From assembly GCA_018524725.1 (NCBI GenBank), contig JAEUWP010000416.1:22480-86479 (forward strand): DNA of 64,000 nt, in the 5' to 3' direction. The first letter of the stretch is position 1; every line of letters begins with the position of its first letter. This DNA comes from Podaxis mareebaensis. Taxonomy: Eukaryota > Basidiomycota > Agaricomycetes > Agaricales > Agaricaceae. The position numbers were made by a program, and so were the translations under genes. Below are positions 1 to 64,000 of the stretch, piece by piece. The notes under the pieces are model-generated. The model had not been told where the DNA came from and ran no database searches. It saw only the letters and a list, made by a program, of their open reading frames with translations.

Positions 1-2700
1 GTTGTTCCAGGATCTCTAGGCTCTCGAGGCTGTAAGACTCGGGGTGAAATCGGATTACTGTGGAGATCGCAGAGGCACCGGACTGACGAATGTTTGAGAG
101 GTGGGATGTTTCCGGCAAGACTTCATTCACCGTCAGCTCCTTCCTGCCTCTTCCTTATTACGTGCTGCTCATCTCAGCTCATGTGCACGCATGACATTTC
201 TTTTTCCACAGACTTGACGATATCCCGGTCGGTACCTGCTGAATCGCCTGATCGTTGGGCTGCTTCCCCCGCCAACGAGACCATACAAAGGGCGTGCAAC
301 AGGTATATAAACGTCGCGTTTCTATTACATTTATTTTTGCCGGCTGCAAAGATGCTCATGGGAGGGTATTCAGATTGAATTGATTACTACATTCAGAGGG
401 TTCGATGATTGACTACATGCATTGCACACCAAGTTCATGGAATAGGTATAGCCTACGATCGCCGGCAAAGGTCAATGGCTTATCTGTCGCTTGTCACATA
501 TCCAGTATCTTTATCATCTGGAAGATAGAGAAGTGAACCATCAGTGCCTTCCACGGCAGTATTCACAGGGCAAGTGGCTATCCCGCAGGAGCCAATTAAG
601 AATGTGGGAAATTCATCCTCGGACCCTGTCGTCGTTGTTAGGTTAGTCGTCAGCCGTTTACTTGGGACTCACTTTCTGTTTTCCCTTCTGGTGTTCTTCT
701 CCTGTTAGCAAAGTACAAGCACTGAGCTATACGTCCGCAGCACCATGTACAAAAGCTCCATTCCCTTCGGATATGAAATTAACGCACACGATCAATGCGA
801 TTGATTACCATCCCAGCTCGGGTATGTTCCATAAGGTAATTCACACTTGTGTATCTCAAAGTGTGAAAAGCACGCCAAACCAAGTAAAGCGCTGCTACAG
901 GGACTCTGGCGGTTCTCTAATTAGATTCCAGGCTCTACTGCCGTTTTCCTAATGGGACGGAGTAAGACAAATCTGGTCTTTCCTTCACAACCATCGTCCT
1001 AGAATGACAGCCGCGTATGATGTGGTACCCGTGGTGACTGCCATCCTTCCCTCTCACCATCTGCTCGATTGGAGTTTGCGACGACCTGCTCTCACGAGTG
1101 CTTGAACCAATTCACAAACCGATTGTCGAGACTAGTTTCTACGGCGCTCGCTTGATCAACTTGACCAAGCCAAACTCACATGTCACAATGATCCACTCAT
1201 ATATACGCATAGTTACAGTTACAAACTCTGTAGTCACTGGGTAATTACTTGTGTAAGCGCCACACTTCCTCCGAAGCCCCTTTCTGAACGTTCTCACTAT
1301 CGCCTAGTGGCCAAAGCCCAATCATGAATACAACTATCTGGACTGACCCCCGACGTTCTGATCTGCGAATGGCGACTAGATGAATGATTCTCAGATTGGC
1401 GGACACGCGTAAGATTTGCCAGAATAGAAACCGAAGAGGCGATACCCGCTTTGACGACAGCTAAAACATCGGTCGCCACTTCACTTCAGAAATAACCTTC
1501 AGATCGTTGTCAAAGTGAATTTTAGAACACCGCCCTCCGCCAGGAGACTTTTATCAAGTCCTGGTCCAGACCGTTAATTTCGGATGCTCCCTTCGGTGTG
1601 GACAACTTCTCAAGAAGCAAAGTATTCACGACTACAGTACATGGCTAACCTAGGTCCTGTCATTTGCACTCCAGTGGAGCGTAAGTCCGCCTCCAGTACT
1701 GTGAGAAGACTTCTGTATTTCCAGAAGCATGCCTTCCTCGTGCGTGCGAGGACTTGTGGCATATAGGAACCTCTTATTAACTGGCGAAAGCTCTAAGTCC
1801 GACCTTTGAAGGGAGCCAATGGTTCAACCTAGATACCGGACTGATACCAACCCACCTAGAGAGTTGGTATAGATTACTCGCAATTGATCAAAGAGCTAAC
1901 AAAAGCTGAGCGCAACTTTCGGTTGCTCTGCCGTAGGTTAAGAGCCAGAGGTCAGTTCCGTCTTGGTAGTTATTCTCGAACATGGATCGAGTCGAGTAAA
2001 CCAAATGTGGAGGATGTCAGAGTTCGTCAGAGCAACGAACTAACAGCCCTTGCGCTACTCTATGTCCGACTCGCGATCCCACGTCTGACGTGACAAATAT
2101 AGAATGCAGAATAAATGGGCACACGCTTGTCGGGGGGACGCTTGAAGAAACCACAAGCTGTGCAGTTCAGGCACTAAAACAAGCATAGACAAGTACAGGA
2201 AAGGAAAGGAAGCCGTGGCATCCGGAGGTCTGCCGACATACTCATCAGGCCGCCTGCTCTGGCGCGGTGATGGATTGTTCTGGATGCCTCCCGACTCCTG
2301 AGTCTTGTTAGGAGAAGCCACCCTGGTTGCATCTGCTTGCCGTGAATGATGCATCTCAGTTTGATCTGTATGGCCTCGAGTACGTCTAACGTTCTTCCCG
2401 CCTCTGAACACGGGAGAGGAGTTACTGAGGTCATCTGGGTGTTGGATTAGCACACCTTGGGAACGAAGTGGTTGATTGCTAGACAGAGGCGCCTATGGTG
2501 ATCGCCTATATTGTCAAGACAAGGAAAAGCTATGATGTAGTGTTTCCCAAGGTCCGCAAAATACATCACTGATTATACCAGGTGAATCCACCCCACAATG
2601 AGGTCAACCATAAGGCGTCGGTGGTGACTCGACCGTCTGGTGGGGAAACATGGAAATAACTTCTGGGTGGGTGGGTCGCCCGTTTGCACTTCATGTGGAT
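1..2700. other. gene-poor stretch
   Basis: I see no convincing gene here. The open frames are short, overlap on both strands and show no consistent splice signals. The longest (minus, 2055-2453) has low-complexity composition and no recognisable motif, so it is left out. Confidence 0.4.
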
Positions 2701-2709
2701 CACGACGAC

Positions 2710-4092
2710 TTACCAGGTTCTGGACGGTTGGTTCGGATCTACGAATGGCGATATGATGGTATCGTCAGTGACGTCATTATCATCTGGCTCGCAGACTTGC
2801 GGTGAGAAACCAGCGTGCTGTTCATTCAGCTTCTGTTCTGAGTATCCTTCCCATTGAATGACCCTCGCGAGTACAGGGTACCCGATGTTAGCGATTAAGT
2901 CCACCTTAGCGTCTCCCTGTGTGCCGGAGCATGTATAATGTGAATTCTGTTGTAGGTAAGTATGTTTAGGATTCTACATTCAGTCCGAGAACAAACCAGA
3001 AATTTCCACCTGGCTTTGAAGAAGCAGAGCGGAACTACTTCAGCTCTGTTTTTCCGACGTGCCAAGGTCGTATGTTCCCGAATACTTCTTGAACCGGCTC
3101 CTGACTACTTGGTACGAACTCAACGAGTGAAATCCTCAGGGAAACCTACGGGGTCTATACACGGACCATTTCCAGGGGTTTCTTCACAAGCATACACCCC
3201 ACCGGGTAAACTCGGCGACCTTGGTTTTGCTGGCACCGACTTCCTCAGTGACGCATTCCGGGGTTTATCAGAACTGGAGACGATGATGACGTGCCCTCTC
3301 ACCGCATGTATGACTTTGTTGTAGCAAACCTGGTCATATCCTACTCTGGGGTAACCGACATTTCGCCGACATAACGTATCAGGTACTCGTTCAAGCAATT
3401 AGAGCGCATTGAGTGTCAAGTGAGCTGTTTATTACAGGATAGACCTGGTCATCGACGTTTGTCGTATGCTGACAGGTGCTTCTTCGACCTGATGATTCAC
3501 TACCAGGGCTTACCGGAACGAACCTTACCATTGAATTTCGGAATAACAAACGACGATTTTAATCTGATAAAGCAAGGAGGCAAGAAGGGGTAACTGCTTG
3601 GAAATTTTTCGTGCTGGGTCATACTACCCGAACTATAGTAGAGCGTACTGTGTTTTCACAATCGATATGGAGAAGATCGTGAAAGTATGATACAGGTGTA
3701 TGCCTTGAGGCGCTAAGGTCATTGACGTGTTCCCGTGAGTAATAACTGCTTGATGGAGTATCGATCTCCGGTCGTGTGCAGTCAACATTTGAAGGAAGCC
3801 TGGAATTCTCGAAAGTAAGGTCCATTCCGGTTTCGACATCCAGGTTGTGCTTCTCAATGATGCCGTTAAATGCCTTAGCTTCGTTATCCTCGAGGACTAA
3901 CGGAATGTCGGTACGAAAGGCGCCAATCACGAGTTCAATGAAAGATGAACTCATGGCCCTTAACAGATAGATTTCAGCTATCAATCTTTTATAGACATGT
4001 AAAAAGGATTCGAGGGCGTCAAAAACAACTGTGGAGCCGGATTGTTGGGCCGGTTCAACGGAACACTTGGAAAGACACGAAGGTATACCCAA
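2710..4092 (-). CDS. coding-looking minus-strand region, hypothetical
   Basis: I do not recognise this protein. The best part is an open frame at 4092-3619 of about 157 codons. Its first ATG is near 3957 and begins MSSSFIELVIGAFRTDIP; the composition is mixed and looks coding (acidic and polar residues, few repeats). Further minus-strand frames lie at 3398-3120 and 2904-2710, the latter ending in an acidic PDDNDVTDD stretch before a stop. They could be further exons of one gene, but I could not join them with confident splice sites. It could also be an unannotated fungal gene or a decayed one. Only the 3619-4092 frame is reasonably supported. Confidence 0.3.
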
Positions 4093-4449
4093 TCAGTCGA
4101 TCAACCACAGAAATCAACGATCACATACTTATCTTATCAATAGCTTAATGCCAGCGAAAGACGTCAGTCCCATTGCCACAACCACTGCGGCGTTCTGGCT
4201 ACAGGGTCTAATGACCGCATAGTCCAGTATAAATACATCATAAGAATCGATACACGCAAGCCCTCATCATGCGCCGCTGGGGTGGCCGAACATCCTGGAC
4301 TATCCCGAGCGCTTTCATTTGCGGGGGAGGCGATGCCGTTGTTGTCATATTAAGTAACCAAATGATTCAATACAAACTACTGCGCCACTGAACGCATACA
4401 GATGCGTAAGTGGAAGGGTTGATACGACTGCTGTAGTCACAGTATTCCT

Positions 4450-5533
4450 GGGCGTTTATGTACTTATGATGCAATTTGAAGCAGTGCTCAGGTTAGACTC
4501 CAGTGCCCACCGCCTTGACTCCTGACGGGGATCTACTGTGGCTATAAAGCAAGGGCTCTTGTGTTTCAACCACCTCGCAGCGTAGCGCGGTCTGAGAAGT
4601 GGTCTTCTGCTTTCAGGCGAGGTGGTGTTGCTTGACCCTGGGAGGGCTTGGTGGTGCGGGAGCTCGTGAATCGCCTGTACGAGTCCACGCAACCATGGCT
4701 TGCAGCACGGAGAGTGCAAGAAGTGATGCTGCGAGATATTGTGATGGCCCCAGTGTGAATTCTCTGTAACGATAGGTGCTGTTCAAGGCACCTTCTCGGT
4801 CTAGCTCCTTGATGTCGTTGTCTTTCGGGGAAATATTGGCTCCGGCCGCTTGTTATGAATCCTTTCAACGAGTCTGAGGAGCCTTAGCCTCGAGTTCTCC
4901 ATCCTACTTGCCACCAACATCTTCTGCCGTTGTGACCCTGACTTCATGAGATGTCTTCCCAGTAATATCACCCTCAAGAATCGACTTTTTGGTGAGTCTG
5001 AAACCTGAACCTTATTGCCAGAGTATTCAAAGCCACGCGAAGAAATGTTTCATGGCAGCGTGAACTCGGTGCTGTCGAGCTCCTGTATGTTCGTGGGCAT
5101 TGATGGTGATGTTTCCAGGTCCAACAGACTGGAGATGGTTCAAGTTAGGATATATTTTAGAAGGATGGTTGCCAGAAACGGCAGAGTTATTCTCGACGCC
5201 AAGTTCACCCCAACTACATGAGTTTTACAGCGCCTTGCAGTGGCATACAGGGCAAGTCCAATGACCGTCTTTCTTCCTTCCATTGTTCTCTGCCTCCCCC
5301 ATGCGAGGCCGATCCGCCTTCTGACTGGTCCATTCAAGCTTGTTGCCGCTGAACAACGCCACTGAGGACCTACAGCCCAGCCCTGCCCGAGTTCTCATGG
5401 GCTTCATATGACACCCTCCTGGTGTTCTTCTCTGGTAACGTTGCTTTGGTGAGCACTGTACTGTGAGTTGCGAAATCATCGGTTCGCAGCCTACCCAGTC
5501 CATGCTCCTTCCGGCTCCACCAGCTTCGACCAA
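4450..5533 (-). pseudogene. possible decayed or multi-exon gene, function unknown
   Basis: On the minus strand, one frame runs from about 5533 through a cysteine/histidine-containing stretch ending WTCPVCHCKAL. It then meets an in-frame TAA near 5223 and continues open for about 58 more codons (containing GNITINAHEHTGARQHRVH). Further down, another frame at about 4830-4610 reads like coding sequence (contains KELDREGALNSTYRYREF and then a hydrophobic LAASLLALSVLQAMVAW). The pieces are in different frames or separated by stops. This is either a gene with introns I could not place or a relic. The CxxC-x-C arrangement suggests a possible metal site, but I cannot name a family. Confidence 0.25.
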
Positions 5534-5703
5534 GCCATTTCAATAGCAGAACATTGCTATGCTGTTGGACTCAGAGATAGTCACCACAGCCCTTTATACC
5601 AGTCGACTCTAGGCTCAGAGCGTTGGAGCTGTCCATCTCTGTGGTTCCAATTGAGTAAGTTCATTGATGTCTCGGGCACCTCGGAAATACCCTCAGCCCG
5701 AAC

Positions 5704-6048
5704 TCACGAATGAGCAAGCGTGAGTGCTGGTTGGCTGGTTTGTTGGCTGCTGGTTGCACCTGTGTTTGAGTTATGGATACAGTGCAGCTCATCTCTGTCG
5801 ATACCCTCTTTGATGATGGCTCCGCTTAACTTTGCCGAGCGCTTCAGATATCTAAGTAGGCGTCCGTTCTTATCAAACAATGGATGTTCATATTTATAAA
5901 CATTGACAGGTCTATTCTCAAATCCTTCGTTCTTTGTTCGAACTTCCTTCGTAAACCCAATTAACCCTTTAATGTAACTCGGCATCATCATATATACTAC
6001 CATCACTCGAGTGCTCGAATTCCTGTCCCTGAATCTTTCTGAGAGCAA
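5704..6048 (-). CDS. hypothetical short frame
   Basis: A minus-strand frame of about 114 codons with normal-looking composition (contains VNVYKYEHPLFDKNGRLLRY). No motif is recognised, it has no flanking exon that I can place, and its start is uncertain. It may be an exon fragment or a chance frame. Confidence 0.2.
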   Translation of the reverse strand: MLSERFRDRNSSTRVMVVYMMMPSYIKGLIGFTKEVRTKNEGFENRPVNVYKYEHPLFDKNGRLLRYLKRSAKLSGAIIKEGIDRDELHCIHNSNTGATSSQQTSQPALTLAHS

Positions 6049-6049
6049 G

Positions 6050-8600
6050 CATCACGGAATCTGAAAAGAGTTCCATTCCGGAATCAAGAAGCTATGCTGT
6101 CGGGTCTCAGACTCAACTTCATCTTCTAGAATTCCCGTTCGCCTCGGCGTACCAGTGGTGCTCACCGGTCTCACGCTACATCTCAAAGAACAATACGACA
6201 CTTCCAAACGACTCAGACATCACAGTCACACAACAGCAACACCGCTTGCTCCGAACCACAAGAACGCCACCAAATGTTAATGAGCCCGCGCCTTACTACA
6301 TACGAGCAACCCCAATATGTACCGAGTGGACGTCAAGTAAAAACCAAACAGCGCGTGTTTAGAAAATTCCTGGCTTCTCGTATCTACTATACATAGCCCC
6401 TCCTCGTGGTCTACAACATACCACACGAGCCTTTACAAACTCGTAAAAAATATGGCTGGCGGTGGCACTGAGGAGCGGGGGTACTGGTGATAGTCTTCCC
6501 GAACCTATCACAAGTAGGATGGTTCGTACCGGTTGTACCGAACGCTGGCCGCTGCATGTCGGGCGCTCCGAGTGCCCCATCTTGATCTCAGGTCTCAGGG
6601 CTTCAAGACCTGGATCCTGTTGAGCGTGGTCCGCCGAACATTCAAAACACGCAAGTCTACTTGACCGCCTGCGGCCTCTCACAGCATTCCCCCTGATTTT
6701 CTAGACTCGTTAATACAACAGCTCGCTATGAATATGTATGTACTTCATAAAAGCGCGTACATATATGTACAATACATGTACCTTATTGTACGGAATCCCT
6801 ATTTCCACCACCAACTAACAGTGTATAGAGTACGTCCGGCGGCCGAACAACGCAATCCCGCCGCACGACTTAAACTTGGGGGAGCACGCGGAGGGAAATA
6901 TAAATCCCCGGACCGGTAAATAAATCAGGAGCAACCTACCTACTGCTCTGCAACCCCAACTTCATAAGCAAGTAAGGGTAAGGAAAAGAAAGGGTAGTAG
7001 CGTTACACGTAAAAAATAACCGGAGCTCCCTAACGCACCTCAACCTCGCGGTGGCGCATTGTCGAAAATCACCAGAACCTCCACAACCTTCCTCAATAAA
7101 GTCCCTCTGTTTCCAAAACCGTAAACCCAAGTTTTCCGAAATCCTCCGGGGACATGTCGACAACAAAGCCTCGTTGCCATTGAAGATTCCAGATTTGCAC
7201 TTGCGAAGTGATAGCATGAATGATGATATTATATTACAAGGTATGATAATCCAGGGTCAGGTAGAAGTCACCTAGGTTTTCTAGCTAGGGCTGGAAGAAC
7301 GCATGTCCCCAACTTTTATCTCTGTGGACCCCCGCGGCAGCGTGTGTACGACATCGGCTTGTGTCCGAGCCGCTAGCAAAGTTAAGGTAAGTAGTGATGA
7401 CTGATCTCCTTGCCTCCGACGACCAAGCCAGGTTCAGTTCGTCGGGAGGTGACGACGAGGTACCGGTACGGAAAAACGTAGAACGTCGGCGACTCCGCCG
7501 TTTCTTTCAGGTTTTTCTCGTCTAAATGTGAATTTGTTTTTCGGCAACATGAGAGAATGTTCGCTCGTTCTCGTTGGCTGGTTGGCTTCGCGTGGAAATT
7601 ACCCTTGGCGTAAGGTACATACTTGTGAATTTTGAAATGCGAAAATTTTAGAATATATGCGCGTGTTTTCCCCCGGTGACTGACATTATTTCCCAGCTGG
7701 CTGTTTCCAACGACAGGCTCATTACGAAACGTGCTAGCGCTAATCTGCTAACGGAAAAAAAAAATCAGACCACTCATCACACGCTATGATTCGCCGACGA
7801 AAATCGTGTCATTCATTCGGTCAAATAGACTTCTCACTAGCGGGAGAAAAGTCGGACCACTCATGGCACACTACGATTTGTCAAAGAAAATCATGTCATT
7901 CATCAAATAAACTTCTAGCTAACCAGTAGATGGTATCGTAAAAAGCTAAGTAAATGCACTCTTAGGAGTGGTCCAAGGTCCATACTAGATTTATAATATG
8001 TAACCGAGGTCCCAAGGTCCGAGAGTGTGGAAGTGAACAAGTGAAGCGGAGAAGGCAAGTGAGCAAGAGAGAAAGGAGGGAGGGATAAGGCGAAACGCCT
8101 AATGCGGTCTACCTATGTATGTGAAAGGAGGAATCCAGGTCGTGAGATTGTCATGTATCGTCAAAGCTAGGGATACATCGAGAACGCGTTGATTGAGAGG
8201 GAAAGGGGGGTAGAAGATCGACTGGCGACCTTGAATGGCGGAGACGAAGACGAAACCGAGGCAACATGAACAAGAGAAGAGCGAAGAAGATCCCAGGGGT
8301 CTACCACAGACGTCGACAGCGTTTAAAAAAAAAGGAAAAAGGCGAAACATATGCACAGTACATGATGCAAGGATGAAGAACCGAAGCAGGAAGCATGATG
8401 AAAAGCTGGTAATACAGAATGTTTTGAATGTGAAATGGGGGTATCGCGATGTCTGGTGTAGTCATGGGCGTTGCATGGATGATAAAGATAAGACGTTGAT
8501 GATACATGGAGAGGCATGAAGTTGAAGGCAAGGGTCCAATGATGATGCTGTGATGCGATGTGATGCGAGTGGAAAGCAAGAGAGAGCAGATGATGATGGA
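6050..8600. other. intergenic, no gene seen apart from a short repeat
   Basis: Only short overlapping frames on both strands. The one structured element is the two-copy repeat at 7768-7917, listed separately. Segment 8100-8600 is A/G-rich on the plus strand and probably includes the 3' untranslated region of the minus-strand gene that ends at 8611. Confidence 0.4.
7768..7917. repeat. two-copy tandem repeat, period about 87 bp
   Basis: Two diverged copies at about 7768-7834 and 7855-7917. Both start with GACCACTCAT, continue through a CACxCTAxGATT block and an AAAATCxTGTCATTCAT block, and end in a CAAATAxACTTCT block. The copies differ by substitutions and a small deletion. No open frame spans them, so this looks like a non-coding local duplication. 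Confidence 0.6.
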
Positions 8601-8610
8601 AGTGAGCTAT

Positions 8611-9432
8611 TCAATGTGTGCACATGAGGGAATGCACGCGATGCTTCATGCGCCGTTGCGCACGGAAGATGCTCAGATTAAAGGCAAGACAGAACGTCTG
8701 CCAATGTCGTTGGAAGACTTCGCCACATGTGGGAACGTACTCTTCCTTTGTCACGACAGGATCTGGCACGGGCGCGGGGGCAGTGGTGGGTGATGATGTC
8801 GCGGGTGAGATAGAGTCGACGTGCTCGTCGTCCTCGTGTGCTTGATCTAGTTCCCTCTCTTTTCCTTTATCCTTCCTCTTGCGCCTCAATACCCCTGACC
8901 ATCCTTGCTTCTCTTTTTCATTAAAAGGCTCTTCATTGAGGACGGTTGCCTCGAAGTCGTACGACATGGGCGAAGAGGATTCAGCCAACGTCGAGGGGGA
9001 GCAGGAGTATGTTGTGTATGAAGGGTTGTATGAGGGGGTATATGAGTGTGCGTACGAATGCGCGTACGAGTAGCGGTTGTCGCGACGGTACTGGCCTGAG
9101 GAGCGACGGTGGGCATATCTGCTCGAGTAGGCATAGCCGTCTGAGAGTCTTCGCTCGTCGCACGCGTCGTCATCTTCGTCGTCGTTTGTGTGATCATCGT
9201 CAGTCATTGATATTGTCTCCCAGTATGGACGGGGGGAGGAGATTCGTCTGGGAGAGTGTGATCGTGGAGGGGAGATGGGGGTGAATGGGCGATAGTCTGG
9301 GTCGTGGAAGTCGCCGTGGATGTCCTTGATGATGGTTGGGTACTTGTTTGAGGGTGAGTACTGAGGGTCAAGGAGACGGGAGAGGTCGTCGTTGAAGGCA
9401 TTACGCCTAGCCTTTGAGGAGAGGAATGCCAT
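8611..9432 (-). CDS. hypothetical disordered protein, 273 aa
   Basis: Single-exon frame starting at the ATG at 9432 (MAFLSSKARRNAFNDDLSRL). The frame is also open upstream to a GTG near 9486, but a TATA-like TTTATAAA at 9470-9477 argues that this part is untranslated. The N-terminal 25 residues look folded or helical. Residues about 30-215 are low complexity: proline/serine-rich, a DDDHTNDDEDDD acidic run near residue 78, and a tyrosine/serine repeat (YSYAHSYAHSYTPSY) near residue 125. A basic RRKRKDKGKERE patch follows. The C-terminal 40 residues (PTCGEVFQRHWQTFCLAF onwards) form a conserved-looking amphipathic or hydrophobic end. I know of similar uncharacterised basidiomycete proteins with such an end but cannot assign a function. 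Confidence 0.7.
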   Translation of the reverse strand: MAFLSSKARRNAFNDDLSRLLDPQYSPSNKYPTIIKDIHGDFHDPDYRPFTPISPPRSHSPRRISSPRPYWETISMTDDDHTNDDEDDDACDERRLSDGYAYSSRYAHRRSSGQYRRDNRYSYAHSYAHSYTPSYNPSYTTYSCSPSTLAESSSPMSYDFEATVLNEEPFNEKEKQGWSGVLRRKRKDKGKERELDQAHEDDEHVDSISPATSSPTTAPAPVPDPVVTKEEYVPTCGEVFQRHWQTFCLAFNLSIFRAQRRMKHRVHSLMCTH

Positions 9433-9469
9433 CGTGGGCTTTGGTGGCCCTTTCCAATCCTTACTCGTC

Positions 9470-9477
9470 TTTATAAA
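9470..9477 (-). promoter_or_regulatory. TATA-like box for the 8611-9432 gene
   Basis: TTTATAAA, about 38 bp upstream of the chosen ATG at 9432 on the minus strand. The motif is palindromic, so the strand is inferred from the gene. Confidence 0.35.
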
Positions 9478-9726
9478 CCTCAACACACATGCTCAACAAG
9501 ATCAAGATCCATAATCAAGATCCCGAGCTGGCCCGGTTCACAACCGGCTCACCCCTGCCTCCCCCACTCCGCGTTGCTGCTCGGTTTATGTCAACCCCTC
9601 TGCGCGTGGCACGTCACCTGGCCCAGCCCGCCTTCCTCCCCAGCTCATCTTCCCTCTTTCTCTCCCCAAATTCAATATTATACTCAGTCGAGACTCTCGT
9701 CGTTCCAGTTCTCTCTGGCTCCAGCC

Positions 9727-10390
9727 ATGCACACGCAGCCGAGGGTGTTGCTCGATGACTCATTTGCTTATTCACTCACCTTCCTTCGTCCCCATCCTTG
9801 GAAGCACTTCTCGATTCAGATATCAGTAATCACAATCAAACCCCGCAGTTATCGCACATCCTTAGCGCTCCTCTCTCCAACCGCGTTCCCCTACCTTCCT
9901 TCCTCGTATTCTCACGGCACGTTCCGGTCGATTTCGCGAGGACTTGCGAAACCTCTCCGGCATCCATCGATGATGACCAAGACTATTCGACATCAAGCTT
10001 TCCCTTGGCTTCCTCCAGAGCCCGAGTACCTTTCGGGCGAACAGGAGGAGCTTGTCCTTGCTGACTTGGGACATTCTCAGGCGTCCTCGCCGGCAACCAG
10101 AAGAGTTAGGATTCTTCGAAGAAGAGAGGAGCGTCTTCTCTCTACGCGACCTTGCCGCACCTCCGTGTACAGCTGCACATACACATACCCTTTGCCAACG
10201 GTGCACCGCATCGATGTATCCGCACATATGGGGGAGATATCCTGTAATCAGTAAGATATGCTTAATCACACTCAACTTCCAATCCCTATCTCTCTCGGGA
10301 GACAACTTCCCCCGGCCCGGCATACACGCGTCCTCTCTAGAATATACAGCGTACTTACGCAGCAAGAAGTGACCATCTCCAGCTTTCCGA
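9727..10390 (+). other. unresolved region with several overlapping open frames
   Basis: Three frames stay open here, so I cannot choose a gene with confidence. A plus-strand frame from about 9973 to 10250 is the most protein-like (contains RQPEELGFFEEERSVFSLRD and TLCQRCTASMYPHIWGRYP). It ends at a GTAAGA donor near 10250, followed by a candidate acceptor CTCTCTAG near 10340. A second plus frame begins at the ATG at 9727, and a minus frame covers 9862-10401. The region is low in stop codons on both strands, which inflates all of these. Confidence 0.25.
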
Positions 10391-10399
10391 CATGACCGC

Positions 10400-11560
10400 A
10401 AGCGTTCTCCACTGACTCGATCGTCCCGACAATTTCCGGTTCAGTTCTATTCTCAGCCTCAGTCCCCTCGGATATGTTTAAACATAATGACGCAGTGATG
10501 GTGACACAACACATATGTACTTGTTCGACGATCACCTGGAGCTTTCTCGATCCGTCACATATACGGATGTACGCTCAATTAACCTTCAACTCTTACGACC
10601 ATGAAATGTAACGCAGATGTAACACAGGATCCAAGCATTAAAAGGACCTAGCTCTCATTCCATGTTAAGCAACGGTCAATAATCAACGCCGACAAGACGT
10701 GCTATGACCCAACTGCATCCCACCAGTGGAGCTGCTGAACTCAGAACAAATCGACATTTCGAGTATCACTGACATAACACTGCCAATAACATACTCATTT
10801 CTTATGTCTGAATACCCTCTTTCGGGTATCCGTGGTGGGTGCGGGGCTTCTGATATCAGTTTCCAGCTTTTGGCGCAAGTTGGGGACGGGCTGTCAGACT
10901 TTTGGTTCCTTTTTACGATTGGAGCGGAGCGAAGGGCGGGGCGCAATGGCTAACCATCCTTCAGAATCGGAAGTTAAGAAGGTTCGGTGCTTGTTTCTGA
11001 ACGACGGAGCGCGGTGCGTGGATTAGGGAGTGGATGCGATGGCGGGACGGTTGTAAGCTATGATGTAATTTAGAATAGATATGTCGCTCTCCAATGGCTG
11101 TATATCATTATCAGTCATGTATTCTCACAGTCAGTATGTCAGTGGGTCTTGAACGTGAACAAAAGCCGCAACAAAAGGTAAGCTCGTCAGTACAGTAGAC
11201 CCGACCGATTCTCCTGACTCACCTCAGTTAGGGATTATGGCATACAGGAGTCGCATAGACGGCACCCCCCTTCGCTTGTAGCAAGCCCTTCGCTAACCCA
11301 CCTATCCGCTATGAGACGACACTAAACAAACCCAAGCATACCAGCTCAAACCATAAACAGCGACAAGTTCTCAAAGCTTCGTACCCATCCCCGGAAGTTA
11401 TGTTTATTGTTTGTTGTATGTCAGAAACAATAACGTGATAAACGCCGGGAAACATGATCAGAAACTACTCTGCGTATTCAGAGAAGCGGATTCAGCGTGA
11501 GAGCGTTTTCAGAGCTCTTGCTTACGCGCTTCATACCTTCTAAAAAGATCTGGAATAGGA
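10400..11560. other. intergenic, nothing recognised
   Basis: Only short overlapping frames. No splice-consistent gene, RNA gene or repeat was found. Confidence 0.4.
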
Positions 11561-11570
11561 AAGAAACGGA

Positions 11571-11798
11571 ATGGAAATCGGGCGGAAACTGTTTGGCCAG
11601 GGTCGAAGGGTGGCGTCGGTGTTGAAATTCGTGTTGGATGTTTGTGGGTGCTACATGTTCCAAGATGCCGCCCTGCGGGATTTCGACTTCCCTCTTCGGA
11701 AAAAAATTGAGGCTATGGATAAACCCCTTACAACTTTAGACAGCCCCGTTATTCAAGTAGCGCCACCGGCGGCAACTAACCTGCTATACCTCGGCCAG
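11571..11798 (+). CDS. probable first exon of an unknown gene
   Basis: Starts at an ATG (MEIGRKLFGQGRRVASVLKF) and stays open for 76 codons to a phase-0 donor, CAG|GTAAAT, at 11799. The peptide has balanced composition (for example FQDAALRDFDFPLRKK). The genomic frame continues open past the donor to 11945. A downstream stretch near 11861 in another frame (MELEQPQASWFASAAHIL) could be the next exon, but I could not find an acceptor that joins them cleanly. No family recognised. Confidence 0.3.
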
Positions 11799-11999
11799 GT
11801 AAATTCTCCTTGCAATTGTGGCCACGAGCGCAATAGCGAAGCTGTATTCGGGAAAGAAAGATATGGAACTAGAACAACCTCAAGCGAGTTGGTTCGCTTC
11901 AGCTGCTCATATTCTGAGAAGAACTCGAGACACTGCCACTTTTGACTTGCTGTGAGCATGTGTAGATAGACGCGGTGGCGTGTAAAGTGCTTTGGCTAC

Positions 12000-14480
12000 A
12001 GCTTTTGGAGGTTCTGGAAGAAGGTGTATGTTCTGGAAGGTGAATGATGTTCATGGTGTTGCTGTTGTCCTTGTGCGTGTTCATGAGCAACTCGTACTGC
12101 GCAAATCTTGGGCTGTGATCGACGATTGCTGATTATCACCTTTGTGAGTCGGGGAAATACCACTTAGTTAGGATGCCGTGTAGGTGGCTGTTTAAACACC
12201 GTTTGTACACGCCACGTTCAGCCATTTACCAAGTCGCGTCATGGATTACAGATCACGGACACTATTGCCATATGATTGCGTTTGGGTGTATGTTTTCCCA
12301 AACATGCCACGCCATCATTAATCACCCCCGCTGCCCGTGGATTGAACGATTGTGGCGGAATTTTGCGTCGTGGATGCCTTGAGGTAGCGCTTCTTCTCCA
12401 CACTTGTCGCAAATGTGAGCGCGTGAGGAGACAAGGGCTATAGCGCTTCGCCATACCCGAATGCTGTTATACTGATAGCATAGGGATGACTCCCATGTGT
12501 GGTATGCCCATTGCCCTGCCTCACGCGAAATGCAGACTTTGAGCTATGAACCAGTCGCAGAGGCCTGAGTGGAGAAGGTTACATGGTATGACTCGCACTA
12601 CGCACCCGCAACTTCATATCACCCCAGTTCCTCAGGCTGAGAGGCGTAAGGCACGGATCATCGATCATATATCACACTGACATACATAGCCACAACTCCT
12701 CAGGCGCCTGGTTTTCCGCAGCGCAGCAAGCACACATTCTGTCCCTTTTGTTCTGCTCTGCTTGTGTCAAAGTCGAACCAGGTGACGACCCATAGTGGTA
12801 AGTTCTCTTCAGATTTTCTATGGAATCAAGCATTCAGGTGGCACTTCGCCCGAACACGGACATTCCAGGCAACTTTCCTCTGATGGAGCAACGCCGGGCA
12901 CCTCCGATTTCCAAATCCTGAATTCTGAAGGCCAAGTTCCCTTGGACCTGGAAGTTCGCCAGAAAATTTTGGGTGCCCGCATGAAGTGAACCAGAAATAC
13001 GCCTTGAGGCGTGAGGGGTTTACGGCGTGCAGAACACTATTTAGAGGATTCAGGATTCTTTGGGGATGGGGAATGCGGCGTTTTTGATACACGAGGCAGC
13101 GTGTGCTCTGGTGTCGGTGCGAAATCAGGCGACATCAGGCGATGTGTCGGGAAGTTGAGTGGCCTGGGATAGGTTTATACATTATCGTGAGGCCTCGAGG
13201 CACGTCTATCTGATCTTATCTAATCGCTTGAGGGGAAGCTTATCTTCCCTTTGTCCTGTCTCTTTACCTTTTCAAGGGTCCGTGCAGGTTTTACTTCTTG
13301 ATTATCTGGGCAGTAGAGCGCGAGGGCCGAGACTTGAGCGTGATGTCATGTTTTCGTTGTCTACCAATCTCATCGACCCAGGTGGAGTGTGCAGGTGTGG
13401 CGGCTCGTTGGCCATCGCCACTTCATCAGCTCTATTTCGCTGATCGAGTTGTCAAAGGGCTCAGGGTCATTAACCGGGGGCCAGTGTGGTTACATGTGAG
13501 TATGTAAGAAGGTGTAAGGCCAGACCGGCCAGGCTTGGTCAGAGGGCACACTCTGGAAATCACCGAAACCTGTCTCCCTTTCCTCACGGAAATTTCTTTA
13601 CTATCAATCATCTCACTTCGCTTTTCGGTAAACAGAAAAGCCTGATGTGTTTCAACTTGGAACGATTGATAGCATTCAAGTGCGAGTTTACCTGAGTGCA
13701 ACATTTCATCAACTTGCTCACCTGACGCAGATCGAATATAAGTGGAAAATAGGCCAGAAAAACAAATAAAGTGATGCCGTAAAAGGAGAAAAGGGTCGTC
13801 CCGACGATCCAGCGGTATGAGCCGGGTCACCCGAAATACTCGTGGTTTGCCTTTTCGGGAGAGCTTTTTCTTTTGTCCAATATCTGACTGGCAGTTGGCA
13901 GGCAGCTAGGAATTCCGCCTTCTTTTCTAGAAGTGCGCCCCGGACATGGCAGTGGGTTGGTGAGGTTAGGGTTGGTAGTTGATGTATGACGTGGTAGCGG
14001 GTGCATCGATGACGATTTCTTCGAGCCACGTATGGTTCGCAATTTGGTCACCTGGTGGAATTCTACTGGGATCCTGTCTTCTCTTTTCTTTTTCCTTTCT
14101 GTTTTCTGAGACTTACGGGATGATGCGCATGTGTATGTGTATGTGCATAGAGTGGGCTGTCATGTGCGATTGATAAATGGATAATTGATAGTTGGTGGCT
14201 GTTAATTCGGTCCACTCCTGTCAACTCCTTCTCCCGGATTTCTGTTTACTCCTTTCCTGCATATGGGGGGACTTTGGATGCTAGTTTTAGCTCGTCTCTG
14301 CTTTTTACTTGGAAGGAGAAGGATGCATCACGCACGACGTCACTGGTCTCCAAGTATTCTTCGAATTCCCAGGCGTATCATCGACAGGTGAGTGACTTCA
14401 TGTATCCCGACCCCTACTAGGCTCATGGCAACGTACCCTATACACAAATGGACTTCAAAAACAGGAGGGAAATTTTCTGA
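12000..14480. other. gene-poor stretch
   Basis: Contains short coding-looking frames, for example plus 12795-12989 ending PLDLEVRQKILGARMK and minus 13830-13432. None has a supported start and splice structure. I cannot identify a gene. Confidence 0.35.
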
Positions 14481-14481
14481 T

Positions 14482-14941
14482 ACAATCACATACATCCAAA
14501 AAGGTTCTTGGACAGGGTGGTCTCCACTCGGGGGAGATATACAGTGGTGAAGTGTTCACAAGGAACACCAAACGAACTCCTCAATCCCAGTCGGCCGAGG
14601 GGTCGATTTATCGGCTTTCGGGGGTGCAAGCTTCAGTGACAGGAAAAGTGGAAGGAGAGGAGCGTTGGGAGCACGGACGAGTTCACTTCCGGGTTTCACA
14701 GGTCTTTTCATACCCAATAGTGGGAGCTGGTTATCTCTAGAGGGGGCTTCCAGGACACGCGTCGACCGTTGATAATGAGTTTGCTCCACTGCTCGCAGCT
14801 GCAGTCAGAGACCGAACATACAGGATTATCCCTCATACCAATTCCGGACTGGTAAATGTCTTTCTGGAAGACTTCGACCAACTTAGTACACGCATTCGTG
14901 AACGTCACACGACTTTGGGTTATTTCCGTCTAGAATCTTAG
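14482..14941 (+). pseudogene. open frame broken by one stop, possible relic or unspliced gene
   Basis: One plus-strand frame runs from about 14482 to a TAG at 14939-14941 and is interrupted only by a TAG at 14738-14740. After the interruption it reads like genuine protein (DNEFAPLLAAAVRDRTYRII and then SGLVNVFLEDFDQLSTRIRE). Before it, the frame contains GVQASVTGKVEGEERWEHGR. A short intron ending at CTCTAG (14740) would remove the stop, for example from GTTTCA near 14693, but that donor is weak. The family is unknown. Other frames here are also partly open, so this remains tentative. Confidence 0.3.
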
Positions 14942-14949
14942 AGGCGGGG

Positions 14950-16850
14950 GCTCTTCCATTCCTGCGGTATTCAGCGCTTAGTCCACCATTCTGGCTGTTC
15001 ATATGGCTATTCTCGAAATCTTTCCACCTGCTCTCTCCGGTCTCGGATTCTCTTCCGCTTTTCACCGCATCCCCGCTGCTCAGTTCATTCCATCGTGTCC
15101 TTCCAAGGCTTCCCAGCGAGAACGTCCACATCATCGTGTATTCTACCGACATCTCGTTTCCGAATATAACACCGATGCGAAGACGCAAATGGGGAGTGCT
15201 GCGAACCCGTTCCAGTTCGAGAGCATTCACACATGCCCAGAGCACGAGCGCATCAAGCCTTCTAATTTCGGTGTTGCCTGATTCTCGGTACCCCGGTACT
15301 CCAGTGCTCGGTGCTGGGGAAGGGCGCGGCGACCCAAGTCTGGGTGACCTATTTCAGGTTCCCTAGGCTCGACTTTGGCTCGTTCAGTCCCATCGTTGAT
15401 GGTCGATAGGGGTCAGGGTCCTTGGAGTTGCTCAGAGTGGGGTCAAAGCGCTAGACGTGCGACCCTTTCTTGTTGCGCTATTCTTGGGACCGACTTGCTC
15501 TGTCCGCGGGAATCTTATTTGATGACAATGATTAATCGTGGAGATGATTTAGGAGTTTTCAGGGAGGGTTGGAGGCAGTTTGAAGGATCTGGGGTATGAT
15601 GGTTATCTGATTATGCGGGGGGTATGATTGAGGTTGAAGGTATGAATACGATCAATATCGTGCGGATAGACCCTGAACATGGCTTTTGTAGGCCCGTGCT
15701 TGTTTCCTTCCGAGACTCAGCTTGTAAGCCAGCACAGGTCGAATCCCAATGTGAAAGGTCGTCCCCCACCTGGTGATACCAAATTACAGTCCCCCTGGTT
15801 GGATTGTGGAAGCTTATCGACGACGATACGAGTCTACGCACTTCTCGGGAGACCTACATGCCTACACAAAAGAGCTTGATCATCACAATTGGCCCCTTCT
15901 CTCCTCCCCTTTACCCCTTCGTCGGACCAGCATTCATTCCTAATTTCCAACGATCCAGCAACCCGGCGTGGACATTTGCTCGATCGTATCCGGTTGTTCA
16001 GGGAATTAATATGTTATCGCAGCAGCAGCAGATGACCTGAACCTGGGCTGTGCCACAGCTCTCAAGGCTGAGGCCAGAGTCAAGAAGTCAAGATGAGTTG
16101 GCGCCCGGAGTCACGCAATCGAACTGGGCCCTGATCTTTACTGGCACCTTGCGTCCCTTCTAGTTCCGCCAAGCAGTGACTGTGACCGAGCGTCCAACGC
16201 TACGGTCAAGACTCGAATCATGTTGCGTCATGACTTGTTCAAGTGACGATCACAGTCACGAACTTAGGGATGAGCAGGGCTGGTTTGGTTTTTGATTTCA
16301 TTTATGTAGGTTGGACCAACTGGCTAGAGTTCGCTGTAGGGTTGCCTCGAAAGGGACTTTTCTCGATCTGAGCATTACTAGAGGTGTGACGAGATTTGGT
16401 GAGAAGCCAGGGTGAAGGAGTCGCTTTGCAGATAAGCCTTGCTGCGCGCCTTTGCTTCTTCCTTCACGGATGGCTTTGCCTGTCGACACCGGCGGGGGCT
16501 GTATATTCCACAACGACTCGAGCTAAAGTGTTGGGATTTAGTTCTCCCGTGGTTTGGAACTATGCCTTCGATCCGCTGGAATTTCGCTTCTGATCCGAAG
16601 GTGATGGATGATGATTAGACGGCTAGTGCGTTATAGTTTATCTTTACACTGCCCTCCTGACTGACTGCTGTTCCTACAAGCTTTAACACGTGTGGCATAC
16701 AAAAATATATGTCATCGTGGAACGTGCACTCTTTCAACGCCTCAGTAATATCTTCAATACAGGAGGAGGGCTGTCCTAGTTCATATCCACGGCGTCTATC
16801 TGTCTATTTGATGACATCTTTTTGGCGCCCTTCAATCGTCACGATTGATA
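14950..16850. other. gene-poor stretch
   Basis: Short frames on both strands without support. Nothing recognisable. Confidence 0.35.
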
Positions 16851-16854
16851 CACG

Positions 16855-17250
16855 TTGCCTGTGATCCTCACCTCGAACATATGCTATCTAATCAAAGCTT
16901 GGACGCGCATACACGCGTGTTCATCGTTACAGTCGCTCCTGGTTACAAACCACGACCAAGCCAACCAGTTTCACGCGTGGAATCAAGCCGATTCGAACGA
17001 GGAGAACCAATACGTTCAAGAAGACGAATTCGGGTTTTTTGGCTCATCCCTAACCCTTGTGACGCCCAGGAACGTTTCTTGGTTCGGCTGGACTAGCTGG
17101 GTCGATCGTTCTTGTGAAAGGACGGCAAGCAAAGTTGTACCGGAGTGCTCGTTGCCAATGAACTGTCGCCTCTCGTACCCTCAATTCCGGCATCGATACC
17201 TAAATTTCAATACAATTATGTTCGATTCATGTGATCCCTGTGTCTGCTAA
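16855..17250 (+). CDS. coding-looking frame, hypothetical
   Basis: A plus-strand frame whose second half looks coding (QADSNEENQYVQEDEFGFFG and then RNVSWFGWTSWVDRSCERTA). It contains several cysteines and tryptophans, as an extracellular domain might, but no signal peptide is visible. It may belong with the 17.9-18.65 kb segment as one multi-exon gene; the 17.25-17.9 kb interval has three competing frames and I could not connect them. Confidence 0.25.
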   Translation: MPVILTSNICYLIKAWTRIHACSSLQSLLVTNHDQANQFHAWNQADSNEENQYVQEDEFGFFGSSLTLVTPRNVSWFGWTSWVDRSCERTASKVVPECSLPMNCRLSYPQFRHRYLNFNTIMFDSCDPCVC

Positions 17251-17902
17251 TCTGCGACCCCGATGCAGATCCCTCCTCCCCAAGATCGTCCCTTTTGCAA
17301 TTTCGGGTTATACGATTCCTCATTTGGCGTGCCTGTGCATATTAGCCCTTTTGTGCCCCTCTCGGATGCCACGGACAGACGCGGCATCACCCATTGTTCG
17401 ATGCTGGGTTGTGACTGGTATTAACAGTGAAGCGGAATGTCAGGCGACTTCTCGAGTGCTAAAAGAAGTCTGAATCAGGTTTCATGTCTTAGATGAGGGA
17501 TAGTCCAGCCGCGGGTAGGCAGAGCATTCGCTTGTGGGACTTGCTCTTTTCATGTGTAATGCCTGTTGCTCAACATCGACAGCAGCACCCCGCAGCGATC
17601 GGGCCCCTTGACATCATCTCTGGAAACAACAATCGCTCTATTGTCGTGCGCGGTGCATCCATGCACATGACTTGGAACATTTCTCCCATTGTGTCGTCAT
17701 GTGTGGGCGCCGCCGTCATCGGAATGGTTGTCGATGACGGTGGAGAAGCCATGGTGGTTACAGAAACACGAGGTTTTCGCGTACTTTCGTGGACTGCGTG
17801 CCTCCACGTGTTTCCGTACTCGTTGGTTTGACTTAGTGGATGTCCAACTGGTGGTCTTGACTGCTCCTTGATCAAGGCAAGCTCTTAAGCTTCACCTATA
17901 GC

Positions 17903-18648
17903 ATTATTGATGGGCGTCTGTGGAAGGACTCGGAGGCCAGTCTCATCTTTGGCCGAAACTCGAAATTAACGGATGGAGGATGGAACTTTTCTCACGAGTC
18001 ATACGGCGGCTAAGTTGCTTTTTCATTTGCTGGGGTTGAAAAGAACATTGACGGCAGCAATTGGTCAAATGTTCAAAGTGTTCAACGGGAGCAAACACAT
18101 CGAGCCCAAGCTGGTTTGCAACCTTTGCGGCATGCCAGTTCAGATCATTCAATGTTAATGACGACGAGCTCGCCTGACAACTTCCCATCCGGTCTCTTTC
18201 AACCTTCGATCCCTCCGATCACTCCAGTGAGCGTCAACTGTCGACTACCGATAACTTATTAACGTTTATAAGCCGGCTTCTCCATACCCCAATTCTATCC
18301 CTGTTTCTCCGTCCCTTGACATTTTCGGTCAAGACATTGATTGTTCCGATCGTGATCCGTCTGACTTGATTCGCCTTCGCCGGTTGACAGGATCGTACGG
18401 GGATGGCATCATTGACTTCCGCAGGCTCAGTATCTCTCTCACAAATATTGTCTTATCAAGTGGCCGGGTGTTCCCTCATGAACAAGATATAGGTACGCCG
18501 GAAGCTTTATGATTTGGTGAAGGTGATACCGGCTTTGCACTCCGATATCAACTCGATGCTTGAAATCTTATCTGACAACCACAGTTGTGATACGGCTTTA
18601 CTCTTACCGATGAACCAGGAGTTGAAAAGGTTGAGGGTAAAGGACTGA
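17903..18648 (+). pseudogene. multi-exon coding-looking locus with one in-frame stop
   Basis: Segment 1 (17903-18226) follows a good acceptor, CACCTATAG. It begins IIDGRLWKDSEASLIFGRNS and is open for 108 codons except for a TAA at 18011-18013. It ends ...PSIPPITP at a GTGAGC donor. A 46-nt intron (18227-18272, acceptor TTATAAG) joins it in phase to a segment reading PASPYPNSIPVSPSLDIFGQ and then LIRLRRLTGSYGDGIIDFRR. A third stretch (18493-18648) reads KLYDLVKVIPALHSDINSML, helical in character, and ends RLRVKD at a TGA. I could not place the last intron canonically. The proline/serine linker followed by an Asp/Arg-rich segment is protein-like, but I recognise no family. It is either a real gene with splicing I misread or a recent pseudogene. 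Confidence 0.35.
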
Positions 18649-19943
18649 ACTCCTCCAGCCTTTAATCGTGCTTGTTTTCGGATGACACGCATTACTCCAG
18701 AAGATTAATCATTAGTAGCTCAGCCGTAGTTAATGTCGTTTGCTACCAGGATGGTATGGTGGCAGTGGTGCAAAGCTATTAGACTCGGGTGGACTTGAGG
18801 CGGGCTCATTTACATCTTACCATACGTTCTTATCCTAAAGTTAGCTAGCGTGCAACGACTTGACCGATGTAACAGACATAGTTATTTTCTGCTTGAACTC
18901 TGATGCAAGATGAGTTTAGCGCTCAAAGAACGACCCCGTTAAAGCACGAGAAGGGCAAGGTTGTCGGCCTTATGCCGAGCTTTAGCTTGTCCGCGCGGCT
19001 TCGCAGGATGCAGGCCGGACTGTGACGACGATATCAGGCCTGCTAGTCTGGTTGTCGGGCTTGAAGCGCTCCCAACGGGATAACACGAGTCGTCTGACCT
19101 CTCTATTTATATTGGCTCTAGTCAGTGGCTAAAATGGTCAATTGCGCCTTTGCTTTTTCAACGGTGATTAATGGCGCAAGGCCAGGGATAATGTAAGGAT
19201 AATGTATGAGTATAAGGAAAGCTCTTAAACGTGTGTTCCTGCTCTCAGAAGAAGTTTTATGAATTTTTTAGTACAGTCCAGCCGATGGCTAATGTACACT
19301 TAGGTGCGTTGCGCCTTTCCATTTTTGTACTTGCCCTCATCTGGACACATGTATACCGGGAAATAGTTTGTGTGAGGAGTGTTTCGGCCTCTTGCATGTC
19401 CTCGGATTCCCTTGCTTCTCGGCACTGAAACCTGCTTCTCCCTCCGGTTGGTTCAACTCTCACTCTCCAATCCTGGACACACACGCAGCCATACAAGTCG
19501 ACCGTCACAGCTACTGAAGCTTGAAGAATAACCCCTATGTCACTTCTCGCAGAAACGTGTTTTTCTCAGTTAGGGGAGGACAAAAACGGGGAACTGCAAC
19601 ATCGCCGCATGAAGAGCGCCGTCGTGAATCCTCAAGGTGTTCGAGCCCTCAAGGTCGACCTAGGCCATTCTTATCCAGCCATTGGCCAGTGACCACGTTG
19701 CCTAGAACGGATACGATTGGAACGCTGGTGGAGGCCTAGAAGGTAGTTGATCAAGCGGTGGACGCGTGGCTTATCAAGATAACTGGGCTTCGAGCAGGTT
19801 CTAGCCGCCGTAGAAGGCGTGGGTTATCAAGATCAAGAACTTCGAAGGCACAGGATTTGGAAAGTGAGCTGGATTGATGGTCATGTTCTGGGATGGCGGA
19901 GTGGCCGGCAGCTTGTTGGTAAGCGATACCTTGACTGAAACTT

Positions 19944-20171
19944 ATGTTTACAGAAACATATTCTCAGGTCGAAGTTGACCGGTGTCTGAAGAGGATTGGT
20001 GCTTGTATTGATCACCTGTCGGGGTATAATCAGCTTATCAAGATCCCATATCCACCGGTTAATAAAACCCTCTTCGGACAGACGCTGACGGTTTTGGACG
20101 CTCTCCGGTCCGTAAAATGCCTGTCAAGTAGGATTGCAGGAGAACCAATGCACTGTGTTTCGGGGCGATGA
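19944..20171 (+). CDS. coding-looking exon, hypothetical
   Basis: A plus-strand frame with protein-like sequence (SQVEVDRCLKRIGACIDHLS and then LFGQTLTVLDALRSVKCLSS), apparently alpha-helical. The start is uncertain (ATG at 19944 or an upstream exon) and the frame ends at TGA 20171. Downstream to 20.7 kb there are several partly open frames on both strands, so the gene structure is unresolved. Confidence 0.28.
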   Translation: MFTETYSQVEVDRCLKRIGACIDHLSGYNQLIKIPYPPVNKTLFGQTLTVLDALRSVKCLSSRIAGEPMHCVSGR

Positions 20172-20179
20172 TATGTTCG

Positions 20180-22400
20180 GTGGCTACGTCGATGCTAAAC
20201 GCAACAGAGAACGCTCGAGGTATCTTCCTCCACTGTCCCATTGCAAAACAAGTTGCATGGAACAACACCGGGGATGTGGGGAAGATCGGCTTGAGAATTC
20301 ACCGACATGTTGAACGAAGCATTTCTCTCTCACGATCGTTCCCGTTGCACCGCATTCTGTCACTTCAGACGCACAGAGCCACTTGTCCATCAGGGTTATC
20401 TCGATAACATCGGGGGATTATCTTGATCATTCCTATGTCTGGATGGGCTAGGTGATGGATCACTTGACAGACTGTGGGCCAGGCCGCCGCTCTCGACAGT
20501 GGAGCAGCGTAATAACCAATCGACCGAAGACCAGTCGAAAAAGAACTTCGGAAGTAAGCATAAAGCGGGATGCTCTATTGAAGGGCGAGGAAGTTGGGGA
20601 GAACTCGCCGCTTCACTTTCAGGCCGGTGTCCTTTGAAATGGAGGCCTCTTGGTGTCGGCCAGGTTCTAGCGAGTTCCATCTTCCCAATGTGTGGGCGTT
20701 GATGCACCGTGGGGATTGGTTCATGAGAAATCGCGTATGCTAGAACGCCCTTTGGAAAAACTGCTATTGGCGAACTGACCGGAACATCTTGGTTCACCCA
20801 TAAGAGTCTCATAGGGCTCAAGTCTTCGACCAACCGCTTTCCCAACGGCAGCGGACAACTTAAACGATACCTCTTCACACGCGAGGGCTCGCTGATTCTG
20901 TGACGACTTCGAATGTCAAGAGTTGCGCGTTTGGGCCGACAGGGTAGTCTATTTTGGTCCTGTGGGCATGTGGAAGGCCGAGTCGGTGCTCGAGTTCTGT
21001 TACTGAGAAAATGGTTTCGGTTCTGGCAGTGCTCTCGGGTGATTTAGGAGTACTCGTGTGTTGTATTTGCTCTGAACCAGAGACATTAGTGCAGGCAATG
21101 ATGATCCGATGACGTCTTCGTGGCTTGGCTATTAGGCAGTCCTTCTGAGCATATGGCCAGCTATCCGTTCAAAATCACAATGAGATAGACAAAACCTGAT
21201 TACGACGAGCCGGACCCCCAACGACCTTCGTGCATTTCGCCCCTTGAATAGCAATCAGTGCAAGAATAGGCACCTTCATGTTATCCAATCGCGATCGCGC
21301 CGTAACTGCTCGATTGTTAATACCCCATTTGTTAGCCGAATTACCTTTCCGGTAGAGGGTGTCTGGCGGTGCTTTTCGAATCCCGGGAGTGACGAGGTGC
21401 TCTCTAACAAAAGGGACACCCACTCAGAACTCCTGGCTGCACCCGCAATGTTTCCATAACTCAGAATCAAATTACTAGTTATTGTGTCAATGATACGACT
21501 TGTTCCCTAAATTTGCACAGCTAGCCTAGGCCAATCTTCAATTCCAACCTCTGGACGACATGGTATCCCGCAACCCAGATTTTGCTGATACTTTGGGTAG
21601 ACCTCAGTTGAGGTGGGGAAATAGACAAACGAAGAAGCTTTTGGTTGTCCATTCGATCGTAGCAAACCCAGACCAAGCCGGATGGAGGGGGGGACAAACA
21701 TGGAAGACGGTGAGCCCATAATTGGAAAACGAGGATGATTATAATGAACAGATAGCTACCTTTTCTAGCTTGTCCAAGATCTTTTCGTCAGAGTGGTGGT
21801 CCAAACCAATTGAGCATCGGAATTCACTAAAGGGGTGAGATTCGGTTGAAAACATGCGGGGTCGCATATATGAGGATCTCGTGCTCCAACCGATAGAAAG
21901 CACATGTGCTGAATCAGTTCACCGTGGAGTCTGTCTTGACTAAGGAAATGTCAGGTTCAAAATCTGGATCATACGACCTATGGGATGGAAGCTGGTGGGT
22001 CCTTCCTCGAAAATCTGCATGCCATGGACAACCGAGCCCATCTTAGTCAACATTTTCCTTCAGGTAGGTAGGCGAGTCGACACATTGGCACCTTGAGTCT
22101 TTTTCGGGAATTAGGTTCGAACACTGCGTGGATGTATTTTGTACATTGATCGTGATGAATGGTATAACATGATCGCCGTCACGGAAGAGTGTTCGAGGCG
22201 GAAAGAAGAGACTAAGCAAGAAATCTACAATCAACAGTGATCATACTAATAAGTTATTGCAACTTAACTTGAAATGGCATAGCGTTCATACTGTTCATAC
22301 CCATAAAAATGCTCCTCGAAAGCAGTAGAACCGGAATCAGAATAAAAGAGGGGGCGTCAAAAGGCAAAAGAAAAAGGGACCAGAAAGAGGTGCGGGAGAA
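20180..22400. other. gene-poor stretch downstream of CENP-C
   Basis: Overlapping open frames at 20.4-20.9 kb on both strands; I cannot decide between them. The remainder holds nothing recognised, apart from the likely 3' untranslated region of the minus-strand CENP-C gene just below 22404. Confidence 0.35.
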
Positions 22401-22403
22401 AGG

Positions 22404-24498
22404 TCACACTCTTGCTGAAGGAGCTCTCTTTCCAGTCTTCGCCTGTCGGTTCTGAGACGCTGCAGGTGGCATGCTTTGTGCCGCTCGTCTAGCACCGCCC
22501 GCCGTAGCAGCCAACGGGCGACCAGGACTCGATGATTGCACTTCTTCCAACGACTTCTTCCTCTCCTTCTCGGAGCCCTTGTTACGAGGAGTGCGTATGA
22601 CGCTCCCCGAAGGTTCATTGTCGTCTTTTGGTACTTTACGGGCTTGAGTGAAGAAGAGTTTGGCTTCGCGCGTGGAGATGTTTTCAATGAAGTAAGTGTT
22701 GCCTAGTATTCAAAAATATGTCAGGGGGAGGATAGGTGATATAGGATATGGCGTACCTCGAGGGGCGATGAACATGCCTCCCGTAGCCACTACCTTACTA
22801 ACTTCGTGGACTTTGAAGTTAACTGCCCCCTCAATCACATAGAATATCTGGAATGACGTTGAGCGGCGGCCTAGTGCAGCGAGAAGTTGTTGTCTCACAT
22901 ATGTATTGTCCTTTGTTGCTTTCGTTGGTTTGCGACAGTCGGGTGGTATCACCAGTTGGCCAGCGGCGACGAAATCAGAATCACCGAAGACCTTCTCGAA
23001 TAGCCAATCACTATTCCCAGCCTTGGATAGTGATACTCTCTTCGCAGTCCACACAAGCCCTGGGATCCGCGTCAGTAGGTTGAGCTCAAATGATAGAACA
23101 GTACATACGTCGCACGACCAGAGCCTGTTTATCGATATCATAGACTTCGCCGAATGGGTCTGTTGCATCGTCCCATCCTTCCTCGGGGTTATATACAGCT
23201 GGTGGGGCCTTACGGTCCACCGTCTTGCTTCGCGCTCTGTTAAACCCTCGTTTGTGCTTCCCGAGTGGTTGGGGGGTGTCAGTGGGAATTCGTCGGATTT
23301 CTTTGATCGTAGGAACGAGGATTGGGCCAGAGCTATTCGTTCGGCCGTAAACCACTTTCTCTCCTCTCCACCATTCTAGAGGTTTGAAACGTTCTCGTTT
23401 ACTCCGGCGGACTCCATCTCGCGGCTCTGAGCTTTGGCCTTGGTGTCTGAGTGGATGAAGGAGAAAGACTGACTCACCCCAGTTTTCCTTCTTTGATTTG
23501 GAAGACGTGTTTTTCTTAGGGCGGTCCTTCTCCGCAACCTTTTGTTTCTTCTTTGGTGGTGGTGAAGGCTCTCGTTCCTCTTCCCCCTCCGAGTCGTATT
23601 GCTCGACGTCATTCAAGCCCTGTGCGATCTCCTCCTCTACTGCCTCGTCTTCTTCCTGTATATCCTCCAAGTGCGCTTTGCGCTTACCCTTTTCCATCCT
23701 TGGTGGTGATTCTGGTGGTGGTTCCTCTGGTTCATCAACTTCTGTCTCATCCTCGTCCGGTCCATCCATTTCCTGATCAATTTGGGCAAAACTCTTCCTT
23801 CGAGGTGAGCTCCGTTGTGGCGGAGATGGTGGCGGGGGGGAGTCTTCCGCACCATAGTCCCCATTCAGATTCTCCATGCCACTAACATCCATGTCGTCTC
23901 CGTAATTTCCGTAATCCGCTGGTTCGTTGTCAGAGTCCGAGTCCGGCTCAAAATTCCGAGCGGTCACAGATGTTGACAGGCTAGAAGGACCGGCCTTTGC
24001 GACGCGTGATATTGATTTGCGTGGGCGGGGAGAAGGGATATCGTCGAAGTCGATTTCAGAACTTCGTGCAACGGGTCGTGATGATCCACTAATATTCCTA
24101 AGAGTAGGCGTGGACGGTATACGTGCATTAGACAGATATCGCACTGGAGCTAGGAACGAGAAGAGTGGGAGTGTAAGCGGGTGAAAGTCCGGGGAGCAAG
24201 GTCACGGCGCACTGTCATCAATGTCCATAGACATTTCACCGTCCTCGTCATCGAACTCCGGTTGTTGTATAGCGGGAATAGACTTCTTCCTCCGCTTTGG
24301 TTTCGGCGGAGTACGCTTGTCAGCCTGTTGAAGGACCTCCTCGAATGGTTCAAAGCCATCGGACATACGCTCGACATGTGCGATCCCGATTCCGGTCTTT
24401 TTGCCAACTTCTGGGTTGTCCCCCCGGTAGGGAATGTGTGCCTTTTGTATTCCGCGCCTTGCTGCACCGACGCTGCTCTTCCTGGCAGACGAAGGCAT
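22404..24498 (-). CDS. MIF2: centromere protein C homologue (Mif2/CENP-C), 608 aa
   Basis: Inner-kinetochore protein that binds the centromeric CENP-A nucleosome and links it to outer kinetochore complexes. Six exons by my reading: 24498-24213, 24149-23478, 23426-23109, 23059-22899, 22847-22757, 22702-22404, in frame throughout (609 codons with stop). Visible parts: an N-terminal Mif2-type region (RRGIQKAHIPYRGDNPEVGK, residues about 15-34); a long acidic, Ser/Pro-rich disordered middle; the CENP-C signature motif at about residues 326-348 (RRSKRERFKPLEWWRGEK), which contacts the histone H2A/H2B acidic patch and CENP-A tail; and a C-terminal cupin dimerisation domain (IFYVIEGAVNFKVHEVSK, then ATGGMFIAPRGNTYFIEN), followed by a basic tail. 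The ATG at 24498 is preferred to an in-frame TTG at 24528. It diverges from MTU1 with 154 bp between starts. Intron 1 uses a GTGCGC donor and is the least certain junction. Confidence 0.9.
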
Positions 24499-24652
24499 GG
24501 AGGTCGTCGTGGGTAGTGGTGAGCTCAATTAGATGAGAAGTGTTTCGGTCCGTGAGAAACAAACAATCGACCGCGATATTTGGCAGAATCCCCCGGACCA
24601 AACATCACGCGTCACGCGTTTGATCCTACATGAATTATGGATTTTCCTCACC
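24499..24652. promoter_or_regulatory. divergent promoter between CENP-C and MTU1
   Basis: 154 bp separates the start codons of two head-to-head genes, so both promoters and both 5' untranslated regions must fit here. I see no clear TATA box. It contains a CACGCGTCACGCGT stretch around 24606-24619, a local direct repeat of CACGCGT that could be a regulator site. Confidence 0.5.
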
Positions 24653-26132
24653 ATGCACCATCTCTCCAGGTCCTTAAGGCGCTGGTTGTCCACAGCCCAC
24701 CGCCATGTTCCAAAGAGGGGCGACAGAGGTGTGTCACTTTCCTGGATCTGGAATGTATGGTACTCACCAGTTCTAGTTGTTGTCGGTATGTCTGGGGGTG
24801 TTGACTCCTCTGTAACTGCCAGACTTTTAGCGGACGAGGTGCGTTATTATGCTCAGCTAACATCTCGTTATCAACATTCAGCAGGACTATGATCTTTCTG
24901 CAGTTTTTATGCGGAACTGGGATACTCGTGACGAATCGGGAACAGACCGAGGCTGTGAGTGGGAAAAAGACTGGGAGGACGTCCAGCGGGTCTGTAGGAA
25001 GCTTGATATTCCATGTCAGATGGTACATTGCCTGACAATTTTATTGGAGCTAAATCTAACCACCTGCGTAGATTGACTTGTCTCGGGAGTACTGGAACAA
25101 CGTCTTTGAGCCTTCACTGCAATTATGGGAGTCTGGAGTCACACCGAATCCTGATGTCTGGTGCAACAAGTAGGTTGTCGTACCTATTCTACCCCAGCTA
25201 CTGCTTATGTGCGCAGGGAAATCAAGTTTGGAGCCCTTCTGGAACGACTACCTATTATTTCCACGGGGAATGCTTGGTTCGCAACTGGTCACTATGCCCG
25301 TAAGGCTTGGAAGCACAACGATGACGAGCCTTCCCGACCACAGCTTCTTCGTGGGCTGGACCCGAACAAGGATCAATCCTATTACCTTTCTTCAATATCG
25401 GAGGATGGCCTACGTCGTGCACTTTTTCCTGTGGGCGACTTAACAAAGTCGAAAGTGCGAGAGCTGGCCAAATATTACCAACTTCCCACTGCAGAACGGC
25501 CTGAGAGCATGGGCATATGCTTCGTTGGCGAAAAGACAAGATTTGGTAGATTTGTCTGTGAGATTGGTTTCTGCCTACTCATCTGTGCTCTTACCGATTG
25601 TCTCCAGCTTCGTATCTTCCACCCAATCCCGGTCCAATCGTTGACAAGGTAACGGGGAAAACGATTGCTCAACATTCCGGCCTGTGGAATTACACGATTG
25701 GGGAAAACGCGCGAATAGCAGGGATGCCCACGAAAATGTTTGTCTCGCACAAGGACGCAACTACCAACACCATCTTCGTCGTACCTGGAACAGATAACAA
25801 TTTGCTATATTGCAAGACTCTCCACGTTCCTGACTTTATCTGGATATGGAAGGGTTCTCCGCCACCAGAGATTGACACAGAAGTCGGTTTCCGTGCACGG
25901 GTTATGCATCGCTACCGCATGACAGATGTACCTTGCACTGTTCATAGGTGCGTGCATCTCGCTCCAGGTTACACCGTAATTCATCGTCTTTGGCCAAAAT
26001 AGGGTTCAGGACAGTGGACATCTTGAAATAGCCTTTGACGAACCGGAAAAAGCAGTGTCTCCAGGTCAAGTTGCAGCACTATACGATGGGACCTGGTGCT
26101 TGGGCTGTGGTATCATAGAACGAACATCATAA
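24653..26132 (+). CDS. MTU1: mitochondrial tRNA-specific 2-thiouridylase (MnmA/TRMU family), 396 aa
   Basis: ATP-dependent enzyme that 2-thiolates the wobble uridine of mitochondrial tRNAs for Lys, Glu and Gln. Seven exons: 24653-24728, 24771-24838, 24885-25022, 25072-25169, 25217-25557, 25608-25947, 26003-26132 (397 codons with stop). Residues 1-25 are Arg/His/Ser-rich without acidic residues until the end, like a mitochondrial presequence ([18 protein letters not shown]). The PP-loop [12 protein letters not shown] follows at about 27-38. The two cysteines of the family's thiol chemistry are both present: in [13 protein letters not shown] (Cys about 125) and in [11 protein letters not shown] (Cys about 228). 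The ATGHYAR motif is at 149-155. The C-terminal beta-barrel has [24 protein letters not shown] and [14 protein letters not shown]. Compared with the usual family spacing there are a few extra residues (PIISTGNAW) before ATGHYAR. Length is typical. Confidence 0.93.
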
Positions 26133-26405
26133 TTTAACAGTCGATAGGCGACCTCTGCAGAATCTACAGCTCTCCTTTTGGGTATAATGGATATAACTTT
26201 GCACAAATTTGTCCGATACAGCCGATATCAATACAATCCTGGGATTCAATATACGCCTGGGAACATACCGGCCGTTAACCAAGTTCCCCACACCTTCTAC
26301 CACTTCGACCAGATAAAACAACCTATCTTAAGTCTTTCGGTAAGCTTCGCGCCCTTCTCGCAGAACATCCCTTAAATTGTCGCCACAGATCGTCATTACT
26401 GACCC

Positions 26406-27812
26406 ATGCACACCTTGCCTCCGGAGCTTCTCCTTATGATCTTCACATTCGCATGCTTCACAAGCAACATCAGCGATACACTCACTACCATCCGCCTCTC
26501 CCATGTCTGTCGCTCCTGGCGTCGTCTCTCCCTAGCATCCCCAAGCCTGTGGTCCACCATCTCATACCACTCGCCTTTTGGGTACCACCGTAACTACGTC
26601 GCCCTCCAGAAACTCATGACCCACCTCGCGCGCTCGGGAAACAACCCTCTAACCCTCTACCTCACCATCTATAGCAATCAAGACGAGGGTTTCCAGATCA
26701 TCTGTGAACACTCCGTTCGTTGGAAATCATTCACCCTCCGTTGCTCGCAGGCGCTTATACCCTTCATAAGCTCGCGCCTACGAAAGGCGCCTGTCCCCAT
26801 CCTCCAGTTCCTGTGCGCTACGGCCATTCCTTCAGGCCGTAATCAAGAAGAGGATAGCTCCGGACCATCACCCGCCTCGCAAGGGAAGGGCCCATGTAGT
26901 ATTTTCTCTGGAGGCGCACCAAACTTGAGGTACCTCGAGCTTGGAAACGCCGCAGTATATTACATGCGCCCTGTCCACCTCGAAACCCTTTCCACGGTTC
27001 ACCTCCACAGCTCCTTCAACGACCTCGAACTCTCCCCCTCAGAACTCAATGCAATCCTCACAATCCCGAACCTCACAACTCTCACCATTCTCACAGAGTT
27101 CTGGGAGCTCATTCCCGACATCGCAGACATCTCTTCCGAGCGTATCATCATGCCCAAACTACGCTATCTGGGTATTCGTGGGCAATACGGGAGCGACTAC
27201 GAGGTCATGCGCATACTCGCCACAATCTCCTGTCCCCTCGTCGAAGTACTCATGCTCCAAAACGTCGTCGGGACAAGTCTATACGACGCCCCGACTGACA
27301 TTGAAAACCGCGAACCAGAAGTATTTCTCAACCTGCACACGTTACACTTGGTCGACAATTGCGAGATCTCAGCGTCGCTTCACCCACACATTGCGCGCGT
27401 CTGTGCTCCTGTGAAAGAACTCGTCTTCGATACTGGTTCATCCGACTCGTCTGCTATCGGTAGCATCTTGTTACCTTTTGAGGAGGACGGTTCATTACCC
27501 ACGAAACCGCCTATCGTGTTCCCGGAGCTGCATACCCTCGTGATTAGGTCGGTGGATAAACGCGATGCGCAAAATTTGATTATCATTTTGCCCGGGTTGG
27601 AGGAACAGGGACGGCCAATTGAAAGGATCGTCCTTGGGCCGGAGATTGTTGATGTGTGGATGGGGAGCGGGCATGTTGATGGGCTGAGGGAAATGAGGGC
27701 GGAAGTGTATAGAGAGGAGGAGACTGTTCCTGGAGTACCTTTATGGGTTAAGCCGAAGAGGACGTTGATTCTGCGGGCTTCTGACAGCAACGAGTCGTCC
27801 AATTCTGTTTGA
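26406..27812 (+). CDS. F-box protein with leucine-rich C-terminal half, 468 aa
   Basis: Single-exon gene starting MHTLPPELLLMIFTFACF. The F-box occupies about residues 3-52 (LPPELL ... IRLSHVCRSWRRLSLASPSL, then WSTIS), the pattern that binds Skp1 in SCF ubiquitin ligases. The rest has irregular leucine-rich-repeat-like segments (NLRYLELGN, LETLSTVHLH, NLTTLTIL, KLRYLGIRG, LHTLHLVDN, ELHTLVIRS), expected to bind the substrate. Such F-box/LRR proteins are greatly expanded in Agaricomycetes and the substrate cannot be predicted. It starts 273 bp after the MTU1 stop on the same strand, and converges with the next gene (stop codons about 250 bp apart). Confidence 0.85.
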   Translation: MHTLPPELLLMIFTFACFTSNISDTLTTIRLSHVCRSWRRLSLASPSLWSTISYHSPFGYHRNYVALQKLMTHLARSGNNPLTLYLTIYSNQDEGFQIICEHSVRWKSFTLRCSQALIPFISSRLRKAPVPILQFLCATAIPSGRNQEEDSSGPSPASQGKGPCSIFSGGAPNLRYLELGNAAVYYMRPVHLETLSTVHLHSSFNDLELSPSELNAILTIPNLTTLTILTEFWELIPDIADISSERIIMPKLRYLGIRGQYGSDYEVMRILATISCPLVEVLMLQNVVGTSLYDAPTDIENREPEVFLNLHTLHLVDNCEISASLHPHIARVCAPVKELVFDTGSSDSSAIGSILLPFEEDGSLPTKPPIVFPELHTLVIRSVDKRDAQNLIIILPGLEEQGRPIERIVLGPEIVDVWMGSGHVDGLREMRAEVYREEETVPGVPLWVKPKRTLILRASDSNESSNSV

Positions 27813-28063
27813 AGCTTTTGAGTATATGCGGGGGCGAAGGGACATTGAGGGTGTATATTATTTCACACAGATCGGGACAAGATTACTGTACAAGATTTCC
27901 AAACGCGATGACAGTCAACGGACCGGTTTACAAGATCCACAGCAAAGATTCAGATGAGGAAAATGAGGAGCATAGACGAAATGAAGCACAATCGCACCGG
28001 GAACGGGATCAAGAAACGGCATAGCTGGGTGGACATCTGTCCTCACTATAGTCACAAAAAGGT

Positions 28064-30271
28064 TCACCCAAGATACGTGTAGTAACTCGGGACAACCCTA
28101 AGCAACTCTTCAACATACCAAAAGCGCTCCATCTTCGCATTCTTCTTCTTTTTCTTCTTCGGATCCTGTGGTTCGAGGTCCTCAACGCGTACCATTTGAA
28201 CCCACGTACCCAGACACCCCATGCCGACGGAGATAAGATCGAGATATGCCGGGTCGACGAGCACACTGATTTCATCCTTGTGCGGGTCGAAGGGAGGCAG
28301 CGCACCAGGTTCAGCGGCTTTGGCACCGACAGTACCAGCGTCAGCATCACCAGTACCTGTCTCCCCACTCTTGATCTTCACGGCTCCTCTCGACGACTCC
28401 AGAATCTTGGGCATAGACAGGTGCGGCTCCTCGCCCCTGTTCCAGTTGACCCAAGGTTCAAATACCACTACACCAAACGTTCTCCTCAGAACGCCTTCCA
28501 CCGCCTCGGCGCTCACGTCCTTGGCAACTGGGAACTTGGACGTGTCGGGGGAGGGTGGGAAGACAGCTTTGATTCTGCGAACGGATGACTCGACGATGCC
28601 GGTTGTATGGGTAATTGGGAGAGCTGTGGGGCCGAGGAGGGGAATCAAGCTAGCTGGTCTGAAAACGTTCCAGCTTTCGTCATCATCTGCGCCGTTGCTG
28701 GTGTTGGCATTAGCGTCGGTGTTGGCATCGGTGGTAGTGTTAGTATCGCCATCTGGTTCGTTAGAAACCTCGACTACGCGAGTTCCGGTTACGGCGTCCT
28801 CATCTGGATGGATTGTGACGACTTCAGAATCCCAGTCGGTATCGGCTCCCCAACCATTCGACTCCCATCCCTCGCCCTCTTCGGTGTTGGCTGTATTGTT
28901 GGTGGTGTCGGTTGTGCCCCACCCCCCGATTCCCCGGGGCGGCACGTTCTCAGCTGCGTTCGTGCTGGCGGCCGTCTCAGCTGCCCCATCCCCACCTCCT
29001 TCAGTAACATCTTCCATTGATGAATAAGATCTGAAGACAAACACCTCCGCCTTTGGTCCCCAACATCCTTTACACGCCTTGTGGAACTCGTCTGGCCAAA
29101 CTTTGGCAAGTTTAGACGTGAGAGGAAGCTCCTTGAGCGCAAGGTCGATAATACGACGCGTCGATTCGTGTTTTATCGCGTTTTCTTCGCGTTTAGGCAG
29201 GACTTTATTGTCGATGAGGAAATTGATGAAGAAGCGCATCAGGATAGGCGCGCCGGTGAGGTTCGTGTCGGTCCTATTGGGTAATAGTAGAAAGGATTAG
29301 AAAATTCTCTAGATACAATAAAGGACATACCAGATTATGCCGCGATCACGAGCGTAAGACGAGAAGAACACCTTCAGCATCAGAGCCGGATCTTTCAAGA
29401 ACGCCTCGGTCTTAGCTTGAGCTTTCATTATTGCATCCGCAGAAGTGAGGTTCTGTGGATTTAAGATACCTCCCATGGGGTCGTCATCATCATTGTTGTC
29501 GAAATCGGAATCCGAGTCATCATCGGATTTCTGTTTCTTATTCTGTTCATCGGCCTTGGCTTCAGCACCTCCATCTGGACCAAGTGGAATCCCAGCGAAG
29601 CGAAGAAACTGTGTAATAGAAGGAGAATCGTATTAGATGGCGCGGCGATCAGATCCGATTGGCGACGATAACAAACCTCTCCCCAGACATAAACTGGGCC
29701 AGATTGCTTTTGTGCCAAGGGCCACGGCCTGAGGTTCTTGAAATCCCAAGCACCTTGGTAGAACCTCTCATACGCGTCCAAATGCCTATACACACATCCA
29801 TTAAAAATATCAAAACGCTTCAGGGTAATCAACTCACGGGTCGTAGGTTCCTTGTACACGATACGCAGGCTCTCTATCTTCCCAATACTCCTCCCAATCC
29901 ATCAGTGTCGGGCCGGCGTTAATACCTCCCGCTCTCTTCTTCCTCCTTTTCCTCCCAGCTGCACCTTTTCCATTCTGATTGGCTCTCTTGGTTTCGGTCT
30001 TGCACCAATCTGTTGAGTGACAGCTTGCCAACATTACAGTCGGCACACCGCACGCGTCGATCTCCGTTTCGTTGTCGTCGCCTCCTGGTTTGACCCTGAT
30101 CCCTCGTTCTTTGAACTCCTTAAATGGAATGATCTTTACACCGTCCGGGACTTTCGGGAAGGGTGGAAAGCGGATGAGATACTCTGTAGTGTTGCGTGAA
30201 CTCATCGCCGTAGCGGGTTTTGGTTGGTTGGATGTTGACGTAACGGTGACGGAAATGGTGTCGACTGCCAT
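28064..30271 (-). CDS. Arb1-like protein (putative Argonaute siRNA chaperone subunit), 676 aa
   Basis: Four exons: 30271-29838, 29785-29677, 29608-29331, 29273-28064, in frame (677 codons with stop). Visible: a basic GRKRRKKR patch (residues about 106-113, likely nuclear signal); MDWEEYWEDREPAYRVQGTY from residue 124; HLDAYERFYQGAWDFKNLRP; an acidic insert rich in Asp near 210-225; a helical stretch PILMRFFINFLIDNKVLP near 282-299; a long Thr/Asn/Asp-rich disordered region (about 350-450); and a poly-Lys run near the C-terminus (646-651). The order of a bipartite N-terminal segment and a helical FxNFLxxLxxxxVxP region resembles fungal Arb1, which with Arb2 and Argonaute forms the ARC complex in RNAi-directed heterochromatin. 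This is family resemblance from memory, not a search. The gene model itself is well supported; the function is tentative. Confidence 0.6.
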
Positions 30272-30279
30272 GATAAGTA

Positions 30280-31580
30280 TCGTGCAAAATACCGCGATTG
30301 AGAGGAATTATGACTGGAGAATTTAGGAGTGATAGGTTGTGGCCGCTCGGAAGGCAAGATGTATCCGCCTGTCATTCCACTTTATCTACCATCCTTTCCT
30401 TCGGCGATTTCCTTGTTGATTCAAAATCGACTGCGCTTCAGAGCTTCTTTAATCCTGGGAACTTCCCAGAGCCTTCTTCCTGTGTACTTGAGAATAACAC
30501 AGAATTTTGAAGTATTTTCATGAATAAATATTACACCATCGATTTTGATGACGGCGTACAAATCCAGGATTGTAGAGTCGAGTCTCGTGTAATCAAAGAC
30601 CTAAGATCTCGGCATATCTCCATCAAAATTGTGGGTTTGCAAGACTGTCGTTCCTCACACGGAGTTGGGGCTCAGAATCCGAGCCAAACGAGCGGGGATA
30701 ATTCAAGAACCTCAGAGCGCTTGATTCCTCAAGATTTCAAGATGGTCATTCCCCACGTGCCAAGCCGGAACACCAATCCCTCCCCCACGCACTGGCCAGA
30801 TACAAGATCGTCTCAATCTTCAAAGATAATTTCTGTTGCCACCGAGCCCCGCCGTGCTTGCGCGGTCAGGAGGACGATCGGCGTCACACGATAGTACCCT
30901 TCACGGCTCCACTGGTGCCCCACTCGAAAGAGAAGGGAGTCCGTGACAGGTACATACACGAATGTCGGCCGACGCTTTTGGTTGGACTGCCTTCTCGTCA
31001 TTGCCCATTTCAAAGAATGGGGGGCTGCCGTAAATTCTAGAAGTACCGGCATCGTTTCCTCTGTGGTTAGCTTAACTCTGCAACAAGGTTCTTGTTTCTT
31101 TGTCCCATGGGTCTCTATCATCTCTATTAGCCCTATTTTACGTGGGTCATCAGAAACCATTGAGCACTACAGATTGTGTATGAGGTGATCAACCATTGCG
31201 TCGCTGACAACTCCGTTCGGGAGACATCCGGCTCTCGTCGTTGGGTTTATGAAACACACAGCAGGTCGTATGTGCCGGAAGGGGATGTTGCACTTTGCCG
31301 TGAACAACTCCTAAGGCCTCAGATTCCCTCGATGAGCAGTTCTCACCAAAGATTGTAGTACGTTCCGATAAGCTCGCTCGCTCGCTCTCTTCTCTCTTCG
31401 TCCACTTAGGCTTCTAAATAGCGACAGACGCACTATACATATAAGATAAACTACATAGGGTATGTTGCTTGAGATACAGCCGTCCCTCAGAGTGTCAGAA
31501 TCAATCTGAATCAAATCTATGATACTGCCCTAGGAACCGCCGACCACCTGCACACTTCGTGAGCAAAGATCAACCTGCAG
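30280..31580. other. intergenic between the Arb1-like gene and the GTPase-like gene
   Basis: Upstream region of the minus-strand Arb1-like gene and downstream region of the gene at 31589-32429. Several open frames on both strands are short and unsupported. A (CTCG) microsatellite-like run lies near 31373-31387. Confidence 0.4.
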
Positions 31581-31588
31581 AGGAAAAT

Positions 31589-32429
31589 TCATACTGGTTG
31601 CTCGGGGTTCCTCTGTACGGCTACCTCCTGCAAGATGTTTAGTGCAGACTGAACCCCTTCAAAAACGAACCTCCTTGACCCGTTTGTCTCTAGGAAAGCC
31701 CATGCCGTCGGGACGTCGATGGCCGCGGCAGTGTGCACGAGTGATATTTTGTTGCACAACCTGCTCCTGTCAGATGTGCCACAGAGAACCGCTAGGGAGG
31801 AAATATAACTGCAGATCGGGATAAGGGGGATATTGTAGCGATTCCCAGCTTCGGCAAAGTAGAGGATGTGATCCACATAGGCGTGGCCTGTGGTGCGACT
31901 AAACTCAATAGAGTGAGCAGCAGTTTTGAGGACTACGAAGGAGCTCACCGTAGCCACAGGGCTATTCCATCGATGATGTCCTGTTCCGTTATATTGCCGC
32001 CGTCAAACAGCGGCGGGACGACGAGTGTTATCGGCTTTGGAAGGCCGGGAACACTCGCCTTGAAAGTGCAGATGTCATTCTCCGAGAAATGAGTGGGACC
32101 TCCCAGAGTCTGGGGACCACTCTGGGATTGCTGTTGTGCGGCTAATTTGACAAACTGGAAGAGAGAGCAGGTAATGAACACTTAGGCATCCCTCAGCCAC
32201 TCATAGCATGCAGTGACGACTTACCGAGGCTATTTCTGCGCCTACTGGGCCTATGAGCCTAATAAATGGTTAGTGGGGCTTTGTGCTACCGAATCAACAT
32301 CATTGTTATTACTACTCACAAGCACACAACATCATGATGAGAGAGGGTAATTCGAGAGGGTGAAGCGATTGGCTCTTTAGAGGGGCGATTTATGGCGCGC
32401 GGGGTGCCCGAAGAAAAACAGTTGCCCAT
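31589..32429 (-). CDS. putative degenerate G-domain (pseudo-GTPase) protein A, 219 aa
   Basis: Four exons: 32429-32320, 32258-32225, 32154-31949, 31898-31589 (introns 61, 70 and 50 nt; GTGAGT, GTAAGT and GTGAGC donors). The N-terminus MGNCFSSG matches the N-myristoylation pattern (Gly2, Ser6) with an adjacent Cys4 for palmitoylation, so membrane attachment is likely. After a Ser/Pro linker, the beta1/P-loop position reads DVVCLLIGPVGAEIAS (33-48), where a GTPase of this type has GPTGAGKSS: Gly, Lys and Ser/Thr are Glu45, Ile46 and Ala47. The G3 position reads LVVPPLFDG (92-100) instead of VDTPGFDD. The following TEQDIIDGIALWL, VDHILYFAE, LAVLCG, NKISLVHTA and FEGVQSALNILQEV keep the spacing of G-domain landmarks. 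The canonical family has many members in Agaricomycetes. My inference is a fold-retaining protein unable to bind GTP normally. Paralogue of the gene at 35402-36236 with identical intron positions. Confidence 0.72.
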
Positions 32430-32506
32430 CTCTGTAATTGACTGACTTGAAATAGATATGTGTGCAAAGGAACTGGAACGTTGGCCAGCATAGGGAATAG
32501 CGTGCG

Positions 32507-32514
32507 TTTTTATA
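32507..32514 (-). promoter_or_regulatory. TATA-like box of GTPase-like gene A
   Basis: Minus strand reads TATAAAAA, about 78 bp upstream of the ATG at 32429. Confidence 0.5.
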
Positions 32515-32559
32515 GTGGGAGGCTGCAGGCAAAGACCTATACCGGAACTCGCCACATTT

Positions 32560-33700
32560 TCTACGGGTGACTCCTCGCGGCGATTGTTGGTGATTGTGGT
32601 TCCTTGTTACCATTTCATAACTGGGATACAAAAGCACTATCGGAGTTCCACTTTCCCCCGGATCTGGAAGCGCCAGGAAGATGGCTTACCACTCCGTCCC
32701 CTAAGCCCAGTATCCAGTAGACATAAAGATCACGGAGAGAAGGGCAGTTCGGGACATCACATGTCAATGTCTCTAACTTGAATAATGACGTATGTCAGGG
32801 GCAGTTTGGGCATCGTGAAATTACCGCACCCGCACCCGCGCTCTACGGTAGGGTGCCGCTGGGGCGGTTTTATTGGTCGCGGCTTCAGAATCCGTAACTA
32901 TTTTGGTCTGCTGTATCCAACATTTCCCCCATTTGCAGAAAAATCCTCTCATAGATCCATCGTCTCTTGCAGCCCACAAAATGGACCAGAAAAGACAACA
33001 TGCCAGCGGTCCCTAGGCGACTCAGCGCACTCCGCTCGGTCCACCTCATGTTTTGACAACCGCATCAGAAACAGGCTCTTATCATCGTTCCACCCTTTGG
33101 TGGGAGTGAAATGGGGGAAGCTAATGTCAATCGTGGTGTAAGAGTGTGATTAACGTACAAATATCTTTCTTCTGCTGATCGCGAAAAGCTCGTGACTTGA
33201 AATGCACTACTTACAAGTAAACGTACGTCGGCAATCTGTCCCTTTAGAACTCATCAATCACTAGATGGTCTGCTTCATCAGCGCGCATTCATGCCAAACA
33301 ATAGAGGACGGTTTATTTCTAGCCTTGGCGTTAACGCTTGCCGCGGGGGAATCCGACGATTAGGTCTCAGGAGGTGCCTAGTGACTCATACTCGTGAGCG
33401 GGGCTGGAGAACGAACCCGCTCTCGTGAAATCCAGAACCATTCGTACTCCGAGATTTCGGGACGGTTATTCTGGCTACAGGGACGTGCTATTCCTCGATA
33501 CGTAAACGGAGATTTCATACAGGGACGGACATCAACCCCGGATCAACCAAAAGGCAGTCGCCACATCAGGAAAAGAGGACGGAATGGGTCGAACACGTAA
33601 AAACATAGACGACAATACGTTCAATAGATATTAGACCAACACGCCATAGCCTCGTATTAAGTATTAAGTATACAAAGAAGCGGTCCAAAAATGGTACCCG
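32560..33700. other. intergenic, nothing recognised
   Basis: Upstream of GTPase-like gene A. Short frames only (for example plus 32785-33141); none is supported by motifs or splice sites. Confidence 0.35.
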
Positions 33701-33714
33701 CTTGCACACAGGAG

Positions 33715-34118
33715 TCTTGTTGGACATTAGGAGCATTGACTTCGTCAAACCGAAAGACGGATTCAAGGACGATTAGCCATTCTCGGTTTCACAGATCTCT
33801 TCGATAGAGGACCCAAACCTCCCCTCGTGTATGTTTCCTCAAGCGTTCGGCAGTCCGTTGCCAGACATCAAGGATGATGGTTGGTCTACGGACTTCTCCC
33901 GGGAGAACACCCATACACACGAATATCTCCACCGCTCCTCTTCGCTCCCTTATTCCAGAAAAGCCAAATAGAGGTTATGGAGCAGTCGGTGAAGCTTTGT
34001 GATGATGTTTTAGGTGGTCAAAAATGGGAAATGCCTTCGTTCGCCGGCGGGAGTCATGGGAGGCTTGGGAGATCAATTGGGGTTAGCAACGAGGGTCAAG
34101 GGTCTTGAGTTATAAATG
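33715..34118. repeat. diverged duplicated segment, copy 1
   Basis: About 400 bp whose sequence recurs in diverged form at 34245-34545. Clearest match: GTGATGATGTTTTAGGTGG here and GTGAGGATGTTTTGGGTGA there, with flanking blocks in the same order. On the minus strand both copies share a frame (PKTSSQS followed by TD, then a shared SGG motif), which suggests the duplicated piece was once coding. Confidence 0.55.
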
Positions 34119-34130
34119 TTGCCTCAATAG

Positions 34131-34235
34131 AGCATATTTGCAAACCGTTTTCAGCGAGATTCCGGGCGTGGAGCAATTCAGTTTCAATTCAGTTTTCGCT
34201 GAGAACTCACTGAAAACGAGGTTGCAAATATGCTC
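34131..34235. repeat. palindromic foldback repeat, copy 1
   Basis: About 105 bp. The left half starts AGCATATTTGCAAACCGTTT, and the right half (34206-34234) is nearly its reverse complement, ending TTGCAAATATGCT, so the unit can fold into a hairpin of roughly 30 bp stem. A second copy lies in inverted orientation at 34877-34970. The two copies bracket about 640 bp, as the ends of a small non-autonomous DNA element might. No clear target-site duplication was seen. Confidence 0.65.
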
Positions 34236-34244
34236 TATTGATTT

Positions 34245-34545
34245 CACCAGACGGAAAGGACGATTCGGGTCATTAGGTGTTCTCGGCCTCACAGATTCCT
34301 CGTGAGAAAGACTTAAAATACCCTAGTGCGTCAATATGGATTCCTCCGCCGCTCTCCTTCACTCCTCCATGCCGCAAAGAGTCAAATGGAATTACGCAAC
34401 CGTCGGTCGTGCTCTGTGAGGATGTTTTGGGTGACCAAAGATAGGGAGATGCATTTGCTTTCGGGAGCCATACGGAGCTCGGGCCCAGATCAATTGCTGT
34501 CAGGAGCAAGGTTCAAACGTTCAAGGGTCTTTAGGTTATACATTC
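34245..34545. repeat. diverged duplicated segment, copy 2
   Basis: Second copy of the segment at 33715-34118, here lying between the two foldback repeats. The copies differ by many substitutions and small indels, so the duplication is not recent. Confidence 0.55.
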
Positions 34546-34613
34546 TGTCTCAGTTCGGTGGACTACTTCCTTTAGAGTCAGGATGGTCCCCAATTTTATC
34601 CAAATATGTCAGG

Positions 34614-34877
34614 TCAGACCATCTTGCCCCGCCCATCATGCTGCCTGAAGGCCTGAAGCATAATTGACATCTTTGCGTCCACCGCCGATATATTCAAAGC
34701 AACGTTCATGTCGGTCCAACAACACCTTTCATGGTTTGATTCCACGGATGTGAATCCTTGGTAAAATGCTGCTCCATCAGTTCGGGAAACCGGCAGAGAC
34801 CATATTTTTGACTTCCCATAATTCCCAATCACAGCAAAGCCTGTCCTTGGTGTGAGAAATAAGATAAAGGAAATGGA
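34614..34877 (-). CDS. coding-looking fragment between the foldback repeats
   Basis: A minus-strand frame with protein-like sequence (TGFAVIGNYGKSKIWSLPVS and then AAFYQGFTSVESNHERCCWT). No start, splice signals or family can be assigned. It may be an exon of a disrupted gene that also included the 34978-35193 segment. Confidence 0.25.
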   Translation of the reverse strand, partial: SISFILFLTPRTGFAVIGNYGKSKIWSLPVSRTDGAAFYQGFTSVESNHERCCWTDMNVALNISAVDAKMSIMLQAFRQHDGRGKMV

Positions 34878-34970
34878 GCATACTTGCAACTTCGCTTTCA
34901 GCGAGTTTTCAGCTTGAAACTAAATTGCTCCGCACCCAGAATCTCGCTGAAACGGTTTGTGAATTGATCT
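34877..34970. repeat. palindromic foldback repeat, copy 2 (inverted)
   Basis: Reverse complement of the 34131-34235 unit with about 80 percent identity by eye: AGCATACTTGCAACTTCGCT at the left, ATCTCGCTGAAACGGTTTGT at the right, and a shared core meaning GCGGAGCAATTTAGTTTCAA on the other strand. It also folds on itself. Confidence 0.65.
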
Positions 34971-34977
34971 AATGTAA

Positions 34978-35193
34978 TTATTTGGGAGGTGACTGCATGG
35001 CTTCGGGAGAGAACATTTGGGGGTCGAAGGTGGACGTTGTGTCGTTGGACGCTCCAGATGTCCAAAGCGTCTCGAATACGATGTGGACGATATTGAACGC
35101 ATCGAAGCCGTCATGAAATGCCGCATAGGGCCACTTTTGACTGGGTGGGTGCTTACATTCAAGAGCTGGTGAATGCGCAGCCTTCATTTTCAT
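34978..35193 (-). CDS. coding-looking fragment, hypothetical
   Basis: Minus-strand frame from an ATG at 35193 (MKMKAAHSPALECKHPPSQK) through AFHDGFDAFNIVHIVFETLW to a TAA at 34978. That stop lies 8 bp from the edge of the foldback repeat. The composition is clearly protein-like but the family is unknown. The position suggests a gene truncated by insertion of the repeat element, or a small gene of 71 residues. Confidence 0.33.
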   Translation of the reverse strand: MKMKAAHSPALECKHPPSQKWPYAAFHDGFDAFNIVHIVFETLWTSGASNDTTSTFDPQMFSPEAMQSPPK

Positions 35194-35401
35194 TTTTTTT
35201 TTGTACTGGTGGTGGAGGGGAATGTTAATGCTGGTAAGTTCGATGGCAATCTAAGAAGTCCTGTGGACTCGTCTATTCATATCTAGGTACTTCAAAGTAT
35301 GTCCGTACTACACTAAAAATCAATTAACGTGCCACATCTGGGGTGGGTCATCTGATGCACACATTGCTGAGAAGAATGAGTTTTCGAAGTCAGGAATGAA
35401 C

Positions 35402-36236
35402 TCACGGAAATCTTTGATTGGTGACGTCTTGAACAATTTTCAAGGCCGATTCCGCTGTTCCTTCGAATGACAACTGTCGCGCTCCTTTGTCGCTCAAATA
35501 TTTCCATGCCTTCGGCACTGGAAGCGTGGTTCCCGTAGCCTCCGCGGCACTGTTTGCGGTAGCATTCGTAATGAGAGAGACTTTAGCGCACAGCATCGCG
35601 CCCGATGCCTCGCAGAGGTTTTCCAAAGAGCTGAAGTAGCTCAAAACTGGCGCGAGCGGGATGTTGTAGCGACCACCAATTTCGGTAAAGTACAAAATAT
35701 GATCAACAAAGGGATAGTCTTGCCGGCTGCGACTGCAGAACCACAAGTTCAGTAACTTAGCGAAATCCCGAGGAACATTGATACCTTAGCCACTCCTTCA
35801 ACCCGTTGACAATAGCCACCTCCGTAACATTTACACCGTCAAATGGGGGTGGAACAACGAACACAGCTCGCCTCCCGAGGTAGGAAAGGGTGGTCTTGAA
35901 GATCTGTATTTGGTCGTCGGGATAATGAGGCAAGCCGCGCAGTCGAGTGTCATTTTGCGATTGGGTGGCCAGTTCGGCAAACTGGAAGAAGTGCGCATAG
36001 ATATAATGAACATCCCAGCCACAGGAAAATGCATTGAATACTACGAACCAAAGTGGCATGTGATTCAATAGGACCCATAAGTCTGGACAGAATTAGCGCT
36101 TCATAGCATGATATCTCATACAGAGAACGTACAAGAACACTATATCCTGGCGAGAAAGATCGGCCGAGGGGGAAGAAGCGAATGATTGGGAGGGTTGTGT
36201 GCGCGGAGCAGATGGGAAGCAGCAACAGTTGCCCAT
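35402..36236 (-). CDS. putative degenerate G-domain (pseudo-GTPase) protein B, 221 aa
   Basis: Paralogue of the 31589-32429 protein. Exons 36236-36133, 36082-36049, 35981-35785, 35732-35402; the three introns fall at the same positions and phases, and exon 2 is 34 nt in both. The N-terminus MGNCCCFPSAP has Gly2 and a Cys4-Cys6 cluster (acylation likely), but position 6 is Cys, less favourable for myristoylation than Ser. The beta1/P-loop region reads DIVFLLMGPIESHATL (31-46): nothing of GxxGxGK[ST] remains after Gly38-Pro39. The G3 position reads FVVPPPFDG (87-95). The rest follows protein A: TEVAIVNGLKEWL, VDHILYFTEIGGRYNIPL, ENLCEAS, KVSLITNAT, then FEGTAESALKIVQDV, with an extra Ala/Thr-rich loop. 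The stop at 35402 overlaps a possible GTGAGT donor, so a short further exon is possible. Shared loss of GTP-binding residues in both copies argues for selection on the altered form, not random decay. Confidence 0.72.
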
Positions 36237-36350
36237 AGTGGTATTGGCAGGCGAACACGTTAGTGGAATTAGTTGACGCGAAGGGGAGGTTTTCAAGGAT
36301 AAATCACTGGCGAGTGAAGTTTCGACAATAAGTATGCTCCAGGTAGAGGC

Positions 36351-36360
36351 CTTTTATATA
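36351..36360 (-). promoter_or_regulatory. TATA box of GTPase-like gene B
   Basis: Minus strand reads TATATAAAAG, about 115 bp upstream of the ATG at 36236. Confidence 0.5.
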
Positions 36361-36399
36361 GCAGAGGCAGTATCTGATCACCACGTTGCAAACCAGGAC

Positions 36400-38660
36400 C
36401 CTCCGAACGAATAGATAGTCTTGGCCTCCGCCTGAGGTTTCCACGGACAATCCAGCTTCTGTCAATCAATAGACGCCCCGCTATAAGCGCATATTAGTGT
36501 CAATCGATGGCACGAATCATTTCAGTGACGGTGGTGATCCTCGAATCGGAGAATCGGAAGAGAAGACGCAACCATCCACAATACGGGGTTTAGGGGCTAC
36601 AATCTAGGGCTAGAGAGCGGAGCAACTCTCATAACATCCAACTCCAGCAGTCGGTGAGGCTTAGGGTAAATTTGAACGTAGGTGCGCCAGCGCCTGAGTT
36701 CTGATTAATGAAGGACGATCCAGAATTGGTAGAATGACATGGAGCCTAGGATTGTATTGCAACTGAGTATCTGGTTGGAGTTGGGTTGGACAAACGTAGT
36801 AGCGGAATACTCAATTTCGGTCCTCACTTGGCCAGTGGGGGGAGGATAAGGATGATCCAATACTATGAGTGGAGTGGGGATGTGTCGGCTAGCTTGATTG
36901 GTCCATGGCACATGCTGAGCCAAGCGAGTAGGACGGATTATAACCCACTGAGAATCACCTTGAGGTTTAGGGTTAGAAGCAGGAGAGAAATAGGTGGTCT
37001 CACCGAGGAGCGGTTAATTGTTCTATGTTCTCCAGATTCCTCGAAGGGGAAAGATCACTGGTCAGGCTTCTGTAAAGTATTGATGGCCCCTACTACATAT
37101 AATCTGACGATTGCGGTGGTGCTCTAGGTGACCGACCTCGGAGAGGAGCATAAAAAGAACGAATACAATTAATCCGCACATATGTTTCTGTAAAAGAAGA
37201 CTGGCTGATGTTTGATTTTGAGATTCTATGATGAAGGCTCTATTATGTCGAAATTGGAAACGCGCTCGTTTTCGGGAGGCGTGTGAGGCATCAGTTGATA
37301 TCAGGGCAAGGGTTGCACAACTTTACGGTTCATGCGCAATCATCGAGTAATGTTTTGAGTATATGGAGGAACGCCACCCGAATAGAACAGTTCTGCCCTT
37401 CAGCCTCTTTACGCTTTGACCGGCTAGGCCAAATTTTCGAATTCCGATGATTGGCGCTAGACGATTTCCGTATGCCACACATACCAGCTTTGCGCGCTTG
37501 AGCCTGATTAGAGTTTGGGACAGCCGTGGCCCCCGCTCAGCTCAGGTGCGAAAGCCCACACTCTGACTCCCAAGAAGATACGTAGCTTGCTAATTACTTA
37601 GTGCCACTTAAAGTTTGAAGTTTGAAGCTTATGAAGTTTTAGAGTACTAAGTCGGTTGGAATCTTTATCACCTCCATATCTGCTGTCTACTCGTCGGAGG
37701 GGGCAGCTTCGCGATAACCCAAGTTTGCACTTCGATGTCACTCAAGTACGAGTGCAATCAGAGTCCTGACAGACAAGTCTTGAGCACCGCGCAGTCCGAG
37801 GCCTGCTGCTGCGAAAGATACACAAACTAGCAGTGTTGTAAGCTTTGTCAATCCGATCAAAACTGAAAGGTCGTGGCCAACTCAATAACCACAACCGAGT
37901 TTCGCGGATATTGGACTGCCTTGCTATGTTATTGGTGATCAAAGAAGCGCTCAAATGGGCGCTAAGCTCTATCAGGCGCCGAATTAGACGCGGGATGCGA
38001 TTGGCTCTATGCACGACTTGGGAGTGAGCATCTAACAATCCAAACACGAGACTAAGTCAAGTGCATCCGCCTTGCACGGCTGCGCCCATTTGACTTTCTG
38101 GTATTCCCGGTCTCTTTGGTCTCTGAGAGATATGACCTTGCACTGACATTCACTCCAACACCACCGGATGGAAACACGATTTGAATATATTGAAACGCAT
38201 ATGAAAACAAGAAAGCATTAGGTGGAGCTGTAAAGCGTATGTAAGTATGCGGCGCATTGTATGTATGTAGTAGATACACGCATAGAGAAAGAGTCATCGT
38301 ATGCAAGGCAAGAGTAAACGCTGAACGGCAGAACGCGGATATGTACATATACAACAAGAACAATCAACAGAGAACAAGAAAGGTGTCCGACAAAATAAAA
38401 AGTGGAAGACATGGCGCCAAGTAGGGAGTTCGGGGGAGGCGGGTCGACATTCGAACGTAATGCTTCGAAGCAGTGACCATTCCACCCTTGTAAAGGCTCG
38501 CCAGTCATAGCTCTATATCGCGAGAAAAAGCCTTGTGGCTTAACCCAGTACAGTGGAATTGTGGGACGCCAAGGATGCATAAACAATGAAGCAAAAATCA
38601 ACATCAACACCATCTGTATACATACCACCAAAATCAGAAACCAACTAAGTTCCCAGCATT
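36400..38660. other. intergenic
   Basis: No supported gene. The segment 38.1-38.66 kb is probably the 3' untranslated region of the Pns1-like gene. The plus frame 36786-37127 and the minus frame 37742-38047 lack motifs and splice signals. Confidence 0.4.
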
Positions 38661-38666
38661 AACATC

Positions 38667-41600
38667 CTAAAAGAATCCAGAACCAGGGAAAAACTGAGAC
38701 GATCCTTGCCCTCTCTCACTCCCACTCCCCACATCTCTCTTCAAACTATCACTGCTCCTGTGACCCTCCTTCGTCTTTCCCTTGGTCAACGACCCAGCCA
38801 TAAACTTCTTGTGCAGGCCAACCTCCTCGCCTTCATCCGACGACTCGTCGGCTTCCACCTCGTACTTCTGCTTCCGCTTGGTCGGATCGAAAATGTGACT
38901 CTTCATGTTCAACTCTGCGCTCGTTTTCCTCCTTACTTGTCTCTCTGCCTGCGGGTGTAGGGCGGGCTCTATCTCGAGTTGCAATGAAGGCGTGGGCGAG
39001 GGCGTTCGCGGAGGCGATTGCCGATATTGATGTGGCAGTTCAGAGGTCTCTTCAGCGAAGCTCTGTTGGAAGGGATCCAGGTCATCCGCATCCACTGCTA
39101 CTGGTAGAGGCGGGGGAGGTTGTGAAAGAGGCTGCAAGCGCTGTGCAGGTGCCCGGGCCTTTGTAGAAGGAGGGGTGATAGGTACGGAAGGAGAAGATTG
39201 GTTCGGAGATCGGGTCTGCCCGGGTTGTATGGAATGGTGTTGCGGTTGTTGGTGCTGCTGAGGAAGCTGGGTTGTTCTGCGAGGCGGCGATCGCGGTGAA
39301 AGCGGAACGATTTCTTCCGGTTGCTGTGAGAGGCCCTGCTGAGGACGGTTCTGACGCGTCCGGGAAGGAATCTGATTTCGGTTCTCATATTCGAACTGTC
39401 AAGTCGTTAGGATCACAGAAAGCATACATGAGTCTCGCGACGCACCAGGATAAATACTTCTTCTCGTTTCCGCTCACCAATGTCCTTGTCGATACAATAA
39501 CAAACATAGAGCGTGTCGGCTGTATCCTTCACCAATCCGACACAGAACAATCCAACAAGTGCGGTGACACCCCCTGCGAGCACCGAAGCACCTAACGCTT
39601 GATTTGAGGCACCAAGCGTATGTGCAACGAACAAATACGTCAGCAGCGCGAAAGGGAAAGACAGTGTCAAAGGTGCGACAGTCAGCAATGTGAGGGGTGC
39701 TGCATTGATACGATTAGTCAAATCTGTTTCGTAGGAGCAGCTCAACAGAAAAGATGAACACTCACGTTCAGAGCTGAACTTCTTCCTTCCCTGTTTGACC
39801 TTGGCCTCAACACTTGCGGTCAACGCTTTCGCCCTCCTTGCGCTGGGCATGAACGGATCTCCAGTCAGCCCCGCATATACCAGCGCATACTTGCTTAATG
39901 CAGTCGTCACGCCGTCTAGATAACCAACTGCCAACCGAATTCCATTCACGAGAAAGAATGCCCTTGGCGGGATGTACGCAGGTAGGCGTTCAAGGAAGAG
40001 CGTGAACAATGTGAGAAGGCGAATAATTGTGAGGATAAGAGCAGATAAGCAGACTGTGCCTAATGATGGACCTGTTGAACGGACGATAGCAGCGTGGATG
40101 GTATGTGTTGACATTGGAGGTAGTGGGAGGACGTCCGGGCTGTGACGAATTAGGGATGGTCCAGAATATAAATGACACGGATCACTCACTCAGCAAAGTA
40201 CCATGCTCCGATAACGCTTGCACAACTCATCCTGAGAATACCTCTCGCAACACCCCAGCTCCATAACCAAACCGCCACCGCCCCAAAGATCGCCCAGTTC
40301 GCCCAACCATAAACATGCCACTCCAGTTTCGTACTATCCTTCGAGGGTGTTCCGTATAGCAAAAGCCGGAAAACCAGTGTCAAGAAGGGAATGGATCCAA
40401 TTAGAGTAACAAGAAGGATCGCAGGAGATAAGGCAAGAAGGAAAGGATTAGCGATGAGAAGGTGCGTGGTAAGCGTGAGAGTAGATGAGGCGACGTGAAT
40501 GTCGCGGGGGAGATGGATAAGTCTTCGGGCAGTGAGGATTGACAATGCAAGCGGAATTAATGAAAAAAGACGAAGACTGATGAAATGATGATAGTCAGTA
40601 GGGAGATTAACCTTAGCATTGATGGGGAAAGGTAGGGAAAATTAAACAAATGCGGCGTTCACTCTATCATCGATCGAAGCGATGGGAGGCGAACGCCAAT
40701 AGGTGGAAGAGCAGCAAAGGACTAATGACTCACCCAACAGTTTCGCCCCATGTCGGGTCCCCTTCTTCAGCATCCCACATAAAACTCCCAACGAAAGCCC
40801 AGATGGCAGATATGAAGAGTGTTACAGGAATGAAAACTGAAGTTGCAATCATGACAGGTCGCACAAAAATGCGTAATAAGAAAATATGTGTGTAGGCCAC
40901 TAGAGCGCTCAAAATTGTCAGGATAGTCAACATTGGGACAGTATGCAATAGCGTCGTATATGGGAACGGCTTCGTCACTTTCGAGGGCTTTCGAGTGAGG
41001 AACAGCAGGAGGACAGAGAAGAGGATGCATAACGAGACACTCGCCAACCATAGCGCGGTCCAGATGGAATCATTATACTTCCGTCGATTTCGGGGCGTGT
41101 GCCGGGGATCTGGGAGGTTGAATACATCAAGGGGTCTTGCACGACCGTCTCTCGGAAGAAGGGACTCTGTCAAAGATAGGGAAGCGGGTTGTCTGCTGGC
41201 TGTTGAGGGGGGAGGGGGAGGGTGCTGTGCGCGGGCTTGAGGGCCAGCGGGAACATACACGTCTGGCGGTGGCCCAGAGTCAGACGAAGTTGAAGACCGC
41301 GAGGGCGAGGGTGAGTGAGATCGTCTGAACGGTGACGAGGCTAGATGCGCAAGCCATCCACCATGATGGGAACTAGACACAGATGACGCATCATCGGATC
41401 GGATGAGGGGAGTCCGTTGAGGGTTGATTCGTCTGGAGTCAAAGCCCCCCGCGGGCGTATGTTCGTCCTCATCTAGTCGAAGATACGGGTCGTCATCTTC
41501 TTCCTGACGACGCTGAGCAGTTCTGCTGACCTCGCTCTCTCCAATGTGTGGGTCGTCGTGGTCATCGAGATCTGTGTCGTGACCAGCACGAGACTCGTTG

Positions 41601-41707
41601 TCTGTGGTGAAAGAGAAGAACATGGGTTGGGAGGCGGAGAGTGTGGCATCGTCCTGGTTTCGCCTATTGAGGTATTGCGAAGCATACGCTGCGAACGACG
41701 TCGCCAT
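38667..41707 (-). CDS. PNS1: choline transporter-like protein (CTL/Pns1 family), 905 aa
   Basis: Polytopic membrane protein of the CTL/SLC44 family. The animal members move choline and related amines; the fungal role is less clear. Five exons: 41707-40734, 40576-40190, 40139-39766, 39699-39446, 39395-38667 (906 codons with stop). Residues 1-210 are cytosolic and disordered (acidic, Ser/Pro-rich, PPPPP runs). The membrane region runs from about 214 to 640: SIWTALWLASVSLCILFSVL, then helices around 258-305, FSLIPLALSIL, the WANWAIFGAVAVWLWSWGVA segment, and ALLTYLFVAHTL. The family hallmark ADTLYVCYCIDKDIGERKRE follows near 640-660. The final 240 residues are a second disordered, Gln/Pro-rich tail that most family members lack. 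The 158-nt first intron is the longest; donor choice at exon 2 (two overlapping GTGA sites) is slightly uncertain. Confidence 0.92.
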
Positions 41708-41719
41708 GAGCGTCGGTGC

Positions 41720-44700
41720 TGGTGTCGACAACGACGGAATATGTTTGCAGCCAACCCGTACTTCGTCCACTCTGCCTCTCCTCGGTCGCGTTACGGAGTC
41801 ACTTACGTCACTGTCACACACTCCTTCCTTGCTGCCTCACCCGAACTACAAACTTTCGTCGTCGTCTCTTGACATCCAGGCTGTGAATTCTACTGTTAAC
41901 CCTACCGCAACGGACGTTCTCCCTTTCGCCTCGTCACTCCCGCCTTGCTGTTTCTTCAGAATTGGGCAAACATCTTGCGACCGTCGCCTTAAGCAATACC
42001 TCTGACACTACAACCCCCCTCTCTCTCACAATCGGGGTTCGCTGCTCTCGTCCCTGCTATGCCAGTACTTTCTCCTGGCGATGTCATGACCTACTCTACT
42101 TTCGACCCCGTTATCACGTATCCATTGAAAAGCCTTCTATTTAAAGGCAACTTCTCTCACCGCTACCCGAGGGCCTTCGTTGCTGATCTTCAGTGCTCTC
42201 GAACGGCTAGTTCTTGCATCACCGCCCACCCGAATCGGCCGCTGATATTTGATGAGAACACGAAAAGTTACTAACAGGATCAAATCAACAATATGTTGGT
42301 CCCAATTTCCAGAGAACCGTGAATAGACGCCAAACCCCATGTTTCAGGTTCCACTCCAGTCTTCTATCCAAACTTAACATACCAATCAGTTCTTTTGTAC
42401 ACTCATTAGCTTCGAGACGATACACCTCCCACCGAGTGTTTCGTATCTCATACTCTTTCCCGTTCCAGACTGAAGCAAATAAAACACCTTGAGAAGAATA
42501 GTTACAGCGCTCTATCATCCCTCAAAGTTTCAGGCCGATTCTGTCATACCATAAATTTCCTCAGCTGTACGGACTTGCCACTCTCCTCGTAACCACCCTC
42601 AACATCACTCCATCAACCCATCACCAGCCATCACCTCGTGCTCTTCTCCCCACACCCACAAAAACATATCCGGGCAGTGCAATAAAATCATCGCTCTTGA
42701 TGTTATCACCACATCACTTCACGCCTCTTTGTTTTTATTGTCATACTGAAGATTGCACAAAGACAACCAGCTAAAACCATCATCCCCGCGCGCGGTCTTG
42801 GTTTTTTCATAGCCATTGCTACCTTCTCGCACTGGTTTCATTGATCTTGGTACCTACCATTGCTTCCTCCCATCAGCATCTCCCGAGGGTGCATCAGGGG
42901 ATAGGACCACTTTCTCAAAGCGTGACAAGATATTCGAACTGACTCGGAATGCACAGTGCATCTTCGTGAACTCGAGTCAGCTATGTTGAGTCATACGGAC
43001 ACTTGATCTCTTCGATTTCATGGGGTGGATGGCTACCACAGTCTTAACGAGAAAGTTCTCCAGCCTACAGCATACGTATTCACGCTTGCAAACCAGCTCA
43101 AGCGTGACCATCAGAAGGACCATTCCGCCCAGAAGCCGCGCACCCTCACAACCGCATCCAAGCATTGACTCACCGAAGCAGTCAAAGCCCAACCCTAGAA
43201 AGTCTCACCGACGCTTCGGTCCCCACATCCCATATCCTAACTTGGTTCCGACCGCAGCGAGCGCCTCAAAGAACATGAGATAGATTAGCCAAGCACGGCA
43301 ATAATCTAAATCAACCCCAAAAACCTTGCGATCTCACACTTGCCGCTTCCCGCTAGTGATGCTGCCGCAGCCACCACAGCAATACACACCATGCATCCAC
43401 CACGTTCACTCTCAACTTTTCCAGTATCAGGCAACTTTTCACCGATCGATTTTTTTATTCCACCACACATGACAAATGCACAGTATCAAGTGACTGGCCA
43501 CGCATTTTGAGGCATTTTCAACTGACAGCCTGAATGTATGTAACGTATGTAAGTAGTCCTGGTCATTTCATTTAAACAAGACAGAAATATAGACATATCG
43601 CGTAACATATAAAGAGTTCCCCAGAGGTATCATCTCACCTCACTTTTCCAAGTCGAGCTTCGCTGCTTCTAGCGCCTGGTTGCGTGACACTATGGGGATG
43701 GATCATCACCGTAGGGAAAACACGGGGTTACCAGCGCAAGCTACTGGCTCACTTCTGCTCTGTTTCTTTATTCAATTCTCGTTCGATCGCTTCGTGGAGT
43801 ATAGCGCTTTCTTTAATGACAAAAACCCTTGAAGCTCGGTGTTGATTCTGTTACGATGTTGCATTACGAGATACTGAATAATTTAAATCAAAACTGAAAA
43901 CGTAAAGCACAATAGTTTCAATTGGCGGACACCAAAGCTCGGGTGGAAAATGGGCACATGAGCAGATGTTGGAGCGTGCGACTGGTGCGGGGTTCGCGTG
44001 ACGACTGTCAAGTGTCGGATGGTTAGCCTTGCCTTGGCCAGGTACAATGTATATTGCCATCACTGTTGTCCTCGTCCTGGCATGAATCCGTCCCTCAACT
44101 TGAGAGATGAGCCAATGATTTAATACCAAGCAGTAACGGGGAGTGGACGTATGTCGAATAAAATCAAGAGCCTGGCCTCCACCGAAGTCTCGAATCACGC
44201 CCTCCAGTTCCTATCAAATCGTCGATCACTCGGAGAATGAACTATTAAATGCCCCCTGGCATCAGGCAGTGGCGGCAGCAAATGAACTTGAGAACTCTAA
44301 GTTCACCTAACACCTCCCCTCGTTCGACGACCTCGTTCTCCCACACATTATCCTTCTACAACGCTTCCGAGAACCCCGAACCTAGGTGTGGCGACGAAGC
44401 TGTGATTCCAAACTACGCCCGACCCACGTTCACCCAATCAACCATGATTACTCACCTCGTCATCTGTAACTCATGACCCACTTTCACAGCGCTAACTCTA
44501 ATGCTTTTCCCCTGGAGATCGCCACCCCCTGTTGATCGCGATGACATGCATAGAGATTAGGTCATAAAAGTCCAAGTCCACCCGCCTGCATGGTCAGGAC
44601 TCAATCAAGCCTTTTGAGGTCACGTACAACGCACTCCCAGCGGTGTACGAGAGGGTCCACATCAGAATCAAGGATAAAGCCGTAGGTTGTTGCCGTAGTG

Positions 44701-47700
44701 GTAATTGCCGTGTAATGAGCGCTCAAGTAGTGTTTAGAAGGGTCCGACGCGTACGTAGTCCATACGGCCACCGAAGTGGGAATGGTGCCTAGTCCAATCT
44801 GTTTTGCGATCAGTCGGGACCGTTCTAGTTCTGGAGTGAGTCTGACTTCTGGTTCGTGAGTTCAAATTTCGAGGCGGAATATTTTTTTGTCGCGTGAAAC
44901 ACGAAACAACTAGTCCCAGGAGGGCCGTTCATCTTCCCAGCCCAGGCACCTAGCACCGAAGCGGAACCTCCCTGATTGGGCGCACTGAGCGGAGACATAC
45001 AGCGAGACCAAAGCGCAGTTCAGGGAGATTAAAAATCTCTTGATCCTGGGCTGAATCGTCGTCAACGGTTGAGCCGGACTATCATCTGTATAACATACAA
45101 GCACTCAAACTTACCACCGATAACCTTCTTAGCTCAACCCCAAACGGCTGTGACGAAGCCTGAAGAACGTAACAGAGAGCTCATTGAACCACGCTTACAC
45201 CGCTGATTACGGCTCTCGGCCAAATACAGCTTCCCTCCATATCAAGTAAAAGGTGTGAAGGCGAAAGTTTGGCCTATCCCACGCGGAGAAAGCGCTCCAC
45301 CTGATCCTAAATCTTGAAATACAGATTAGTACTTGCAGTTCATTAATCGATGGGATATGAAAGACGGGAGGCGGACGGATGTAGGTGCTAAGAGGAGACT
45401 GGCAAGTCAAATGAAAGCCCGGGTTTTGGTAGGCCGATTATACGGGCATGCGGAACCCTATCGTCGCATTCCTCTCCATCTGTCCACTAGGTGTTGATAT
45501 CGATAACCTCGATAGACACCGTGAGCCTCTTGAGGCTGGGAACAGTTTATAGGCGTGAATGACATTACTTTGAGTCCCGCTCTTTCGCGCACCCAATACA
45601 CTGTCGGTTTTGGTCGAGTGCCGAGTTCGGATATCGTAGTCATATACCCAAGTAAGCGGAGCCATGCTATCATTCCGTTTTGTCAGGCATAACCGACTGT
45701 CCAAAAAAAGACCCACAGCACTTCACAATGACCAAGTGCCGAATATGGACCACTTCCTCCGTACGCACGAGATCGAAGAACAACTGGTGACCAACTGATG
45801 CTGAGACATACAGGCCATGTTTGCCACGAACCGAGCCACCGGTCATACGAAACATATCCTTTACAAGAGACACAGGCGCATCGAAGATGACGTTGGTGTA
45901 CTAGAGTTACGCCGGCCAATACTAGTGTCGTAAAATATCACAACACGCCGCCCCGCCGCAAATCAGACTCCTGTGTCCGAAATGGAAACGCGCCGCTAAA
46001 ACACGCCGCCGAGAGTTTCGCATCATCGCAAGCTAGGGTAATGCGGCAGGGATAGTAGAAAGGCAATTCAACAGACTATTCTTGGATGCGATGGAAGCTT
46101 GGCGTCGAGAGGACCCTTGGTCGATGGTGCGGACGATCAAACGCAAGTGTCTGTTGAGAAGTTGAAAAATTAGGTAGCTATAAAATCTGCCTACCATCAC
46201 TCAGGATTCTTGTTTGAAAACAACAGGAACACAGCGCCACCGTAAACGGAGCCCGATGTACCGCCGCGGGTAAATCTATCCGTGCCTATGAGGGCCAAAC
46301 CACGGTAAAAGCCAATTTCCCCTATTTGACACCTGCAGAGGTTGAATGACCGTATGAATGAAGATAGCGGAACCGCTACGCGTGGCCGTAGCCGGGTGCG
46401 TAACTCGCCCGCGCATTACGTCCCGGTGAAACGAGATGTTGGACAGTGTTTCCAGGGAGAGTTCAATATTTCAGCTGGAGACGCGAAACGAGGATCCTGA
46501 TAGGCGTTTGTGTCTTGAGCGCCCGTCATTCATTACTTCCTTTTGGTCAAGAAGCATTAGACATCGGGCGCGTTGCACAGGCGAGGGTCAGGCTGTCTGA
46601 CATGACTTGACTAAATCAGCCAGCAATGGATCGCATTAATCACGTCAGCGGTGCGGGAATTGTTCGCAGTCAAATCAACGCACGAGGGTCAACGAAGTTT
46701 CAGTCCGGTTTTTGCGTCTTGAACTGCGGATGGACTGCGGCACGGTGAAGTACTTCCTTCTAACAAGCACTCGCGTTGGCGACCACTAGTGTTGATGACT
46801 ATCGGTCCTCTCTGAGCAACGGTTATAAAAAGAAAGTAGTTGCTTGGACAACGAGCCCAGGCGCCAGCCTTTGACATAAAAACGAAGTAAACGATAAATC
46901 GACGGCTGGATAACGTGTTACGAATTTGTTGTGAGCCTTGTCAAGATGTTGTGATGGTCAGGGATTTGTCAGTCGGGCCAGCTCTGTCACGCAACGGGAT
47001 GTGACAGCCATCTCACGGGCCAGCTCGTGCTCGACTTTTTTGATAAACGGATCGCTGAAAGGCCCGGAGCGGAACGGATGGACGGCACAAAAACATATTT
47101 CGGAGCAAAAGTGCTGACGTCTTTGCTCGGGCACAGGGGTGATAATCTTGACCAACCACATCAACTCCACGTCCCAGCTTACTAAGACCCAGACTCTTCG
47201 TCTAGGTTCACGTTGCACTTTAGCAGGCCGCCCGTGTTCGCGGTTGAACGCTGAGTAACCACCCCCGCTGCGATTACATGATCATCATTCTATCGACCAC
47301 TAGCGTCCCACCCGCGAGCGAACGTTAGGACATACACTAATCTGGCTATGGAATGACAATGCAGCTGCACTGACTTCCTCTGACTGGTGACGCCATACCC
47401 TATATCACTTGATCTCCCCCCGGTCCTCTCGCACCGACCCTGCAACTGGAACTGCGAATCCGATACTGATAACGGAATAGGACCTCCAATGCTATCAAGG
47501 CACAAAAATACGATCCACGCTGGCATCCCAAGCACCCCCAGGCCGTCTGACTACCAATGACGAAGAAACCGCCCATGATGCGATTCGAGGTCAGGAGGTT
47601 AGCTGCTCCGCTTTTCCCCCTCGCCTAGTATGCTGCCAGCAGACTACCAAGGCTTCCATTTGCGAAGGGTGCCCCGAGCAAGGGGCCAACTCGAAGTGGT

Positions 47701-48800
47701 AATTCCAGGAAGCTCCTGACTGCACTGACTACGTATCTATACTTGAATGTGTTATCACCATCAAGTAAGCCCGATTCGCAGAGGAGCCGTGTGAGTAGAT
47801 TATACTCACAATGTCCGAAGGTATTGTCAAGAGTGTAGAGATAGGTCGCTTGCTTGTGGGTTCACGTGTAAGGCACAGAATACCGCGAGAATTTTATCAT
47901 TTTTTCCCCTTCCGCCAACTGTCCAGGTCAGCCAAAGGTCAGTATCGATTTTTGTGCCTGCTCCACTATTGTGGATGATCATCCATCCAGATGGGGAGAG
48001 GTTTTCCTAAGTATCTTGCAGAAATTCGAATATTCTTAGTAAGTCACCGGACGAGCTAAAAGCTGGACTTTGTAAGCGTACAAGCTAGCAGACAATGCCA
48101 GAAGCAACCAAGCATACCACCCTTCCAATTACCTCAGCCGCTCTCCCGCCAACTTACCCGCCTGACAGACATCCCCTAAGCTAAATCGGCCATACACTCT
48201 CCGACCCGTGCACCGCTCCATCTGAGCTTCGTTGTTTTGTGACACCCATGCCGTAGCTCAAGTCATAAGGACAAGGGCCATGTTCGTTGACGGTTGATGG
48301 TCGTCTAGGATAAGTCACCTTGAATGCATAGTCATCACTTTGTCAGCGGGCCATAAGCAACCGACAACCTAGAACGCCTTGAGCTATAAAAAGCCTCCGG
48401 TACCGCACATATATAGCCAGGTACGCGGGTCGACTTTCTATATCCAGACTCGTTGACTCAGTGGCTATGAAGCCGTGATATTATAACCGCTGCGGTTCGA
48501 CCGGAGGTTGGGGTTTGGGGAAGCGGAAAGATGGGAATGTGGATGCGGGCATCAAGTCTTCACACATGCCACTCCAGGCTCTTGTCTTGCAAAGGAATGC
48601 ATGCGGTGAATGGTCTTAGTTTTAGATACCGCATTTCGATAGCAACCACAACGAGATGTGCTCGAATACGATATAACGACCTCCGTTGAAATCCAGTAAG
48701 AAGAGGTCAATGGCAAATGAATGTGGTTAATACACTTCGAGAGCACGAGTTTACCACGACTTCAGAATTGGCATTACTGAGGCAGCAGTAACTTATTAAT
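41720..48800. other. gene-poor stretch
   Basis: No gene could be established. The best isolated fragment is minus 42518-42285 (contains NGKEYEIRNTRWEVYRLEAN), which is protein-like but without start or splice support. 41.7-42.1 kb should hold the promoter of the Pns1-like gene. The frames at 43851-44198, 45438-45919 and 46958-47218 look like chance frames. Confidence 0.35.
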
Positions 48801-48808
48801 GGACTTGA

Positions 48809-49102
48809 TCAAATCGTCCCTTGCTTGATTCCCGCGAACTCATTGTAGTGCGCAGCAACGAGCGATCCATGTGCAGGTCTCTTCCAGACATACGCGGGAA
48901 AATCATAAGCATCAAGTCGAGCGTTAATCAAATGAGCCATCGAGGTTGCGCGGTTCGCGATCACGGGCAGTTGGGCAGTGGGCGACTTAACAAAAAGTTG
49001 GCCACCGAGGTCACCGATGGTGTGATTTGCGGGTGCCGACATCGTAAGATTTTGTGTTCCGGCTTGCAATGCTGATACACTGGTCCTTGGCAGGGCTACC
49101 AT
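48809..49102 (-). CDS. small hypothetical protein, 97 aa
   Basis: ATG at 49102 (MVALPRTSVSALQAGTQNLT), open to a TGA at 48809; the sequence is protein-like (AHLINARLDAYDFPAYVWKR). Immediately upstream is what looks like a textbook intron: donor GTGAGT near 49141, branch site TACTAAC near 49121, and acceptor ATCAAG ending at 49105. This places the exon in a spliced transcript, probably with the intron in the 5' untranslated region or after a short upstream exon. No family is recognised. Confidence 0.38.
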   Translation of the reverse strand: MVALPRTSVSALQAGTQNLTMSAPANHTIGDLGGQLFVKSPTAQLPVIANRATSMAHLINARLDAYDFPAYVWKRPAHGSLVAAHYNEFAGIKQGTI

Positions 49103-49109
49103 AGCTTGA

Positions 49110-52100
49110 TAACATGGTTAGTAATCGGGCATGGACTCACCAGAATCATTACATTACTGCCTAAATTTCCCAAGATGCTTACGGATCGCGTATCGAATTA
49201 TTTTTTCTTTCCGTATACTACACACACGAACAGGTCGTCCGAGTCAGGGAGGATGCAACAATGGAAGTCAAGGCGACATCCCAACTTCCTCAAAGGTTGG
49301 ACCCTGAATCGCACTCAATATGACCAAGACAAAGGTTGCACGGTCTTAGAGTTGTCACCCATCAACAAATGTCACAAATCATTTTGCCTCGAGAGCGCCT
49401 CAAGAGTGTATTTTACGGAACGGCCGCGGGAGGTCAACCTCGGACGGTTGCTACTCACCTGTTATAAGGTATATACTTTTACATGCAATGATGCTGCTGC
49501 ATTCCTTGGATGTAAGTCATACTCGTCTCATCAATCTGTAGCAACCACCGAGAGATGAACCGGCTTGCAGGTAGCCAAGCTCTCTACCAGATTTTCCAGA
49601 AAATCAACCTAAGGGGTCAAGGGGTTGTACAGCCACCATCATGTCGGCAACTTGGGCGCGCCCTCCCACTCGCATAGGAACCTGAGGACGCTTAATTCAC
49701 GCTCCTGTTAATCGATCCAGTCCCTATTAAATCCTTTACATTTGTTGATTATTTTAGAGCGGTATCTTCCGAGTGCATGTCTCATTCAACGCCCAAACCT
49801 AAGGGCGGACTGGGTACAATTATTCAGTGCGAAGTGGACCACTTCACACGCCAGAGCCCCCGCGCTTAACGGGGCGGACATGTCCAAAAAAGGTAACCCT
49901 CCGACCTTGAATCGGACACATATTGTGACTGACTAGCGAAGGCGGAGGCCAAAAAGCTGCGGACCAGAATAGATCACGTTAAATCACGTTGAGATTGTCG
50001 GCTCGCCTGTCGCTGGGTGTTCACGTTGAATAGTTAGAGCCGAATACTTACGATGAAGGTCAAAAGAGCACCGCCTATTATGGAGATATACTGTTCCCGG
50101 GCTAGTGTAGTGCAACGCTCGGTGCGCGAGGAACTTGTATTGTGAGGCAGCATCCAGTGAGGTCTTCAGCCTTTTGAACAACGTTCGACCCACGTTGATA
50201 CCAAGAAGCCCCTGAGCTCTGCCATCAAGTAGCTTATTTTCGGACGCTTTCGCCCTGCTTGGACTAAGGAATTCTGGCATAAAAGAGGTAGCCAGTCGGC
50301 TAGTTAAGTAGGCTAGAGCAAACACTGCAACGAACTACTTCCCATCGATTGCAAGTGCAAATCCTTTCTCCTCCTAAAAAGGACTGTTGGAGTAACTGTA
50401 AAGCCCTCCAACTGGACAAGTTGAGGTAGTGACGTCACCAATGACCACTTTGTCTCTTGGCCCCTTTTCCCAGGACCCTATCCTCTTCAACTTCGTATAA
50501 TCGTGAGCCTTATGATTCGTTAGTCTCCCCACCCCCTAGAATCCCACACATCGTCTGTTGCGCCCTTGTAAGGCCCCATAGAAACGAATTGGTTCATGTT
50601 GATTGTCACATCTTCTGGTTAGGTCAGTTGAGGGTATGTTCCTTGCCTTTATGCAGCTCTTGAATTCGGGGGTACCACGCTCTTCCATGCTTCTAGTCAC
50701 GTAGATCACAGCCTGTTCCCACAAGGTACGCACGGCGTCAGATGCGCAGACCTCGAGCCGAATGATTACTGACATCGCTCAAAAAGTATGCTCGTCCTCA
50801 AACTGCTCGGCTCTAGAGTAAATGTATAGCCTTCCAGGAATCGTTCACCCTCGATCCTAGTGACAATCCTTCATGCTACAACGAATTTAGATAACCCAGC
50901 GCTGCGCCGGGGTTGCTAACCATGCTCCCGGTTCTTGCTCAGTGCTCCATCAGCTCTTGGACAAGACACTGACGGAAATGGACACTACCACGGATTATCT
51001 GATACAGTAGGGATACTTACGGTGTCCGCAGGACGCCAAAAGGAGACATGGGGGCAAAAGGTTGGTTATAGACGGCTGCGATTTGCCGAAATACCCGCGA
51101 TGCCGCCGGCAGGCAACGGGCGTTAAATTCCTGCCTTTGTCACCATTCCAACGTAAGCTGGCCATCTCGCCCGTCCCCAACGCTCATTGGCAATTTGGCG
51201 CTACCAGACTTATGTTACCTAGTTTCTTCGTTCCTACACTTCCCGACATCGACACCTGCTCCGAGGTACCCACACTTCACAGAGACGGCTTGATGAAGGT
51301 GATAGAGACGGCCCGCTCCTAGAGTGTCAGCCTACTTGCCCCACATTCGGACCTGCCCGGTCAACTACGTCATGATTTGAACTTGGGCAAATCGATACTT
51401 AATTAATCATCGAGTCTATTCTCTTTGGTACTCGATGATGTGCTTCTGGGGTATTCATCTGCGTCACTGGGGGAGGTGGAACATAATAGCTCGCCGGGTA
51501 GTCACAGGCGATTTGAGTGGTCCGAACCGACGAAGTAGTTCGTCAGTGTCTGTGGGGTATGGGGTCAGGTTTGTGATGCAGGTCTGCCCGTCCCAAGGGT
51601 TGTCACGGTCGGATCCTCCGTGGCCCCCACATCCACTGCGTAACAGGATCAGAAGTACTGTTTAATCAGCGCTCTCAAAGCCATGACAAGAGCCTCTGAG
51701 CGTGGAGAAATTCCATTGGGTAAGGCACAGAATCGTTTTCATCCTAACATGAGACAGAAATAATACCATTGCAAACTCTTCCCTAGACCTTGTTCGGAGA
51801 CAGCTTGAAGGCGGACCTACATCATACGAACGATTTTCGACTTGACAATCGAGTCTTCTTACTTCTGATGATAAGGCGATTACTGGTTTCAACGTGATGG
51901 CCCATAGCCTCGGCGGCCTGCGGATGCGATCGTAAAACATTTTGCAGTAGCAATAATAGCCATACTTGAGGGCATTCTACGCTTTTTCGGCTCTCCGTGA
52001 CCACGTATGTGCATGTTCAAGAAACGCAAAGTCGAATGTCAACGCCACCAAGTACGCTACAGCACATGTCAGGGGACACGCGGTATGACGTATGAACTTC

Positions 52101-53290
52101 CATCACGGTACGTATGGTATGCTCATGTAGGTTTGATCCTTTGAGCTTACTTCCCCTTCATACACTTACTGGTGTCATGACGATGGTATCTCGGAGGACT
52201 AGGCCTCCTTCCATTCTATCCGTTTCATGATCGTTCTCAGTACCTCTGTTATGCGCTCCTTCGAGCTCATTCCGGACTCAGTTGTACAGCGTAGGTCTAC
52301 CAGGTCAACAGCACTGACGCAATGTCCATCCGATGTGCAACTACCGTCTGGTGCCAGCATGGGTTATGGAGCCTTTACGCCTAGAAAGACCAGTGCCGGC
52401 GCTACACCCCCCTTTCCAGGATGCAGTATACATGAGGTTAGCCAGTGCTGTGCGGCTAATCTGCACACGTTCGACCGGCAGATCTTTCCTTTCTGGTTTC
52501 GTCTGGACGAGCTGAATTTGAAGAACGCCAATATGCCAATGAACCACTTCACTAATAGGATTTGGTGGCAGCTCTTTATTGGGGTTTTAGGTAAATTTCG
52601 CATCATACTATTTCATCGACGCCCACGGTTATCCTAATGGCTCCGAGCCGATAAAAGAGTGACATTCGTCATGGAAGTGGTGGTGGCAAGTGCCCACCAT
52701 GCCTGTTGTAGACTCAATGGAACATGCGTATCGAACTGCACGTTTTCTAGAGCCTTTGCTTTATGGAGGTGAGACTATTCGCGACAATTCCTGCAAGCGC
52801 GGAAAACTTGGATGATCGCCTCAAGGCGTGGAAGTCGGAAGAAACGTGCAAGGACTCTTGAATGTGACCGAGCGCTTAATTAAGTGGCATTTGAACCATT
52901 CGATTTCGTAGTCCGGTTCGAGGTTCCAAATCTCCTGCACTCCGGCACGACGTGACGTGTGTGCCAAATGGCTAATGTCAGATGTTCATTGTCCAATTTC
53001 AATCAGAAACAGTAGAACAACTGTTTATGTCCATGGTCTGACATCTATGATTTTCCAAAGTCTCATCGGCTGTGAGTTGCCACGGCCATATCGACCATTG
53101 GCTGTCGGGGCTTTCGCCCCCGCACGCGTCGACTGACAACAGTGGAAATCCTAAATCGAACTCTCAAGAGTCGAGACCTTCTCACTCTCACCATTCAAAT
53201 CTTGACAACTGATCAGACATCCTACACCTTATCTATTATCTTATCACACGTGCGAAGCAACATCCTTCGGAATTCGGGCACGATTGGCGG
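49110..53290. other. gene-poor stretch
   Basis: Frames on both strands without convincing structure, including plus 49106-49558 and plus 52227-52637. Nothing recognised. Confidence 0.35.
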
Positions 53291-53296
53291 GGCCAC

Positions 53297-53818
53297 ATGC
53301 TACATTGGTCTCAGCAATGGGTTAATTCCCAGAGGAAGGAATTAGCATTATTCAACCTCATCTCGTTGGCTAATTACGATCCCCAAGTTTCCTTTCCTAC
53401 CATAATTTTTTACCACCCTCGGATTGCAAGTGGGATCACTTTAGACCTAATCCACAAGTCAAGACTTTCCCCGACGTTCGTCCGACCCCCAAATTACCCG
53501 ACCCTATTACCCACTTCTGAATCCAATCGGGATTTTCTTTCTTTGTCTTGTATGGTTAAAATCGGGGGTCCCGGCCAGTACAGACAAGCACCCAGCTCGA
53601 ATCGGGTATTTGGGATTTGCGGCGATCAGAGCGGACGAATGGTGTCAGTGATTCTAGGGCCTACTCCTAATAACCCTATCTCGTCTGGTGCTCTGTACTC
53701 GGGATTGGCATGTTTGTATAGTATATGCCACCGCGAGATTATTCAAGTCAAGGAATCACTGTCCATTCACACATCAAAGCACTGGCTGACTTGGTATTTC
53801 CAGAAGATTGCATTATGA
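53297..53818 (+). CDS. hypothetical open frame, 173 aa
   Basis: The longest plus-strand frame in this stretch, starting at an ATG (MLHWSQQWVNSQRKELALFN) and ending at a TGA. It has no recognisable motif. Its rather AT-rich wording and lack of intron signals leave open that it is a chance frame or part of an old element. Confidence 0.22.
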   Translation: MLHWSQQWVNSQRKELALFNLISLANYDPQVSFPTIIFYHPRIASGITLDLIHKSRLSPTFVRPPNYPTLLPTSESNRDFLSLSCMVKIGGPGQYRQAPSSNRVFGICGDQSGRMVSVILGPTPNNPISSGALYSGLACLYSICHREIIQVKESLSIHTSKHWLTWYFQKIAL

Positions 53819-54654
53819 GCCTTTGCATGGACACTGGTACACATGGAACGAACAGCATTGTTCAAATTGCGACTTCTAAATAGATAAGACATTCATGTGC
53901 AAGACTGAGGCTCTGACTTTGTGACAAACACGGCAGTGGAAGACGAACTTAAAGGTGGCTGTGCTCGGATCGACATCCAGTTTAAGCTATGCTGTGCAGG
54001 ACACTCAGGTCCGGGCGCCACTCTCACCACGCCTACACTCATCACTCCGCAGCCCCAGACTTGTCTGACCTGTTGGTGTCACTTGAAGGTTCGGCAAAAC
54101 GCATACGATGCTGTATTAGTGTCGTACCACAGCACGCCCCCCCAGAGCCACTAGGTCCACAATCGTCATACACCGCCTCCAATAGACGCGCTCCAACCAG
54201 CTAAAGAGCTTGGATCTCCTCGAAAACGCGGTGTACACGCGTCAAACACGAACCCCCTCGGCCGTTGATAAATGATTAGAACAAAGCACAGTTGCTCCAT
54301 CATAACCTGGCCTGCACAACAACATACGAAGTAGAAATGAACAGGGCTGTGGGTATCTGGGTAGCAACACCTTACTTGGGCAGTGTAGTTTCGTAACATC
54401 CATGAGACTCGGCTTCATGGTGTTAAAGCTCTTCGATTGTCCGATTCTATCTATCGATCGTGGGCTAGGTTCATGTACGGTTTGTTATTGTTCCTAAACT
54501 ACTCAATTGAATGTTAGCATCATCAAAGAACATTAATCTCAGGACGCGATTCGAAGCACTACAGTTGAGGTGATAGGTCTGATAATTGTTCTCCTAATTG
54601 AGGCAAATCCGTGAAATCATGCGAGAAGGCAACGGTTCGTAAGAGACGAGTACC

Positions 54655-54975
54655 CTATTCCACCTCACCCACATCAAAAAGCGCCCGAGAAACCACATGC
54701 CCCCAAAAAGACAATGTCAGGTCTGAGTACCTTCTCAGCCTCCGAGCCAACAAGACAGAAACGGGCAATGTCAAGAAGTACAAGCTTATTAGGATCAAAT
54801 GGCCTGAGTCACATCGCCACTCACCACTGCCCCAGTAGTAACCACCGTACGCAGTGCATAAGAATAAAATGCCATAACCATCCGGTACAAACTCATACTG
54901 ACGCGAATATGTCTTGTGATAACTTCTACCGAAGAATGACTCAGAGAGACGAGAGTACCATTCCAAAAAAGACAT
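54655..54975 (-). CDS. probable exon(s) of a small membrane protein
   Basis: Minus-strand frame starting at an ATG at 54975 (MSFLEWYSRLSESFFGRSYH), directly preceded by an intron-like end (GTCTAATTTAACAG). It contains VPDGYGILFLCTAYGGYYW and then a hydrophobic LILISLYFLTLPVSVLLA stretch, so one or two membrane segments are likely. A GTGAGT inside the frame near 54827 may be a real donor, in which case the second part is differently spliced. No family is recognised. Confidence 0.35.
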   Translation of the reverse strand: MSFLEWYSRLSESFFGRSYHKTYSRQYEFVPDGYGILFLCTAYGGYYWGSGEWRCDSGHLILISLYFLTLPVSVLLARRLRRYSDLTLSFWGHVVSRALFDVGEVE

Positions 54976-54999
54976 CTGTTAAATTAGACCAATCGATTT

Positions 55000-55855
55000 G
55001 AACCTTCTCAGCTGAGAGAGCTCTGAGCAAGCTGTCGACTCTCCACGTCAAGACGTGTGATATATTGTGATAGGCACCCCAACCCACTCATTGAGACTCC
55101 GAAACCCCGTGAGTTCGTGACCACTCCGCGAATCCACCGCCTGACGTCTAGATCGCAAATTTGGCCGCACTATTCACCCAGCTGCCAGATTATTCTGTCT
55201 TCTTCAGACCTGCTAGCAACACCACAGACCCTTGTTCGGTCGCGGTGTATTAAATTTTGCTGTCTTATTTGACATCAAACTACGAGGCCCATGGTGATTC
55301 CAGATCCAAGTTCGACGTACCGCTGTATTGTTCTGTTTTGTCTAGACCGTCGAAGTCCTGTTAGCTTTTGATGAGAGGTCTGAAGTAGCGAAAATTTACA
55401 GACATTCGACAGATTCAGTTCTCATTTGGGCATTCGCGAACTTTCGAAGCCAATAAATGATATAATGTCAACTGTATCATGTTGAACGACTAGAACGACG
55501 TAGATTGTACAAGAGGTTGGAACAGAGACGTAGTGAACAAAGGAGGATGAGGGAATAACTAGAGCTATTGTATTGTTGAAACAACATGTATAAGCCAGTG
55601 CGCGAAAGAAAGCTTAGAATACCTATATACGGTGTATAATTATGTATAAACGGATGAAAGCAACGAGTGAAAGAATGCAGAGTATAGATGGTTGCGAGCA
55701 TGATGATTGGATGAATGTAGGAAACCAGCCGAGTGCATAAGACATAGAAATGACCAAAAAGACCATGAAGATGAAATGAGAGGACGATATCCGCGAGAGC
55801 AGTTTAAGAGAATGAGGAATGCTCATCTCGTTTTTGAGATTGGAGCGAAGAGAAC
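55000..55855. other. intergenic, includes the likely 3' end of the cyclin gene
   Basis: AT-richer sequence with only low-complexity frames. Probably the 3' untranslated region and downstream flank of the minus-strand cyclin gene that ends at 55859. Confidence 0.4.
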
Positions 55856-55858
55856 CAG

Positions 55859-56879
55859 TTACGACCGAACGCGGACAGGCATGTGCGGGTGTGATTCCTG
55901 TCGTCGGTGCGCCGGTTGAGGAAGAGGGATTGGAAAGGACCGGATGAGTTCTAACGTTGATGAATGGAAAGACTTCTTGGGGTGTGTCGGTGCACTCTGC
56001 TGGTGACGTTTTCCATGCTCGGGAGAATACGAAGGAGAGGAGTCGAGTGTGCTGGGGGTACGAGGCGAAGCTGAGCCGGAAGAAGACTCATCGCTAGACG
56101 GCGATAGCTCGGGAACCGGAGCAGATGAGGCCTGCGGCGACGCTGCTCGGCTCGCGGCAGGATGGGGATGGGTGAATTGGAGATGGTGGGTTCGGTGGGG
56201 GTGTGAGGCAGGATATACAGCGTTGAGGAGACCTTGGTGGTGGCTCAAGATATCGGCCTCGGTGACACCGAGCTCGAAATCGAGGACATCGAGGTACTCG
56301 CGCTCGATGCGACCAACGTCACGCTTGCCAAAGACACCGGTACAAAGAGCCCAGTGTACGTTCTTAAGAGTGGAGTCGTTGAGGTACTAGAATAGGAAAG
56401 AATGAGCGTTCAGAGACGAAAAGGGGGGAGTGTGGAGCAGATGTGCTTACCTTGGAAGCGACGATGATTGCCCCAAGAAAAACTCGCTCCAGTGCCCATT
56501 CCTCCAACGCAATGTGCAAGTGAGGTTTGGCCCTGTCAATATATACTAGGGCAACAAGGATGGTTTGAATGGTGATCTCTGCACGCTCGATGACGTTCTT
56601 GACAAAGGTGGTGAACTTGGCATGTTCTGGACGGCGTGCACGAGAGCGACTTCGGGATGAGGAAGGAGTAGGACGGCCCATGGCATAGTCTACTGTCTCC
56701 ACTACACAATCGACAAGGTACTCTGGAAAGATGTGAGTATTGGAGGGTGGGTAGGGGGGGAGGAGGAACGTACCGATGACATGTTTGGAGACCTTGATGT
56801 TGATGAGCTCAAGAAGAGCTGGGGAATGTGTAGCGGGGTCCACAAGGGAGTTCGGATGGACAGGGGACGCCTTGTACAT
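55859..56879 (-). CDS. Pho85-type (PCL) cyclin, 301 aa
   Basis: Cyclin that would activate a Pho85/CDK5-like kinase. Three exons: 56879-56774, 56722-56451, 56386-55859 (302 codons with stop; introns 51 and 64 nt). The N-terminus reads NSLVDPATHSPALLELINIK. The cyclin box covers about residues 35-150: EYLVDCVVETVDYAMGR, FTTFVKNVIERAEITIQTIL, VYIDRAKPHLHIALEEWALE, RVFLGAIIVASKYLNDSTLK and then NVHWALCTGVFGKRDVGRIE and LDVLDFELGVTEADIL. These keep the Lys (VASK) and Glu (IERE) positions used to contact the kinase. The C-terminal 130 residues are Ser/Pro/His-rich and disordered, a likely phosphorylation region. The first intron is stop-free and a multiple of three, so unspliced transcript would encode a 17-residue insert. 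Closest in form to Pcl1/Pcl2-like cyclins of basidiomycetes. Confidence 0.9.
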
Positions 56880-56925
56880 GGCTGGAGATGAGGGCGGTGA
56901 ATATTGGGAGGCATTGTAGAGGTAG

Positions 56926-56935
56926 GATATATAAA
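56926..56935 (-). promoter_or_regulatory. TATA-like box of the cyclin gene
   Basis: GATATATAAA on the plus strand (TTTATATATC on the gene's strand), about 50 bp upstream of the ATG at 56879. Confidence 0.45.
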
Positions 56936-56999
56936 CGAATCGGAGAGGCAGAGAGCCGATACGGGGAATACGGAAAGAGTCACTGCTTGTGAGACTCTC

Positions 57000-58430
57000 C
57001 CGTCCATAAGATCGGGATTTCATCTCAGATCTGCCTGTCACACTGTCACACCCCTCTGCAAACCAGCTCAGTTCGCCTACCCGACGCCCGCCACCCACCC
57101 TTCTCCCGCTGTCCACGCACGTCCACGCACCAGCCCATTGCTGACAAACCTCCGTGCCCTGCCCCGCCGGCCAACCAACAGACGCTCGCTGCACGAGTCA
57201 TTGCGAATTCTTGCGGCATCTGGCATGCCCTCTCCTGCTGACGATTGTGGGACCATGAGTCGCTCTTCGTGACTCGTCCTTCCGGTCACCACTCGGGGAA
57301 TCTGCTGACTCTCACTCGCTATAACGTACCTAGAATCCGTATCCACTCATTGTCTAAGAAGGCAACCCACGAATTGGCTGCAATTAAATTAAATTTCTAA
57401 ATGCCCCCAACCTGGGTAGACTATATTTGTACAACAAAGCTGCAAATGGTGGCAACAACCACCTCGGAAACCAGAGTACGTGTACGTACGGCCATTGGCA
57501 GGCACAAACCCGCATTCCCCGTCCACCCACCTTCCAATCAGTCTTCTCCCTGGATTGTCCATTTGTGGTATCCACGTACATATACACTTCGACCGACGAT
57601 GAGCATCCATCAGCCCACTCGACTCCCTTACCCTCTATAGACATAGCCACATCCACTATCATATCACAACCATACCCTCCATCCCGAATCAGGCTCATCC
57701 TCGGGAACCTGCCCGTATCAATCCAGCATGTGGCGCATTTCACTATGACGCACTTGATGACACGGCTTTACAGGGAGATACTGTCTTCTTGAAAAATCGT
57801 GCCACCCCAGTCGCAGTCCGCAATACGCAGTCACATTGGACGGTGCATTGTCAGACATCGCAGCATCGTTCCCAACGCGCTTAGATCGACCAAATCACCA
57901 TATCATATCACCACCCTTAACCGGCCTCCTGGCACCTAGCCGTCGCTTACTATATTAGACTGGTCACGACTCGCCCCCACCCAGTGGGAGGAGAACTGGG
58001 CGGGGCCCGAAAGTTCCTTGGCCGCCCGCCCTTGTGAGCTCGCTAAAGCACCTTTCTGCCCCTAGTCCGATTTTCCTTTTGCTTTCCGTGATCATCACTC
58101 TGATGGTCCACGCTACAACTTTGCATCCAAGCGACTTGTTCTGCTTTCGGAATTCTTCTAGTCTATAGAACTAGTTCACTTCGCTTGCGGCCATAACCAC
58201 TCACAGAATCACTCTTACTCGAGTATGCCGATAATCAACATTTCTAGGTTCCTAACATCAGTGACCAAGGTGACTTACAGAGTAATGCAATATTATCACG
58301 AAGAAACGACAAAGTCGGAGTTGCAAGTAACTTACACCGAAAACTGCTCCTCTTAACAAAAGTCTCGCTCCGCCTGGCATTTCCCGACTCCAGTACCCCC
58401 AGTGACCACCCAACCATACCCAGCCCTCCA
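57000..58430. other. intergenic, upstream of the cyclin gene
   Basis: Promoter region of the cyclin and unassigned sequence. Several open frames (57077-57346, 57384-57792) overlap on both strands in pyrimidine-rich DNA; none is supported. Confidence 0.4.
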
Positions 58431-58436
58431 TTCACA

Positions 58437-58706
58437 ATGCAACGCAAGGTCAAGTCATGGCTCATCCCAAGTGGTATTTTCGATCTCGTAGGACCTGAGG
58501 TGAGAATGCGGGAGGTTCGGACGTCAGGCGGTCCCAGCATATGGCATTAACTGTTGATGCTACGGTAATAGAGGACCCTGCTCGTCCATGAGTACGGAGA
58601 GCCATTCATGAGCGATCTAATTCCCTCCTTCTCTCCGTTACTTTCCCGCAATCACGGTTATGTTTTCCTTCTTGACTCATGGATCCCGAACGCGAGACAG
58701 CTGTAG
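58437..58706 (+). CDS. small two-exon hypothetical gene, 65 aa as read
   Basis: Exon 1 58437-58499 (MQRKVKSWLIPSGIFDLVGP, then E) ends at a GAG|GTGAGA donor. The 72-nt intron has a CATTAAC branch and a TAATAG acceptor. Exon 2 58572-58706 reads in phase RTLLVHEYGEPFMSDLIPSF and then RNHGYVFLLDSWIPNARQL before a TAG. A further good intron just downstream (donor GTGAGT at 58721, acceptor GCTGCAG near 58765) suggests the gene may continue in another frame, MDPERETAVDDGKF onwards to 58975, in an alternative structure. No family is recognised. Confidence 0.35.
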
Positions 58707-58979
58707 ACGATGGGAAATTTGTGAGTGCTCGCTGCAGCTACTCACGCTCTCGACTCTCGCTGCAGTTCCCATGCTGCCTTGAGGAGCCCCTGAGGACCCT
58801 GGTCTGGGTCTTGAGGCACTCCCTCGGGAGAGTAAAGATAGCAATCATTTCAAATAAACCAGAGAATCCTTCTGCGCTGGTAGTGAGCCTGAGTGAGCGA
58901 TGTCTCCGACTGCGTCCAGCTCTGGCTCTGGCTCTGGCTAGTCTGGAAAACATTATCACTACCACGTTGAACTAGGGGT

Positions 58980-60450
58980 ATACCTCTGAAGTCGTTCGCA
59001 GATACAAAAATTTCTGCGCTTCGAAGTTCTTTCGAACCAGGGGAGTCCGTTGCGAACGCGTTTGTCATCGCGCCATTTAGTCCAATGACAAGTCCGGGCT
59101 CGGACAAGCTTGCAGTTCTCCCCTATCTATATCCGTTGCTCTCTTCCCATCCGTCAATGTTCAAAGGCTTGTGGATCATGAACGTGACGAGCGCTGATGT
59201 CTTCGGCATCAGCACATGTGGTGTTGATCACACTTCAATCGGTGTGCTGGCGATGGTAGTGGATGACAATACTGCTTGCCCTTCCCGACTTTCCGAGTTG
59301 ACGTATATCTTTCCCGTTTGTTCGGGATTTGTTGGTGGGATGTCGGGATGAAAAGTGGCGGTGGGTTTCGAGCAGGCACGATATCGGCATTCTTTTGGTT
59401 GCCAGGATGCATACGAGGGGGTATTAGTAAAGCCATAAAGTCTTATTAGTTGATTAATACCCCGTTGCACTCGAATGCAATGTCAGAAGATCTTAGTAAT
59501 TCACCGACTCACACTGCAAAGATCACGGATGAGTCTATAATTACCGGCCTCTCCGGAGGGGCTTATAGATCAATATGTCAAGTCTGGTGATCAGAATTAG
59601 CATGAGTGAGCATAAGACTTTGCTTGGAAGTCCGAACCCAAGGGATTGACAAGCAGGATGAACGGAAAAAAGTGATATTTTTGGTGTACACCTGGAGTCC
59701 GGCCCTGAGGGCCAGGAGAGTCCGCCTAGGGTCTGAAAAGTCCAAATTCGGATTTGGGACTGGATGACTGATGATTATTGTCGCCCCAGCCATTGTCGTG
59801 GAAGTTTATCGGTTTGTCGTGGTGTGGAGGCGGGATTCGTCACATAAGCTCAGATCGATGAGTGGATGGCACACCGGCCACCAGGGGCCTTACATGATCT
59901 AATCTTATCACGGGCTAGCTCTACAGGCACATTAATAATGGAGGGGAGGATGATTTGAGCACCGAGCCATAGTGAAATCCGAGGATTGTCACATTCAATG
60001 TTAGCGGACTAGTGCTGGGAGCGAATGCGAACCATTAGGTCATTATCCCCAGCCCCTATTGTGGAGAGGTATCCATGGTAGTATTCCCGGTGGCCTCACC
60101 CTCCGAGGCGGTCAATAATGATCAACATACGTACACCCACTTTATGATCCCGCGGCTTCGGGTCGTCACTAGTCCATACTTGTTGGAGCTTACCGACAGA
60201 ACAGTTCATATGCGGTCCAACTAGTTGGAGATAAGCCCAGTGCTGACACGTTAACACCCACCTATAATTCCTGCTCTGGTAACGCTGGTAACTCGGTAGG
60301 GCCCGGCGGTAGTGTTACCATCTTTTGCAATAGTCTATCGCCTGCGGCTTGCATATTCCCACTTGTGAGACTCAGTCAAGTCGATTTAGCTGACGAGAGG
60401 ATTCCATTAGGTAGGCACACCAGCCACTGCTCTTCCATCCAGCCACTAGA
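58980..60450. other. intergenic, unresolved
   Basis: A minus-strand frame at 59107-58850 is protein-like (GLVIGLNGAMTNAFATDSPG, ending in a Ser-Gln repeat) and competes with the plus-strand frame over the same DNA. The rest of the interval shows nothing recognisable. Confidence 0.3.
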
Positions 60451-60461
60451 TTTTCCATTGA

Positions 60462-60737
60462 TTATCGTCGCCAAGTATAATAGAGTTTGCTTCTATATTT
60501 GCTCCTTGCTTTAGCGACCTCTCCCGAGATCGTATTTCGGCGGCGGAGATTCTGACATATCAAAATAGTATCCGTACCCGCTCGGCATATATAAGTAACA
60601 CTGCAATCATCGGTGTCCGAACTACCCTCATCTGGTACCGCCACATGACAGGCTTCCTCCTCGCTCTCTCTCGTCTTTCGACCTTTTCTTTTAGTCTCGC
60701 ACTCACGCTCGAAAGCTTGTGACTTCGACCCCTCCAT
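60462..60737 (-). CDS. hypothetical charged protein, 91 aa
   Basis: ATG at 60737 (MEGSKSQAFERECETKRKGR), open to a TGA at 60462... the exact end depends on splicing. Charged, with a KRKGRKTR basic patch that could act as a nuclear signal and an acidic DEGSSDTDD segment. No homologue is recognised; a single small exon with modest support. Confidence 0.25.
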   Translation of the reverse strand: MEGSKSQAFERECETKRKGRKTRESEEEACHVAVPDEGSSDTDDCSVTYICRAGTDTILICQNLRRRNTISGEVAKARSKYRSKLYYTWRR

Positions 60738-61003
60738 ACCATCGCTAAGAAAGCGGCCCTAACACCAAAATGGCATTTCGGCCCTCCAGAACCTCGATTG
60801 CTCGATAGCCGATCCCTGACCCTTGACTCACCCAGGCCCTGGCGGCGCCGTTAACCTCAGGCGGCGGCTTCCCGACAGAATTTACGACTGTGCCGAGTAC
60901 CGACGATACAAACCTCGTTGCCCGCTTATACCGCTCGAAGGAGCTCTAACCCTCTAACCCGGCCTCTCAACTTCCCAGATCACCATTCCCCTATTTCAAC
61001 TAC

Positions 61004-61866
61004 TTGATCCTCAGCTTAAAGCCCACCACAGTCCAAGGAGCTCGAGTAGTTAACCCGCTTGCCGGCTTCTCCTTCAATGGCAAAACCGTTAGGTCTACTT
61101 CTTCCTCTCATGTCACTCATTTTACTCGCCTCTCGACTCATGCTCGATTATCCTCTGTGACTCCTCCCAGCAGCTCTTGTGAACTGGTCTGTACTGCTAG
61201 TGACGATTTCGAGCTTGTTGAGCCGATGACTCCCTGAAGCCATCTCCAGATCAGGAAACCTCAGCTGGTACGGCCACAGTGACTGCACACAATGGGCTAG
61301 TCGAGCTCTACGAGCGAATAGCACTGGCGATCGCCCGCAGTCGCTGACGAGATAATCTGCTCCTGCGCAGCGCTGTGATCAGTTGGGGATTGATCACTGT
61401 TACTGATGTGTTGCTCGCTTAGAATTAACCTCAGGTACTCCCGACAGAGCATACGGCACGGTTTCGGCATCTCCCATTACGACTCCCTCTCACCATATAG
61501 GAAATTTCGAAGCGGGCTGAAACCTTGGGGATCTGCTTCGCCGTAGCACCGCAAATCGCGGTTGATCGAGTCTTGGTTCATGGTTTCGGTGGGCTTAATA
61601 GCGCCGAGATAGGCTCACAACGTATTCTTAGATACCGTCGGGAGGGTTACATGGCGCCGTTTCGTCGGTACTTGACCTCCCCTTCCGATGTTGCTTTAGG
61701 GGTCAGGCGAACCACCAGTAGTTCCATTTCTTCACGCGACGGTAGTCGGCTAACCAGCCTCATTCCCCAAAGCCGAAGAGATGCCGCCGCCGCTAAGCGA
61801 CGCGTACGAAGAGAGGAAATAGAGGCCATTTCCGGCAACTTTCCAGGACTGTTCTCAGATTCATGA
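61004..61866 (+). CDS. coding-looking fragments, hypothetical
   Basis: Two plus-strand pieces: 61004-61237 ends in a Ser/Thr-rich, acidic tail (CTASDDFELVEPMTP), and 61525-61866 ends with an Arg-rich segment (SRRDAAAAKRRVRREEIEAI). Both look like C-terminal ends of proteins. They are not joined by any splice structure I could find, and the family is unknown. Confidence 0.25.
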
Positions 61867-61869
61867 TTT

Positions 61870-63490
61870 GGAGAGGTGGGGTGCTTATTGTCCTCGGTTC
61901 AGTTTCGTTCTTGACTGTTGATGTATGATCAGTATGGTAGCCCCGCCGGAACGAGCGGAAGCAAAGCGATGTCACGGTTGCTTCGTATCATTCTAGTGCC
62001 GATAATGTATGACTCACTCAATAGGGAGGGATGGGAATTCACGATATATCGACGAACCATTCGCAACGCATGCGCTTTCGAATGTCTGCATCGAACTCCC
62101 ATATTGAACAGATCCAATTTGATTCATTACTGTCTCGGTCTGGCCTCTCACAATTTCCAGACCAGTCGATTAGAACCTTCTCCCTTCAAAGTACGCACGG
62201 CTTGCCGTAATCGGGTCCCTTGTTCTCGATCCCGCGATGACAGCACCAGCGACAGTGTCAACACAACGCCACTGCATGGCTGGTTCACTCTATCTTTTGC
62301 TTTAGTTTCGGGTTGAGGAAGTCGTAAGGCCGAGCTTGGTAGAAGTGCTTTGGAATACTTGAGCAGGAGGCGTTGAATTGGATGTATAGCTGGGTACGTA
62401 ACTTTCATTGAACATTTGAATAGAACCTCGCGGATGTAATATCAACGCTCCAATAATCAGTGTCAGCAGTATCTCGCAAAGTTCCTATCAGTACCTTTCA
62501 GTCAAGGAAGAACGAGGAATTCGACTGGATTCGACAAGTAGGAGGGGAGGAAGAGAGGAGGCAGCAGTGCGATAAGCATCACCCTAAGGATCGTTCCCCC
62601 CACAATCCCCCATTGGTACATTTGCTAACTGAATACGATGCCAGATAAACCACCCTTCCGCAACGCGCAATCCAGCCGTCGAGAAGAAAGCTAGCAATGT
62701 TCGATGTTTCAAAACCTAAGGCCCAGAACCTACAAGTTGACACCGAGCCGCACAAGCTGAAGAAGCGGTTCAGCTCCAACATGGCATATTATGCATGCAC
62801 CAAGGATTTGTACGTACGCACAGGTACAGATGCTTTTACGGAGAGTTGGACATTGTTACGCCGTGTACTTGGGTTTGAAAGCGGATCAGCTTGAAAAGAG
62901 CAGGTACGCCTTCTCTCACAACGATTAACATGGGGGACTCAATATCCGGGCTCAGGGTCAGCTCCCGCGCCGAGCCGCCTTGTCTACATGTTGCAATTGC
63001 AAGAGGAGCGTATGGCAGGCTTCTTTTACCTCTAACGGAAGTGAAGTCTATATTTGAGCATGGAGAGGGAAGCGGGCGTCCCTAGCTACATGATGTCGCA
63101 GGGTGGAGGAGCTGAGCAATATGCTCTGGCGTATTCATAGCAGCGGTTTAACATGATAATGTTTCAAATACGAAATCCCTGAGCACTGAGTTCTTGAGGG
63201 CGGAACATTTTCTAAAGGGATGCCCGACGTTGAAACCCCGATTCATGTTGATTGTCATCAAAATAAGTGTTCCGCGAAAGGGCGGAATCAGTTCGTGCCT
63301 CCAGAAGTCTACGTATTTCAGGGTCATTTCACCCGAGAGCCTTCAGGGCTATCCTACATTCCAGAGTTCAATCTGTAATCTGTTTGTTCTCCGAGTAAGC
63401 TTGCAATAAACAATATTATGTTTAATTCAGGGATGAGGGTGCACAGAACATATTGGATATTAACTACAATTTCTGTCATTTGAGGGAGGA
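61870..63490. other. intergenic with minor coding-looking pieces
   Basis: The plus frame at 62697-62894 begins MFDVSKPKAQNLQVDTEPHK and reaches a possible GTACGC donor near 62812; it may be an exon. A good GTAAGC donor near 63396 ends another plus frame. No gene could be assembled. Confidence 0.3.
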
Positions 63491-63496
63491 AAAATG

Positions 63497-63854
63497 AATA
63501 TGTGTTAGGGTTACTTGTTATCGGGACTCCGAAGAGATTGCCTCGAAGGAATCTGGCAGGCAGATTGATCGACTTTGCTATCTTCTGGCACTCCGTCCCT
63601 TGCACCGACATACGCCGGACAAACATCAAACTAGCGCCCAGCCTGCTCTTCCAGAACAGAACCCGCGGCCCGTGCGGGGTCAAAGCCCCACGCAAGGTAG
63701 TTCGGTCATTTTCCAATCTCGAAGCCTGGTTCGAATTCTCGTTGACATTGTCACAGTGAATTTAGACAATGGTGAATACGTCCGGGTATTAGATCCAGCT
63801 CATCTCGTTGATCGTCGCAAAGTCTTTCGGTCGGGATCCATCTACGGGTATTAG
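63497..63854 (+). CDS. probable terminal exons of an unknown gene
   Basis: Plus-strand frame open for about 118 codons after an acceptor-like TGTGTTAG near 63510. It reads YRDSEEIASKESGRQIDRLC, a Pro/Gln-rich linker, then SLVRILVDIVTVNLDNGEYV and RVLDPAHLVDRRKVFRSGSI. It can run to a TAG at 63854. Alternatively it is spliced at GG|GTATTAG (63845) to an acceptor ACTTACAG near 63900, which would add LLLPRSNC before a stop. Composition is clearly protein-like; upstream exons near 63.2-63.4 kb are possible. No family is recognised. Confidence 0.35.
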
Positions 63855-64000
63855 CTTCTGCCCTCAAACTAAGGTCATCTATCTGTCACAACAACTTACA
63901 GGCTCCTCCTTCCTAGATCCAATTGTTGAAGGAAGTGACGAAATGCACTTGTTTAAGTGCAAAGTATATTAGTGGACACCAAGTTTCACGCCTACTGCTC

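Follow-up and report, generated by a model that had tools for sequence, protein, structure and literature searches.

Can a protein that has lost both nucleotide-binding motifs of a GTPase still be maintained, and what might it then do? The question is raised by two genes, A and B, in positions 31589-36236 of a 64,000-nt stretch of Podaxis mareebaensis DNA (GCA_018524725.1, contig JAEUWP010000416.1, positions 22,480-86,479 forward), the whole of which is called the window here. Both lie on the minus strand and have four exons, encoding predicted proteins of 219 aa (A) and 221 aa (B) that are 46% identical. In gene A, exon 1 (32320..32429) codes for an MGNC N-terminus, a myristoylation/palmitoylation motif, and the first beta strand; exon 2 (32225..32258) for the former P-loop, LIGPVGAEIAS; exon 3 (31949..32154) for VVPPLFDG where VDTPGFDD is expected; and exon 4 (31589..31898) for the G-domain elements beta4 to alpha5, its second half, and the stop, the end coming close after the last helix. 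Gene B has the same layout: exon 1 (36133..36236) with an MGNCCC N-terminus and the first beta strand, exon 2 (36049..36082) with the former P-loop, LMGPIESHATL, exon 3 (35785..35981) with VVPPPFDG in place of VDTPGFDD, and exon 4 (35402..35732) with the second G-domain half and the stop. All introns are GT...AG, in phases 2, 0, 2 in both genes. The gene models agree with a preliminary description of two minus-strand paralogues spliced in this way, with GPVGAEIAS and GPIESHATL at the P-loop and the VPP-type segments at G3. Its "identical 34-nt exon 2" holds for the length, 34 nt in both genes, and not for the sequence, in which 16 of 34 bases are identical.

By homology, A and B are descendants of a large fungal family of GIMAP/Toc34-like G-domain proteins. 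Contig 14 of this genome carries an intact relative whose P-loop exon is likewise 34 nt long, with the same phases, and exon 2 of A and B, 34 nt long with the P-loop segment and phases 2/0, bears this family hallmark. When five degenerate genes, described below, were aligned with 44 canonical fungal proteins by hhalign, the probability was 99.0 (E 5.1e-18, 182 columns); A and B alone gave 98.9. The common exon and the hhalign match bear out the G-domain origin proposed earlier. Only half of the conserved non-motif columns are kept in the degenerate genes (147/310 cells). A and B matched no Pfam family even at E up to 10, and so fall below the gathering cut-off of PF01926 (MMR_HSR1), which the contig-14 relative passes; the mixed alignment, run against PDB sequences, gave no match with E below 0.19. 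A fold model of the canonical family matched GIMAP7 best, then EngB and Toc34. GIMAP and Toc GTPases dimerise via the G face. The retained fold that had been proposed is supported in part: for the exon-4 half of A, which was the part folded and whose alignment included canonical rows, the predicted structure (pLDDT 77.5) has the elements E-H-H-E-H-E-H in an order near that of the canonical model, and it found no PDB match at E<=0.001.

A, B, one gene on contig 345 (C345) and two on contig 60 group as a single clade (100/99) in each of two trees, the second of which was built after removing the long rows XGPSGTGRS_L049_p_1079 and K_L027_m_1484 and adding seven rows; in both, long branches converge at the base of the clade. 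All five proteins begin MGC or MGNC. A and B have neither GxxGxGK[ST] nor DxxG, the motifs of an active GTPase, and the Walker A Lys (G1) and the Asp of DTPG (G3) are absent in 5/5, which bears out the loss of both nucleotide motifs described earlier for the pair. The proposal that the losses preceded the A/B duplication is supported, and they would be older than the split of the five. Beyond the preliminary description, the motif table shows that the canonical G4-like TTMW is also lost in all five, that such genes number five and not two, and that the family is GIMAP/Toc34-like.

The proteins predicted for the clade are short at the C-terminus. Models of 210 residues or less from the P-loop make up 10/11 of the members without the P-loop Lys and 1/34 of those that keep it, a cut-off picked after the lengths were known and applied to genes that are not independent; the contrast weakens to 10/12 and 3/36 when further complete models are added. 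Shortness among the Lys-keeping genes that start with MG is true for one only, C301:109421; those on contigs 147 and 395 extend past the fetched DNA. At the other end, A and B have a myristoylation pattern with a Cys, so that both may be N-myristoylated and palmitoylated, and hence membrane-bound. Six family members were seen with an MGC or MGNC start, all without the P-loop Lys. A myristoylation-pattern start was also found in 3/26 Lys-keeping members with exon 1 read, and acylation as a mark of dead members only was therefore dropped.

The loci scanned in this genome hold 46 paralogues that keep the P-loop Lys. No gene of the 34-nt-exon type was found at five loci with PF01926 matches (L022-L026). 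Further members have the P-loop Lys alone replaced (GMS, GIS or GRS). Genes with Lys changed to Met or Ile and DTPG retained adjoin the contig-60 pair of the clade. The literal Lys to Met change in Walker A is found in C60:30308 and C60:33207; the residue there is Ile in A and Ala in B. Holding the GMS/GIS clade and the five together costs 0.18 lnL (p-AU 0.454). Grouping the five and GMS/GIS with a four-gene Lys-keeping clade, which includes MG-starting genes (contigs 301, 395 and 147), gives p 0.421, and grouping the five with these four genes alone gives p 0.345. The tests neither reject nor establish the sisterhood of the GMS/GIS clade to the five, and so do not show a succession from GKS via GMS to loss of the site.

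In a search of 5.8 billion proteins, gene B alone gave 309 candidates, none at E<=0.001. With the canonical contig-14 protein added to the alignment, there were 316 matches; among the best 120 of these, GxxGxGK[ST] is present in 119, the exception (P0095) starting downstream of the motif, and none has an MGC-like start. Searching with just the five, at a cut-off of E 10, gave one match among 2901 candidates, P0121 (122 aa), the last part of which is gene A exon 4; it may come from another assembly or strain. A plasmid DNA search gave no match. Among the entries listed in searches of the open-licence literature, small-GTPase surveys of mushrooms among them, none showed itself as describing a fungal family of this kind.

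The GTP-binding parts are gone and selection, considered below, persists; A and B are therefore probably membrane regulators or decoys of active relatives. In the mechanism envisaged, neither protein would bind GTP/Mg in the ordinary way, their acylated N-termini would place them on a membrane, and they would still present the G-domain dimer face. There they would pair with GTP-competent paralogues and keep these inactive, or decoy their partners, on the model of the GMS-type IRG proteins that restrain GKS effectors on self membranes. That A and B are acyl-anchored, nucleotide-free pseudoGTPases acting in this way on active paralogues is a reading we consider evenly poised. A wider version of it is rather doubtful: an independent GKS/GMS-like two-tier system, in which dozens of GTP-competent GIMAP/Toc-like effectors would be kept in check on self membranes by pseudoGTPases with a dual acyl anchor, some of them in tandem arrays, which would have descended from GKS by way of GMS/GIS until the nucleotide site was lost altogether.

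A tentative alternative, with a modest chance of being correct, is that the degenerate G domain serves as an acylated adaptor, a nucleotide-independent membrane scaffold whose targets are other than the paralogues, comparable to the pG domains of p190RhoGAP, dynein LIC and CENP-M. Class (i) pseudoGTPases are already known (PMC5593906). The clade has residues of its own that canonical members do not have, among them VD[HC][IV][LF] preceding the fourth strand and FxE following it, and CENP-M is among the weak Foldseek matches of the exon-4 half of A (ranks 30 and 49). The data do not separate the adaptor from paralogue pairing, but with so many paralogues that keep the Lys, regulation of partners is the simpler assumption.

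The pocket might instead have been rebuilt to take a lipid, a nucleotide other than GTP, or GTP in an unusual mode, which is unlikely. The replaced P-loop is alike in A and C345 (GPVGAEIAS and GPIGSEITS) despite a synonymous divergence above 1 (1.2-1.9); however, B reads GPIESHATL there and the contig-60 genes GCAGTKTGE/NE, so that no common new motif runs through the clade.

Decay of copies of an expanded GTPase family would account for the motif loss and for the search with the five, which found no relatives elsewhere, and the contig-60 pair (omega 0.85, p 0.49) is indistinguishable from neutral, so that some of the five genes may be in decay or in rapid evolution. Against this, pairwise codon likelihood gave an omega of 0.21 for A-B (2dlnL 56), 0.22 for B-C345 (2dlnL 49) and 0.29 for A-C345 (2dlnL 43), with neutrality rejected at p<1e-10, and fixing omega at 1 for these three costs 63 lnL units (IQ-TREE MG model, the bracketed value taken as fixed). 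By these estimates A, B and C345 are under purifying selection, in line with the maintenance after duplication suggested earlier. The frames of all five genes have no stops or breaks, their exon lengths agree modulo 3, and TATA-like boxes lie at -85 of gene A (TATAAAAAC) and -124 of gene B (TATATAAAA). For A, B and C345 the pseudogene reading is largely refuted, and overall it is very improbable. That a missed alternative exon bears an intact P-loop is the faintest of the alternatives: the models come from sequence only, but exon 2 is the P-loop exon of intact relatives in position, length and phase, and a window scan for 34-nt exons followed by a fitting exon 3 yields A and B and no other such exon, though with 4 matches in total in 20 mononucleotide shuffles the scan alone is only moderately specific.

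Regulation of active paralogues remains the preferred reading, and the locus points to a pseudoGTPase family in a fungus whose members are probably anchored to membranes. Intact, half-degenerate and dead paralogues occur in one genome, so that one can trace how a GTPase site is lost step by step under selection. If the partner mechanism is true, this fungus would have a counterpart to the way vertebrate immune GTPases guard self membranes, and the role of the large uncharacterised G-domain families of mushrooms would be hinted at.

The nearest comparison is with the fungal "G domain-containing" or "P-loop containing NTP hydrolase" proteins (PF01926), to which A and B are tied by profile homology, by a similar order of fold elements and, within this genome, by the 34-nt P-loop exon. 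These relatives keep GxxGxGK[ST] and DTPG, whereas A and B have neither, and the Lys-keeping models of this genome are mostly longer C-terminally (33/34 exceed 210 residues from the P-loop), unlike A and B. Class (i) pseudoGTPases have a GTPase fold, lack one or more G motifs and bind no nucleotide; A and B show the first two marks, the fold by homology, and would share the third. The examples in PMC5593906 (p190RhoGAP pG1/pG2, CENP-M and fungal dynein LIC) belong, as domains or subunits, to conserved machineries, whereas the A/B clade is multigene, has an acylation motif and belongs to another GTPase family. Septins, which assemble through G interfaces, have lost GTPase function repeatedly, and sporulation septins might bind no nucleotide (PMC10731463). 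The clade would resemble them in repeated functional loss within a family, but septins form filaments and belong to another sequence family, and A and B are not known to assemble. IRGM and other GMS-type IRGs of vertebrates, together with the quasi-IRG proteins, have a replaced Walker Lys or a modified G domain amid active paralogues; the GMS proteins, with Lys changed to Met, sit on organelle membranes and keep GKS effectors in the GDP state (PMC1297648, PMC4837601). The Lys to Met or Ile genes of contig 60, with DTPG retained, resemble these regulators and include the GMS change itself, whereas A and B, putative regulators, have lost G3 as well and are barely more than a G domain.

Genes A (31589-32429) and B (35402-36236), both on the minus strand of the window, have the four-exon structure of the preliminary description: exons of 110, 34, 206 and 310 nt encoding 219 aa in A, and of 104, 34, 197 and 331 nt encoding 221 aa in B, all introns being GT...AG with phases 2, 0 and 2. 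The proteins are 46% identical. Exon 2, earlier called identical, has the same length in both genes (34 nt) but differs in sequence, with matches at 16 of 34 positions. TATA-like boxes lie 85 nt (A) and 124 nt (B) upstream of the ATG. A 118-bp MITE-like element with perfect 20-bp terminal inverted repeats lies between the genes (34124-34241), and a 39-bp inverted repeat pair is found at 34149-34187 and 34914-34952; the 20-bp word occurs four times genome-wide, two of these here. Six of ten neighbouring ORFs tested had no Pfam match. Those with matches are F-box-like (26406-27812, plus strand), choline transporter-like (39413-40189, minus) and, weakly and below the cut-off, Arb1 (28064-29239, minus) and cyclin (56364-57194, minus).

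A and B themselves match no Pfam family. When the genome (36.95 Mb, 429 contigs) was scanned with B, a gene on contig 345 was found at 4e-20 (best exon 46%), and two contig-60 genes and one contig-14 gene weakly (E 0.005 to 0.07). For contigs 60 and 14, local tblastn of B against eight fetched loci is, at the level of sequence similarity, the firmer link (7.6e-8 and 3.6e-6 on contig 60; 5.5e-7 on contig 14). The contig-14 gene has an intact P-loop (FVGITGSGKST) and G3 (VFLDTPGFDD) on the exon plan of A and B; its exon 2, likewise 34 nt long, holds the P-loop. The G-domain origin proposed at the outset is confirmed by this shared plan and by a profile comparison in which the degenerate five, namely A, B, the contig-345 protein and the two contig-60 proteins, match 44 canonical fungal proteins (probability 99.0%, E 5.1e-18, 182 columns; 98.9% for A and B alone). 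A 34-nt exon of P-loop type with a fitting exon 3 after it is present in 59 genes of the window and the fetched loci, A and B among them. Of these, 46 retain the Walker lysine and 13 have lost it, counts that are not genome totals because the scan detects 34-nt exons only and the loci, picked by similarity searches, cover part of the genome matches. Five loci fetched for PF01926 matches held no gene with this plan.

Both nucleotide motifs are replaced in A and B, as first read, and in the other three. The Walker lysine gives way to I, A, I, T and T, the G3 aspartate to V in all five (VVPPLFDG, VVPPPFDG, IVPPLFDG, IVLPGTEK and IVPPGTNK for VDTPGFDD), and the canonical G4-like TTMW is absent from every one in the motif table. 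The five retain the residue class of conserved columns better outside the motifs (147/310 cells) than inside (30/90), yet the entire domain is strongly diverged. The proteins are short: the four whose last helix could be placed by pattern end 16-19 residues past its start. A distance of 210 residues or fewer from P-loop to stop is found in 10/11 genes lacking the lysine versus 1/34 keeping it (models reaching a stop codon), in 10/12 versus 3/36 with further complete models, and in 9/12 versus 3/36 of this enlarged set at a cut of 200, the cut-offs having been set after the lengths were known, among related genes, with lengths counted to the modelled stop without further 3' exons.

Trees of 55 and of 60 rows both join the five in a single clade (support 100/99), with long branches that the tree program itself flagged; the simplest reading is therefore that the motifs were lost before A, B and the others diverged, in line with the suggested loss before duplication. 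Maintenance afterwards is also borne out: omega (dN/dS) is 0.29 for A and the contig-345 gene, 0.21 for A and B, and 0.22 for B and the contig-345 gene, with neutrality rejected in each case (2dlnL 43, 56 and 49). Since on this tree the ancestor of A and the contig-345 gene most simply already lacked the motifs, selection acted on the degenerate protein. The same test gave 0.13, 0.20 and 0.42 for three canonical pairs and 0.07, at saturating distance, for one pair with Met or Ile in the P-loop. The degenerate contig-60 pair (omega 0.85, p 0.49) may be relaxed, fast-evolving or decaying.

This pair adjoins four same-strand genes on contig 60 (30.3 to 35.9 kb; L047, L061, L062) with the P-loops GRTGSGMSQ, GSTGSGISQ, GRSGSGMSK and GRTGAGIST; one more GRTGAGIST gene lies on contig 25. 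All five Met/Ile genes retain DTPG and form one clade (97/96), which may be the sister of the fully degenerate five (p-AU 0.454 when the two are constrained together). The GIST-type genes at contig 25:3673 and contig 60:35917 are very similar, through either recent duplication or repetition of one gene in the assembly. Contig 199 (L049) carries three members with Lys to Arg, 179-210 residues from P-loop to stop.

Myristoylation combined with palmitoylation is typically signalled by an MG start with a fitting pattern and a Cys next to it. MGC or MGNC starts were seen in six members, all lacking the Walker lysine and all fitting the myristoylation pattern; they include the contig-60 GMSQ gene (MGCFWSGMS) and its degenerate neighbour (MGCFWSKKS). 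The other seven lysine-lacking genes gave no such start, exon 1 being unread or uncertain (contig 60:35917 reads MFAEV). Among 26 lysine-keeping genes with exon 1 read, three have a myristoylation-pattern start (MGAACS, MGANIS, MGAAMS). These are on contigs 147 (482899), 301 (109421) and 395 (136208); the contig-301 gene is also short (190 residues), and the other two extend past the fetched DNA.

The predicted structure of a canonical relative, P0002 (pLDDT 87.9), matches GIMAP7 best, then EngB and Toc34; in sequence, the solved proteins closest to it are GIMAP4 (2.3e-6) and GBPs, with IRGs weakly. For the exon-4 half of A, a prediction based on unspliced window sequence and 17 further rows, 15 of them canonical, gives the order E-H-H-E-H-E-H (pLDDT 77.5). 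The canonical model shows this order too from the strand at 109 onward, apart from one additional short helix (172-176). Against PDB structures this half gave no match at E<=0.001; the weak matches are led by complexes of Ypt7 and Rab7 and a KRas (ranks 1 to 3).

The five are putative pseudoGTPases of apparently narrow distribution. Among 5.8 billion proteins their single match is P0121, which contains gene A's own exon-4 sequence. A search including a canonical row gave 316 proteins, so fungal proteins are in the database; because shared exact words and annotated proteins are required, such a search may overlook relatives that are distant or lack annotation. The relatives are uncharacterised 'G domain-containing' proteins. 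The best 120 of the 316 are headed by Leucoagaricus, Agaricus, Macrolepiota and Leucocoprinus, the last in Agaricaceae by taxonomy; most named relatives there are mushroom fungi, with a few ascomycetes lower down. This pattern suggests, short of proof, an Agaricales origin for the window. Literature searches brought up no such fungal family among the papers listed.

Origin, motif loss and selection are the observed part of this account. Proteins that lack the Walker A lysine and the DxxG aspartate are not expected to bind GTP/Mg in the ordinary way. Judging by their N-termini, A/B-type proteins would be located on a membrane, and they may retain a dimerisation face. The main rival is that they serve as adaptors with unrelated partners. 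Action on GTP-competent paralogues, the reading preferred here, would take the IRG system as its template. There, GMS proteins carry Met for the Walker lysine (PMC1297648) and, on organelle membranes, keep GKS effectors GDP-bound (PMC4837601). Septins are a G-interface family in which some subunits have repeatedly lost nucleotide function (PMC10731463).
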